A stretch of DNA of 64,000 bases from Sanderia malayensis. Its lineage: Eukaryota; Cnidaria; Scyphozoa; Semaeostomeae; Pelagiidae. The DNA lies in NCBI GenBank assembly GCA_013076295.1, contig RQOL01000498.1:186001-250000 (forward strand), in the 5' to 3' direction. The position numbers and the translations under genes were made by a program. Shown piece by piece: positions 1 through 64,000 of this stretch. The notes under the pieces are model-generated. The model did not search any database. It was not told where the DNA came from and saw nothing but the letters and a program-made list of their open reading frames with translations. Within the stretch, counting starts at the first letter, position 1. Every line of letters starts with the position of its first letter.

Positions 1-1115
1 GTGGGTCACTTGTGTCCATAATCATGCTAAAATTGATTGTGGACTCCTCCACAGAGGCATCCCACATGAAAAGTCCCCCCAGCTCCCAGATGCACCAGCA
101 GACCTTCGTTTACCATTGCATTTTTGAACACCCAGATCAATAGCTATTCAAAAATCCACATCAGAATTTCTCCGGGCTCGGGTGGTGCTTCAACAGTGCC
201 ACAACAAATGACCAGCCATGGTCTACTCATTTACTCCATTATGAACATAATCCAAAAAAATAGTGTTGAAACCTATTTTTACAGTTTTTAATTTCAAGCC
301 CGGGGCACAATTCATCTGCATTTATTAGTATCGTTAAACAATTTTCAGTATACACAGTTTCAATCCATTGGAGCAGATGTACCCCCTCTTTCTGATCCCT
401 TACATGGTGATGTTTTTGAATTCCAATGTTCCAATTCTCCGTCCTAATGTCTAAAACTTCAGTCACAAGATACATATGTAACTTCAAATAAAAGAACAGA
501 TAAGCTTCACATCAAACATAATGCTGAGGCATTTGCTCTTAATTTACGTACCTATATCGATGCATTACTTCCTGCTCTCAGATGTTCTATGGATGTCCAA
601 ACAAGTGATGGCCATGGCATGGTTTTAAAGTATGTAACTTCATACATCTCAAAATGGAGTGAAACATTTCACACCCAAACACTCTTTGCAACAGACATAA
701 ATGCGTCTCACTCAACATTCCAATACCTTGTAAGCATGAACGTTTGTGAACCAGAGATCTGGAATCTCTTATCTAACATGAAGATCGCTTTCAACTTGGG
801 TGTAAACATCGACTTTATCCAGCTCTGCCAGAGGTAGCTGAAAAAAGTGAACTATTGCAACAATATTATTAATGCCCAAAAGATTTTGAGACCGTTTCAT
901 TATTGGAGTGGCTAAGACATCAGAACAAACCTGAAAAGCAATCACGAGACAATAGTATCTCAGTCATTGTTGGAGTGTCATACTGTCCCTTTCTTAACCC
1001 CCTTTGCTTTTTCCAGCTACTGATGCTAAATTATCCACATATATCTTAGCAGAAATTTTGCCTCCTCCAAATGTTGTTCAAGTTCCACAACAAATTGTGT
1101 ATCTTATTAAAGCAA
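1..1115 (+). pseudogene. decayed replication-protein-like remnant (Y-x3-Y-xx-K motif)
   Basis: Three reading frames on the + strand carry protein-like sequence joined by frameshifts. The clearest piece is open from 448 to 837 and contains LKYVTSYISKW around 628-660. Its Y-x3-Y-x2-K spacing matches the two-tyrosine motif of Helitron Reps in this window (KYIFKYIHKG). The next pieces (about 816-860 and 873-1050) read on in other frames, for example SLLEWLRHQNKPEKQ. Upstream, 25-240 also has open fragments with two stops. The remnant ends where the Helitron-like unit at 1116 begins, so it was probably the insertion target. I infer a transposon Rep or a related large transposon protein; family assignment is weak. 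Confidence 0.45.
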
Positions 1116-3035
1116 CTAGGGGTCATCACTCGTGCCGCTCGTTCGCCCCAGCCCGTCAAGTAAAAAAAGCTTAATCTGGTTGGTGCACTTCGTGCGCTGC
1201 ATTCGCTTTGCTCATGCCTCTTTCAACCCCACGTACAATGGGTTAGCTGGCTGCGCTCGTATGTCTATCTATTATCAAGAAACATTGACTGATAGGGCAC
1301 ACTTTGTGCGCTGCATTCACTTCGCTCATGCCTCTTTCAACCCCACGTACAATGCGTTAGCTCGCTGCGCTCGCCTGTCTATCTATTATCAAGAAACATT
1401 GACTGATAGGGCGCACTTTGTGCGCTGCATTCACTTCGCTCATGCCTCTTTCAACCCCACGTACAATGCGTTAGCTCGCTGCGCTCGCCTGTCTATCTAT
1501 TATCAAGAAACATTGACTGATAGGGCGCACTTCGTGCGCTGCATTCGCTTTGCTCATGCCTCTTTAAACCCCACGTACAATGGGTTAGCTCGCTACGCTC
1601 CCCTGTCTATCTATTATCAAGAAACAATTTCTGATAGGGCGCACTTCCTGCACTGCATTCGCTTCGCTCATGCCTCTTTCAACCCCACGTACAATGGGTT
1701 AGCTCGCTGCATTCGCCTGTCTATCTATTATCAAGAAACATTGACTGATAGGGTGCACTTCGTGCGCTGCATTCGCTTCGCTCATGCCTCTATCAAACCC
1801 ACGTACAATGGGTTAGCTCGCTGCGCTTGCCTGTCTATCTATTATCAAGAAACATTGACTGTTAGGGCGCACTTCATGCGCTGCATTCGCTTCGCTCATG
1901 CCTCTTTCAACCCCATATACAATGGGTTCGCTCGCTGCGCTCGCATGTCTATCTATTATCAAGAAACATTGACTAATGGGGCACACTTCGTGTGCTGCAT
2001 TCGCTTCGCTTATGCCTCTTTCAACCCCACGTACAATGGATTAGCTTGCTGCACTCGCCTATCTATCTATTATCAAGAAACATTGACTGATAGGGCGCAT
2101 TTCGTGCGCTGCATTCGCTTCGCTCATGCCTCTATCAACCCCGCGTACAATGGGTTAGCTCGCTGCCCTCGCCTGTCTATCTATTATCAAGAAACATTGA
2201 CTGATAGGGTGCACTTCGTGTGCTGCATTCGCTTCGCTCATTCCTCTGCCTACTCCTCTTGCAACAGTTTGGCTCGCTTCGCTCGCCTGATAACCCCTTA
2301 TCATAATTTGTTTGTTAAAACTTTGACTTTGTTTACATTAGGCCTAAGCGTCACAGTATGCCGAAGCAACAATGGCAGTCGTACAAAAACTAAAACTATC
2401 TCACTCAAAAAACAAAACAAAACTATCACCTGTGTTCTCAATTGTCTCCTGTAATTTTCCAGAGGTCTCTCAAACAATTAGCAAGTCTTTACAAAGATAA
2501 TTCAGGTCGTAAAACACTTTGAAAGGCGCCCACTTATCCTTTGTGTTGAAAAAAAAACACGCGTCTTCTCCAAAAGTACCTGCTGTTCAACCCGAGGGCT
2601 AATTTGCATGATAACGAAAAACGTGTGACTTTTCACGTGAAGTCACGAAAGAGCCAATCAAATTGCAGCAAAAGGCGAAACGTGTCACATGAAGAGCGAA
2701 CACTCTGTTCGAAAATGGAGTTCGCGACGCGATTTTGGAAGTTTCGCCAGCGTAAACCGTCGTTTTTTCGTGATAGCACAATTAGTGGAGTAATTAATGG
2801 AATAACTCATAAAATCCTTTAAAATAGCCTTCACAAAATAGATAACCTTTCCCTACTCTAGAAACGGAGCCTTTCCATGCAAGTGTCAACCTTTTGCGAC
2901 CCCATTGAAAAAAGCCTTATTGATCACCGATTCGCAGTTTCGTCCCCTTGTTTTTGAGCGTTCGACCTATTGTTTCGGGTCGAATCTATTGTTTTAGGCA
3001 GAGTTTCGCCACCGTCATGTGACATCATAGAATAT
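1116..3035 (-). mobile_element. non-autonomous Helitron-like unit A
   Basis: Read on the minus strand, the unit starts near 3035 with an AT-rich block (ATATATTCTATGATG) followed by TCACATGAC, and ends at 1116-1119 with CTAG. Just inside the end lies a GC-rich palindromic stretch (gcgcac-ttc-gtgcgc). The start and end resemble those of the + strand units at 22010 and 38396. It has no transposase, so it would need Rep/helicase supplied in trans. Most of its 3' half is a 114-bp tandem satellite. Helitron ends (5' TC, 3' CTRR, A/T target) are established for the superfamily; assignment here is by end similarity only. Confidence 0.55.
1182..2300. repeat. 114-bp tandem satellite, about 10 copies
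   Basis: The landmark gcacttcgtgcgctgcattcg recurs at about 1182, 1296, 1410, 1524, 1638, 1752, 1866, 1980, 2094 and 2208. The monomer contains several short inverted repeats (gcgcacttcgtgcgc; gctcgctgcgctcgc). Because 114 is divisible by 3 and the monomer lacks stops in one frame, a 440-codon open frame runs through it; I regard that frame as non-coding. The same monomer sequence occurs singly or in a few copies in the 3' tails of the other Helitron-like units. Confidence 0.9.
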
Positions 3036-3153
3036 ATCTATTTGATGTCTTTGATTCCCAACCACTTGCAACCTCATTAAGAATGTTCTTTCTTACCTTC
3101 AAGAAACAATCTTCATTAAGAATGTTAATGATTCTTACAATCTTCATTAAGAA

Positions 3154-4178
3154 CTAGCCGGGGGTGTTCGCGTACGCTCGCTTCCCGGAGGGGGGTAGTG
3201 AAAAAAACTTAATGTGGTTGGCGCACTTTGTGCGCTGCATTCGCTTACGCTCATGCCCCTTTCAACCCCACATACAATGGGTTGGCTCGCTGCGCTCGCC
3301 CGTCTATCTATTACCAAGACACGTGAGCTGATAGGGCGCACTTCGTGCGCTGCATTCGCTTACGCTCATGCCTCTGCCTACTCCTCTTGCAACAGTTTGG
3401 CTCGCTTCGCTTGCCTGATAACCCCTTATCATAATTTGTTTATTCGAACTTTGGGCTTGTTTACATTAGGCCTAAGCGTCGCAAGCATGCCGAAGCAACA
3501 ATGGTGGTCGCCTACTACCTAAACTACAACTATCTCACTCAAAAACAAAACAAAGCTATCACCTGTGTTCTCAATTGTTTTCTGTAATTTTCCAGAGGTC
3601 TCTCAAACAATTAGCAAGTCTTTACAAAGATAATTCAGGTTGTAAAACACTTTGAAAGGCGCCCAGTTATCCTTTGCGTGCAGAACAAAAACACGCGTCT
3701 TCTCCAAAAGTACCTGCTGTTCAACGCGAGGGCAAATTTGCATGATAACGAAATACGCGTGACAGTTCACGTGAAGTCGCGAAAGAGCCAATCAACTTGC
3801 AGCAAAAAGCGAAACGCGTCATGTGAACAGCGAACGGTTTGTTCGAATTTGGAGTTCGCGACGCAAATATGGAAGTTTCGCCACAGTAAACCGTAGTTTT
3901 TTCGTGATAGCACAATCAGCAGAATAATTAATGGAATAACTCAAAAATTAGGGAGAAAATCGAAAAACAAAATCCATTACCCTGGTTAAATTAATAAAGT
4001 AAACATTCAGTGTGAATTTCATTGCCATATACCCACATACAAAAAAGCCTTTGTGATCACACAGTTCACTGTTTCGGCCCATTGTTTTTAGATGTTCGCC
4101 CTATTGTTTCGGGTCGAATCTATTGTTTTTTGCGAGGAAAGTGCGTCATGACGTGACTCCGCAGAATATATATATTAG
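3154..4178 (-). mobile_element. non-autonomous Helitron-like unit B
   Basis: On the minus strand it begins near 4178 (CTAATATATATATTCTGCGG, then GTCACGTCATGAC) and ends with CCCCCGGCTAG at 3154. Its 3' tail holds two copies related to the 114-bp monomer. The interior at 3450-3900 is a close copy of unit A at 2270-2770, including the ctctcaaacaattagcaag and ggcgccca stretches. About 1.02 kb long, non-coding. Its 5' end almost touches the 3' end of unit C, which gives a head-to-tail array. Confidence 0.55.
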
Positions 4179-4179
4179 A

Positions 4180-4650
4180 ATAGGGGTCATCACTCGCTTC
4201 GCTCGTTCGCCCCAGCACATCAAGTAAAAAAAGCTTAATCTGGTCGGCGCACTTCGTGCGCTGCATTCGATTATGCTTATGCCCCTTTCAACCCCACATA
4301 CAATGGGTTAGCTCGCTGCGCTCGCCTGTCTAACTATTATCCAGAAACATAGACTGATAGGGCACACTTGGTGCGCTGCATTCGCTTACACTCATGCCCC
4401 TTTCAACGCCACGTACAATGGGTTAGCTCGCTGCGCTCGCCTGTCTATCTATTATCAAGAAACATAGACTGATAGGGTGCACTTCGTGCGCTGCATTCGC
4501 TTACGCTCATGCCCCTTTCAATCCCACGTACAATGGGCTAGCTCGCTACGCTCGCCCGTCTATCTATTATCCAGAAACATAGACTGATAGGGTGGACTTC
4601 GTGCGCTGCATTCACTTACGCTCATGCCTCTTAGAAGCCCACATACAATA
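4180..4650 (-). mobile_element. 3' end fragment of a Helitron-like unit (unit C)
   Basis: On the minus strand this fragment ends at about 4180 in the same gatgacccc-CTA context as unit A. It holds about four 114-bp monomers (landmarks near 4246, 4361, 4475 and 4590). No 5' end can be found; similarity fades near 4650. It is probably a truncated copy. Confidence 0.45.
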
Positions 4651-6240
4651 GCTGTCTGTCTATTTTTGCATTGACATGCAACATTGGATCATAAGATGGC
4701 AATTGACCTTTGAAAGCACAAAACCTTAGGTGAAGGGATAGTAACAATTTGAATGAATGTAAATTGTAACTTTGGGTAGGTTAGCAGAAGAATGAACTTA
4801 AATTTTACTCTACCATTTGAGCAAGGATAGTTGTCTCCCAAGGATAAAAGTAATACATTGTTATTGTGTCCCAGATCAGTGTATGAGGAAATAACATGAC
4901 ACAAAAGCTAATTAAATTACAATGTGATAGAAACTTACATAAACAGAATTATCCTTTCATGCATAGTGTAGTAAATTTTTATTTCGGTCATTTGACATTT
5001 GCATGGTATTAATAGCAAGTATTAGTGACATTGACAGCTTCGGTTAATCACTTCAGTATTTGTTTCACTAAGAATCATATAGGAAAAAGGAAGAATTAAT
5101 AATCAATGAAATGATAATATGATAGTTATAGGGTAATAGGACAACATGATAGTTTTGCAGCCATATTCATCAATAGCCTTTGTGGATTAGATGAAAAAAA
5201 TGTTTGAAATGCAAACTGAGTGAAAATCATCTTCCCACTGGTCTATGAATGCTTCATCCATCATCAGTATTGAAAATAACAATAGTTTGATGAGGATGTC
5301 AATATAATTTTCTTGTGACACATACATGGAGGCAATGAACAAAAGGAATCAATGAATTGGTAAATACTTCAAGAATTATTTTAAATCCAAGCTAACACTG
5401 GGAGGCACATGTAGTCAGGGCATCAACAATCTATTATGGAAGCAAATAGACTATAAAGGTATTAAATAACTAATCAAAATTTTCGATTTCGTTGCAATCA
5501 GTAAAGTTTTCATGGCCTAACCAAAATTAAGATGCTTTAACAATTTGATGAAATTGAATTGGGAATAAGTTAAAAATCAAGTATAAGTGTACCTGTAACA
5601 TACATTGAAAATGTCCCCTGTAAATTTGGAAATAGTTTCCCAATTATAAGTTGTCCTGTTTGATGATCTTTTTGTGATGCAAAGCCAAGCTGTTTCAAAT
5701 TCATATTTCAAAAGTTATCGTTGAGCATTGATGGAAAAGAGGCCAAAGTTTTTCAACGACCTCGTTTCAATGGCGGATAAAGGGTTATTTTTGGAAGAGC
5801 AGAAATGCATCTCATTAAGAACGCACATTGACAAAGCTCAGTAAATTAGAAGAGAGTACATTAATCCTGCATTATCTTTGCATATAATGTATTAGTACAT
5901 AAACGGTAAAAAGTAAGTATCATTCATGATAGCTTAAACTATGTGCTACACACAACTATAAAAAACTTTTGGCATACAATTTCATAAAGGTAAACATGAG
6001 CTTTAACAAGCATGAATAAATATGTACACAGACTTCTGATGTCCATTTAATTTTCATGTTTTATAAATGGAATAGTGAACATGAATGAGAGATAATTTGT
6101 CCCGTCTGTAAATAGTATTGATTTCTTCATCATGTGGAGTGTTCATCAATGTCGACAGCATTGTTTAATAGGAATTCATACTCGGGTGACACATATTAAT
6201 GCGTTTTCACCATTAAGTTTGGTAGTAGTAAAAAAAGAAG
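4651..6240. other. AT-rich non-coding interval
   Basis: I see no supported gene, RNA or repeat here. Open frames are short and lack splice context. It separates the left array from Helitron 1, and part of it may belong to that element's 3' flank. Confidence 0.5.
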
Positions 6241-6264
6241 ATTGCCGGTTACATTAGTTTAAAG

Positions 6265-6301
6265 CTCGAACACCAACTTCAAGGGGTAACCTTTGTTCGA
6301 G
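6265..6301 (-). other. conserved hairpin in the Helitron 3' region
   Basis: CTCGAACA and TGTTCGAG form an 8-bp perfect stem around about 21 bases. The same hairpin and neighbouring sequence (tgtaaccggcaatctt) occur downstream of Helitron 2 at 32282-32318. Helitrons typically carry a hairpin shortly before their 3' end, so this is a candidate transposition terminator; it could also be a transcript 3' end structure. Confidence 0.6.
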
Positions 6302-6846
6302 GTTTCCTGTTCATGAAAACTGCAATTTAAATTTGGAATACTAAAAATATCGGGTCATCTATATTGTAATAATGAATAAGTAAATGAGTTAATTGGTTGA
6401 GAGGAGGGTAATCCAATGCTAATTATTGTTAAAACAGTTATGGTTAATGGAGAGATTGCAGTTTTCACAGAGAAAAGGAAAGCCATACTCCCATAGGCAA
6501 TATCGGAGAGCATGGCAAAGCATATCTCTTCTGATACGGGTGCTACCGAGGACCCAGATCGTGTTGTTGCTGTTGGCGAACACCCCCGGACACTGGAGTG
6601 TTGTGAAAGTGTCCGGATCGTTCTTAGCGGATCTTATTGACTGGAGTGGCGTGGCAAACCAGCAATGTTCAAAGCTTTTTACGGCTTTGCTTTCTGAGTG
6701 CTGTGCTGATATCACAACAGGGAACATCACACTGTAGTGCAATGCCGATCTGCTAGAACCACAATCTGAGCCCCGTAATTTGTGTATGTGCATTTTGGTA
6801 GACTGACACCCTCTGTGAGCAACGCAATTTATGTTTGTGAAGCCCT

Positions 6847-7266
6847 TTACAGGACCTCTTGGAAGACAATGTTTTTTGTCTTCCTGTGTGTTTCCTCTGG
6901 GAGGAATACTTTGAGCCCGTCATATGATGTTGCTCTGGACATGGCCACATATAACTGACCATGTTTGAACACGGGTTCAGGTAAATACAAACCATCATAT
7001 ATGAGAGATTGTCCCTGTGACTTGTTGATAGTAAGGCAGTATGCTAGTCTGACTGGAAATTGCGGTCGCTTGATGTTGAACGGCATCTCCGTGTCTTGTG
7101 TTGACAATGTTATTCTGGGAATCACGACCTGCTGGCCTCTGTGTTCCTTCGTGATGATCTCTGCTGTGATCACGTTATGTCGGAGATGGCGTACAAAGAG
7201 TCTTGTGCCATTGCAAAGACCTTTCTTTCGATTTAGATTCCTCAGAAGAATGATTGTTGCACCAAC
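6847..7266 (-). CDS. Helitron 1 exon 5: C-terminal helicase
   Basis: This is the last coding exon of the Helitron Rep/helicase gene, with acceptor ATAG|GTTGG and a stop after ...FQEVL. It carries the last Pif1-type (SF1B) helicase motifs: [15 protein letters not shown] (motif V region) and [10 protein letters not shown] (motif VI, with the arginine), which contribute to ATP hydrolysis and DNA unwinding during rolling-circle transposition. It is uninterrupted and aligns end to end with the exon at 31337-31756. Confidence 0.85.
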
Positions 7267-7376
7267 CTATAATAAGGAATGTTCGAGATTACGATGTGTA
7301 TCATCGAAGGACCATTATTAATATTTAAAATAAGTGTAGAATTAATGTATAATTAGTACATATAGGTAAACTATAC

Positions 7377-8406
7377 CTTGAGTCTAAGTCGATGTAATGG
7401 CATTCCGTTAGGAGTTAGATTATTGAGAAACTCAATTGGATATGCCGCCTCTTCATCTGGATCATCTGTTATCACAACATCTGTGCTGTAGTATGTTCTG
7501 TCAGGAGTTTGTATTCTTTCCAGAATGATGTCATTGATCTGATGTGAGAAGTCATTCTTTGGGGTAAGACAACAACGTTCTGACATGGTCACCGGATCCA
7601 GCATGAGGCGCGACTGTGGTGTATTAGGCTGGGGATATATGAAGTTGAGCATTTCCTCTTGCGAAGATGTGCATATCTGATGTGGCAAAGTGATATTGTC
7701 AAGTGCATCATGTGGTTCTTGTTTGTTGCCGAGTCTTAGGAGCCATTCTGAGAATTCTCTGTAAGATTCATCTTGAACAGATCTCATGTTTGTGTGCAGG
7801 CGATGTTGTTGAAACTGTGCCCACAAATCACTGATTTGATATGATTTAAGACTCTCTGATACGATTTTCTCCCTTCCTGCTCTGGGGACAACAGGTAAGA
7901 CCTGTCTGAAATCGCCACCAAGTAACATGAATTTGCCACCAAATGGCTTGTCAACTCTTGTGATATCCCGAAGCAGTCGGTCAACTGCTTGTAATGCCAA
8001 TGCTGGTATCATTGAAGCTTCATCCCATATGAACAGGGTTGTTTCACGCAACACTTGTGCTCTTCGGCTCTGTCTCTTGACATTGCATGTTGATTCCAGC
8101 TTCAGTGGTATTGGAATTTGGAATTGCGAATGCGATGTTCTGCCGTCAATAAGCAGTGTAGCTGCAATTCCTGACCAAGCCATGCACTGAACTTTGTGCC
8201 CAGATGCATGAGATTACGAACCAACGTGTTGTAGAGAAATGTTTTCCCTGTACCTGCTGGTCCGTCGAGAAAGTGACAGTTTTGTTCTGATTGCGCCTCA
8301 ATTGCTTGAATAATGGCTGTGTAAACAACTCGTTGTTCTGGATTCAATGCAGCGCGCATTTGTTTTCCTTGCTCTCTTTCGTTTTCAACATCCATGTGAT
8401 CTTCCT
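7377..8406 (-). pseudogene. Helitron 1 exon 4: Pif1-like helicase with a frameshift
   Basis: The exon runs from a TCAG|AGGAAG acceptor to a CAAG|GTATAG donor. Walker A (GPAGTGKTF) lies near 8240-8268 and Walker B (LFIWDEASM) near 8014-8040, followed by GGDFRQVLPVV. It would unwind DNA behind the Rep nick. Compared with Helitron 2, one base is missing near 8210, between the P-loop part and MAWSGIAATLL, so the protein is split into two frames. Unless this is a sequencing error, the copy cannot make a full helicase. Everything else in the exon is open. Confidence 0.85.
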
Positions 8407-8501
8407 CTGAAAACATAAACAACAGTTTCATTTGGGATAAATAGAAGTATATGCTGGCTAAACTATTATAGTGAATATCATGACATTAAATTGTAAATCA
8501 C

Positions 8502-11093
8502 CTTGTTCTGGAATGACAAAGTCGGCCGGTAGCTGAGGAAGGTGATCGTAATTCGTGATGGACAAACCATGAACCTTCAAATTGTTGTCAATATCATGTA
8601 GACACTGATACATGTGTCTGTCTTGGAAGGTCATGTCTGGATTGTTGAGTTGATCACGTCTGACAAAGTCTTCACTCATTGCTTCTTTGAAGGCGTTGAA
8701 GAGTGTTCTGATGTCTGATGGCGTTTGAAAGAGTAGCAATGATGCAAACAACTGTCTGAGTTGTGAAGGCATATTGAAGATGACAGCTTCATCAAGACAA
8801 CGTGTGACTTCGGCATTATCTTCTAGTAGCCCTAGAGCTAATGCTGCATCTTTGAAGGAATCACATAGATTATCTTCTACTGTACGAAGGTCTTCAAATG
8901 AAGTAGCTCCTCGTTGATGCAATAGCAAAAGTCTGAGTGCAAACTTTTGCTCGCAGGGTCTGGGCTGCACTTGATTTACTCTACCAATGAGTGGCATTGT
9001 TCTTCGTTGTCTGGCTGTCCATGTTTTTGAACGCTCCTGGAAGACATAGTGTTCTGGTATCTCATGGTAGAGGTACTGATGTGCAGCTGGATCTTGCTGG
9101 TTGAGTTCAAACCATGCTGTAAGTGTTGTTCTGTCACAAATGTTGTTGAGCCTTTGTTCGTCATCATTGTCACGAAAGATGACTTGTTGCTCAAATGGTA
9201 GATGAACAGAAAGCCGTTTGACTATGTGGATTTTGTCGTGCATGGGGAACTGCATAAGCCGATAGACAGCTTCATGTGGTCCAATATATCTTGCATTGAT
9301 GTATTGGCGCACCTCGTCGTGTTCAATGTCTTGAGGTACTTGCTGTTGATTTTCCTCAAAAATTTCAACATGTGCCATATCATGTCCTTTGTGGATATAT
9401 TTGAAAATGTACTTGACACTTTTTACTGTACTGCATATTTCCACGTTGATATGACACTGATATTTGATGAGTAGGTGTCTGTTGTGTGGCAATACCCAAG
9501 AATCATCCAAAATGCGGTCATTCACATTGACTGGATGAAGACAGCGTCGTCTGTAGAGAGGATAGCCGTTGACAATGATTTTAGTTTCAGCAACTTGTTC
9601 TTTTGGAAAGTGCTTTTTGCATTTGTCATTTTCCATGCACACGCACTGAGGATTTAAAACTCCACAGGGTCCATGTGTCATGTGTTTTAGGACCAATTTG
9701 TGGTATCTTGCATCCTGTGGATCCGGTATCTCTGCTGATATGAGTTCATCCACCTGACAATGGACATGATAATTAGCAATTATTATTGAGATCATATACA
9801 GAATAGTTGTAGCGCGTGTACACATCACATACTCTGTATTTGATGTTAGAAATATAATTATGTCAGCAAGACATATTACAATCTCTATATCTGAGTATGT
9901 AAATATTACCTGTTGTGGTGTTCTCGGTTTATCAGCTTGCGAAAGAAACAGGATCATGTGTGCGTGTGGTAGTCCTCTCTTCTGAAATTCTATGACATAC
10001 ACATGTGCTGTGACATGTCCAAGAATGTGCTTGTCTAGTATGTCTTTGAGTAGTTCTTTGAGTTTCAGTTGAAATACTCTTGTGACAATGTCTGGTCGAT
10101 CATTGGCCGTCTGATATGGATGAATGTTTTCTTGTATTTCCTTCCACTTAGGATTGGCAGTCATTGTGAGGAAGATGTCTGGCTTGCCATACTTCCTTAC
10201 GATTGTCATTGCATTTTGAAAATGTTGATACATGTTTCTTTGGCTGCCTGAAAAGGTTGAGGGTAGAATGATAACACGGCCAACATCGATATGTATAGGC
10301 TGATTCGGATTGTTAGCCCTGGCCATCTGGTTTTCGATTTCAGCTCTTCTGTGGAGATGATCCATCAGGCCTGGATAAGTGTCAACACGAAGTTGACGCT
10401 GATTTTTCATAATCCAGCTCAGTTTATTGCCTTCTATCTTCGTATATGAATCTACCAGATACTGTTGAAATAGAAGTGATGCAATGTGGATGGTTGAGAA
10501 TGCATCCCTGACCCGGATTCTGTATAAATAGTAATCGGATAGGGTTAGTTTGGTACGACGGTTACGATTGTTATGGTGTTCTCCTGCTACGTGTGCTGTG
10601 GGCAATCGTTGAAGGTCCAAACTGTAACCTCTATCACCATGAAAGAATATCAATGGATACGTGAGAGGATCGGCCATTGGACTGGTTACGTAAATCTTCA
10701 TGAGATCTCTGCGTCTTGTTTGAATTTGCAATTCTCTATCATCAGGATTTGGTGCACCTCCATTTTGTACAGTATATATAGCTGCAATTTCTCTGGCAGT
10801 TGGATTATCGTATCTGCGATCTTGCTGTGGGCGACCTGTGATGATCATTTTGAATGTCGGAACAGGCTGATTGTTTGCAATAGCTTGCTGCCGCTGTTCC
10901 TCCAATATTTCACCCATGCTTCGATAATGTTGTGCAAATCGATTGACTGCCATTAATTCATTCTGTAGAAGTGCAACAATGTCCAAATCAAGACGTCGTT
11001 CTCTTGCAATGTTTTGCCGTTCCTGCAATGCTTGTTGCGTATCCATGATGTAGAGTTCTGCATATTTTCTGGATCTGTCTGTTTCTGTTACAC
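8502..11093 (-). CDS. Helitron 1 exons 2-3: HUH Rep endonuclease
   Basis: Two exons (11093-9910 and 9753-8502) are separated by a 156-base GT-AG intron that happens to stay in frame. Rep motif 1 region FLTMTANPKW lies near 10145-10185, the metal-binding HUH motif GLPHAHM near 9955-9980, and the two-tyrosine motif KYIFKYIHKG near 9386-9420. In Helitrons this domain nicks and joins single strands during rolling-circle transposition. The intron splits the HUH and Y2 motifs, as in Helitrons 2 and 3. All catalytic residues are present. Upstream is the N-terminal exon; downstream is the helicase. Confidence 0.9.
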
Positions 11094-11202
11094 CTGTCAA
11101 TGATCGAAAGCATAAGTTAGGGAAATAGAAATTCAACTGTAGCCAGCATAAACGAATAATAAGTTATATTGATAATGACTGGAATCATATTGTATCAGTT
11201 AC

Positions 11203-11962
11203 CTGTCATGTGATATGCCTTTCCGTGAATCGTGATAACTGGTGGTCCAGCTCTGGCATGACGTACAATATTAGCCTTCCATGATGCCATGGCCATTAAT
11301 GAGTTGTATTGGCGGAAGTGCTTCAAGAAATATTTTGATTCAGCAGTATCACCGGTGTATAAATGCATGACTTCGGCTGGAGGTGGTTGAATTTGATCCA
11401 GAGCAATTAAACCTCGCTTACAACATTTGTTATATTGTTTTTTTGTGTTAAGTTCTTCTTTGAAGTACTTTGCACCACTATGAATGCATGTTCTGTTCAT
11501 TTTGTTCAAGTGGTGTGGTAATGGGGAGAAGGGGATAAGGTTTTCAGCTTCATTGTTCTCGGGGACAGGGTTGTCAACTTGCATTTGCTGATCTTCAACA
11601 GGTTCTGGTATCTGATTTTCATCGGGTACTGGAACTGCATCTTGCATCTCGATGTCTACAGGCTGTTCTGCCGCTGGAAGCTCTTGGTTCTGAATGGGAA
11701 TCTCTGGTTCCATGTCCATCTCCATTGGCTGTATCTCAGGAAGAGGATACTGTGCCGGAAATGGTTGATATTCAGGGGCTTCTAGCTGACGGTTTTCGAG
11801 CTGCAATTGTTGAAGATCGTTGACTGCTGCAAGTGGGTTATCGGCATTTCCTGTCTGTTGAGGATGAAGCTGTTGGTTGATCTGTCTCCTATGCTGCACA
11901 TTCTCCCGAACTTGATTTCTGCGTCTGTCACCGGTTATACTTCTCCTGGTCTTGCACGGCAT
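11203..11962 (-). CDS. Helitron 1 exon 1: N-terminal region, finger-like motif
   Basis: The ATG at 11962 starts a basic segment (MPCKTRRSITGDRRR), followed by about 120 residues rich in Q, E and P. A conserved block with NRTCIHSGAKYF and a CC pair follows, ending HGKAYHMTG at a donor CAG|GTAAC. Helitron 2 reads CIHC at the finger-like site; here the second cysteine is serine, so zinc binding may be weakened. In Helitrons 2 and 3 the same region is split into four exons, so introns were gained or lost. The role is probably DNA or protein binding (inference). Confidence 0.75.
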
Positions 11963-12001
11963 AGTGCAAGTTGTGATATGGAAAAGAAGTATATAATATG
12001 A

Positions 12002-14400
12002 GAAATTAAATTAGGCAATATTATTGTAAATGTTATTTCTTGTTGACAATGGCCTCCATAGCAACAACAATGAAAATAATTATAGCCTCGTGTAAAGCTG
12101 CAACACAAAGAAGAAAATATTATAGATTTGAAGGAAATGGTAGTGTAATGTATAATTTTGTAAATAAATCTTTATTATAAAAGTAATGCTAATAAATCAT
12201 TATTATAAAAGTAATATAATGAAAATTCTATGAAAACCCTTACGTTAAACTGTGCTTGTTTCTGTAATGTAAACAGCCACTAAAATGGAAGAGAGTAAAT
12301 TTGAAGTTCAAAAAAATTTGGTTACAGACTAAATTTGTTAAAAACGGCGCCAGAAATGTTTGTTCATGTATTCCAGATGCATAAAACAAAAATGATGTTT
12401 TTATCCGTGGTAAAGAGTAGCTCACTGAACATAGGTTACATTTACAAATCATTTAAAACGAAAATATCATTTCGTAATCGAAAGAAGTTTGTGAAAGAGA
12501 GGTGTCCGTTATTGAAAAATCGATCAAACTGGGCCTCTTTTTTTATGAGGTAAACAAATAATTAAAGAGCTGAATAGAATAATGAGAAGAAAAAACTGCA
12601 ATGAATTAATTCATTTCTTACTGAGCCTTGTGTCTTTCAAAACTATGGTCAGAAGCGAAAGAGAAATTAGGATAGTTATAAACTTGAAATATTCAATAAA
12701 AATATGATGCCTGGACAACACGTAACCTGTTCTTGCCATGAAAAGCATAGAAAGAAAAACAAAAATTATTGACATTATTAAGGGAAATATCGATAAAGAA
12801 GCTTGTTAGGTTATAATGATAGCTTGTTAGAAAAAAAACATTCATAATACTTACTCAGCGATAAATAATTCCATATAATGATATCCTATGGATAATTTGG
12901 ACAACTAAAATTAAATTAGGCAAAAGCTAATTGCGCAAATAATTAGAGGCAGGATTTCTATTGTACTATACAGCTTCCATGATTGGTTTATACACGTCAC
13001 GTGTTAGAAAAGGCGGGAAACTTGTTAGTGAAAAGGGAATTCCCCTTCGTCCGTCAGATTGGTTATAAAGGTAGGAGAGAGAAATTGCACGTGAAATTGA
13101 ATGACATCATTACATCATGGCAATGGCATGCCAATGCCAAGTGTAGTTTGATGAGGAAGAAACGCATGGTGAGAATCCAACTGCATCTTCTTAAATCATT
13201 TCCATCTGAAGAGTATGTATGAAGTATTTTGACTCACTGTTCAAAATGTGTTAACTCCAGTCTCATTTTCTGTGTTTAGATTGCAAAAATCGCTTAAAAA
13301 GGAATCATACTGGGAATAAATGACCACCGTTACCTGGTGCAACTGCAACATCGCATTCATGAAAGTGAATACCATGCATTCGGTAAGTTATTAAGTGAAG
13401 GTTTTGCAACGAAATCATGTCAACATTTATAACTGATAAAGCTTTCTGAATTATTAGAAATATGATTTAAATATTAAAAATACTGGAACATATAATTTGG
13501 AACATTTGGAACATATAAAATAAGAACATTTGGAACATATAATGGGAACAAATATGTTAATAAAACTTTGACCATGCATGAACAAGAAAATGTGAAATGT
13601 TTTTCAAATTTTGGGTTTGAAAAGTAGATAATGTTAGTCAATATTTTGTGTTAATGTTAGCAGTTGTAATTTTATGATGGTTTAAAAGTTTTTATTTTTT
13701 CATGCATGGTCAAAAACAGGACAAGTGTAAATTAGTTAGGAAACTATTCATTTACACATGTCCTGCATGATTTTAGCAGCCCTTTGGGTGGGCATGGCCA
13801 CCATTAATGTTCACGAGAATTCTTTGGTGGCCTTCCCACCCTTTTTCTCGTTTTTTGCCTTTCTTTGGCCTTTGCCAATCCTGACAAAGGCCTCCTTTTG
13901 TGATCTGTGAATACACAATTATGTTATAGGTTGTTTTTTTGGTGAAAGGATATTATGCAATATTTGGAAGATATCAATTGAACAACTGATCTTCAAATAC
14001 AGAAGGTATACTTACACTATTTCTTTGGCGGGGAGTCTTCTCCCTTCCTTGTCATGGAGGGAGAATTTTTTGGGCTGCCCAATTCTTTGAATTGGGCAGC
14101 ACATTCCCTCTTTAGACTGAAAATGTCTTTGTATGTTATTTCCTAGGATACAAAAGCAATCAATGACGAAATTTTCCACGAAAACAAAAACCATGAAATA
14201 TGAATAAATTATTGTTAATTGTGCAAAAAAGGTGATGAAATGTGAATTAATATTTATTTGCTATAATTACTTTGCTTCATCACCAAGCCAGATGACCATT
14301 TTTTTTTCTGGCTCAGGCTTTTTTGTTGCAGTTGGGTACCTTGAAGCGATAATAGCCTTGAAGCAAACAAATTATAGTTGTTTTTCTTTAATAAGGATAA
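12002..14400. other. AT-rich interval without a clear gene
   Basis: The first part is probably the 5' flank of Helitron 1. Around 12980-13220 there is a CCAAT-like box (attggtt) and two CACGTG-like sites (cacgtcacgtg), but no convincing coding exon follows. A short inverted stretch at 14060-14100 (ttgggctgcccaattc...gaattgggcagc) is palindromic. I make no gene call. Confidence 0.4.
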
Positions 14401-14429
14401 TTGGCATGTGAAAAACAGAACATGTTTGC

Positions 14430-15345
14430 ATGAAGTTGTACTGATACAAAATCAGAGGACACTGCTAAACTGCAAATAGTGAAAAAGCAATAACATAATT
14501 GTGATTTAAATGCTAAGTAGTAAGTTGTACATATGGTTGGTGAACATAAAATAATGGAGACTTTCATTATCTGAGTAACATTGAAAGAAAAACTTACATA
14601 CCAAAATCTGAACAATGAAAAAAATGAAAGGATAAAAGGCCAACTACCAAACTGCAAATACTGGAAAAAGAATAAGGTAAATGTGATTGAAATGGTAAGT
14701 AGTAAGTTATACATACATATGCTTGGTGAATATTATAGTAATGGAGAACCTCATTATCCAAGTAACATTGAACTGAAAGTACATACCGAAAATGTGTTAA
14801 ACAAAATCAAAATCAACGGGCAGGGCAACTGCCAAACTGCAAATACTGGGAAAAGAATAGATAATTGTGATTTATATGGTAAGTAGTAAGTTATACATAA
14901 ATATGCTTGGTGAACATTATAGTAATGGAGAACCTCATTATCCAAGTAACATTGAACTGAAAGTACATACCTAAAATGTGTAAAACGAAATCAAAATCAA
15001 CGGGCAGGGCAACTGCCAAACTACAAATACTGGGTAAAGAATAAGATAATTGTGATTTATATCGTAAGTAGTAAGTTATACATATGCTTAATGAACATTA
15101 TAGTAATGGAGAACCTCATTATCCAAGTAACATTGAACTGAAAGTACATACCAAAAATGTGTTAAACGAAATATAGATCAATGGGCAACTGCCAAACTGC
15201 AAATACTGGGAAAAGAATAAGATAATTGTGACTGAAATGGTAAGTATTAAGTTATGCATATGGTTGGTGATCATAATAGTAAAGGAAAATCTCATTATCC
15301 AAATAGCATTGAACTGAAAGTACATACCGAAATCTTTTTTTCTTC
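14430..15345. repeat. about 180-bp tandem repeat, five copies
   Basis: The landmark agtaacattgaa recurs near 14575, 14763, 14945, 15127 and 15304. Each copy also carries gtaagtagtaagtta, gccaaactgcaaatactgg and an acatacc element. Copies are diverged by substitutions and small indels. The gtaagt and cataccaaa elements resemble splice-site contexts on either strand, so a duplicated exon or intron cannot be excluded, but no frame stays open through the copies. Confidence 0.8.
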
Positions 15346-15537
15346 AGTAGGAAAGTTGAACGAAAAACAATTGGAAACTAAACGAAGACTGGTGGAAAAG
15401 GAATATCATCAGTGATTAAATACATGGAAATAGTTGTGCATGTAATAAACAATTCGGGTATTATTTGTAATTGTCTTTATTAATATGTAAAGGTATAAAA
15501 TATTAGTAATGAGGTAAAAACAATTTACCTGTTAACT

Positions 15538-16080
15538 GTGGATCTGCTTTCGACGATGGACGAACGGAAAATATTTTTGGTGCGTTGCGTTGTGAAGATA
15601 ATTTTGAATATGAACACCATAGCCGAAACCTATGCAAGTCGTCCTTCTAGCTCTACAGCCACTACAGCAACATCGATATTAAGATTTGCCATACGCAGCG
15701 AAATCATGGAACTTACATTCCAAAGATCGTTTGCAGGTAATTGTGCTTTAACATAATTATATTGTTGTAACACAACATAGTTAACTATCTCTAAAGTAGA
15801 AACCTTCGGGGATTGTCAAGAGTGTTGGCATTTCAGCGAGGTGTAGGTATTATAGCTAACATAAACATTTTTGCAGGATTGCTACAGATACGGCTTCTTG
15901 GAACAAGTCTTTATCGTAATGTGAATCTGCACTGTTCGTACAGTGACTTTTATCATGGTCTAATGTCACCATGTATTTGCCGTCAACAACTCATTGAGAG
16001 GCCATTAAACGTCATGTTTGTTGGAGCTTCCAAAGATTTGAAAGAACCAAATCATTATGTTCCACTTGTCTGGAAAATCG
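15538..16080 (+). CDS. putative two-exon gene of unknown function
   Basis: Exon 1 (15538 or 15556 to 15736) ends TTTGCAG|GTAATT. Exon 2 (about 15876-16080) follows tttttgcag and ends ATCG|GTAAGT. The junction is in phase (G + GA). Exon 2 encodes RLLGTSLYRNVNLHCSYS and further on a stretch with CICRQQ and a hydrophobic block (LNVMFVGAS). It therefore looks like a real internal exon, and the gene would continue downstream. I do not recognise the family. The next 300 bases turn GC-rich and repetitive, so the rest may be lost. Confidence 0.35.
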
Positions 16081-17977
16081 GTAAGTACTTTTGCAAGTTA
16101 AATATTGACCATCTTCTTCATTCAGAACACCATCTCTATATAACAAAATTGGAGCGGCACGGAAGCGCGCGGTCAAAGCCCACCCGGCACGGGTGTTGTC
16201 CCACGGCTCGAGCTTTCGTGTTTTGCCTGTTCTTTTTCGAAAACGCTTCGATTTATTCCCCTTACCCTTCTTCGATGTAGCCGCTCTGTTTCAGCTAAAA
16301 ATTCGCTGTACTTTTCGAGATATTTTCACTTTTCTACTTCGACAATTCTTCCGCCCTTTGTTTTTGTTTCAAGTCTGCTTTGTGTGCTCTGTCACGTACC
16401 GCAGTGCCGAGGCTTTTGTTTTGCCTGCGAGGGGGAGATGTCCCGAGCTTCCTCGCGTACCAAAGCATCGAGTCGAACAATACGTGTTGTGCTCAACGAC
16501 CACCTGACAATTAATACGTCTGGATGATGTCATGATTCTGGAAAGATCGATCGTGCGTTGTTTACCGTTTTCGAAATAATGAATCCCTGTTGCGTTTGAC
16601 ACTAATCCAGTCGCGTCTATTGTTACTCTGGCATTTGATTGACGAGGAAGTTCCTTCCTTCCTTGAGCGAACGTGCAGTGGATGTCCATTTTCGAATTTG
16701 GGACGGGACAAACCGAATGAAATTATTTCGTTTTGTGCCTGCGTTTTATTTTTGCTGCCGGTTTACTCGACATTCCAAACTAAAAGCTTCTCCGGATTTA
16801 ACTGGTAAGTGGCTAAGTTGTTTCTATTTGCCTCTACTAAACTCCTGTATTCTTTTTATTTTGTTTCCCATTTATTCTGATCCGTTGTTTATAGAAATTT
16901 TCAGGCGCCCTGAAATTCTAAATAATTCTTTCCTTTACAAATCTTTTGCGTACTAAATTGAATGCTAAAACGATGAATGCTCAATTTCTGCTTCTATAAT
17001 AACAGGTCTGGATGCGACGATCTAAAGAACGAATTTCGGAGACGGCAGTTTCGTGATTTCACTGAAACGAAGCCATTCAAAGCACACGCAGTTGTCTAAA
17101 AAGCTATTCTGCCCTTCCTTGCAATCAACTGGAATTTTACTTCAAGCTTGCTACTCAGAACTGTTTCCCAAAGAACTTCACTGGTAAGTGGCTAAATTTT
17201 TTCTATATTTTCCCCTCAGTTGTACTGATTTATTCACCTCAGATGCCGTGATCAACAACTCGCTTTTAAAATTCATCCCAGCCGTGCAATAAATTTTCAA
17301 AATTTTACTCATATTCTCTATAAATTCACTCTGATTTGTTTGAAACAGCTCTGATCGATCAATACTAAACTTCTAATTCGATTTTTGCAGATTTGGATGT
17401 TAAATTCTAACTCGCCAGACTCGAAAACAGCTATTTTCGTATTGCATTCAAGCAGGGCGTGCGGAGAAGCATGGCAAATCCCACTTCACATGGATTCACT
17501 GACCTGCAATTCAAAACACGAAAGTCGTCCATTTGGTGCGCACATGTGAGTGAATTGATTGAGAACTTTCATGATCTGCTGTATTTAAAACCATTTTATA
17601 TCACGAATTTTCGAATGCCTGTTCAGAAGCATTTAACTTTGGTGCCCCTCTAAAATTTTCATAATGCGCTTTTGTATTGCTTGCATGGATTCCTGTAGTC
17701 GTAAATATGTTTTTACGAATTTGAGTTGTATTTTTAATATTGTACATTCTCCAATCGAAATTTCGAATTCAATGCATCCAATTATGATATACTATACTAT
17801 TCGATCGCAATGCTTCTCTCTGTTCGGTTTAAATCGAGACATTTCTGGCACGCTCAGAAGTGCACGAACATTTGCATCGTGGAAAAAATGGACCTGGAAC
17901 AACCTTGGGATGGAATCAGACCTCGGGGCTTCCGTGGGGAAAAGGATGGAAATATGAGGATCAGAATCATTTCAAAC
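16081..17977. other. mixed non-coding DNA with a weak duplicated splice-like motif
   Basis: A GC-rich patch lies at 16150-16470. The 16-base string actggtaagtggctaa occurs at 16800 and again at 17180, each followed some 200 bases on by an acceptor-like ...cag|nTNTGGATG (17007 and 17391). The intervening exon-like segment has stops in all frames. This may be an untranslated multi-exon transcript or a decayed tandem duplication. Confidence 0.3.
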
Positions 17978-20274
17978 TAATGAGATGCAAAACGAGCAAA
18001 GAGAAGCACGTGTTTTTTTAGTTGAACGGGCGGCAAGTTGCTCGGGTTTAAACGTGAATACGTGCCGGAAATGAATTGTAAAGACGTGTCAATTGTTGTC
18101 AAGACCTGTGGAGACAATTGGTGAACAATTACTTCAAGGTATTTCCTTTATTCAATTGTTTTTGGCTTTAAATAGCACGAGTTTTGTTTTGTTTCACCTC
18201 ACGTTTTTTGTGTTGAGCCAAGGGCCTAACCAAAACACGAAGACAATTTTGATTTTCTCGGGTCGTTCTGGGCCGATTTTCTCCATTTAAACTTTCGATA
18301 ACTGTTTATTTACACAAGAACTAAAGTTATATGGTTTTGTTTTTTTTGTTTTTTTTATTTTCCTCTGTTTTTGGACAGTTTTAGCCGAGTTTGGATTTTG
18401 CTGGAAAACACGAAATTTTCAAGCAACACGTGTGTGTTTTGCATTTGCGAAAATTAATTTTTAACCTGCCAAAACTTTGTTTTTTTCACCCAAATACTTT
18501 CGATAAATGTTCGCCAAGCTATTAGCTTCATGTTGATATTTTCATGGGGTGTGTAGGACAAAAATTGGCCACGTTAATTTAATTTGAAAGTTGGTGAATT
18601 GTGTTTTAAATGCTATTTTTTTCACGGGTTTGATTTCAGGGCTATTTTTGATCAACAAAATCATGTCTTGCACTTAAAAAATGTACAACTAAAATTGCGA
18701 AAAGCATTTCAAATGCACCCAATTACTTTCGATACTTATTCGCCAAGGTATCAGCTTCATGTTGGTGTAATTTGAGTTCACATGGACAAATTTTGACCAA
18801 GTTAGGGGAAATTTTGTGTTATTAAAGTTGGCTGATGAATACATTTTTTCACGGCTTTTGTCTTGGGCTGCACTAAATACTCTCTTAAAATTCAGAACAA
18901 AACTGTTAAGAAATGTGAATATTTTTATCGGATTCGACGTTTCCTTAGCTACAGTTCGATATATTTTTTATTAGAGATTGAGTTTAAATTTTCCAAGATT
19001 TATTAAATTTTTGAAGGCAACTTTTTTTTTCAAACTTCACACTGAAGCTATCAACCTTCGGCTTTCAGGGGGGCGGCAGGGTGGGCGCTGGGCGGTCGAT
19101 TGCCAGGGGGGAAGATCTGACCTCCCACCTTTACTTTCTTTAGAAATGTTGCGTCGTAGTATGTATTGTAGGGTATGTATTGTAGGGTATGTATTGTAGG
19201 CTTTGTATTGTAGGGTATGTATTGTAGGTTATGTATTGTAGGGTATGTATTGTAGGGTATGTATTGTAGGGTTTGTATTGTAGGTTATGTACTGTATGGT
19301 ATGTATTGTAGGGTATGTTATGTAGGGCATGTATTGTAGGGTATGTATTGTAGGTTATGTATTGTAGGGTATGTATTGTAGGGTATGTATTGTAGGGTAT
19401 TTATGGTAGGGTATTTATTGTAAGGTATGTATTGTAGGGTATGTATTGTAGGGTATATATTGTAGGGTATGTATTGCAGGGAATGTATGGTAGGGTATTT
19501 ATTGTAGGGTATGCATTGTAGGGTATGTATTTTAGGGTATGTATTGTAAGGTATGTATTGTAGGGTATGTATTGTAGGGTATGTATTGTAGGGTTTGTAT
19601 TGTAGGTTATGTATTGTATGGTATGTATTGTAGGGTATGTTATGTAGGGCATGTATTGTAGGGTATGTATTGTAGGGTATGTATTGTAGGTTATGTATTG
19701 TAGGGTATGTATTGTAGGGTATGTATTGTAGGGTTTGTATTGTAGGTTATGTATTGTATGGTATGTATTGTAGGGTATGTTATGTAGGGCATGTATTGTA
19801 GGGTAGGTATTGTAGGTTATGTATTGTAGGGTATGTATTGTAGGGTATGTATTGTAGGGTTTGTATTGTAGGTTATGTATTGTAGGGTATGTATTGTAGG
19901 GTATGTATTGTAGGGTTTGTATTGTAGGGTATGCATTGTAGGGTATGTATTGTAGGGTTTGTATTGTAGGTTATGTATTGTATGGTATGTATTGTAGGGT
20001 ATGTTATGTAGGGCATGTATTGTAGGGTATGTATTTTAGGGTATGTATTGTAGGGTATTTATTGTAGGGTATGTATTGTAGGGTATTTATTGTAGGGTTT
20101 GTATTGTAGGGTATGTATTGTAGGGTATGTATTGTAGGGTATGTATTGTAGGGTATGTATGTATGTATCGGCATGAGCGGTAGCGAATGCAGCGCGTGAA
20201 GCGCGCCAACCACATTAGACTTTTGTTGCTTGGGGTCTCCGGGGAGGGAGCATAGCGACCGGGCCCCCGGCTAG
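17978..20274 (+). mobile_element. non-autonomous Helitron-like unit a (5' truncated)
   Basis: Similarity to the other + strand units starts abruptly at taatgagatgcaaaacgagc (about 17978), so the first ~300 bases, including the TC end, are missing. The body is followed by a long 14-bp minisatellite, a tail with gcatgagcggtagcgaatgc, and a GC-rich palindromic end (ccgggg...cccccgg) closing with CTAG at 20271. The next unit starts at the following base. Non-coding. Confidence 0.6.
19155..20170. repeat. 14-bp minisatellite in unit a
   Basis: The consensus is TATTGTAGGGTATG, repeated for about 1 kb with one- or two-base variants. On the minus strand it gives long stop-free frames (TLQYIPYN-type repeats), which are artefacts of the repeat period. 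Similar arrays lie in units b, c, d and e at the same relative position. Confidence 0.95.
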
Positions 20275-22009
20275 TCTCTATTATATAATCTACGTCGACA
20301 CGTGACCCGCCGACTCTAAACAATGGGCTATTGTTTCTTGAACAATCGACGTTCGACCGAACAATGGGATCAAAGGAATTTCGTTGTGAACACAAAGGCT
20401 TTTTTTCTGGGGGTCAATAAGGGTGCAAATTGGTATCAAAATGATCGCTGCATTGCGCTGATGAAAGTAAAGTATGTGGCTAATTTCTACTCCAAACAGT
20501 TCGGAAGTTATGGCCCATTTTGTGTTCCGACTTTCTAGAAAGTTCGGAGGACGGAGTTAATGAGATGCAAAACGAGCAAGGAGAAGCACGTGCTTTTTTA
20601 GTTGAACGGGCGGCAAGTTGCTTGGGTTTAAACGGGAATACCTGCCGGAAATCAATTGTAAAGACGTGTCAATTGTTGTCAAGACCTGTGGAAACAATGT
20701 GTGGACAATTATTTCAAGGTATTTCCCTTATTCAATTGTTTTTTGCTTTAAACAGCACGAGTTTTGTTTTGTTTAACCTCACGTTTTTCTTTCGGCTCGA
20801 GGGCCTAACCAAAACACGAGGACAATTTTGATTTTCTCGGGTCGTTCTGGGCCGATTTTCTCCATTTAAACTTTCGATAACTGTTTATTTACACGAGAAC
20901 TAAAGTTATATGGCTTTGTTTTTTTTGTTTTGTTGATTTTCCTCTGTTTTTGGACAGTTTTAGCCGAGATTGGGTTTTGCTGGAAAACACGAAATTTTCA
21001 CGCAACACGCGTGTGTTTTGCATTTGCGAAAATTAAATTTTTACCTGCCAAAACTTTGTTTTTTTCACCCAAATACTTTCGATTAATGTTCGCCAAGCTA
21101 TTAGCTTCATGTTGATATTTTCGTGGGTTCTGTAGGACGAAAATTCGCAACGTTAATTTAATTTGAAAGTTTTAGTGTCTGTAAAGTAGGTTGATAAATT
21201 CATTTTTAAACGGCTTTTACGGGGGCGGCAGGGTGGGCGCTGGGTGGTCGCTTGCCAGGGGGAAGTATGGTAGGGTATGCATTGTAGGGTATGTGTTGTA
21301 GGGTATGTATTGTAGGGTATGTATTGTATGTATTGTAGGGTATGTATTGTAGGGTATGTTATGTAGGGTATGTATTGTAGGGTATGTGTTGTAGGGTATG
21401 TATTGTAAAGTATGTATTGTAGGGTATGTATTGTAGGGTATGTATTGTAGGGTATGTATTGTAAGGTATGTATTGTAGGGTATGTATTGTAGGGTATGTA
21501 TTGTAGGGTATGTATTGTAGGGTATGTATTGTAGGGTATGTTATGTAGGGTGTGTATTTTAGGGTATCTTTCTTTAGAAATGTTGCGTCGTAGTATGTAT
21601 TGTAGGGTATGTATTGTAGGGTATGTATTGTAAGGTATGTATCGTAGGGTATGTATCGTAGAATATGTATTGTAGGGTATGTATTGTAGCGTATGTATTG
21701 TAGGGTATGTATTGTAGGTTATGTATTGTATGGTATGTATTGTAGGGTATGTTATGTAGGGCATGTATTGTAGGGTATGTATTTTAGGGTATGTATTGTA
21801 GGGTATTTATTGTAGGGTATGTATTGTAGGGTATTTATTGTAGGGTTTGTATTGTAGGGTATGTATTGTAGGGTATGTATTGTAGGGTATGTATGTATGT
21901 ATCGGCATGAGCGGTAGCGAATGCAGCGCGTGAAGCGCGCCAACCACATTAGACTTTTGTTGCTTGGGGGGCTCCGGGGAGGGAGCGTAGCGACCGGGCC
22001 CACGGCTAG
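20275..22009 (+). mobile_element. non-autonomous Helitron-like unit b
   Basis: Starts TCTCTATTATATAATCTACG directly after the CTAG of unit a, and ends CGGCTAG at 22009, directly followed by TCTATATATAC of unit c. It is 1735 bp long. The 5' region carries CACGTGAC and repeated AACAATGG/ttcgacc motifs. A ~100-codon open frame (from about 20520) is shared with units c and d, but units a and e have stops in it, so coding is doubtful. Confidence 0.65.
21265..21900. repeat. 14-bp minisatellite in unit b
   Basis: Same TATTGTAGGGTATG consensus. The array is interrupted near 21566-21595 by ctttagaaatgttgcgtcg, the sequence that precedes the array in units a and d. The array boundary has therefore been duplicated inside itself. 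Confidence 0.9.
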
Positions 22010-23524
22010 TCTATATATACTATTCTACGATCACACGTGACCAGGAAACGCTCAACAATGGGCCATTGTCCCCGGAACAATCGACGTTCCACCAAACACT
22101 GACAACGTTCGACCAAACAATGGGATCAAAGGAGCGGGGCTTGATATCATAAAGGCTTTTTTCCTGGGGGTCAATAAGGGTGCAAATTGGTATCAAAATG
22201 ATCGCTGCATCGGGCTGATCAAAGTAAAGTATGTGGCTAATTTCTACTCCAAACGGTTCGGGAGTTATGGCCCATTTTGTGTTCCAACTTTCTAGAAAGT
22301 TCCGAGGACGGAGTTAATGAGATGCAAAACGAGCAGGGAGAAGCACGTGTTTTTTTAGTTGAACGGGCGGTAAGTTGCTCGGGTTTAAACGTGAATACCT
22401 GCCGGAAATCAATTGTAAAGACGTGCCAATTGTTGTCAAGACCTGTGGAGACAATTGGTGGACAATTATTTCAAGGTATTTCCTTTATTCAATTGTTTTT
22501 GGCTTTTAGCACGAGTTTTGTATTGTTTCACCTCACGTTTTTCTTTCGGCTCGAGGGCCTAACCAAAACACGAAGACAATTTTGATTTTCTCGGGTCGTT
22601 CTGGGCCGATTTTCTCCATTTAAACTTTCGATAACTGTTTATTTACACAAGAACTAAAGTTATATGGCTTTGTTTTTTTTGTTTTCTTGATTTTCCTCTG
22701 TTTTTGGACAGTTTTCGCCGAGTTTGGATTTTGCTGAAAAACACGAAATTTTCAAGCAACACGCGTGTGTTTTGCATTTGCGAGAATTACTTTTTAACCT
22801 GCCAAAACTTTGTTTTTTTCACCCAAATTCTTTCGATAAATGTTCGCCAAGCTATTAGCTTCATTTTGATATTTTCGTGGGTTCTGTAGGACGAAAATTC
22901 GCCACGTTAATTTAATTTGAAAGTTTTAGTGTCTGTAAAGTAGGTTGATGAATTCATTTTTTCACTTTCAGAAGAAACGGCTTTTAGGGGGGCGGCAGGG
23001 TGGGCGCTGGGTGGTCGCTTGCCAGGGGGAAGTATGGTAGGGTGTGTATTGTAGGGTATGCATTGTAGGGTATGTATTGTAGGGTATGTATTGTGGGGTA
23101 TGTATTGTAGGGTATGTTATGTAGGGTATGTATTGTAGGGTAGGTGTTGTAGGGTATGTATTATAGGGTATGTATCGTAGGGTATGTTATGTAGGGTATG
23201 TATTGTAGGGTATGTATTGTAGGGTATGTATTGTAGGGTATGTATTGTAGGGTATGTTATGTAGGGTATGTATTGTAGGGTAGGTGTTGTAGGGTATGTA
23301 TTATAGGGTATGTATCGTAGGGTATGTTATGTAGGGTATGTATTGTAGGGTATGTATTGTAGGGTTTGTATTGTAGGGTATGTATTGTAGGTATGTATTG
23401 TATGTATGTATGTATGTATGGGCATGAGCGGTAGCGAATGCAGCGCGCACAGCGCGCCAACCAGATTAAGCTTTGTTTGCTTGACGGGCTCCGGGGAGGG
23501 AGCGAAGCGACCGAACCCGGCTCA
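22010..23524 (+). mobile_element. non-autonomous Helitron-like unit c
   Basis: Starts TCTATATATACTATTCTACG, then CACACGTGACC and several AACAATGG motifs. The body matches units a, b, d and e. A short 14-bp minisatellite and the gggcatgagcgg tail follow. The expected CTAG end reads CCCGGCTCA near 23520 and runs into (ATGT)n, so the 3' end is altered. It lies just upstream of Helitron 2. Confidence 0.6.
23033..23425. repeat. 14-bp minisatellite in unit c
   Basis: TATTGTAGGGTATG-type repeats that degrade into ATGT tetramers at the right edge. Confidence 0.9.
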
Positions 23525-23525
23525 T

Positions 23526-23740
23526 GTATGTATGTATGTAGAGTATGTATGTAGGGTATGTATGTAGGGTATGTATGTAGGGTATGTATGTAGGGTATGT
23601 ATGTATGTATGTATGTATGTATGTATGTATGTATTTATGTATGTAGGTATGTATGTATATTATGTATAGTATTTTTATACATAGTATATAGGGTATGTAT
23701 TTATGTATATATTTATGTATAGTATCTATAGTAAGTATGT
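23526..23740. repeat. (ATGT)n microsatellite upstream of Helitron 2
   Basis: ATGT repeats with embedded TAGGGT blocks. The same arrangement precedes Helitron 3 at 42596-42780. Confidence 0.9.
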
Positions 23741-25549
23741 TAATATTAATATGCAGTGCTTCTATTTCTAACTTTTGTAATTCATTAAAAAAAAACACTG
23801 CAAAACAGACACTGTCCTTCTTTTTGAACAATGATCTTCAATTAACAAATCTTAAAATGAACTCACCTAACTATAATAATGTTCACAAGGAATGACCACA
23901 AACATTCACTTTATGTCTGGGCTCCTGAAAAACAACAAGAAATCATGTAATCTACTTTATAGCATGTTGGCTCATCTCAGTTCTTTTCATGTGGCCTCAA
24001 GTCTATAAATGTAAGTCATTTATTGTAACTGCAAATCATTAAATACTTCCACCTCATGTATTCACCCACTCAAACAACGTATAAAACCTTCTTACCTTTG
24101 GTCAACCTTCCATGGCCTACTCTTATTATTGGTATTTTTACCAACAGCAATATTTCTGAAGATATAACAGATCACCAAAAATAAAATCAATGTACTTCAT
24201 TCTCCATGTGTCCGTGGTGGAACATGTTTTTCCTGTTGCTGTGTTCAACAACCTTCACCATCAAAATCCCCACAACGCCATGGTGAGAAATGATCTATTT
24301 CTAGATATCTTGCATAATAAAGTCCACCAAATTATTTCTTCTTATACTTAGAGATCGACAAAACAGAATGATCATCATAATATAATAATGACAACAACGA
24401 GGCACGCCGCCGAATAGAGCACAAAACTTTCAAATTGGCGCGAATTTAAAATAGCAATTGCGTGTTTACTTTCTTGCTACAGCAAATGTAAAATTTTTGG
24501 TTCAACATCTAACGTTGTTAGAAATTGGAAGAAAATAATAATTATCTATATATTGAGAAAAAATCTTACAAAGATTGTTTTACTTTGTTATTGGTAAGTT
24601 GAATGTTGAAATTTACCTTTCCTAAACAATCCATATTTACACCAACAGCGTCTTCTTTAAGGCCAGGTTGTCTTTCATTGCATCGCAATGCACTGTCTTT
24701 TTTACCGTTTCTGTCATCTGGTTTTTAGCGTTTCTGTCATCTGGCTTCTAGGTTAATATCCAGCCAGTTTTGTTGTAAAGTAAAGTAAAGTAAAGTTAAG
24801 TTTTTTTATAAAGTAAGTATTTCACTCCTTCACTTCAGCATGACATTTTATTCTTATTTCAATCAACACAATAATATACAAGTTAAACATGTTAAACATT
24901 CCTTAGTATTAATGGCAACTTTCTTTTTACAAGATAATAAATTCATCCAAATCATCTTTCTTCTTTTCTAAAAACAGGGTTTCAAGAAAGTTGATTCCTC
25001 AAAATATTTGGTGAGTGTCATAACAATTGTTGTTATACAAAGCCCATTTTAGTTAATGTTTAAATGCCTCACCCTGTAATGTACATTGATCTCCCAAATC
25101 TGAAGCTTAACTACTTAGCTGAACAATCACAACAATTTCTTATCAATAAAAAGCAAATTAACTGCATAATGCAAATAAAATCTAGCCTTCACAAACACAT
25201 CAAATGGATGATTAACTTTTCTAATTTATACATTATCGCAACTGTTTTCCTTTTAGTTCTTGAAGAACACAATAGAAAGAGTGATGTAGGTCATAAGATA
25301 AAGTGCTCCAATATTTTTATTTGCAAACTTTAAATAACCAATAATTTAATTCCACGATCAAGAGTAATTTCAAACATTTCTTACAATTATGCTTTAAATT
25401 ATTTATTTTATCTTGCAGCTCACGAAAAAACAACAAAACCCATCCACTTGCTCACAAAAATCACTCTTATTTCAAATATTAACATTTTCACTTAAATTGG
25501 GTTGCATATAAAACACATTTTTTTTTTTTTTTATATCATCTCTCGCAAA
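23741..25549 (+). promoter_or_regulatory. 5' leader of Helitron 2
   Basis: About 1.8 kb of non-coding DNA, near-identical in order to 42830-44739 upstream of Helitron 3. Shared blocks include gcttctatttctaactt, gaggcacgccgccgaatag and ttggcgcgaattt (an E2F-like site near 24436). A pyrimidine-rich tract precedes the ATG at 25550. Conservation in two copies suggests it belongs to the element; promoter function is inference. Confidence 0.5.
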
Positions 25550-27173
25550 ATGCCAAAAAAAGCCAGAAAAAGCATCACCGGCTCAAGGCGCTGCGATCAA
25601 GTAAGGAAAGCAAATCGCCGAAGTCGTGAGAATAACCAACAGCCTCATCCTGCTGATTTACCACCCGATAATACGGTACAGGGAGCAGTGAATGATCTTC
25701 ACCAGTTGCAGCAAGAATACCCTCAGCAACCAGCCCCAGAATATCAACCACTCCCAGTTCATTATCCACAGATGCAAGCACTGTATGTGCCATGGCAACT
25801 ACCTGCGATGCTTCCCCACTATGGACTTATAGCAGTACCGCAACCAATAAACATTGGCTTACAATATCCTGCAGCACTGGCCCCTCAACTTCAGGTACAC
25901 AACTCAATAATTTCTGCTAATTTTCCAATCACGTAACCATATATACAGCTTTTTGTAATTAAAAACTATCAAAATTAAATCAGTTATTATATCAACCAAA
26001 TTATCAATATTTTTCCATCTGCAGGTACCGCAGATGGTTATGCAGTTGCAACACCCCTTCTGAATCGTAATCATGAAGGTCCAGCAGCAATACAAACGGC
26101 AGATGTGGAGATGCTTAATGTAAATCAAGCTCAAAATGACAATGAGGTAAAAGAAAATTGTTAACAAAAGCTAACTACAGTTAGGCAACTCCATTTTCCA
26201 TAACCCAAATCCCTCATGCAATTTCCCTACTTGAGACATGTATAATTATAAGTTCCCATGTATATTTATATCAATTTACATAGTCACACAGTAATGACAT
26301 TAAAATTTCTATTAACTAATGACTAAAATAACTAATTTAATTTAATTTTCATTATTAACAGATGCGGCCAATGCAGATGCAACCCCAAACACATATTGAA
26401 AATGAAAATAATGAAATTGAAAGGCCAGCACAACCTGATGAAATCAACGTGGAACAACACATTCCAATTCCACATGATAATCAGGTAAAACAGACTACCA
26501 TCACAATTGGCTTAAAATACACCAGTCATTCTCCATAGCACCATGTCAGGAAATTATTTTGCTCTCTAATTAGACATATCTTCACAAGTTCCAGTTTTGC
26601 ATTTCAAAACACATGATTGAATTATATTAACTTAGATTGCATTGCATTTCAGGATCCACAAATATTGCCTGCTGCTATGGAATTGCAACCCAACCTTGAA
26701 AATGAGAATGAAGAAAATCAAATAGCGGTACAACCACAAGAAGTTGAAATGCATGACGAAATCCAACCACAACACCAAGATGATGTCCCCCAACCCATCG
26801 AACATCAAGAAAGGGAAGTAAATCAACCTATTCTTGAAATTCCTCAATTCTCCCCAATGCCTCATCATCTTGGGAAAATGACCAGAACATGTATTCACTG
26901 TGAAGCGAAGTACTTCGAGAGGAACTCAACTCAAAAAAGCAATACAACAAATGTTGTATGGGAGGATTAATAACTCTCGATCCCATTCAACCACCCCGGC
27001 AAATGTGATGCATTTATACACTGGAACTACTGAGGAATCTAAATATTTTCTCAAAAATTTCCGTAGATACAATTCGCTAATGGCGATGGCATCCTGGACA
27101 GCTAACGTTGTAAGACACGCTAATGCAGGACCACCAGTCATCACCATACATGGAAACGCATACCATATGACAG
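25550..27173 (+). pseudogene. Helitron 2 exons 1-4: N-terminal region, frameshifted
   Basis: Exons 25550-25894, 26025-26146, 26362-26484 and 26653-27173 have clean GT-AG borders. The start MPKKARKSITGSRR matches Helitrons 1 and 3. The linker is rich in P, Q, N and E; exon 4 carries the finger-like TRTCIHCEAKYF and ends AYHMTG. Compared with Helitron 3, one base is missing in exon 2 (near 26053) and one in exon 4 (near 26911), with further shifts after it. The starts of exons 2, 3 and 4 resemble each other, as if a small exon had been duplicated. No full protein could be made without correction. Confidence 0.75.
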
Positions 27174-27431
27174 GTAGATATAACGTCTCTCATAATGTGC
27201 TACATTTCCATATAATACCTTCACTTGATGAAACGGATGTTGACAGAACGCTCATGTTTTTCCCACCCAACATACAATGAATAAGCTTTCTGTATGCTTG
27301 CCCGAATATCAAGAGTTGTCCAATCGAAAATCAAGGCGCTTTATGATGCTTTTATAACAAAGCACTTGCTGCATTGAAATTACACTCGATATAACGAAGT
27401 ACAATTTGCAATGTTTATTTGAATTCAACAG

Positions 27432-30034
27432 GGGTAACTGAAACCGACAGGTCCCGAAAATATGCAGAATTATACATTATGGACACCCAACAAGCACTGC
27501 AAGAACGCCAAAACACAGCCAGAGAACAAAACTTGGACTTAGACATGGTGGCCCTGCTGCAAAACGAATTGATGGCAGTAAATCGGTTTTGCTCAACATT
27601 TTAAAACAAATGGGAGAAGTACTGGAAGAGCAAAGGCAGCAAGCCATTGCCAATGATCAGCCTATTCCCACGTTCAAGATGATTATTACCGGTCGCCCAG
27701 AACAAGATCGAAGATATGATAATCCTACTGCCAGAGAAATTGCAGCAGTCTACACTACACGCAATGGCGGTGCTCCTAATCCCGAGGATAGAGAGCTTCA
27801 AATTCGAACAAGGCGTGGTAATCTTATGAAGATTAATGCCATAGATCCTGTTGCGGATCCTCTAACCTATCCATTGTTGTTCTTTCAGGGTGATCGTGGA
27901 TACAGCGTAGACCTTCAACGTCTACCTACACGTGAAGGACAAGGCCAGCAAAATGCTAATCGTAACCACCGTACCAAACTTACAATCGCCGAATATTATT
28001 CGTACCGAATACAAGTCAGAAATCAACTGTCCACCATCCACAGGGCAACACTTCTCTTTCAACAATATTTGGTGGATGCATACACCAAAATAGAAGGAAA
28101 CAAGCTCAACTGGATTTTGCACAATCAACGGCAATTACGTGCTGACAGTTATCGAGGCCTGATGGATCACCTGAACAGAAGGGCTGAAATCGAAAATCAA
28201 ATGGCCAGGGCAAACAATCCCAACGAACCCCTTCATATTGATGTCGGTCGTGTTGTCATACTTCCCTCATCTTTTTCAGGCAGTCAACGAAATATGTACC
28301 AGAACTTTCAAGATGCAATGACCATCGTAAGAAAGTATGGCAAGCCTGACATCTTCCTAACCATGACGGCCAATCCCAAGTGGAAGGAGATTTCAGAAAA
28401 CATTCTACCACACCAGAAGTCGAATGACCGGCCTGACATCGTCACACGAGTATTTCAACAGAAACTACAAGAACTACTGGAAGATGTCATTCACAAGCAC
28501 ATTCTCGGACACACTATTGCACATGTATATGTCATCGAATTTCAGAAGAGAGGACTACCACACGCTCACATGATTCTGTTCCTCTCTGAGGCTGATAGAC
28601 CACGAACACCTGAAGAGGTAACATCTATAGCAATAATCTATTATAGAGTAAAAGATAGATTTATTATACATTTATGATTGAGTATGAAATATTATCATCA
28701 GTTGTATTGCTTAGTAAAACACAGTGCATTTTGATGTGTAGAACTTACATGTGATATTTTTCCTCGAAACCTACAGGTAGATCGACTCATATCTGCTGAA
28801 ATTCCGGACCCACAGGATGCAAGATATCACAAGTTAGTACTGAAACACATGACACATGGACCATGCGGTGATATAAACCCCGGATGTGTTTGCATGGAGA
28901 ATAACAAATGCAAGAAACGATTTCCGAAAGATCGCACTGCCGAAACACAAGTCAATGCGAATGGTTATCCACTCTACAGACGACGCTGTCGTCACCCAGT
29001 CAATCTGGAAGATCGACTTCTAGATGATACATGGGTTGTGCCACATAATCGCCATCTTCTACTCAAGTATCAATGTCACATTAATCTGGAAATATGTAGC
29101 ACTGTGAAGTCCGTGAAATATATTTTCAAATATATTCATAAAGGACAAGATATGGCACACGTGGAAATTCTTCAAGGACAGCAGCAACAAGTACCTCAAG
29201 ATATTGAGCACGATGAAGTACGCCAATACATCAACGCCCGGTATATTGGACCTCATGAAGCTGTTCATAGAATATTCCAATTTGCCATGCACGAGAAAAG
29301 TCACACTATCAAACGTCTGCATGTTCATCTACCTGATCAGCAGACCGTATACTTTCAGGATAATGGCCGTGTCGAACAATTACAAAACATCAATGAAAAA
29401 ACCACACTGACGTCTTGGTTTGAATTGAATGCACAAGACCCGGCTGCACGCCAATATCTCTATCACGAGATTCCTGAACACTATGTTTTCAACGAGCGCA
29501 CCAAAACATGGAAAGCAAGACAGCGGAGAACACTGCCTGTCATAGGCAGAATATATCAAGTTCACCCACGACCATGTGAGCAAAGATTCGCACTAAGACT
29601 ATTGCTTCTCCATAAACGAGGTGCCACGTCGTTTGAAGATCTTCGTACGATAGAAGGAAACCTATGCAATTCCTTCAAAGACGCTGCTTTAGCTCTAGGT
29701 CTGTTGGAAGATGATGCTGAAATCATACGCTGTTTGGAGGAGGCAGTTATTTTCAACATGCCAGTACAACTGAGACAGTTGTTTGCAACATTACTCCTTT
29801 TTCAAACACCTTCTGATATCGCAGCACTCTTCAACATGTTCAAAGAAGCATTGAGTGAAGACTTTGTACGACGTGATCAAGTCAATCATCCAGATATGGC
29901 CATAGCTTTTGAAGACCGACACATGTATCAATGTCTGCATGACATTGACGAAAATTTGAAAGTACATGGTCAATCGATCACTAATTATGCTGACCTTCCT
30001 CAACTTCCAGCCGACTATGTCATTCCTGAACGAG
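27432..30034 (+). pseudogene. Helitron 2 exons 5-6: HUH Rep endonuclease
   Basis: Exon 5 (27432-28617) and exon 6 (28777-30034) are separated by a GT-AG intron. FLTMTANPKW lies near 28351-28383, the HUH motif GLPHAHM near 28553-28573, and the Y2 motif KYIFKYIHKG near 29113-29146. These are the nicking and joining residues of Helitron Rep. One inserted base near 27585 (cggttttgc against cggtttgc in Helitron 3) breaks exon 5 before the catalytic part; from 27600 onward the frame is open. The intron between exons 6 and 7 is also in frame, which gives a long read-through frame. Confidence 0.85.
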
Positions 30035-30199
30035 GTATTAATGTGTTATTTTCAAATATATTTCAAATGTACTGTATTAGTAACAATATAATAATGTATC
30101 CTAAGATCGTGCAGACAAGGGCATTTCCGTATTTTTGCACATTGATTCTCCTAGCTTTCTTTCCAATTTTATTGCAATATATTTCACTTATTATTACAG

Positions 30200-31230
30200 A
30201 GGAAGATGACATGGATGTTGGCAATGCCAGAGAGGAAGGAGAACGAATGCTGGCCGCATTGAACCCTGAACAGCGAGCCATATACACGGGAATCACTGAT
30301 GCTATCAACGCGCAATCCGAACAGAACTGTCACTTTGTTGACGGGCCGGCTGGAACCGGCAAAACTTTCCTTTACAACACGTTGGTTCACAATCTGCAAG
30401 CCAATGGACATAAAGTTCAGTGCATGGCGTGGTCAGGAATTGCTGCAACACTGCTCATAAATGGTAGAACTTCACATTCTACCTTTCAAATTCCTATACC
30501 ACTTCAAGCTGAATCAACGTGTAATGTCAAGAGACAGAGCAGGAGAGCACAGGTATTGCGCGAAACTACCCTATTCATATGGGATGAAGCTTCCATGATT
30601 CCCGCACTTGCATTACAAGCAGTTGACCGACTGCTTCGAGACATTACACATGTCGACAGACCATTTGGTGGCAAGTTCATGCTACTTGGTGGTGACTTCA
30701 GACAGGTTCTACCTGTCGTCACGAAAGCAGGAAGGGAAAGAATTGTAGCAGAGACTCTAAAATCACACCAGATCATTGATCTATGGACAAAGTTTCAGCA
30801 GCATCGTTTACACACCAACATGAGAGCCGTTCAAGATGATTCATACCGTGAATTCTCAGAATGGCTTCTCAGACTTGGCAACAAGCAAGAAGCACACGAT
30901 GCACTGGACAACGTAATTCTGCCACAACAGATATGCACTTCGTCTAAAGAAGACATGCTGAACTTCATTTTTCCCAGGCCGAACACACCAGATTCACACC
31001 TAATGATGGATCCTGTAACAATGTCTGAACGCTGTTGTCTGACTCCGAAGAATGACTTATCACATCAAGTGAACGACTTAATTCTGGACAGACTTCAAAC
31101 AGCCGAAAGAACTTATTACAGCACAGACAGTGTTGTCACAGACGATCCAGATGAGGAAGAGGCCTACCCCATTGAATTTCTCAACCAACTCACTCCCAAT
31201 GGAATGCCGTTGCACAGACTTAAACTCAAG
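30200..31230 (+). CDS. Helitron 2 exon 7: Pif1-like helicase
   Basis: Begins TTACAG|AGGAAG and ends CTCAAG|GTAGG. Walker A (GPAGTGKTF) is near 30341-30366, Walker B (LFIWDEASM) near 30568-30600, then GGDFRQVLPVV. It is the SF1B helicase half of the Helitron protein, and the exon is fully open here, unlike the same exon in Helitrons 1 and 3. Confidence 0.9.
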
Positions 31231-31336
31231 GTAGGAAGAGTACAATCTTTCATCCTATTAACATTAAATTATTATGTGCAAAGGTAGTGCACCATAAAAT
31301 ATGCGTCAATAATCACAGTAATATTCATTGCATTAG

Positions 31337-31756
31337 GTTGGTGCAACGATCATTCTTCTGCGGAATCTCAATCCAAAGAAAGGTCTTTGCAACGGAACAA
31401 GACTCATAGTTCGGCATCTCCGACGTCACGTGATCACGGCAGAGATCATTACCCAGGAGCACAGAGGACAACGGGTCATGATTCCCAAGATCACAGTCTC
31501 CACTCAGGACACGGAAATGCCGTTCAAAATGAAACGCCGACAGTTTCCAGTCAGACTTGCATACTGCTTGACAATCAACAAGGCACAGGGGCAATCCCTG
31601 AGGTATGTTGGTTTGTACTTACCTGAGCCCGTGTTCACACATGGTCAGTTATATGTGGCCATGTCAAGAGCAACATCATTTAACGGGCTCAAAGTATTCC
31701 TCCCAGAGGAAACACACAGGAAAACAAAGAACATTGTTTTCCAAGAAGTCCTGTAA
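31337..31756 (+). CDS. Helitron 2 exon 8: C-terminal helicase
   Basis: Begins after gcattag with [11 protein letters not shown] and ends FQEVL-stop. It contains [15 protein letters not shown] and [10 protein letters not shown], helicase motifs V and VI. Intact, and closely matches the last exon of Helitron 1. Confidence 0.9.
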   Translation, partial: VGATIILLRNLNPKKGLCNGTRLIVRHLRRHVITAEIITQEHRGQRVMIPKITVSTQDTEMPFKMKRRQFPVRLAYCLTINKAQGQSLRYVGLYLPEPVFTHGQLYVAMSRATSFNGLKVFLPEETHRKTKNIVFQEVL

Positions 31757-32281
31757 AGGCTTCATCCTAGAGCGACCATCTGCACAGTTGCTCTACAGAG
31801 GGCTGCCTACCAAAACGCACATACACACATTCAAGGGTACGGGTATTGTGTGTCAACGCAGATCACGTTGCACATAAGTGTGATGTACAGCCGTTACTGG
31901 CACCCTTCTAGAATGAATTCATTCTAGATAACACTGATCTGCGGAGACCAACTGGACATTACACCATTCACATGTCCAGGGGTGACTGCACCACACACAG
32001 CAGTCAGCACAGTCCTGAATCCTGCGTAGCGCCCGATTATTAAGAGTTATGCGTTGCCATTTTCTCCGATATTGCCTATGGGAAAGTGGATTTCCTTACT
32101 CTGTGAAAACTGCAAGTTGTCCCTTAAGGATAGTTACTTTTTGCAAAACATCGCACTATCAATAACATCCCCCCTCTCCTTTTAATACATGAAAACTTGA
32201 TCTAAAATCTATAGGGTCCCCTTTAGTGTTTACTGTTATATACTTCCAAATTTCAATTGCACTTTTCACCAACAAGGAAAA

Positions 32282-32318
32282 CTCGAACAAAGGTTACTCC
32301 TTGACGCTGGTGTTCGAG
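32282..32318 (+). other. conserved hairpin in the Helitron 2 3' region
   Basis: CTCGAACA...TGTTCGAG, the same stem as at 6265-6301, with the same following sequence (tgtaaccggcaatctt). Candidate Helitron 3' terminal hairpin. Confidence 0.6.
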
Positions 32319-32349
32319 CTTTTAACGAATGTAACCGGCAATCTTATTC

Positions 32350-33000
32350 TTTTTTTTGCTATGTACAAACGTAATCCTCAAAACAAACGACCGCGGTTAT
32401 TGAAAGAATACATTCACGCCGTGGCAGAGATGTATGCTTGCTGAGAGTGAAGTGCTATTGAAGAATCCAAATTGAGGTACTGTCATTTTCCTAAAGACGT
32501 CGCTTAACCAATCAATTTTGCAACTTGAACTACGGATTGTATGTATCAATTTTTATGGATATTGACAATTCACCAATTTTAATAGTAGACTATACCATGA
32601 CTCAACCTTTTGCATTCGTACTTCGCATACAATACAAATATCTATCCACGTCCTTTCAAAACATGTTTTTTGTACTGTATTCTATATCTTTCAGATCTTC
32701 CGCATTAATAATAAGGTTTTTGAATTAGCGATTTATATTTTCAATAGAAGATTGCCAGGACTGTAATTTTATCTATCGTTACAGTTTCAATATTCATATA
32801 TTTGTGTATTTGTCCCATATAAATCTCCATTCAATAATATCATAACAAAATTTATTGACTTCGTTTTTAATTAGATGCATTTCTGCTAACATCATTGAAA
32901 TGAGGCGAGACTTCTGTCTCTCATTTCAAACGCCTTTGTGCTATCTATGTATGATTTTCATCTATGTTATGTCTCATCATCGCACTATTGTTGCCTCTCG
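32350..33000. other. AT-rich interval without a clear gene
   Basis: Flank of Helitron 2. I see nothing beyond short random open frames. Confidence 0.4.
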
Positions 33001-33004
33001 GGTC

Positions 33005-34012
33005 TAAGTTTTTGTCTGCCAACAAATGGCATCCAGTTGGATTTTGTTGCTGAACTCAATGAAATTATACCTCATAAAGCCTTCCTAGCTCAAAGGAAAC
33101 AACTACCTTGCTGTTCACCAAAGGTAAATAAGGTTCATTTTCAGTTTGGACAATCAAACAATGGACATTTACATATATGCGAATTTGATACTGAAATGAG
33201 GGAAAATAAAGCTTATGTATAGGTACCCTTATTGACTTAAAGGAGACAACTAGGCTGCTATGAATCAGACGTCAACAATCTATATTTTCACGTTCATCCC
33301 TTTGAATTTGATATGTTAAGTGGAAATTGCTTACCTTGGGCCATTTCTATTCAAGTCACAGTTTACATATAGTTCGTTAGGCAAGAATTCTGGAAATTCT
33401 CCAATGTTTTTTCAGTAATTTGTTTTCAGAGGAAATGTACATTGCTCTACCAACATCTTCCTAAGTTCAAGCCCTGGGGAAAATCCACACTTTATTTACT
33501 TACCACCTTCCTCATTGCACATGCATTGCATATCTCTTTTGTCTACCACAATCATTAATGCTCTTTTCCTATTTTTTGAACAGATTCATTCAGTCAAAGG
33601 CAATGGAAAATTCAATCAATGCCTCAAAATGTTCTCTTCAAATTATTTCCCAAGTCAGGTATAACATTCAAGGCTTGATGCTCTCTGTTCCATATGAATA
33701 GATAAATCAATTAATGCACCTTGCTTGAAAAGCAGACTGAATAAATAAAGGCTGAATAATATTTCTACATTGACTACCACTAAATGTTTTCTTAACGGAT
33801 CACTTGCAGTATTCTAAACCTGTAGGTACTTAATTCTTCCACATTGTCACTTAATAATGTTCCTTATCAGGCAGATGTGTTCTCAGAACCTCAGTATGCC
33901 AGGTACAGATTGCAATGATTTCACAACCATTACACCACAGCATTTTCAAATTTAGTGGGAAGCATACATTGTATCAATCACTGATAGAATCCTCCGTTAC
34001 ATTGGACAAAAC
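33005..34012 (+). CDS. candidate multi-exon gene of unknown function
   Basis: Several exon-like blocks with good splice sites lie on the + strand. Block 1, to 33123, contains VAELNEIIPHKAFLAQRKQ and ends CCAAAG|GTAAAT. Block 2, from 33147, reads FGQSNNGHLHICEF to a TAG. A separate chain joins in phase: 33584-33658 (IHSVKGNGKFNQ...), 33871-33902 (ADVFSEPQYA) and 33956-34012, ending in TAA. The phase-consistent chain is the main support. Part of block 2 (EFDTEMRENKA) resembles a + strand segment near 37095-37130 (ELNAEIRESKA). I do not recognise the family; it could be a host gene or an unknown transposon. Confidence 0.3.
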
Positions 34013-34919
34013 AAGCTAAGATGGCTCTTACCACACAAGCAAACATTATTAATGCATTTTAATAATCTATATGTGCATAAATATGTCTTTCTTATCTTAC
34101 TTGAATATTGAGAGCCTTGCATGATAAGTTTCCCATTGTAGATATCTTTTTAACCAGAACCTCATAGTGTATGGTGTCTCCTCATTCATTCACTGTGGAA
34201 GTGCTTGACAAAGTATTTCTCTTCTTTTTTAATCAACAACATTCTAATTGTATATATCATTGACACTTGCTTATGTTTTCAGTATGTACACACTGTATTA
34301 CATGAACTGTACTACCATCTTACAATGTGTCTTATATCATAAAGAGCTTTCCCATACAATTAACATGCAAGCACAGAAACTTATTGAATCCTCAGAGCAA
34401 TTACAACATAATGGCAACTCGAAGTTACAAACTTTTTTATAAGGAACCTACATGTATAAGGTAGAAAACTTAAGGAACGTTTACTACTAGAGCCCAAATC
34501 ACTAAGCTATCTTTTCATTTTGAGTATATTAATATTTCCGCATAATTTAAAATTAGGAAGCCGGTTCCATTGATTTTCAGTACTTTTACATTATTTGAAG
34601 CTTCTTCATGTGTTAACCTCTTATCCTTTCACATAGCAAAACGATCAATTTGAATGCTTTTCTTGCGTCTCTCTAATTATGTCCACCAAATGCCAAACTT
34701 AAAATTAAAGACCTTTTACAACTACAAAGTGGTCAAAGGATCTCAAAATAACGAATTTAAACAACTAGGCCCTCAGCTAGGTTCCTTATAAAAAAAAGTG
34801 TATTCTCATCACAATTGTAATTTGTAATATTAATATTCATCGCATAATTCCAAGTTTTGTTGCTCTTTAAAACTACAATCACAATAAAATCAATGCAGCA
34901 CCACGTAATGTCCTGGAGC

Positions 34920-36152
34920 GAATACTATTATCATCAGATTTTCACGGGAATTTCGGCGTCCTAGCAACAACAATAGCGGCGCGAAATTTAAAATTCGTCT
35001 TGCGTCATAGAGGACTTAGCGTGCGTAAAAATTTTTTTCAACTCACCACGAGAAAAACAGCAATTTACGTAAGTACATGTATTTTTAATGTTGCTTTTAC
35101 TTTCACATGAAAATACAGGCTATTTATAACTAAACAGCTTTAAAAAAGCTGAAAGTGCTATATTTTATGTCACAATTGCCATTGCAGTGAATATTATGAC
35201 AATAACAATTTTATCCTTTACAGGTTCACTTCAAATAGATAGTTTTTCCTACTACTGATACTGTAAGTTCATGTATTTATTTCTGTGTTTTCTGCCTGTC
35301 TTAGTCTCTTCCCTTCATTGTAAGAAAGATAATTATTATTGATTTTCTGCAAAAAATAGTGTCATATTAATACATTAAAAGTATATATTAGTGTTACATT
35401 AAGAGAACCCTACAGGCAAATTCAAACAACTAATACCCTATTAACTCACCTTTCATTGACTGACAATGACAATATATTTATTTATAGTGTTAACATGGAT
35501 AGTGACAATGAATTTGCCATTGAAAATGAGCTTGACAATGCACTTCTGGGTGATATTCCCAACAATGTGCAAAATGAGCCCCACACTCATTCATTGTGGT
35601 GAGGAAACAGAGGTGCAAATTGAAATTACCTTCATCTTTATATTGATAAATTTAATAAATGCTGTGAATACAAGGTTATCCAACTGCTTTACAAGCACAA
35701 ACACAATTGTATCATATCTTTTAACAACATTGAGTCACTCTTCTAAATTCATCCTATTGGTCGTAGCTCTTCAACTTCAAAGATGTATCCACACTGAAGA
35801 AAGAATGTGGCAACAAATTTAACACAATTAAAAGAACTACCAAGTTCAATTTTGTGAGCCTTGAAGGGAGGCACCTCTCTAAAAATGAATTAGCGTGAGT
35901 TGCAATGCTAAATACCCACCTCATCCGTTCGTAAAACATATCGCTCACTTTAAAATCTTTCTGAAACAATGTATTCTTTCCTACAGCACATCTAAGGAAA
36001 TAAGAATAAAAATTCTTAACAAAAACAGATTCAAAAAAAATAAAAAAGAAAACAAAAAAAATAAACAAAAAAATGAAGAAAAAACAAGGTGCATGTGGGC
36101 AGACGTGCCAACCGAAGAAATTTTATGTTTAATTAGGGGCAGAGACACAAGG
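34920..36152 (+). CDS. candidate gene with 5' non-coding exons, unknown function
   Basis: A GC-rich patch with ggcgcgaaatttaaaattc (about 34977) is followed by a donor tttac|gtaagt (35069) and a small exon at about 35223-35262. The ATG at 35494 opens an acidic exon (MDSDNEFAIENELDNALLGD) ending near 35601. Further exon-like pieces are about 35767-35892 (contains DVSTLKKECGNKFNTIK, donor GC|GTGAGT) and about 35986-36151, a very lysine/asparagine-rich stretch followed by TRCMWADVPTEEILCLI and donor CAAG|GTAAAT. The phase between the ATG exon and the next does not match, so a piece is missing or the model is wrong. Confidence 0.3.
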
Positions 36153-36159
36153 TAAATGT

Positions 36160-38240
36160 AACTGTAATTGTAATTGTGTTAATGTTTGTCTTTTGTTCGT
36201 TTTCTTCCACTGTTATTTGTTTGTTTTGTTTAATTGTTAAAACGTGTACAAGGGTACATTTGCATACCAATTAATAATAATAAATTGCGAAAAATAATAA
36301 CAAGACTATTACCTTTGAAAAACCATGCATTTCGCCAAAAGTACCTTTAAACTCTTCTTTAACATCCTGTGACACAAACCGTAACAATTTGCAAGAAATG
36401 TACTTCAAAACCCGTCTTTATGAATGAATTAGATGGCCTTTCGCATGCGTCATGGGCTCCTTTATTTCAATACTTACCAAAAGAAGAGCAGTTAACATTC
36501 CCTTCTTTGACATCGCACCACACAAATTATGCACTACCTAAAATTCACGAATAATAGATGTAATAAAACGTAAGAAGCAAACAATCTTATCTCATTTTCC
36601 AATGCAGACAATGTATCTCAACTCTAGCATCCGTTCTTCTTAAATGTGGCCTACTCTCAAGGGATTTTATGAAATACTATATTTCCTCAAGTCTTATACG
36701 CTGGGAAAATGAATCAAAACCTTCACAAAAACCCTACAGATTCATTTTAAAGATGTAACTTAAAAGATCGCAATGATATAAAACGATGTGCAAAACCTAC
36801 TTACCATCGCCAGTGACCCAGTGCAAGAGCAGAAAAGACGAAAGGAAGGACGCAATGCCAGCATGTTCTTTGTTGAGTTCAGTCTTCTCTTCTCTTCTTT
36901 CATGGGTTGGGTCTGGGCTGGGTTAATTGTTAGCCAATCAAGCTCAATCAGATAATCACGTCCAAACGAGGCTGCATAACAATAGAATTTGCTGTATGAT
37001 TTTGATTTATGCTATGTTTCGTCAACGTAGCAATTTATCATGCTGGTCGTGGTGGTCCTGTCCAAATATTCCTTTCCCAAATCTTGGATCGAAACGGAAC
37101 TTAATGCTGAAATAAGAGAAAGTAAAGCTGAGAGAAACATTCATTTCGCCGCAGCTCAGGAGTAAGTAGCCTTTATTTTTTAGTTTCACCCCATTCAAGT
37201 TCCCATATAATTGCTTAGGCCAATTGCATTTCATCATTGTTTGTTAACACATAGTTTCTTGAGGCCAAAATTGACAACTCCGCTTATGTTTCATGGCTTT
37301 TTATATTTAATAATTTGGGAAAGAGTGTTTAATGCTGTACCCAAATGTTTCAGTGGCTTTGATTTTGTTAAAATATTTTCGTTGACGGTTCTTTTCATTT
37401 TGTGGCTGCCTTCTTTGCCTTACCAGCCAAGCCCAATACTCTTATGAAACTCCTTTCCCCATGCAATTCCCATCCCATTGATGATGATTATGAAGTATTT
37501 TTGCATTCGTTATCCACGGTGTCTGGTGCTTATCCTTATGTTCTATATGATTGAAACTAACGTAAAACCAATCCCACCCATGGAAATCTTTTGCCGTGTT
37601 GCAAGAGTCACACTTAATTTTTGCTGTCAGGGCTTTTAATATATTCTTAATACTACGTTACAATACAGTGAAAAAAGTCACAATTGTTATTCCAGTTAAA
37701 CAAAATCGCTAATTATGAAAGAGCAATTTTCCCTAACAACATATTTAACTCCCAGCGGCTATCTTATCCAAATATAATTCTTTATTACCCTTGATAGTAC
37801 TAAACCAACATGTTACATAGAATATAATTTGTCTCTTTCACTTTGGTAGATCTACTCATGTACATCATTGTACAAATGCAAGTATTGGAGACTTCATACC
37901 TATTGCTTTATCAAAATTCAATGCATCACTGTCATCTTATCATGGAAACAAAATCATACCTCTGTAAGTCAACATTAATATAAATTCTGGATCCTCATCA
38001 TAGATGGTCCTTTACTGTTTATATACAAAGGACCACAGGCAAGTGTCCATGGAGGCACTCAACTAATAGCAGGCTAATTGTTGTTGTCCCTAAAACAAAA
38101 CAAACTTTGATGTTGCATCTTATCTACTGTACCATCAGCACGAGGCTTACCTGATGAAAACGAGGATTTTCAAATGAAAACGAGGCTGATCGCTAAAACT
38201 AATTTCCATTCATGTTAAACACTACAATCGTGACAATAGA
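36160..38240. other. AT-rich interval, no firm gene
   Basis: Possible minus-strand first exon near 36900-36798 (MKEEKRRLNSTKNML..., donor GATG|GTAAGT) and a weak + strand coding-like block at 37070-37160. Neither could be extended into a gene. Confidence 0.3.
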
Positions 38241-38395
38241 TAGACAGGGGAGCGAGGGCGAACCAAACCACTGTACGTGGGGTCGGAAGAGGCATGAGCG
38301 TTAGCGAATGCAGCGCACGAAGTGCGCCAACCACATTAAACTTTTGTTGCTTGGGGGGCTCCGGGAAGCGAGCGTATGCGAGCGCCCCCGGCTAG
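38240..38395 (+). mobile_element. 3' end fragment of a Helitron-like unit
   Basis: Starts with a partial 114-bp monomer (atagatagacaggggagcg...), carries the gcatgagcgttagcgaatgc tail, and ends CCCCCGGCTAG at 38395, immediately followed by the TCTATATATAC start of unit d. Confidence 0.6.
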
Positions 38396-41020
38396 TCTAT
38401 ATATACTATTCTACGGTCACACGTGACCCCAACCCGCCAAACAATGCTCCATTGTCTCTTGAACAATCGACGTTCGAGCAAACAATGGCAACCTTCGACC
38501 GAACAATGGGATCAAAGGAGCGGGGCTTGATATCATAAAGGCTTTTTTTTGGGGTGCGAATAAGGGTGCAAATTGGTACAGAAATGATCGCTGTATTGTG
38601 CTGATCAAAGTAAAGTATTTCGCTAATTTCTACTCCAAGCGGTTCGCGAGTTATGGCCCATTTTCTGTTCCGACTTTCTAGAAAGTTCCGAGGACGGAGT
38701 TAATGAGATGCAAAACGAGCAGGGAGAAGCACGTGTTTTTTTGGTTGAACGGGCGGCAAGTTGCTCGGGTTTAAGCACGAATACGTGCCGGAAATCAATT
38801 GTAAAGACGTGTCAATTGTTCTCAGGACCTGTGGAGACAATGTGTGGACAATTATTTCAAGGTATTTCCTTTATTCAATTATTTTTGGGTGGAAATAGCA
38901 CGAGTTTTGTTTTGTTTAACCTCCCTTTTTTTCTTTCGGCTCCAGGGCCTAACCAAAACACGAAGACAATTTTGATTTTCTTGGGTCGTTCTGGGCGGAT
39001 TTCGCCCATTTAAACTTTCGATAACTGTTTATTTACACGAGAACTAAAATTATCTAGGGTTGTTTTTTTTGTTTTGCCGATTTTCCTCTCTTTTTGGACA
39101 GTTTTAGCCGAGATTGGGTTCGGCTGGAAAACACGAAATTTTCATGCAACACGCGTGTGTTTTGCATTCGGGAAAATTACATTTTAACCTGCCAAAACTT
39201 TGTTTTTTTCGCCGAAATACTTTCGATAAATGTTCGCCAAGCTATTAGCTTCATGTTGATATTTTCGTGGGGTGTGTAGGACAAAAATTGGCCACGTTAT
39301 TTTAATTTTAAAGTTGGTGAATCGTGTTTTAAATGCTATTTTTTTCACGGGTTTGATTTCAGGGCAATTTTTGATCAACAAAATCATGTCTTGGACTTCA
39401 AAAATGTACAACTAAAATTGCGAAAAGCATTTCAAATGCACCCAATTACTTTTGATACTTATTCGCCAAGGTATCAGCTTCATGTTGGTGTAATTTGAGT
39501 TAAAATGGACAAAGTTTGACCAAGTTAGGGGAATTTTTGTGTTTTTAAAGTTGGCTGATGAATAAATTTTTTCACGGCTTTTGTCTTGGGCTGCACTAAA
39601 TACTCGCTGAAAATTCAAAACAACACTGTTAAGAAATCTGAATATTTTTATCGGATTCGCTGTTTTGTTAGCTACAGTTTGATATAATTTTTATTAGAGA
39701 TTGAGTTTAAATTTTCCAGGATTGATTAAATTTTTGAAGGCAACTTTTTTTTCAAACTTCACACTGAAGCTATCGACCTTCGGCTTTCAGGGGGGCGGCA
39801 GGGTGGGCGCTGGGCGGTCGATTGCCAGGGGGGAATATCCGACCTCCCACCTTTACTTCCTTTAGAAATGTTGCGTCGTAGTATGTATTGTAGGGTATGT
39901 ATTGTAGGGTATTTATTGTAGGGTATGTATTGTAAGGTATGTATTGTAAGGTATGTATTGTAGGGTATTTAATGTAGGGTATGTTATGTAGGGTATGTAT
40001 TGTAGGGTATTTATTGTAGGGTATGTATTGTAAGGTATGTATTGTAAGGTATGTATTGTAGGGTATTTATTGTAGGGTATGTTATGTAGGGTATGTATTG
40101 TAGGGTATGTATGGTAGGGTATTTATTGTAGGGTATGTATTGTAAGGTATCTATTGTAAGGTATGTATTGTAGGGTATTTATTGTAGGGTATGTTATGTA
40201 GGGTATGTATTGTAGGGTATGTATTGTAGGGTATGTATTGTAGGGTATGTATTGTAAGGTATGTATTGTAAGGTATGTATCGTAGGGTATTCATTGTAGG
40301 GTATGTATTGTAGGGTATGTATTGTAGGGTATTTATTGTAGGGTATGTATTGTAGGGTATGTATTGTAGGGTATGTATTGTAGGGTATGTATTGTAGGGT
40401 ATGTATTGTAGGGTATGTATTGCAGGGTATGTATGTAGGGTATGTATTTTAGGTTATGTATTGTAGGGTATGTATTGTAGGGTTTGTATTGTAGGTTATG
40501 TATTGTATGGTATGTATTGTAGGGTATGTTATGTAGGGCATGTATTGTAGGGTATGTATTGTAGGGTATGTATTGTAGGGTTTGTATTGTAGGTTATGTA
40601 TTGTATGGTATGTATTGTAGGGTATGTTATGTAGGGCATGTATTGTAGGGTATGTATTGAAGGTTATGTATTGTAGGGTATGTATTGTAGGGTTTGTATT
40701 GTAGGTTATGTATTGTGTGGTATGTATTGTAGGGTATGTTATGTAGGACATGTATTGTAGGGTATGTATTGTAGGTTATGTATTGTAGGGTATGTATTGT
40801 AGGGTTTGTATTGTAGGTTATGTATTGTAGGGTATGTATTGTAGGGTATGTATTGTAGGGATTGTATTGTAGGGTATGCATTGTAGGGTATGTATTGTAG
40901 GGTATGTATGTACGTATCGGCATGAGCGGAAGCGAATGCAGGGCGCGAAGCGCGCCAACCAGATTAAGCTTTGGCTACTTGACGGGCTCCGGGGAGGGAG
41001 CGAAGCAACCGAACCCGGCC
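38396..41020 (+). mobile_element. non-autonomous Helitron-like unit d
   Basis: Starts TCTATATATACTATTCTACG and has the fullest body of the set (including the 39300-39830 segment shared with unit a). It carries a ~1-kb minisatellite and the gcatgagcgg tail. The end reads CCCGGCCCA at about 41018 instead of CTAG, followed by (ATGT)n. A second tail copy follows to 41242. Confidence 0.65.
39880..40915. repeat. 14-bp minisatellite in unit d
   Basis: TATTGTAGGGTATG repeats, with higher-order blocks in which TTATGTAGGGCATG recurs at roughly 110-140-base intervals. Confidence 0.95.
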
Positions 41021-41021
41021 C

Positions 41022-41138
41022 ATGTATGTATGTATGTATGTATGTATGTATGTATGTATCTATGTATGTATGTATGTTATGTAGGTAGGTATGTAGGTAT
41101 GTATGTATGTAGGTATGTATGTATGTATGTATGTATGG
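41022..41138. repeat. (ATGT)n microsatellite
   Basis: Pure to nearly pure ATGT tetramers between two copies of the Helitron-like 3' tail. Confidence 0.95.
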
Positions 41139-41242
41139 GCATGAGCGGAGCGAATGCAGCGCGCGAAGCGCGCCAACCACATTAAGCTTTTGTTGCTTGG
41201 GGGGCTCCGGGGAGGGAGCGTAGCGACCGGACCCCTGGCTAG
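41139..41242 (+). mobile_element. duplicated Helitron-like 3' tail
   Basis: A second gggcatgagcgg...gctccggggaggg tail, ending CCCCTGGCTAG at 41242, with unit e starting TCTATATATAA at the next base. It is probably a relic of an extra unit or a slipped tail. Confidence 0.6.
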
Positions 41243-42600
41243 TCTATATATAATAAAATGTGATCACACGTGACCCGCCGACTCTGAACAATGACCTATT
41301 GTTTCTTGAACAATCGACGTTCGAAAAAACAATGGCAACGTTCCACCAAACAATGGGATCAAAGGAGCGGGGCTTGATATCATAAAGGCTTTTTTTTCGG
41401 GTGCAAATAAGGGTGCAAATTGGCATAGAAATGATCGCTGCATTCTTCTGATGAAAGTAAACTATGTGGCTAATTTCTACTCCAAACGGTTCGGGAGTTA
41501 TGGCCCATTTTGTGTTCCGACTTTCTAGAAAGTTCCGAGGACAGAGTTAATGAGATGCAAAACGAGCAGGGAGAAGCAGGTGTTTTTTTAGTTGAACGGG
41601 CGGCAAGTTGCTCGGGTTTAAACGTGAATGCGTGCCGGAAATGAATTGTAAAGACGTGTCAATTGTTGTCAAGACCTGTGGAAACAATTGGTGAACAATT
41701 ATTTCAAGGTATTTCCTTTATTCAATTGTTTTTGGCTTTAAATAGCACGAGTTTTGTTTTGTTTAACCTCACGTTTTTCTTTCGGCTCGAGGGCCTAACC
41801 AAAACACGAAGACAATGTTGATTTTCTCGGGTCGTTCTGGGCCGATTTTGTCCATTTAAACTTTCGATAACTGTTTATTTACACGAGAACTAAAGTTATC
41901 TGGCTTTGTTTTTTTTGTTTTGCTGATTTTCCTCTGTTTTTCGACAGTTTTAGCCGAGTTTGGATTTTGCTGAAAAACACGAAATTTTCAAGCAACACGC
42001 GTGTGTTTTGCATTTGCGAAAATTAATTTTTAACCTGCCAAAACATTGTTTTTTTCACCCAAATACTTTCGATAAATGTTCGCCAAGCTATTAGCTTCGT
42101 GTTGGTGTAATTTGAGTTCAAATGGACTAATTTTGACCAAGTTAGGGAGGTTTTTGTGTTTTGAAAGTTGCCTGCTGAATAAATTTTTTCACGGCTTTTG
42201 TCTTGGGCTGCACTAAATACTCCCTTATAAAATTCAAAACAACACTGTTAAGAAATGTTAATATTTTAATCAGATTCGCTGTTTCCTCAGCTACAGTTTG
42301 ATGTATTTTTTATTACAGATTGAGTTTAAATTTTCCAAGATTGATTAAATTTTTGAAGGCAACTTTTTTTTTCAAACTTCACACTGAAGCTATCAACCTT
42401 CGGCTTTCAGGGGGGGCGGCAGGGCGGGCGCTGCCAGGGGGGAAGATGTAGGGTTTGTATTGTAGGGTATGTATTGTAGGGTATGTATTGTAGGTTATGT
42501 ATGGTAGGGTATGTATTGTAGGTTATGTATGGTAGGGTATGTAGTGTAGGTTATGTATTGTAGGGTATGTAGTGTAGGGTATGTATTGTAGGGTATGTAT
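41243..42600 (+). mobile_element. non-autonomous Helitron-like unit e
   Basis: Begins TCTATATATAATAAAATGTG, then CACACGTGACCCG. The body matches units a-d; the 42100-42440 part matches unit a at 18770-19110. A short minisatellite is at 42448-42600. There is no CTAG end; it grades into ATGT repeats and then Helitron 3, as unit c does before Helitron 2. Confidence 0.6.
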
Positions 42601-42780
42601 GTATGTATGTAGGGTATGTATGTATGTATGTATGTAGGGTATGTATGTAGGGTATGTAGGGTATGTATGTATGTATGTATGTATGTATGTATGTATGTAT
42701 GTATGTATGTATGTATGTATGTAGGGTATGTATGTAGGGTATGTATATTATGTATAGTATTTATATATAGTATATAGGGT
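42448..42780. repeat. 14-bp minisatellite grading into (ATGT)n
   Basis: A few TATTGTAGGGTATG units, then ATGT tetramers to about 42745 with TAGGGT blocks. Mirrors 23400-23740. Confidence 0.9.
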
Positions 42781-42829
42781 ATGTATTGATGTATATATTT
42801 ATGTAAGTATCTATAGTAAGTATCTATAT

Positions 42830-44739
42830 ATATTAATATGTAATGCTTCTATTTCTAACTTTTGTAATTCTTCAAAAAGATCACTGCAAAACAGACACTG
42901 TCCTTCTTTTTCAACAAATGATCTTCAATTAACAAATCTTAAAATGAACTCACCTCACTATAATAATGTTCACAAGGAATGACCACAAACATTCACTTTA
43001 TGTCTGGGCACCTGAAAAACAAGAAGAAATCATGTAATATACTTTATAGCATGTTGGCACATCTCAGTTCTTTTCATGTGGCCTGAAGTCTATAAATGTA
43101 AGTAATTTATTGTAACTGCAAATCATTAATTAATTACCTCCACCTCATGTGTTCACCAAGTCAAAAAACGTATTAAACCTTCTTACCTTTTGTCAGCCTT
43201 CCATGGCCTACTCTTCTTATTATTAGTATCTTTACCAGCAGCAATATTTCTGAAGATATAACAGATCACCAAAAATCAATGTACTTCATTCTCCACGTGT
43301 CCGAGAAATGGTGTATTTCTAGATATCATGCATAATAAAGTCTACCAAATTATTTCTTCTTATACTTAAAGGTTCCCCTTCACAACCACACTTCTCCCCA
43401 TCATCAACGAAGACCAAGGCCGTTTTTCTCTTCGGTGCCAAGTACATACTCTTGCTGTTGTTGTGTTCAACTGCCTTTCTGTTCTGTCGAATCGAATGGA
43501 TCATCATGAGAATAATAATAACAACAACGAGGCACGCCGCCGAATAGAGGCCACAAAATTTTCAAATTGGCGCGAATTTCAAATAGCAATTGCGTGTTTA
43601 CTTTCTTGCTACAGCAAATGTAAAATTTTTGTTCAACATCTAACGTTGTCAGAAATTGAAACAAAATAATATTAATATCTATATATTGAAAGAAAATTAT
43701 TAGAAAGATTGTTTTACTTTGTTATTGGTGAGTTGAATGTTCAAATTTACCTTTTTTAAACAATCCTTATTTACACCGACAGCGTCTTCTTTAAAGCAAC
43801 GTTGTCTTTCATTGCATCGCAATGCACTGTCTTTTAGCGTTTCTGTCATCTGCTTTTTAGCGTTTCTGTTATCTGGTTTCTCGGCTAATGTCTAGCCAGT
43901 TTTGTTATTAACAAAGTAAAGTAAAGTGAAGTTTTTTTATAAAGTAAGTATTTCACTCCTTCACTTCAGCATGACCTTTTATTCTCATTTCTCCACTCAA
44001 TCTATCAACATAATAATATACAAGTTGACAATATGTTAAACATTCCTTAGTATCAATGGCAACTTTCTGTTTACAAGATAATCAATTCATCCAAAACATC
44101 TTTCTTCTTTTGTAAAAACAGGTTTTCAAACAAGTTCATTCCTCAGAATATTGGTGAGTGTGACAAGAATTGTTCCTGTATAAAGCCTATTTTAATTAAT
44201 GTTTAAATGCCTCACCCTGTAATGTACATTCATATCCCAAATCTGAAGCTTAGCTACTATATTTAAAGTGGTATTAACAATTGCAACAATTTATTATCAA
44301 TAGAAAGCAAATTTACTGCATAATGCAAATCAAATCTACCCTTATAATACAAACACATCAAATGTGGTTTATACATTTTTCTTTCCAAAAATGAAAAGGA
44401 TCGTTAACTTCTCCAATTTATACATTATCAAAACTGTTTTCCTTTTAGTTGTTAAAGAACACAATAGAAAGAGTGATGTAGGTCATAAGAGAAAGTGCTC
44501 AAATATTTTTATTTGGAAACTTTAAATAACCAATAATTTAATTCAACAATCAAGAGTAATCCCTAACATTTCTTACAATTATGTTTTAAATTATTTATTT
44601 TATCTTCCAGCTCACCACAAAACAACAACCCCATCCAGTTGCTCACAAAAATCACTCTTATTTCAAGTTTTAACATTTTCACTTAAATTGGGTTGCATAT
44701 AACACACATTTTTTTCTTTTTTTATATACATCTCGCAAA
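42830..44739 (+). promoter_or_regulatory. 5' leader of Helitron 3
   Basis: Collinear copy of 23741-25549 with indels, including the ttggcgcgaattt site near 43566. No coding potential. Promoter role is inferred from conservation and position. Confidence 0.45.
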
Positions 44740-46357
44740 ATGCCAAAAAAAGCCAAAAAAAGCATCACCGGCAACAAACGTAGGAATCAATTACGGGAAG
44801 CAAATCGCCGCTGTCGTGAGAATAACCAACAGCCTCATCCTGCTGATTTACCACCTGATAATATGGTACAGGGAGCAGTGAATCATCTTCACCAGTTGCA
44901 GCAAGAATACCCCCAGCAACCAGCCCCAGAATATCAACCACTCCCACTTCATTATCCACAGATGCAGGCATTGTATGTGCCATGGCAACTACCTGCGATG
45001 CTTCCCCACTACGGACTTATAGCAGTACCACAACCAGGCTTACAATATCCTGCAGCACTGGCCCCTCAAACTTCAGGTACACAACCCAATAATTTGTACT
45101 GAACTTTCAAAATAGATAACTCTATATTATACAACTATTTGAAATTAACAACAATCAAAATAAAACCAGTTATTATATCAAGCAAATTGTCAATACTTTT
45201 TCATCTCTGCAGGTACCGCCAATCATTATGCAATTGCAACCACCCCTTCTGAATCGTAATCATGGAGGTGAAACGGCAATACAAACGGCAGATGTGGAAA
45301 TGCTTAATGTAAATCAAGCTCAAAATGACAATGAGGTAAAATAAAATTGTTAACACAAGCTAACTACTGCTAGGCAAGTCCATTTTCCATAACCCAAATG
45401 CCTCATGCAATTTGACTATTTTCCACATGTACTAAAGTTTCCATATTTATTTATATCAATTACACAATCACACAGTAATGACATTAAAATTTCCAATAAC
45501 TAATACCTTTATGTAAATAATTTCATTTCTTTTCATTTCAACAGATACGGCCAATGCACATGCAACCCGAAACACATATTGAAAATGAAAATAATGAAAT
45601 TGAAAGGCCGGCACAACCTGATGAAATCAACGTGGAACAACACATTCCAATTCCACATGATAATCAGGTAAAATAGACTACCATCACAATTGCCATAAAA
45701 TACACCTGTCATTCTCCACAGGACCATGTCAGGAAATTATTTTCCTCTCTAAATGGACATATCTTCACAAGTCTCAGTTTTATGCATTTCAAAACACATG
45801 ATTGAATTATATTAACTTACATTACATTGCATTTCAGGATCCACAAATATTGCCTGCTGCTATGCAATTGCAAGCCAACGTTCAAAATGAGAATGAAGGG
45901 AATGAAATGGCGGTACCACTCCAAGAAGTTGAAATGCAAGACGAAATCCTACCACAACACCAAGATGATGTCCCCAACCCATCGAACATCGAGAAAGGGA
46001 AGTAAATCAACCTATTCTTGAAATTCCTCAATTCTCCCCAATGCCTCATCATCTTGGAAAAATGACCAGGACATGTATTCACTGTGAAGCGAAGTACTTC
46101 CGAGAGGAACTCAACACAAGAAAACAATACAACAAATTGTATGGGAGGATTAATAACTCTCGATCCCATTCAACCACCCCCGGCAATGTCATGCATTTAT
46201 ACACTGGAACTACTGATGAATCTAAATATTTTTCTCAAAAATTTCCGTAGATACAATTCACTAATGGCGATGGCATCCTGGACAGCTAACGTTGTAAGAC
46301 ACGCTAATGCAGGACCACCAGTCATCACCATACATGGAAGTGCATACCATATGACAG
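44740..46357 (+). pseudogene. Helitron 3 exons 1-4: N-terminal region
   Basis: Exons 44740-45076, 45213-45335, 45545-45667 and 45838-46357 keep GT-AG borders. The start is MPKKAKKSITGNKRR. Exon 2 keeps the base lost in Helitron 2. Exon 4 has a frame break near 45985 (ccccaacccatcg) and others near 46130-46230, but the finger-like TRTCIHCEAKYF block (near 46066-46101) is intact. Confidence 0.75.
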
Positions 46358-46625
46358 GTAAATATAACGTCCCTCTCTTAGTAGCTCTTATATTATCCTA
46401 CATTTCATATAATAGCTTCACGTGATGAAACGGATGTGACAGAACGCTCAAGTCCTTTCCACCCAATCTACAATGGATTAGCTCTCTATCCTTGCCTTGA
46501 TATTAAGAGTTGTCCAATCGAAAATGAAGGCGCTTTATGATGCTTTTATAACAAGGCACTGGCTGCATTGAAATTGTAGTTTATATAACGAAGTACAATT
46601 TAGAATGTTTCCTTCAATTCAACAG

Positions 46626-49220
46626 GGGTAACTGAAACCGACAGGTCCCGAAAATATGCAGAATTATACATTATGGACCCAACAAGCACTACAAGAACGC
46701 CAGAACACAGCCAGAGAACAAAACTTGGACTTAGACATGGTGCGCTGCTGCAAAACGAATTGATGGCAGTAAATCGGTTTGCTCAACATTTAAAAACAAT
46801 GGGAGAAGTACTGAAGAGCAAAGGCAGCAAGCATTGCCAATGATCAGACATATCCCACATTCAAGATGATTATTACCGGTCGCCCAGAACAAGATCGAAG
46901 ATATAATCCTACTGCCAGAGAAATTTGCAGCAGTCTACACTACACGCAATGGCGGTGCTCCTAATCCCGAGGATAGAGAGCTTCAAATTCGAACAAAGGC
47001 GTCGGTAATCTTATGAAGATTAATGCCTTAGATCCCGTTGCGGATCCTCTAACCTATCCATTTGTTGTTCTTTCAGGGTGATCGGGGTTACAGCTTGGAC
47101 CTTCAACGTCTACCTACACGTCGAGGACAAGACCAGGAAAATCCTGATCGTGTCCACCGTGTCAGACTCACAATCGCCGAATATTATTCGTACCGAATAC
47201 AAGTCAGAAATCAACTATCTACGATCCACAGCGCAACACTTCTCTTTCAACAATATCTGGTGGATGCATACACCAAAATAGAAGGAAACAAGCTCAACTG
47301 GATTTTGCACAATCAACGGCAATTACGTGCTGACAGTTATCGAGGCCTGATGGATCACCTGAACAGAAGGGCTGAAATCGAAAATCAAATGGCCAGGGCA
47401 AACAATCCCAACGAACCCCTTCATATTGATGTCGGTCGTGTTGTCATACTTCCCTCATCTTTTTCAGGCAGTCAACGAAATATGTACCAGAACTTTCAAG
47501 ATGCAATGACTATCGTCAGAAAGTATGGCAAGCCTGACATCTTCCTAACCATGACGGCCAATCCCAGATGGAAGGAGATTTCAGAGAACATTCTACCACA
47601 CCAGAAGGCGAATGACCGGCCTGACATCGTCACACGAGTATTTCAACAGAAACTACAAGAACTACTGGAAGATGTCCTTCACAAGCACATTCTCGGACAC
47701 ACTGTTGCACATGTATATGTCATCGAATTTCAGAAGAGAGGACTACCACATGCTCACATGATTCTGTTCCTCTCTGAGGCTGATAGACCACGAACACCTG
47801 AAGAGGTAACATCTATAGCAATAATTTATTATAGAGTAAAAGATAGATTTATTATACATTTATTATTGAGTATGAAATATTATCAGCAGTTGTATTGCTT
47901 AGTAAAAACACAATGCATTTTGATGTGTAGAGCTTACATGTGATATTTTTCCTCAAACCTACAGGTAGATCGACTCATATCAGCTGAAATTCCGGACCCA
48001 CAGGATGCAAGATATCACAAGTTAGTACTGAAGCACATGACACATGGACCATGCGGTGATATAAACCCCGGATGTGTTTGCATGGAGAATAACAAATGCA
48101 AGAAACGATTTCCGAAAGATCGCACTGCCGAAACACAAGTCAATGCGAATGGTTATCCCCTCTACAGACGACGCTGTCGTCACCCAGTCAATCTGGAAGA
48201 TCGACTTCTAGATGATACATGGGTTGTGCCACATAATCGCCATCTTCTACTCAAGTATCAGTGTCACATTAATCTCGAAATATGTAGCACTGTGAAGTCC
48301 GTGAAATATATTTTCAAATATATTCATAAAGGACAAGACATGGCACACGTGGAAATTCTCGAAGGACAGCAGCAGCAAGTACCTCAAGATATTGAGCACG
48401 ATGAAGTACGCCAATACATCAACGCTCGGTATATTGGACCTCACGAAGCTGTTCACAGAATATTCCAATTTTCCATGCACGAGAAAAGTCACACTATCAA
48501 ACGTCTGCATGTTCATCTACCTGATCAGCAGACCGTATACTTTCAGGATAATGGAAGGGTCGAACAATTACAAAACATCAATGAAAAAACCACACTGACG
48601 TCTTGGTTTGAATTGAATGCACAAGACCCGGCTGCACGCCAATATCTCTATCACGAATTCCTGAACACTATGTTTTCAACGAGCGCACCAAAACATGGAA
48701 AGCAAGACAGCGGAGAACACTGCCTGTCATAGGCAGAATATATCAAGTTCACCCACGACCATGTGAGCAAAGATTCGCACTGAGACTATTGCTTCTCCAT
48801 AAACGAGGTGCCACGTCGTTTGAAGATCTTCGCACGATAGAAGGAAACCTATGCAATTCCTTCAAAGACGCTGCTTTAGCTCTAGGGTCGTGGAAGATGA
48901 TGCTGAAATCATACGCTGTTTGGAGGAGGCAGTTATTTTTAACATGCCAATACAACTGAGACAGTTGTTTGCTACATTACTCCTTTTTCAAACACCTTCA
49001 GATATCGCAGCACTCTTCAACATGTTCAAAGAAGCATTAAGTGAAGACTTTGTACGACGTGATCAACTCAATCATCCAGATATGGCCATAGCTTTTGAAG
49101 ACCGACACATGTATCAATGTCTACATGACATTGACGAAAATTTGAAAGTACATGGTCAATCGATCACTAATTATGCTGACCTTCCTCAACTTCCAGCCGA
49201 CTATGTCATTCCTGAACGAG
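46626..49220 (+). pseudogene. Helitron 3 exons 5-6: HUH Rep, multiply frameshifted
   Basis: Exon 5 (46626-47805) has several 1-2 base indels between 46670 and 47065, then is open through FLTMTANPRW (about 47540) and the HUH motif GLPHAHM (about 47745-47765). Exon 6 (47965-49220) has the Y2 motif KYIFKYIHKG near 48305-48335 and breaks near 48655 (one base lost) and 48887. It is highly similar to Helitron 2 over its length, so the catalytic core was only recently inactivated. Confidence 0.85.
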
Positions 49221-49375
49221 GTACTAATGTGTTATTTTCAAATATGTACTGTATTAGTAAGAATATAATAATGTATCCTAACATCGTGCAGACAAGGGCA
49301 TTTACGTATTTTTGCACATGATTCTCCTAGCTTTCTTTCCAATTTTATTGCAATATATTTCACTTATTATTACAG

Positions 49376-49627
49376 AGGAAGATGACATGGATGTTGGCAA
49401 TGCCAGAGAGGAAGGAGAACGAATGCTGGCCGCATTGAACCCTGAACAGCGAGCCATATACACGGGAATCACTGATGCTATCAACGCGCAATCCGAACAG
49501 AACTGTCACTTTGTTGACGGGCCGGCTGGAACCGGAAAACTTTCCTTTACAACACGTTGGTTCACAATCTGCAAGCCAATGGACATAAAGTTCAGTGCAT
49601 GGCGTGGTCAGGAATTGCTGCAACACT
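49376..49627 (+). pseudogene. Helitron 3 exon 7: helicase start, truncated at the gap
   Basis: Starts TTACAG|AGGAAG. The P-loop GPAGTGK is present near 49520, but one base is lost directly after it (ggaaaactt against ggcaaaactt in Helitron 2), which shifts the frame. Sequence is lost at 49628. Confidence 0.8.
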
Positions 49628-49727
49628 NNNNNNNNNNNNNNNNNNNNNNNNNNNNNNNNNNNNNNNNNNNNNNNNNNNNNNNNNNNNNNNNNNNNNNNNN
49701 NNNNNNNNNNNNNNNNNNNNNNNNNNN
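49628..49727. other. assembly gap (100 N)
   Basis: Exactly 100 undetermined bases, usually a gap of unknown size. Helitron 3 helicase is on the left and an unrelated minus-strand ORF on the right, so order and orientation across it are unverified. Confidence 0.98.
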
Positions 49728-50640
49728 ATAAAGTTCCGAAGAACTGCCTTGTCTCCTTGTCGTAGTTCATTGCCAGGAGTTGCCAGACTGAGAGGTATAG
49801 TAGTCAAGGGAAACGCAAATGCTTCTTCCATAGACGCTGCTTTTCCTACCAATAAACCAAAGGCTTGACGGTCTTCTTTCAATACTGAGACAGCACTTGG
49901 TGTCTTTTTGGGTTTTTCCATGCCCGTTTGCAACTTTACTCTCTTTATGGGAGAAAAGTAACTTTCATTGCCATCAACGAGGCGATTCTGAATAAACTCC
50001 TTCAGCTTTTTATCACCAATTTCAGGGGCGTGAAGTACGTCATTGATAACTTTGGCATCAACTTCAGCTCCGGTACATATGACTTTTGCCGGGCAATCTG
50101 AGAAGGGATCGCACTTGTATAAGCGAAGCTTATCTTTAAGTGCATTAACATTCTTCAGGTGGTTACTCTTTCCCGAGTCAGTTTGTTCCTTATGTGTTGA
50201 CGAAGTCTTCACCCGTAACTTGTCTCGAATTGCTGTTCTTAACTTGGCATGTATATGAACTGTCTTGATCCATTTGTTTGTAGTATCTACATTCGTGCTG
50301 TACCCAGATCTAAATGGGCCAGCTGTTCCCTTTGTTTCTCTATTAAAATACTCGGTTACTAAATCGCCGTGAACTGTTGCAAATTTTTCACCAGAATAGT
50401 TGGCACCGAATCCGCCGATTCGTAAATCTTCATAGGCTGCATTGTTACTTGATTTAAGATCACACAACATAACATGCTGATATGACAAGTAACGCGAATA
50501 ATTCTGGTGGTCAAATGCAAACACAAACCTTAGCATATTTGAGCTGCTAATAGGTGTCAAAAGTGATAAGGATTTCGAATAACAAATACCAACCCTATTA
50601 TCAGAGGAATAGCCGCGGAAGCAGTTAAAAAATGAATCTT
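49728..50640 (-). CDS. unknown ORF next to the gap
   Basis: A long minus-strand frame, open from about 50640 to the gap, about 300 residues. It includes FVFAFDHQNYSRYLSYQHVM, a GYSTNVDTTNKW block, and a lysine-rich C-terminal half (SPIKRVKLQTGMEKPKKTP). There is no convincing ATG at the start: the first methionine in frame is in SSSNMLRF, so this may be an internal exon. I recall similar proteins in multiple copies in aquatic invertebrates, which would suggest a transposon-associated protein, but I cannot name a domain. The C-terminus is lost in the gap. Confidence 0.5.
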
Positions 50641-50962
50641 AAAAATACCAAATATAGATTATGACGTCATCACTAAAAATGCAGATGTCAGCAAAAATAC
50701 TTGTTATATATATCATTCGAAAGAGGAGCTAAAACTGAGTCTTGCTGTGCTATTCCGGTCCATGTACACCCAGCCATATCCAAATAATGCAGGTTTAAAG
50801 TTTGAATTTGACCGTTAAATTACCTCATCAATCACGTGACAATGGAGCATTTTTCGAAAAGTCACCTGGCAGATTCTGAAAGCCCATGAAAAATACTACT
50901 AGAATCAGTCGAGTTCTCACTGGTTAGGCCGAATGGTAGATGGTTAGAGCATATGCCCTGTC
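50641..50962. other. non-coding interval left of the inverted element copy
   Basis: No gene seen. Similarity to the Rep/DDE element begins abruptly at about 50963. Confidence 0.4.
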
Positions 50963-51063
50963 TAAAAGTGGAAAATAGACAAAGCAATTCTTTCACTTCC
51001 CAAACGTACAGCCGACATAGTTGCATCAAAAGGGAGATGACTGAAATATTAACATTAACGTAG
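50963..51063 (+). pseudogene. C-terminal remnant of a Tc1/mariner transposase
   Basis: Encodes KWKIDKAILSLPKR on the + strand, matching the last residues of the transposase at 61308-62387, then a stop. Everything upstream is missing. Confidence 0.8.
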
Positions 51064-51196
51064 AGCACTAACGATTGACAGCAAATGTAATGTTTTCAAT
51101 GTATCTGTATCTATACGAACACAACAAAACGAATTATTTCATGATTATGACCACTGCTACGGGATTCTAATTTAGTCTGCCCAACGAATAACACAC

Positions 51197-51407
51197 GGTT
51201 AAGGGACGATTAACGGACGGGACGGATAACATCATAGTCTATAGTTATTCAGTACAAAATTCCACAATTAACACGGTCAACGGCAATTATTATAAAATAT
51301 TAGTTATAATATTTATAAGAATATGCCGTTAACTGTGTTATTCGTCAAATTTAGTACTGAATAGCTATAGACTATGGTGTTATCTGTCTATTAATCGTCT
51401 GTTAACC
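51197..51407. repeat. palindrome in the inverted element copy
   Basis: Counterpart of 60958-61163, with ggttaa...gttaacc arms and an AT-rich apex (aaaatattagttataatatt). The arms carry more mismatches than the right copy. Confidence 0.85.
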
Positions 51408-51633
51408 ATCCATTGTTCACATGATTCCAAGTATTAAACATGGTGGGTGGTGCCACATTATGGGCGTTTAGTATGTGTCACTGATGGAAGTGACCTTAGG
51501 ATGCTAAAATTAAACTGTCATGCTCAACAAGGGTGATATTCCACTGCCTGTTTGTTTATGCCCTTGTCGCTGCATCGGTGCATGTTCCCTGAAACAAAAT
51601 TTGCATTTCTCAGAAGAGCCAAATAATTTGTGT

Positions 51634-52409
51634 GCGTTGAAACTGTTCATTTTAAAATGGATCACTATGATTTCGAATTGAAACAAATCTAATAACGTAC
51701 AGTAGGGCAGATTTGACGAAGTTTCCCCGCAGGGAATCATTTGGAAAGTCTGTTGTGGAGGCTTTTACTCATAATGAATCTTGCGTGAGTGTGGCTCATT
51801 GGGTGTGTAGTCAAGAGAAACATCAGGATGGGGAAGAGCACTATCCTGTTGCAATAAAGTTGACAGGAAACAAGCGATGGAAATCGGCTAAGATGTTCCT
51901 GTTAGATAGATTTGGGATTTCAGTGCATTTCTCCAATCGTCATGACAATTATTACACTGCCTACTCGTATGCAGTGAAGTCAGACAATAATGCATTCCAT
52001 AGCGAGAACCACCCAAACTTATCACATTCCCCAAAGACAAAATCGGGCACGATGGCCAGGCGAAGGTCAAAGGCGGAGAATCAAGCTTGCTTCCAGCTCT
52101 ACCAAATCCGTCTATGTAGCTCAGAGAAAGCGCAGAATTTCCAATTTGGAAGTCTCAGATATTGTCCTGAAGAACAAAATCAGAAAAGGCGTGGCACTAC
52201 TGGCTCTTGCCAACGAGCAAAAAGTAGAAGGCAAGACTGATTTGGCTGAGTGGGTGTTAAGTCGTCAAGCAAAAGCCAGGGCAGAGCTGATCTCTTCCAC
52301 TTGGGGAATGCAAGAAGCCTCTGCTAAGTTGTTGCGCCAGCAGACAAAAAGATTGAACGTGATTGCACAAGCTGTACAAAAGCTAGTATTACTCGGCTCT
52401 GAAATGTGA
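51634..52409 (+). pseudogene. broken Rep gene (HUH damaged, helicase deleted)
   Basis: Same protein as the Rep at 59356-60735, with four lesions. About 22 bases are lost near 51685, which removes the link to the start. The second histidine of the HUH motif is proline (HYP, near 51839). An 8-base deletion near 52085 shifts the frame. About 570 bases covering the whole SF3 helicase domain are missing near 52380, so QAVQK is joined directly to LVLLGSEM. It cannot be functional. The shared ends show that it derives from the full-length form. Confidence 0.85.
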
Positions 52410-52824
52410 TTAACTGATGGACTATATGATTAGTAACAGATAGAAAAACTTGAAATTATGAATTCTTACTTTATCCCTCAAACTTGGCGCAGCGCTTCAC
52501 TTTGATGGAGTAATTTAATTTTAATCATATGTTTGGCATCAATTTGGCATCTGAGCACAGAAAAAAATAGAAAAAAGTTATGATGTGACTTGTTCAAGCA
52601 CAATTGTAAATTATCTATAAACACAAATGCCTAACACACCTTTTTCAGCCCCATAATGTTCCCCACATAAAGTGAGCCTCGTTTTCAATGTCTGTGACGT
52701 CACAAAAGCTAATTAGCATTAGTTACACCATTTTGAGCACCAGATTCGAACTCAGCGGGTTGAAATTGTCCATAATATATAAAATCAGGCATGCCGGGCT
52801 GATATTCTTTAATTTCCACCAAAG

Positions 52825-53088
52825 ACAATCATTGACAGAACGTCTTGAGACAATGAAATATTTTCATCACTTTTCAATGAGAAACGCAATTTCCTTCCAA
52901 AATACAGAGCCACCCCCTCCCCCAAATCAATGTTGCTATTTTTGATGGACAGGTTTATCAGGGAGTGCTAAAAACACTTTCCAAACATCCTCAGCATTGA
53001 ATAGGGGGTGCGGGGGTCGATTTTTTCGGGACATGTGAGAAAATTCAGGGCATTCTTTTACTGTCTCACACCTTATGGCGAGGATTGT
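52825..53088 (+). repeat. terminal repeat of the inverted element copy
   Basis: Reverse complement of the 266-bp terminal repeat at 58675-58940, with scattered substitutions. Edges ACAATC and GATTGT. Confidence 0.85.
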
Positions 53089-54309
53089 GGGTTTCTTATA
53101 AAGAAAACGTGTAATACTGAAGGTATGCTAGCAAAGTATTATGTCCTGCTACTAAATCATTGTTATTTTTTTAAAACGGATGGTTTAATCTCAATACCCC
53201 AAGTCCTCGAATCGCCCCCCTCGAATAAGCTCCATTGTTAATTACAATTCTTATCAAACCTTTTAGGGTTTCCTTGTATTTGCAATGTCCTCCCATTGAT
53301 TATTTCATACTTATATATCATGTATATATAGTATGAAATATGGTATTGAAAATGACATTTTTATGTATCATGTTTCAAGTAATTTTATAGCTAAGTCCCT
53401 AAGCTTATGGTAACACTTTTTATGCTATTACCAAGTAAGAATATGCTGCTAATTTTGTTTACACTGTAGCTGCTTTTATGCATTTTCATTTTCTGCTTCA
53501 TTGTTTTATTACGTGTTATTTTACTTTGGATTTGAGTTTGTAGACAATGTGTTCAAATTGAGCATAAAAATTTATTGTTCAACTATTCAATTGTTTCTCA
53601 CGCCAAGTTTTTATTCATGTTTGCCGTTGTATCAGTCGCCAAATGTATTTGATTTATGCCCTTTTACTGGAAGCGGTTAGCGTTTTTGCTGCCTTCAGTG
53701 TATGAGCTGGCTGAAGATTCAATGGATGAAGAATAGGTTACTGTAAAGCAAATGAGTACCTTGCAAAATTTGTGTAAAATTTACTTGCTTATTTCCGTTT
53801 GCTGGATGGCACGTCATGCATTTATCTGTGTGCATATTGTAATTAGTGGGTTATAGCCCATGTCAGCATATGGGCTATAAACAAAATTAAACCAACTGGT
53901 GGTTAAGCGTCTTGAATGAAAATTAACAGTATTTTAATTACTGTTATCGAATTTAATTTGGCTTGTTACTTAGCAGTAGAAGTAGATCGAAAATAGGAGT
54001 TTCATGCCATGGGCATATGATAAAATAACAAACTGCATTTTGGGCGCAGCAAAATACCATAAATCATAATTTAGACCCTTGGGAGCTTTACTATTGAAAA
54101 ATACTATTGTTGGAATATTTTCAAACAAGACGGAATTGAATAAAAGTTTTGTTTTCCCAGATGAGGCTTATTTACGTGGCACGGGGTCGGGAATGGCAAT
54201 TTTAAACTTATTGGTAACAAATTTCGGAAAGAGATTTCTCATTGTACCCTTCAAAAGTTTAAGAAAGCTCCAAAATGCTTACTAACCATTATTGCCAACA
54301 AAACACTGG
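53089..54309. other. AT-rich interval without a gene
   Basis: No open frame or repeat I can support. ATATAT-rich near 53318-53332. Confidence 0.4.
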
Positions 54310-54778
54310 ATTTATTTATTTATCCCTACTTGTTTGTTGACTAAAATTTGCTTGAATGTTTGAAAATCCAATGTAAAAGTGAAATGTAAAAATCTTGTTT
54401 TTTGCACTGCGTGCATTTTTTGGAAGTGTTACAGGGCATGTTTCAAACATTTTCCCAATAACCCAAACCCCCTTCGCCCGTATGGTTGACTTTGCTTCGC
54501 GGTCAATACACAAAGGCCCCGTTGTACTAAGTTCCTGAGGGCCCCAAGTATCTCCATTACGGCACTGATGGGACAAAGTTGATGCGCATTTTTTGCATTT
54601 CTATTGTAAGAAACCAACCTTGGGGTAAATGCTAATTTTCCTAAATTTTTGCTACATTTTAGTACGAAAATGTTCTCAAACACATTTTAATAATTCAAAT
54701 AGTAACGAGCCGCCTCTTTTATGAAAAGTGGTCTAAGTGTCACAGAGAATAATTTTCAATCCTATCCATATCATTGTC

Positions 54779-57700
54779 CTAACTGATGTTGTCAGTGGCG
54801 AACATTATGGGGAAGTGTGTGACACCCCCCCCCCTCAATATTTCCTGACTCGGTCTGGAAATTTTGATATGCTTAACAAATATTGTCCCTGAGCATACTA
54901 AAAGGCCGCATCGTTTAGAACAATGCAATACAAAAGAGATTGTTTGCATATCATTGTTCCATTGTTGCAGAAATTGGTCTTTCAAAACAAATTTAACTCT
55001 ATTTACAATGCTACGTAATTGGGTATCTGTCGGTGACTCCCAAACATTGGACATGCCACAGCTATCAAGAATGTTTTTCACGGATTTCATCCACCTTATG
55101 TTTTCATAATTAGATAACAAATTATTGTAAAGACTGAGGGAAATTTTAGTTTCCTTTCCTCTTAGCATTTTAACCCAAAAGCTAATCATCCTAATTTTTA
55201 TTGTAATTGAAACAGGGTAACGTCCTAGCTCCCCATACGCCATATCTTTAAGAGTCGATTTTTGTAAGTTTAAGATTAATTTATAATACTGAATTTCTAA
55301 CTCGTCTATCATATTTGTATTTTCTAAACCCCATACTTCTGCCCCATACGTTATTATAGGTAGAACCAGCGAATCGAATAGTTTTAATTGAAGATCAACA
55401 GGCATGGTAGTCATTCTCGCTTTTGAAACAATATATCTCATCGCCTTATTAGCCTGTGTTTTCAATAACTTCATTACACTTAAAAACCTCCCATTACTTT
55501 TAAAAGTAACCCCAAGATACTTGAACTCGTTTACTATATCTAAATCTTTCCATTGACACAAAATTTTAATTTTTTGCTCCACCTGCCACTTCTGGAAAAA
55601 GTCATAACCTTAGATTTCCCAATGTTAACTTTTAGTTTCCAACTGTTACTGTAATTTTCTAGATTGTTCAAAGAGTTTTGCAGTGATTCAGGTGATGTAG
55701 CGAAAAGAACAGTATCATCAGCATATAACAGACTGAAAAGTTGTAATGTAATACTGTCGAATTCTAGTAAAAGCCATCTGACGCTGATTGTTCTAAAGAA
55801 GCCTCCAAATCATTTAAGAAAATCGAGAAAAGCAGAGGTGAAAGGTTCTCCCCTCGTCTAACACCAGAATTACAGAAAAAGCTCTCACTATAATCATTAT
55901 TCTTAGCTACCATGGACTTAATGCCTTTATACATGTTCACAATTACGGAAAGACATTTTCCCTTGATACCATTATTAATCAATTTCATCCAAAGACCACT
56001 CCTCCAAACAGTGTCAAAAGCTTTCTCATAATCAATGAAGGCGCAGTATAGTTTCTTTCCCTTGCTGAGGAAATATTCAGCAATAAGGTGAAGGTTCAAT
56101 ATATGATCAGTTGTAGAATAGCCATGTCGAAAACCAGCTTGATTTTCAAGTAGTAAACTATTAGTTTCTAAAAAGCTTGATAACCTTTTATTTAGAATCC
56201 CAGTAAACACTTTTCCAAGACAACTTACCAGAGTAATGCCTCTATAGTTTCCTGGATCCTCCTTTGATCCTTTGTTTTTATAAATGGGTTTTATTATACC
56301 TACAAGCCATACCTCAGGAAAAATACCGACATCAAATATCAAATTAAAGATTATAATCAATGTTTTAACTATTTTATCTATACCATATTTTAGAAATTCA
56401 TTTAAGACACCGTCTACGCCAGATGCTTTATTATTTTTTAACTTTTTAACAACAGCTCTAATTTCATCTTCACTAATGGCCATGTTAAGTGTATTTTCCT
56501 CATCTTCTCCTGTTGTTGTTGACTGATTTAACTCTGTGTCGTTAATATGTTCATCATTTAAACCTTCATTCAGTTTTTTAAAATGTAAATATAGAGAATC
56601 CAATGATATTTTATCTGTTGGGCTTTCCTTTTTTCCCTTAATGATTCTCCAAAAATCCTGCGGATTTTTTGCACTGAGCTTTCTAAGTTTATCATTAAAT
56701 TTGACATTGAACTTTTTCTTAAATTTATTTAATGTTCTTTTATATTCTTTTTTAACATTATTCATCTTTTTGCGATTATTAGCATTTGGCTTTGACAAAT
56801 AAGATCTCCTATGCCTTGTGAAACAATTTTTCTTGTTTCTACATTCTTTCCCAAACCAAGGTTTATCGTTTGGTCTAAAATTACCCCATTGCTTTACTGG
56901 GAAAGTATTTTTAGCACTACCTATAAGCAATTCATTAAGACAGTTTATAGCATCATCAATTAGCTTTTTAGAATCCTTATCATCGATTTTAGAAGTATCT
57001 TGCTCCTTTATTGTTTTGTCAATTCCGTCAAGTTTTGTGGCATCAATATCATCATTAAATTTTAAAATAACACCTTCATTCCAATCCTTAACTATATGTT
57101 TTGATTTCAGACTATTACCAGGGTTACCTGTACTGGTATTGTTTTGCAGTTCACTTTCAGTATCTGGATTTTGTTCACAGTAATTTTTGAAAACTATTTC
57201 AAGTGAGTTATGGACATCTGAGAACAGAGGGTTAAAATCACAAATCTTAAATTCACGACATGCGCAAAGCACCTCGGCACTACCTATTGCATAATCAACT
57301 ACTGAAATATCATGACAAGTTGTTTTCCCAACCCCTGCATCCTTGCCTACTCCTCCATTCATGATAAAAAGATCACAGTTTCTACAAAGATTGATTAGAT
57401 TATCCCCATGGCTATTCTTCATTTTATCCTGTGAGGCTCTGGCAAGAGGTATATTAGACTCAATCAATTTTCTAGTACTAACTCTAGTATTATCTGGTAA
57501 ATCATTTGCCTCTATGCCTGTGTATTCCAAAACACTATCATCAAACTCAACAAAATCTGTTAAATCCTTTGTTCTTGCATTAAAATCTCCTGCAAGCAGA
57601 ATATCAAATTCCTTATTCTTTAAGATGGCAATTTCTCGCTCTAAAATTTCAAACATTTCATCATCGTAATAATTAGAACCGATCGGTGGGATATATACAA

Positions 57701-58022
57701 AACCTATTGCAATTTTTTGTGCATTCCCAAATTGTTTTGTTTTCTCCTTCAACCACACTACCATGGCTGTACTCTTATGGAGCTCTATATTGTCACTTAC
57801 AGTATCTCGTATTGCAACATAAATTCCACCTGACCTTGTTCTCTTTTTGCATTTTCTGTTTGCCATGAAAGTGGTTTTAAAGCCTGTTAAATTAAACTGG
57901 TCAAAATCATCTGCTTTAGATTCACCAAATGCTATAATATCATAGTTTGAAATTAACTCTTGGAATTCAGGGGTTTCAACCTTATTCCGTAACCCATTAA
58001 CATTAACGAATAATATTTTCAA
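54779..58022 (-). pseudogene. LINE ORF2: endonuclease and reverse transcriptase, two frameshifts
   Basis: The ATG at 58022 opens the endonuclease (MKILFVNVNGLRNKV, then FGESKADDF and LLAGDFNART). The RT follows with NYRGITLVSCLGKVF, FIDYEKAFDTVW (first catalytic Asp) and SGVRRGENLSPLLFSIF. The frame is lost near 55765; the YADD motif (LLYADDTVLFA) lies just downstream in another frame (near 55712-55745), and the frame changes again near 55545 before FKYLGVTFKSNGRF. It would copy its own RNA at nicked DNA; this copy is inactive. Extra stretches between endonuclease and RT are lysine- and asparagine-rich. Confidence 0.9.
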
Positions 58023-58091
58023 ATTAGAAACAGCGTTACTGCCTATTACATTTTTAGAGTTTGAATTTTGCTCACCAAATCGTTCATGACA

Positions 58092-58342
58092 TCCTTACTC
58101 GCTTTGACCTTCAAGAACCACCATTTTGTCATCAATGAAGAGCCTGTCTGCATTTAATCTTACCTTTCTTCCATTCTGCTTGGCATCTTTGAAAAGTGGC
58201 CATAATTTTTTCCTTCGCTCTTAAACCTCTGGTGGGAATTGCTCTGCCACGCTTATGCTTGTTCCGGCAAGACGTTTGGCAGAATACTTAACTTTTTCCT
58301 TTACTTTAAAACTTGAAAACTTGGCAATGATTGGCCTTGCTC
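58092..58342 (-). pseudogene. LINE ORF1 C-terminal domain remnant
   Basis: Minus-strand frame with RPIIAKFSSFKVKEKV, EQFPPEV-stop-ERRKKLWPLFKDA and RLFIDDKMVVLEG, ending about 70 bases upstream of ORF2. This pattern (R-P-hh-KF, then KLWP-h-AK, then h-DD/DG) resembles the C-terminal RNA-binding domain of L1-type ORF1p. One in-frame stop and the missing N-terminus make it a remnant. Confidence 0.65.
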
Positions 58343-58455
58343 CTATAATACATCATGTTTGCCCTTGGCGTTTCTGCATACATCACAATACAAAACGTGT
58401 CATAAAAACGTGTCAAATTTGAAAATAAAAAGAATTATAAAGGCCTTCAACATAC

Positions 58456-58573
58456 TTTCAGGTAACATGTGTTTTGTTGTGCTTCCAAGTCGTGACATAA
58501 AACTATTGACCTATTCAGTCTCTTCTCCTGTAGACCTGGCTGCTCCTTCTTGCCATTCTCCATCCCATGATAC
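58456..58573 (-). pseudogene. KDZ transposase exon D, on the far side of the insertion
   Basis: Acceptor GCTAG|GTATC and donor GAAA|GTATG. It reads VSWDGEWQEGAARSTGEETE, then a TAG, then VNSFMSRLGSTTKHM. The W-x-G-x-W-Q-E-G...TGEE...SRxGxTTK pattern is the conserved block that follows MHAK...CQ in KDZ (Kyakuja-Dileera-Zisupton) transposases. Phase 0 matches the end of the exon at 62888, so the two were neighbours before the 4.2-kb element inserted in the intron. Confidence 0.75.
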
Positions 58574-58674
58574 CTAGCAAAAAATGCAAGTAGGATAACT
58601 AACTCTGTAAATGTAACTCAATTTAAGCAACAAAACTAGCATGTTGTGACAATGTGCAGTGATTTTTTCTAACT

Positions 58675-58940
58675 ACAATCCTCGCCATAAGGTGTGAGAC
58701 AGTAAAAGAATGCTCTGAATTTTCTCACATGTCCCGAAAAAAATCGACCCCCCACCCCCTATTCAATGTTGAGGATGTTTGGAAAGTGTTTTTAGCACTC
58801 CCTGATAAACCTGTCCATCAAAAATAGCAACATTGATTTGGGGGGAGGGGGGTGGCTCTGTATTTTGGAAGAAAATTTTGTTTCTCATTGAAAAGTGATG
58901 AAAATTTTTCATTGTCTCAAGACCTTCTGTCAATGATTGT
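58675..58940. repeat. 266-bp terminal direct repeat, left copy
   Basis: Starts ACAATCCTCGCC and ends CAATGATTGT. By eye it is identical to 62598-62863. Its own two edges are imperfect inverted repeats of each other. Contains a G-rich tract (ggggggaggggggtgg) near 58840-58855. Confidence 0.9.
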
Positions 58941-59355
58941 CTTTGGTGGAAATTAAAGAATATCTGGTCGGCATGCCTGATTTTATATATTATGGGCAAT
59001 TTTAACCCGCTGAGTTCGAATCTGGTGCTCAAAATGGTGTAACTAATGCTAATTAGCTTTTGTGACGTCACAGACATTGAAAACGAGGCTCATTTTCTGT
59101 GGGGTACATTATTGGGCTGAAAAAGGTGTGTTAGGCATTTGTGTTTATAGATAATTTACAATTGTGCTTGAACAAGTCACATCATAACTTTTTTCTATTT
59201 TTCTCTGTGCCCAGATGGCAATTTTTTGCCAAACATATGATTACAATTAAATTACTCCATCAAAGTGCAGCGCTGCGCCAAGTTTGAGGAATAAAGTAAG
59301 AATTCATAATTTCATGTTTTTCTATCTGTTACTAATCATATAGTCCATCAACTAT

Positions 59356-60735
59356 TCACATTTCAGAGCCGAGTAATACTAGCTCAGAGAAACAGTGTCC
59401 ACAAGCATTAATTTCCTTCTGATCTTGAATAGCTATCTGTTGGGTAAACTCAAAAATCCTCCATCGTGCTTGCATCATTTCTGTTTCTCGGGGGTCTCTT
59501 GAGTTATACTTCCCAACAAATTCAATTGCACCTTTGCTAGTGGCAAATACTGGTGTATCTTGCTCCAAATAAATGTCCTGTGCATACTGCGACTTTGGAG
59601 CAGGAAAATGCACGGCTTGCCCCTCTAAAAGAAGAAGCAGATCCTTCCACACGATCAATTCATTTGACCATCTGAAGTCATTCATCAGAATGATCTCCGC
59701 TTCTTCCACTCCTATCCACGCATACGAGGTGGTAGCAGGATTTGAAAATGTTGCATAAAGCAATTTCAAAGGCTCTAGCATAAATGTTTTGCCACAATTT
59801 GCCGGCCGAATAATCAAAATGTTTCTATTTTTTCCCCGCCCTTTCTCTAATAACGCCCTCAAAGCATCAGCAAATACGTAAGGGTGAATGTGGTTGCTTC
59901 GCAGAAGTTCCTTTGCAGCATTCAGGCAATTTCCGTTGCAGCCTGAGATACACTCTTTTTGTACAGCTTGTGCAATCACGTCCAATCTTTTTGTCTGCTG
60001 GCGCAACAACTTAGCAGAGGCTTCTTGCATTCCCCAAGTGGAAGAGATCAGCTCTGCCCTGGCTTTTGCTTGATGACTTAACACCCACTCAGCCAAATCA
60101 TTCTTGCCTTCTACTTTTTGCTCGTTGGCAAGAGCCAGTAGTGCCAAGTCTTTTCTGATTTTGTTCTTCAGGACAATATCTGAGACTTCCAAATTGGAAA
60201 TTCTGCGCTTTCTGTGAGGTACATAGACGGATTTGGTAGAGCTGGAAGCAAGCTTGCCCTCTTGATTCTCCGCCTTTGACCTTCGCCTGGCTATCGTGCC
60301 CGATTTTGTCTTCGGGGAATGTGATAAGTTTGGGTGGTTCTCGCTATGGAATGCATTATTGTCTGACTTCACTGCGTACGAGTAGGCAGTGTAATAATTG
60401 TCATGACGATTGGAGAAATGCACCGAAATCCCAAATCTATCTAACAGGAACATCTTAGCCGATTTCCATCGCTTGTTTCCTGTCAACTTTATTGCAACAT
60501 GATAGTGCTCTTCCCCATCCTGATGTTTCTCTTGACTACACACCCAATGAGCCACACTCACGCGAGATTCGTTATGAGTAAAAGCCTCCACAACAGACTT
60601 TCCAAATGATTCCCTGCTGGGAAACTTCGTCAAATCTGCCCTACTGTACGTTATTAGATACGTACTGCGCACAACCTTGAATTTCAATTCGAAATCACAG
60701 TGATCCATTTTAAAAAGAACAGTTTCAACGCACAC
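59356..60735 (-). CDS. Rep-like protein: HUH endonuclease plus SF3-like helicase
   Basis: 459 residues, uninterrupted. HUH nuclease: motif I LITYSRAD (27-34), motif II HYH (77-79), motif III YAVK with Tyr120 and Lys123. After a basic linker (147-180) come cysteines C262/C266/C270. The SF3-like helicase has a P-loop RPANCGKTF (310-318), a Walker B-like IILMNDF (348-354) and a motif C region TPVFATS (394-400); CGHC (445-448) may bind zinc. This is the domain order of CRESS-DNA virus and parvovirus-type Reps, which nick an origin hairpin and unwind DNA. Odd: the first P-loop Gly is Arg. I recall similar proteins repeated in aquatic invertebrate genomes. The start could instead be Met10. Confidence 0.85.
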   Translation of the reverse strand: MCVETVLFKMDHCDFELKFKVVRSTYLITYSRADLTKFPSRESFGKSVVEAFTHNESRVSVAHWVCSQEKHQDGEEHYHVAIKLTGNKRWKSAKMFLLDRFGISVHFSNRHDNYYTAYSYAVKSDNNAFHSENHPNLSHSPKTKSGTIARRRSKAENQEGKLASSSTKSVYVPHRKRRISNLEVSDIVLKNKIRKDLALLALANEQKVEGKNDLAEWVLSHQAKARAELISSTWGMQEASAKLLRQQTKRLDVIAQAVQKECISGCNGNCLNAAKELLRSNHIHPYVFADALRALLEKGRGKNRNILIIRPANCGKTFMLEPLKLLYATFSNPATTSYAWIGVEEAEIILMNDFRWSNELIVWKDLLLLLEGQAVHFPAPKSQYAQDIYLEQDTPVFATSKGAIEFVGKYNSRDPRETEMMQARWRIFEFTQQIAIQDQKEINACGHCFSELVLLGSEM

Positions 60736-60957
60736 AAATTATTTGGCTCTTCTGAGAAATGCAAGTTTTGTTTGAGGGAACATGCACTGATGCAGCGACA
60801 AGGACATAAACAAACAGACAGTGGAATATCACCCCTGCTGAGCATGACAGTTTAATTTTAGCATCCTAAGGTCATTTCAATCAGTGACACATACTAAACG
60901 TCCATAATGTGGCACCACCCACCATGTTTAATACTTGGAATCGTGTGAACAATGGAT

Positions 60958-61163
60958 GGTTAACGGACGATTAACGGACGGATAACACCATAGTCCATAG
61001 TTATTCAGTAATAAATTTGACGAATAACACGGTTAACGGCATATTCTTATAAATATTATAACTAATATTTTAAAATAATTGCCGTTAACCGTGTTAATCG
61101 TGGAATTTAGTACTGAATGACTATAGACTATGGTGTTATCCGTCCGTTAATCGTCCGTTAACC
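60958..61163. repeat. 206-bp palindrome between transposase and Rep genes
   Basis: Near-perfect inverted repeat: GGTTAACGGACGATTAACGG at the left edge and its reverse complement at the right, centred near 61060. The arms hold tandem TTAACGGACG motifs; the apex is AT-rich and includes taatatttta on one strand and taatatttat on the other. It lies upstream of Rep and is kept in the second copy (51197-51407). Candidate Rep origin; a palindromic MITE nested in the ancestor is the main alternative. Confidence 0.8.
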
Positions 61164-61307
61164 GTGTGTTATTCGTTGGGCAGATTAAATTAGAATCCCG
61201 TAGCAGTTGTCATAATCATGAAATAATTCGTTTCGTTGTGTTCGTATTGATACAGATACATTGAAAACATTACATTTGCTGTCAATCGTTAGTGTTCTAC
61301 GTTAATG

Positions 61308-62387
61308 TTAATATTTCAGCCTTCTCCCTTTTGATGCAATTATGTCGGCTATACGTTTGGGAAGTGAAAGAATTGTTTTGTCTATTTTCCACTTTGGTAT
61401 TCTGTTCATAGTCTCAATGATTCTATCCTGAAACTCCTGCTTTGACTCTCTCGTGATATTCTGTTGCACGGCATCTTTTTCTAATTGTTTTCGGACAAGA
61501 TGAAAGAAGTTTTCGATTGGGTTTAAATCAGGGCTACGAGGTGGTATTGAAAACAGATCTGCTTCTACGTCCTCCATTGCTTCTTTTGCCGATGAGCTGT
61601 TTTGAGAAGGATCTCCGTCCTGTAGAAATATCCTTGAATTTTTATTGGCCTTTTTAACCATCACATCAAAGTTTTCACGAAGAAACGTTGCAAAATAATC
61701 TCCATTCATTTTTTCATACGGTACAGCTGCAATCACTCCTTCTTCAAAAGATATGGCCACAATTAGCTTCACATAATTTCCTCCTGTTCCGCATTTGCTG
61801 CCTTTTGCAACGCAGCCTGCCAATAGCCCTTCGCATGGGCGTCTCCAAACTCTGCCTGAAGGTGCAAGACCTTGCGACTTAGGATTTCTCTTGTACACGA
61901 AACTGACCCCATCTAAGTAAAAAGCGATTGTATGTGTCCACAAACTATTGGTGTGCTTCAGCATGACCATTTTTGCAAATTGGATCCTTTTTTCTCTGTC
62001 ATCTGCAGACATTAGACCTTTTCTGCGAGTTTGCAAATATCGGTATCCATTGTTATTTAAAAATCTGTTGATTGTCCTGGTTGATACATGATCCACCCCA
62101 GAAACCTCCATGAGTCGCTTAATTGTCCAATTTGGTTCTTGTTGTCGCAGTATTTGCAATTGTCGCAATAAGTTGCGCTTGCTCCTTTCATCGAGCTTTT
62201 CAGGCCGATGGTGTACATATTTTTTAACTGTTGTTGTGCGGCTAACTGGTTCTTTTTTAATACGATATATTTGTGCTCTTGATACACTTAGTTTAGAGGA
62301 AAGCTCCCATACACTTTCTTTGCTCAATTTAATATATGCCCTCACATAGGGGGGAATAGGTTTGTGATACACCATGTTGATAAGCAC
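61308..62387 (-). CDS. Tc1/mariner-type DD34E transposase
   Basis: 359 residues. An N-terminal helix-turn-helix region (VWELSSKLSVSRAQIYRIKK, 26-45) and a second one near 87-115 would bind the inverted termini. DDE catalytic core: Asp159 (FYLDG), Asp257 (LQDGDP) and Glu292 (SPDLNPIE), with 34 residues between the last two. Length is normal for the family. It would cut and join at TA dinucleotides, which agrees with the TA flanks of the element. It ends 573 bases upstream of the Rep start on the same strand. The true start may be Met5. Confidence 0.92.
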   Translation of the reverse strand: MLINMVYHKPIPPYVRAYIKLSKESVWELSSKLSVSRAQIYRIKKEPVSRTTTVKKYVHHRPEKLDERSKRNLLRQLQILRQQEPNWTIKRLMEVSGVDHVSTRTINRFLNNNGYRYLQTRRKGLMSADDREKRIQFAKMVMLKHTNSLWTHTIAFYLDGVSFVYKRNPKSQGLAPSGRVWRRPCEGLLAGCVAKGSKCGTGGNYVKLIVAISFEEGVIAAVPYEKMNGDYFATFLRENFDVMVKKANKNSRIFLQDGDPSQNSSSAKEAMEDVEADLFSIPPRSPDLNPIENFFHLVRKQLEKDAVQQNITRESKQEFQDRIIETMNRIPKWKIDKTILSLPKRIADIIASKGRRLKY

Positions 62388-62597
62388 TTGTCAATTTTTT
62401 CCACGATAACAGCTCTTGAGAAAAACTTTAATAATCTGACGTCACAATAGGAGTCTGGTGCCGACTTGATAAGTATTGATTAGTTAATTATAGACCTTCC
62501 CCTAATTCTAGAAATGGTATACTCCAAAAGCACCCTAAGCTATTCTAATAGCTCGTATCTCCACTCCACCATGAGAGGGCTTTTGTGTCAAGAAAAG

Positions 62598-62863
62598 ACA
62601 ATCCTCGCCATAAGGTGTGAGACAGTAAAAGAATGCTCTGAATTTTCTCACATGTCCCGAAAAAAATCGACCCCCCACCCCCTATTCAATGTTGAGGATG
62701 TTTGGAAAGTGTTTTTAGCACTCCCTGATAAACCTGTCCATCAAAAATAGCAACATTGATTTGGGGGGAGGGGGGTGGCTCTGTATTTTGGAAGAAAATT
62801 TTGTTTCTCATTGAAAAGTGATGAAAATTTTTCATTGTCTCAAGACCTTCTGTCAATGATTGT
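62598..62863. repeat. 266-bp terminal direct repeat, right copy
   Basis: I read no difference from 58675-58940. The inner edge is AAAAG|ACAATC and the outer edge GATTGT|AGT-TA. Confidence 0.9.
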
Positions 62864-62887
62864 AGTTATATGAATACAACAACAAAC

Positions 62888-63252
62888 CTGACAGGTAATC
62901 CCATGTCCTTTAGCATGCATCTATGATAAAGCAGGCTTCATTTCGGTTGTCACTTCAGGCATCACCTTCATTGCCCATGGCCAATACTTGCAAACAATGT
63001 TGCACCAAAAAAACTTCACTCCCGATGGCAGCATAAAGTTTTTGTGAATAAATAGCGAATAGCCATATATTTCACCCCTGAACATATTCACAGCTCTTTG
63101 TCCAATGCTGTGACGACAACTTGAAATTTCCAAGCCAGTTTCATCAATCGAACATTTCTTCTTGCCAACGTTCAATGCTGCTTTCCAAAATGACCCACCA
63201 CAGTTATTAGTAGATAATTTCTGCTTTACAAGAAGAATACACATATCAAAAT
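62888..63252 (-). pseudogene. KDZ transposase exon C
   Basis: Acceptor GTGAG|AT and donor GTCAG|GTTTG. It carries FDMCILLV (first core Asp region), NCGGSFWKAA, then CSIDETGLEISSCRHSIGQR, MFRGEIYGY and FFWCNIVCKYWPWAMKV, the signature blocks of KDZ transposases (DxTG...CRHG; GE.Y.Y; D..C.YWP). A TAG interrupts the conserved PALS-MHAKGHGITCQ end. The phase with exon B is correct (G + AT). Confidence 0.85.
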
Positions 63253-63399
63253 CTCACAACAAAGAATTCTTCATTGGTAGTAGCTTTCCATTAATCTTGT
63301 GCGAACATTCAAAACTTAGCATAGAAAAACATTAACCCAATCTAACGTAACATGACATCACAGCATTTTTGCAATTATAACAAATAACCATGTGTATAC

Positions 63400-63509
63400 C
63401 TACCGAACTTGCAGTACTGCCACGATCTTTATACACTTTTTGCACAAACTCATCTACCACTTCATTCTCGTAGATAAATTGTCCAGCATAGTAGCTTTTA
63501 TTGCGTCTT
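63400..63509 (-). pseudogene. KDZ transposase exon B
   Basis: Acceptor ATTTAG|AAGACG and donor GGTAG|GTATAC. It reads RRNKSYYAGQFIYENEVVDE and on to KDRGSTASSV. Phases match exon A (GT + A) and exon C (G + AT), which gives an unbroken frame over three exons. Confidence 0.75.
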
Positions 63510-63590
63510 CTAAATGTACAAAGAGAGTTATACAGGTTTTGCTATATAATTTTTAAGTATTTCATGTGTATAAGTATATTACCAACTCAC

Positions 63591-63764
63591 ACTCCTGCAC
63601 TTTTGTAACGATAAAGTTTGCAGTTTCCATCTACATGACACGAATGCTGACTTATGGAGCAACAAGGACACTTCATCCAATCCTTTCCCATCAACTTGTC
63701 TATTTCATATTGACAATACTTCCATTCTTTGAAAGCCAAGGAAAACAAATGGTTGTTTATTGTT
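63591..63764 (-). pseudogene. KDZ transposase exon A
   Basis: Acceptor TTGTAG|GTATC and donor GGAGT|GTGAGT. It reads FKEWKYCQYEIDKLMGKDWM, then CPCC, a histidine-rich gap and HVDGNCKLYRYKSAG. The CPxC...HVDGNxKLYR block is a hallmark of the KDZ N-terminal part. It is open. The gene continues beyond the window or into a weak exon near 63868-63985 (LVSSIPCQIYQLDILG), whose phase I could not reconcile. Confidence 0.8.
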
Positions 63765-64000
63765 GATACCTACAACATGAACAAAAAACATTTTGATCGT
63801 TAATTCTAACTAACAATGACATGGGTAACTATGGTAATGAAATAATGAAGGAAAACAATGATTACCCGAGAATGTCGAGCTGATAAATCTGACAAGGAAT
63901 TGACGAAACTAGTCTCTGATGAACCAGGCATTCGTTTTCCAAACGTATCTCAGAGTTTAAAAACGTCTTGATGAAACAAGTAATTACAGTTATTTACATT

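Follow-up and report, generated by a model that had tools for sequence, protein, structure and literature searches.

Ordinary Tc1/mariner elements have one gene between simple terminal inverted repeats (TIRs). Helitrons encode a Rep with an SF1 (Pif1-like) helicase, and insert without a target-site duplication (TSD). KolobokP has a more elaborate layout (Kojima & Bao, 2022, PMC9587614), in which long terminal direct repeats (LTDRs) enclose a segment, INT, with genes for a DDE transposase and a nuclease (LTDR-INT-LTDR). In the parts of that report compared here the transposase is of the Kolobok type, TSDs measure 3-5 bp and LTDRs ~450 or ~660 bp, and the nuclease is a His-Me homing endonuclease, which Kojima & Bao propose to act as a recombination-provoking nickase. 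The geminivirus-like transposon of the truffle Tuber melanosporum (Liu et al., 2011, PMC3198968) is a repeat with both a Rep and a transposase. Its frames are interrupted or truncated, it has 37-bp TIRs and no obvious TSD, and the passages compared do not mention transposase class, long direct repeats or multimers. Teratorn is a combination of piggyBac and a herpesvirus, for which the authors propose, in the part compared, that concatemers yield units lying between two transposon copies (PMC10175614).

No element combining a Tc1-type transposase with a Rep is described in the titles and abstract openings searched, most subscription papers and bioRxiv being outside this coverage. The window analysed here, a stretch of 64,000 nucleotides from the scyphozoan Sanderia malayensis, contains such an element. 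As far as the KolobokP report was compared (PMC9587614), the two systems share LTDRs with their own inverted tips, solo LTDRs, (LTDR-INT)n-LTDR multimers, and LTDR-less junctions with excision scars. The present element differs in having a Tc1-like DD34E transposase, TA as target, LTDRs of 254-293 bp across the elements found here, a HUH-SF3 Rep and a palindrome with iterons. Among the Pfam matches listed for its two main proteins, up to E 1, there is neither a Kolobok nor a His-Me family. With the truffle transposon it has in common Rep-like and transposase genes within one repeat with terminal inverted repeats (PMC3198968, passages compared). With Teratorn it shares the association of a transposase with a replicon, but Teratorn is described as ~180 kb long, with a herpesvirus genome and a piggyBac transposase (PMC10175614, part compared).

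The element in the window

A preliminary description of this DNA reported a TA-flanked unit of 4195 bp at 58672..62866. The unit is real, with exact borders at 58676-62862. Its features, and those of a related copy nearby, are as follows.

58676..62862, genes on the minus strand: whole element, LTDR-INT-LTDR, 4187 bp
58674..58675, no strand: left TA target-site duplication (single TA in the empty site C440:172904-173203)
62863..62864, no strand: right TA target-site duplication (single TA in the empty site)
58676..58939, no strand: left LTDR, 264 bp, with its own inverted tips CAATC...GATTG
62599..62862, no strand: right LTDR, 264 bp, no difference from the left LTDR
59356..60708, minus strand: Rep, 450 aa, HUH nuclease and SF3 helicase (motifs, fold matches)
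60947..61174, no strand: palindrome, putative Rep origin (112-nt arms 85% complementary, z -18.7)
61308..62375, minus strand: Tc1-like DD34E transposase, about 355 aa (Pfam, motifs, PDB sequence matches)
50965..53088, plus strand: relic of an older second copy, with one LTDR, partial Rep, palindrome and transposase 3' end

A search with the joined flanks as query gave 15 matches, one of them full length. This is an empty site on the same contig as the element (C440:172904-173203), identical at 300/300 bases and containing one TA, and it demonstrates at this locus the TA target duplication of Tc1/mariner elements. That the unit is one TA-integrating element with a Tc1-type transposase and a Rep is strongly supported. 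Both genes lie on one strand, as originally proposed, and among open reading frames of at least 80 aa in the element no other sizeable frame stands out beside them. The inverted ends first noted exist as short, imperfect tips (CAATCCTCGCCATAAGGT / CAATCATTGACAGAAGGT), but the termini proper are the 264-bp direct repeats, which had been overlooked. Flanking KDZ exons had also been taken to define the borders; only the right flank showed KDZ similarity, at E 1.2e-5 and narrowly short of the curated cut-off. The second copy, first placed at 50963-53088 and said to have the same gene order, does exist. It is a relic, in which the Rep lacks 572 bp and all that is left of the transposase frame is its final 88 bp, so that the claim on gene order was overstated.

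The transposase has the triad D160, D258 and E293, with a D258-E293 spacing of 34, which bears out its earlier assignment as DD34E. It matches Pfam DDE_3 (1.2e-12) and HTH_Tnp_Tc3_2 (1.5e-8), and in the PDB the sequences of SB100X (Sleeping Beauty, 7.2e-6) and Tc3 (6.3e-4). It thus combines a DD34E catalytic domain with helix-turn-helix DNA binding, as in Tc1/mariner. The element shares this transposase and the TA target with Sleeping Beauty and Tc3, but its 264-bp direct repeats and Rep gene depart from the simple Tc1/mariner layout.

The Rep contains the motifs HYH at 68, YAVK at 111 (YxxK) and NCGKTF at 304 (SF3). The nuclease is geminivirus-like and the helicase part AAV/papilloma-like, and their folds match those of TYLCV Rep and AAV Rep. 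The combination of HUH nuclease motifs with an SF3 helicase, as found here, defines a CRESS-type Rep, and is shared with the Reps of CRESS-DNA viruses and parvoviruses. The protein's own Pfam scores fall just under the cut-off. It had been described as complete, and the frame is indeed complete with all three motifs present, but it deviates at one nearly invariant P-loop position of the helicase, which 4/4 other family copies read there keep. Membership of the Helitrons was considered and rejected, because the helicase part fits SF3 structures and TA is duplicated. Homologous Rep proteins in public sequences number 225, which suggests that the Rep module may be widespread. Scans found no confirmed relative among IMG/VR viral contigs and none in prokaryote genomes, and a search of PHROGs gave a weak, unrelated match only.

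Repeats, multimers and derivatives across the assembly

In the 184-Mb assembly, 74/95 Rep matches have a transposase match within 3 kb, and the pairing and its conserved arrangement recur across divergent families that are about 40-55% alike. The search for further copies with both genes, suggested in the preliminary description, thus found them in several divergent families. A partner within 3 kb is absent for 21/95 Rep matches and 38/113 transposase matches. Transposase copies with private TIRs just outside the gene, which would have pointed to a nested Rep, were not seen among the copies examined (not all 38 of the matches without a nearby Rep). Linkage in other organisms was tested indirectly, from exact coincidences in size between the longest contigs of listed Rep clusters (150 sizes) and transposase clusters (115). 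There are 6 such coincidences over all sizes (shift mean 2.08, maximum 6, with 3/200 shifts reaching 6), and 5 above 3 kb (shift mean 0.81, maximum 4). Values of dN/dS for closely related pairs range from 0.24 to 1.6, the pairs being too close or too decayed for these to carry weight (C303_L061 left out).

The working of the element hinges on its long direct repeats. Each LTDR contains a complete pair of inverted tips, and within the left one there are inner inverted sequences (CAATGTTG/CAACATTG) adjoining C/G tracts. LTDRs also move and are excised by themselves: solo LTDRs are found at TA, and at places within arrays they are absent and scars are left. The outer ends of copies are TA in 22/38 cases, TG or CA in 12/38, and other in 4/38. 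Integration and excision by the transposase are well supported.

The structure overall is (LTDR-INT)n-LTDR, where INT is the transposase plus HUH-SF3 Rep. Head-to-tail multimers share LTDRs; two of them are TA-flanked at both ends, and units with n=2 are located between TA duplications. A gene-less derivative of 1.8 kb, which is multicopy and tandem, keeps the LTDRs and the iteron palindrome. In young insertions the two LTDRs are identical or nearly so. The copy on C627 has 8 differences between its own LTDRs, and in an older copy (C440:149532-158156) they differ by 15, the left one showing 13 differences from the window LTDR, no more than separate its own pair.

The palindrome carries TTAACGGACG-type iterons and an AT-rich loop. 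The exact NANTATTAC nonanucleotide is absent from five intergenic regions examined, and the C829 palindrome is weak and has few iterons. In the derivative, a search for slower evolution of the palindrome gave a negative result (0.053-0.061 substitutions per site, against 0.045-0.060 in its surroundings).

Proposed circle replication and its alternatives

On the basis of these observations, we favour a Tc1/mariner transposon of composite-like build that has gained a Rep module replicating an LTDR+INT circle, a model to which we give a probability of about 0.6. The transposase would cut either at the outer tips of the LTDR pair or at the two tips of a single LTDR, and insert the excised DNA at TA. 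We infer Rep-driven replication of the circle: Rep would bind the family-specific iterons, nick the palindrome in its AT-rich loop, and convert a circle of LTDR+INT into concatemers. From these the transposase would take LTDR-INT-LTDR pieces with identical ends, and gene-less derivatives retaining LTDRs and palindrome could use both proteins in trans. The stronger form of the proposal is a true replicon stage, in which an LTDR-INT circle replicates from the palindromic origin, one or more units are inserted at TA by the transposase, and concatemer capture produces identical LTR-like ends, in convergence with KolobokP, whose homing endonuclease has here a virus-like replicase as its counterpart; for this we put the odds at roughly even.

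Rep replication of a circle followed by DDE integration, the life cycle first suggested, fits the multimers, the matching ends and the derivative that keeps the palindrome, but homologous recombination between repeats fits them as well. In that case the composite element would be the same without any Rep circle; multimers and matching ends would arise by unequal crossover, by gene conversion or through recombinational circles, and Rep would be at most a recombination-provoking nickase. We consider this possible, at clearly less than even odds. KolobokP shows the same multimers and scars without a Rep, in the part of its description compared (PMC9587614). In the derivative array on C478, two deletions, one of 7 bp and one at the junction, are common to all 5 non-terminal LTDRs read and missing from the right terminal LTDR, and the array was therefore not captured whole as a concatemer; it clearly expanded next to an older repeat, through recombination or circle insertion. 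Mismatched ends within the older copies also weaken the circle model somewhat. Recombination by itself, on the other hand, gives no reason for an SF3 helicase to be kept with the nuclease, and leaves unexplained the whole iteron palindrome of the gene-less derivative, though the palindrome's rate is not lowered.

The remaining explanations are far less probable. Resemblance of the Rep to those of geminiviruses and AAV could point to an endogenous virus of CRESS-like type, one that acquired a transposase and retains a virion stage. Unlike CRESS-DNA viruses and parvoviruses, the element is a genomic TA-flanked repeat; no capsid candidate is seen among frames of at least 80 aa or in the family scan of the two main genes, and this and the IMG/VR result make such a virus very unlikely. 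It is slightly less likely still that the tandem arrays are assembly artefacts. The C36 contig is only 25.7 kb, with matches along it, and the C466 array extends to the first base of its contig, but the arrays of C303, C859 and C829 lie inside contigs of 5.9-6.7 Mb, and the internal junctions of C829 bear differing scars. Least credible is chance nesting, with the Rep gene of another insertion inside a Tc1 element. The Rep matches without a nearby transposase would suit it, but the empty site shows one insertion, and the pairing is repeated, with conserved arrangement, in divergent families. Together these rule nesting out and identify one element.

Two mobilisation chemistries in one element

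The composite element joins two mobilisation chemistries within 4 kb of a eukaryotic genome, and shows that the paired-end layout of the KolobokP type is not confined to one transposase superfamily or one nuclease. This bears on the exchange of parts between Rep replicons and transposons, and provides a compact system for finding out if a DDE transposon is able to amplify as an extrachromosomal replicon. The presence of a cut-and-paste transposase and a virus-like replication initiator, enclosed by long direct repeats, suggests a jumping gene that may in addition propagate in the manner of a small circular replicon.

Terminal repeats and insertion site

The element does not end in simple TIRs; its ends are two 264-bp direct repeats with no difference between them, each starting with CAATC and finishing with GATTG. 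They are here called long terminal direct repeats (LTDRs), a name taken from Kojima & Bao (2022, PMC9587614). The features concerned are as follows (C numbers below denote contigs of the assembly).

58676-62862 (4187 bp): element, with a Tc1-like DD34E transposase and a HUH-SF3 Rep, both on the - strand
59356-60708: Rep of the element
55764-58094, - strand: LINE-type frame with Exo_endo_phos and RVT_1 domains (endonuclease, reverse transcriptase), a short way to the left of the element
50965-53088: relic, an older partial copy

The outer sides of the LTDRs are in most cases TA. Among 38 outer ends from 30 repeat copies, a count that includes some copies duplicating one another, TA is found at 22, TG or CA at 12 and other dinucleotides at four. 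Where both flanks of one such insertion could be read, they are TG/TG (C522) and CA/CA (C440:149532-158156). For the window, C466 and C859 families, the inner sides are AGA[repeat]TCT. The LTDRs of four families (264, 254, 293 and 279 bp) have their inverted tips in common, together with an inner inverted CAATGTTG/CAACATTG adjoining C and G tracts, and are otherwise unlike. A fifth set, from a 1.8-kb derivative, keeps just one of these two sequences exactly. The inner motifs and tracts may be internal transposase sites or structured DNA.

LTDR copies in C818, C859 and C405 apparently lie within another repeat; their flanks are almost alike in all three, with no matching target duplication. In C169:79654-82191 and C642:55992-58534, two LTDRs of opposite orientation, separated by about 2.3 kb, bracket transposase pieces; the two contigs have this rearrangement in common.

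Both flanks of the element were joined with a single TA and matched against the assembly. This gave 15 matches, one of full length (C440:172904-173203, 300/300 bases at 99%), which read base by base is TTCTAACTAGTTATATG. This empty site with one TA indicates that the 4187 bp arrived as one or else expanded within a single TA insertion. C440 carries signs of internal segmental duplication at about 148-173 kb and 237-250 kb, which would be the source of the empty site; its older insertion (149532-158156) has its left flank in common with the relic.

Pairing of the two genes

The genome contains at least 113 transposase matches and at least 95 Rep matches. A transposase match lies within 3 kb of 74 of the 95 Rep matches, and a Rep match within 3 kb of 75 of the 113 transposase matches, the chance of a partner at that distance being about 0.4% per match. 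Sorted by script, the 74 pairs comprise 61 convergent, eight divergent and five same-strand pairs. The last are the five Rep matches of the window family, whose gene order is therefore the exception. Between families the frames of both genes are kept, with synonymous sites saturated (pS 0.73–0.87). At one position of the P-loop that is nearly invariant in the family, the window Rep has a different residue; the four other family copies read there retain the family residue, and for this reason the window Rep may be inactive.

Many homologous proteins are encoded on contigs some 3.6–4.9 kb long, near one unit in size, which could be due to circles, to collapsed tandem arrays or merely to assembly habits.

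Multimers, scars and the palindrome

The start of C466 holds at least eight tandem units with a period of about 3933 bp, mostly 99.9–100% identical. In the stretch read, two of seven junctions are without an LTDR, one being clean and one leaving CA. A 2-nt scar is typical of Tc1. The clean LTDR-less junction recurs at three further loci. In C829 all three internal junctions lack the LTDR, with a different scar at each; its right end has an LTDR followed by TA, and its left LTDR has lost the outer tip. The independent scars show that LTDRs are excised singly, consistent with the behaviour of a Tc1-type transposase. C303 consists of two units plus an LTDR (8212 bp) with TA at both ends; its units have one mismatch in 3016 bp, and its three LTDRs differ by 0 or 1 substitution. 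C859 has two units and three identical LTDRs, again with TA at both ends. The C859 multimer sits inside a TA-containing minisatellite, and the C303 multimer adjoins one.

Between the two genes, the element family has a palindrome with repeated short motifs. In the window these are TTAACGGACG-like, with 112-nt arms that are 85% complementary (fold z -18.7); in C466 they are ACCAACGAGTT-like (94% over 53 nt); at three further loci (L052, L053 and L055) the motif is GGGTAACC; and in C829 the palindrome is weak. The window, L052/L053 and C466 have in common an AT-rich centre that contains TTTAAA(A)TAATT. Exact NANTATTAC was looked for in five intergenic regions and not found.

In the derivative (C781, C686) both genes are gone save for remnants, and the LTDRs and the whole palindrome are kept. 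Its 1007-nt interior, used as query, gave at least 41 matches over essentially the full query; the palindrome formed part of that query, so that its presence in these matches is partly by construction. Independently of the query, it is present at all three loci (C781, C686, C45) where two LTDRs of this type lie close together in direct orientation. A lowered substitution rate was looked for in the derivative palindrome and not found.

Tandem arrays of the derivative (contig, units)
C20: 13
C478: 5
C405: 4 and 2
C492: 3
C464, C299, C655: 2 each

Circle replication or recombination

In the young insertions the two LTDRs differ by 0 (window, C781, C686), 1 (C522) and 3 (C628) positions, and the LTDRs of C781 and C686 are seven substitutions and one gap apart. 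The pair thus agrees within an insertion, while insertions differ from each other. Such matching ends would be expected from gene conversion, or from copying of a circle or multimer in which each unit has a single LTDR, and would not be expected if the two ends evolved independently. A solo LTDR in C850 is identical to that of the window. Older copies are without matching ends, with eight differences in C627 and 15 in C440:149532-158156; the left LTDR of the latter has 13 differences from the window LTDR, and several subfamily variants are common to its two ends.

The layout of the element, (LTDR-interior)n-LTDR, resembles that of KolobokP, for which Kojima & Bao (2022, PMC9587614) describe the same multimers and no Rep. 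Its cycle resembles the concatemer route proposed for Teratorn (PMC10175614). Its enzymes are those of Tc1/mariner and of a CRESS/parvovirus-type Rep. A literature search for a Tc1-plus-Rep element found none, which does not prove absence from print, and a truffle repeat with Rep and transposase is already described (Liu et al. 2011, PMC3198968).

Recombination, with no replication of circles by Rep, could also explain the multimers. All five non-terminal LTDRs read in the C478 array have the same 7-bp deletion and the same junction deletion; both are absent from the right terminal LTDR. The array thus expanded from one altered unit next to an older LTDR, through unequal crossover or homology-based insertion of a circle rather than through capture as a whole concatemer. 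This array, the unlowered palindrome rate and the Rep-less multimers of KolobokP speak against the simple cycle and make recombination a serious account, though a distinctly less probable one. We favour, with a probability of roughly 60%, a cycle in which Rep would multiply a circle of one LTDR and interior, and the transposase would integrate the products at TA.
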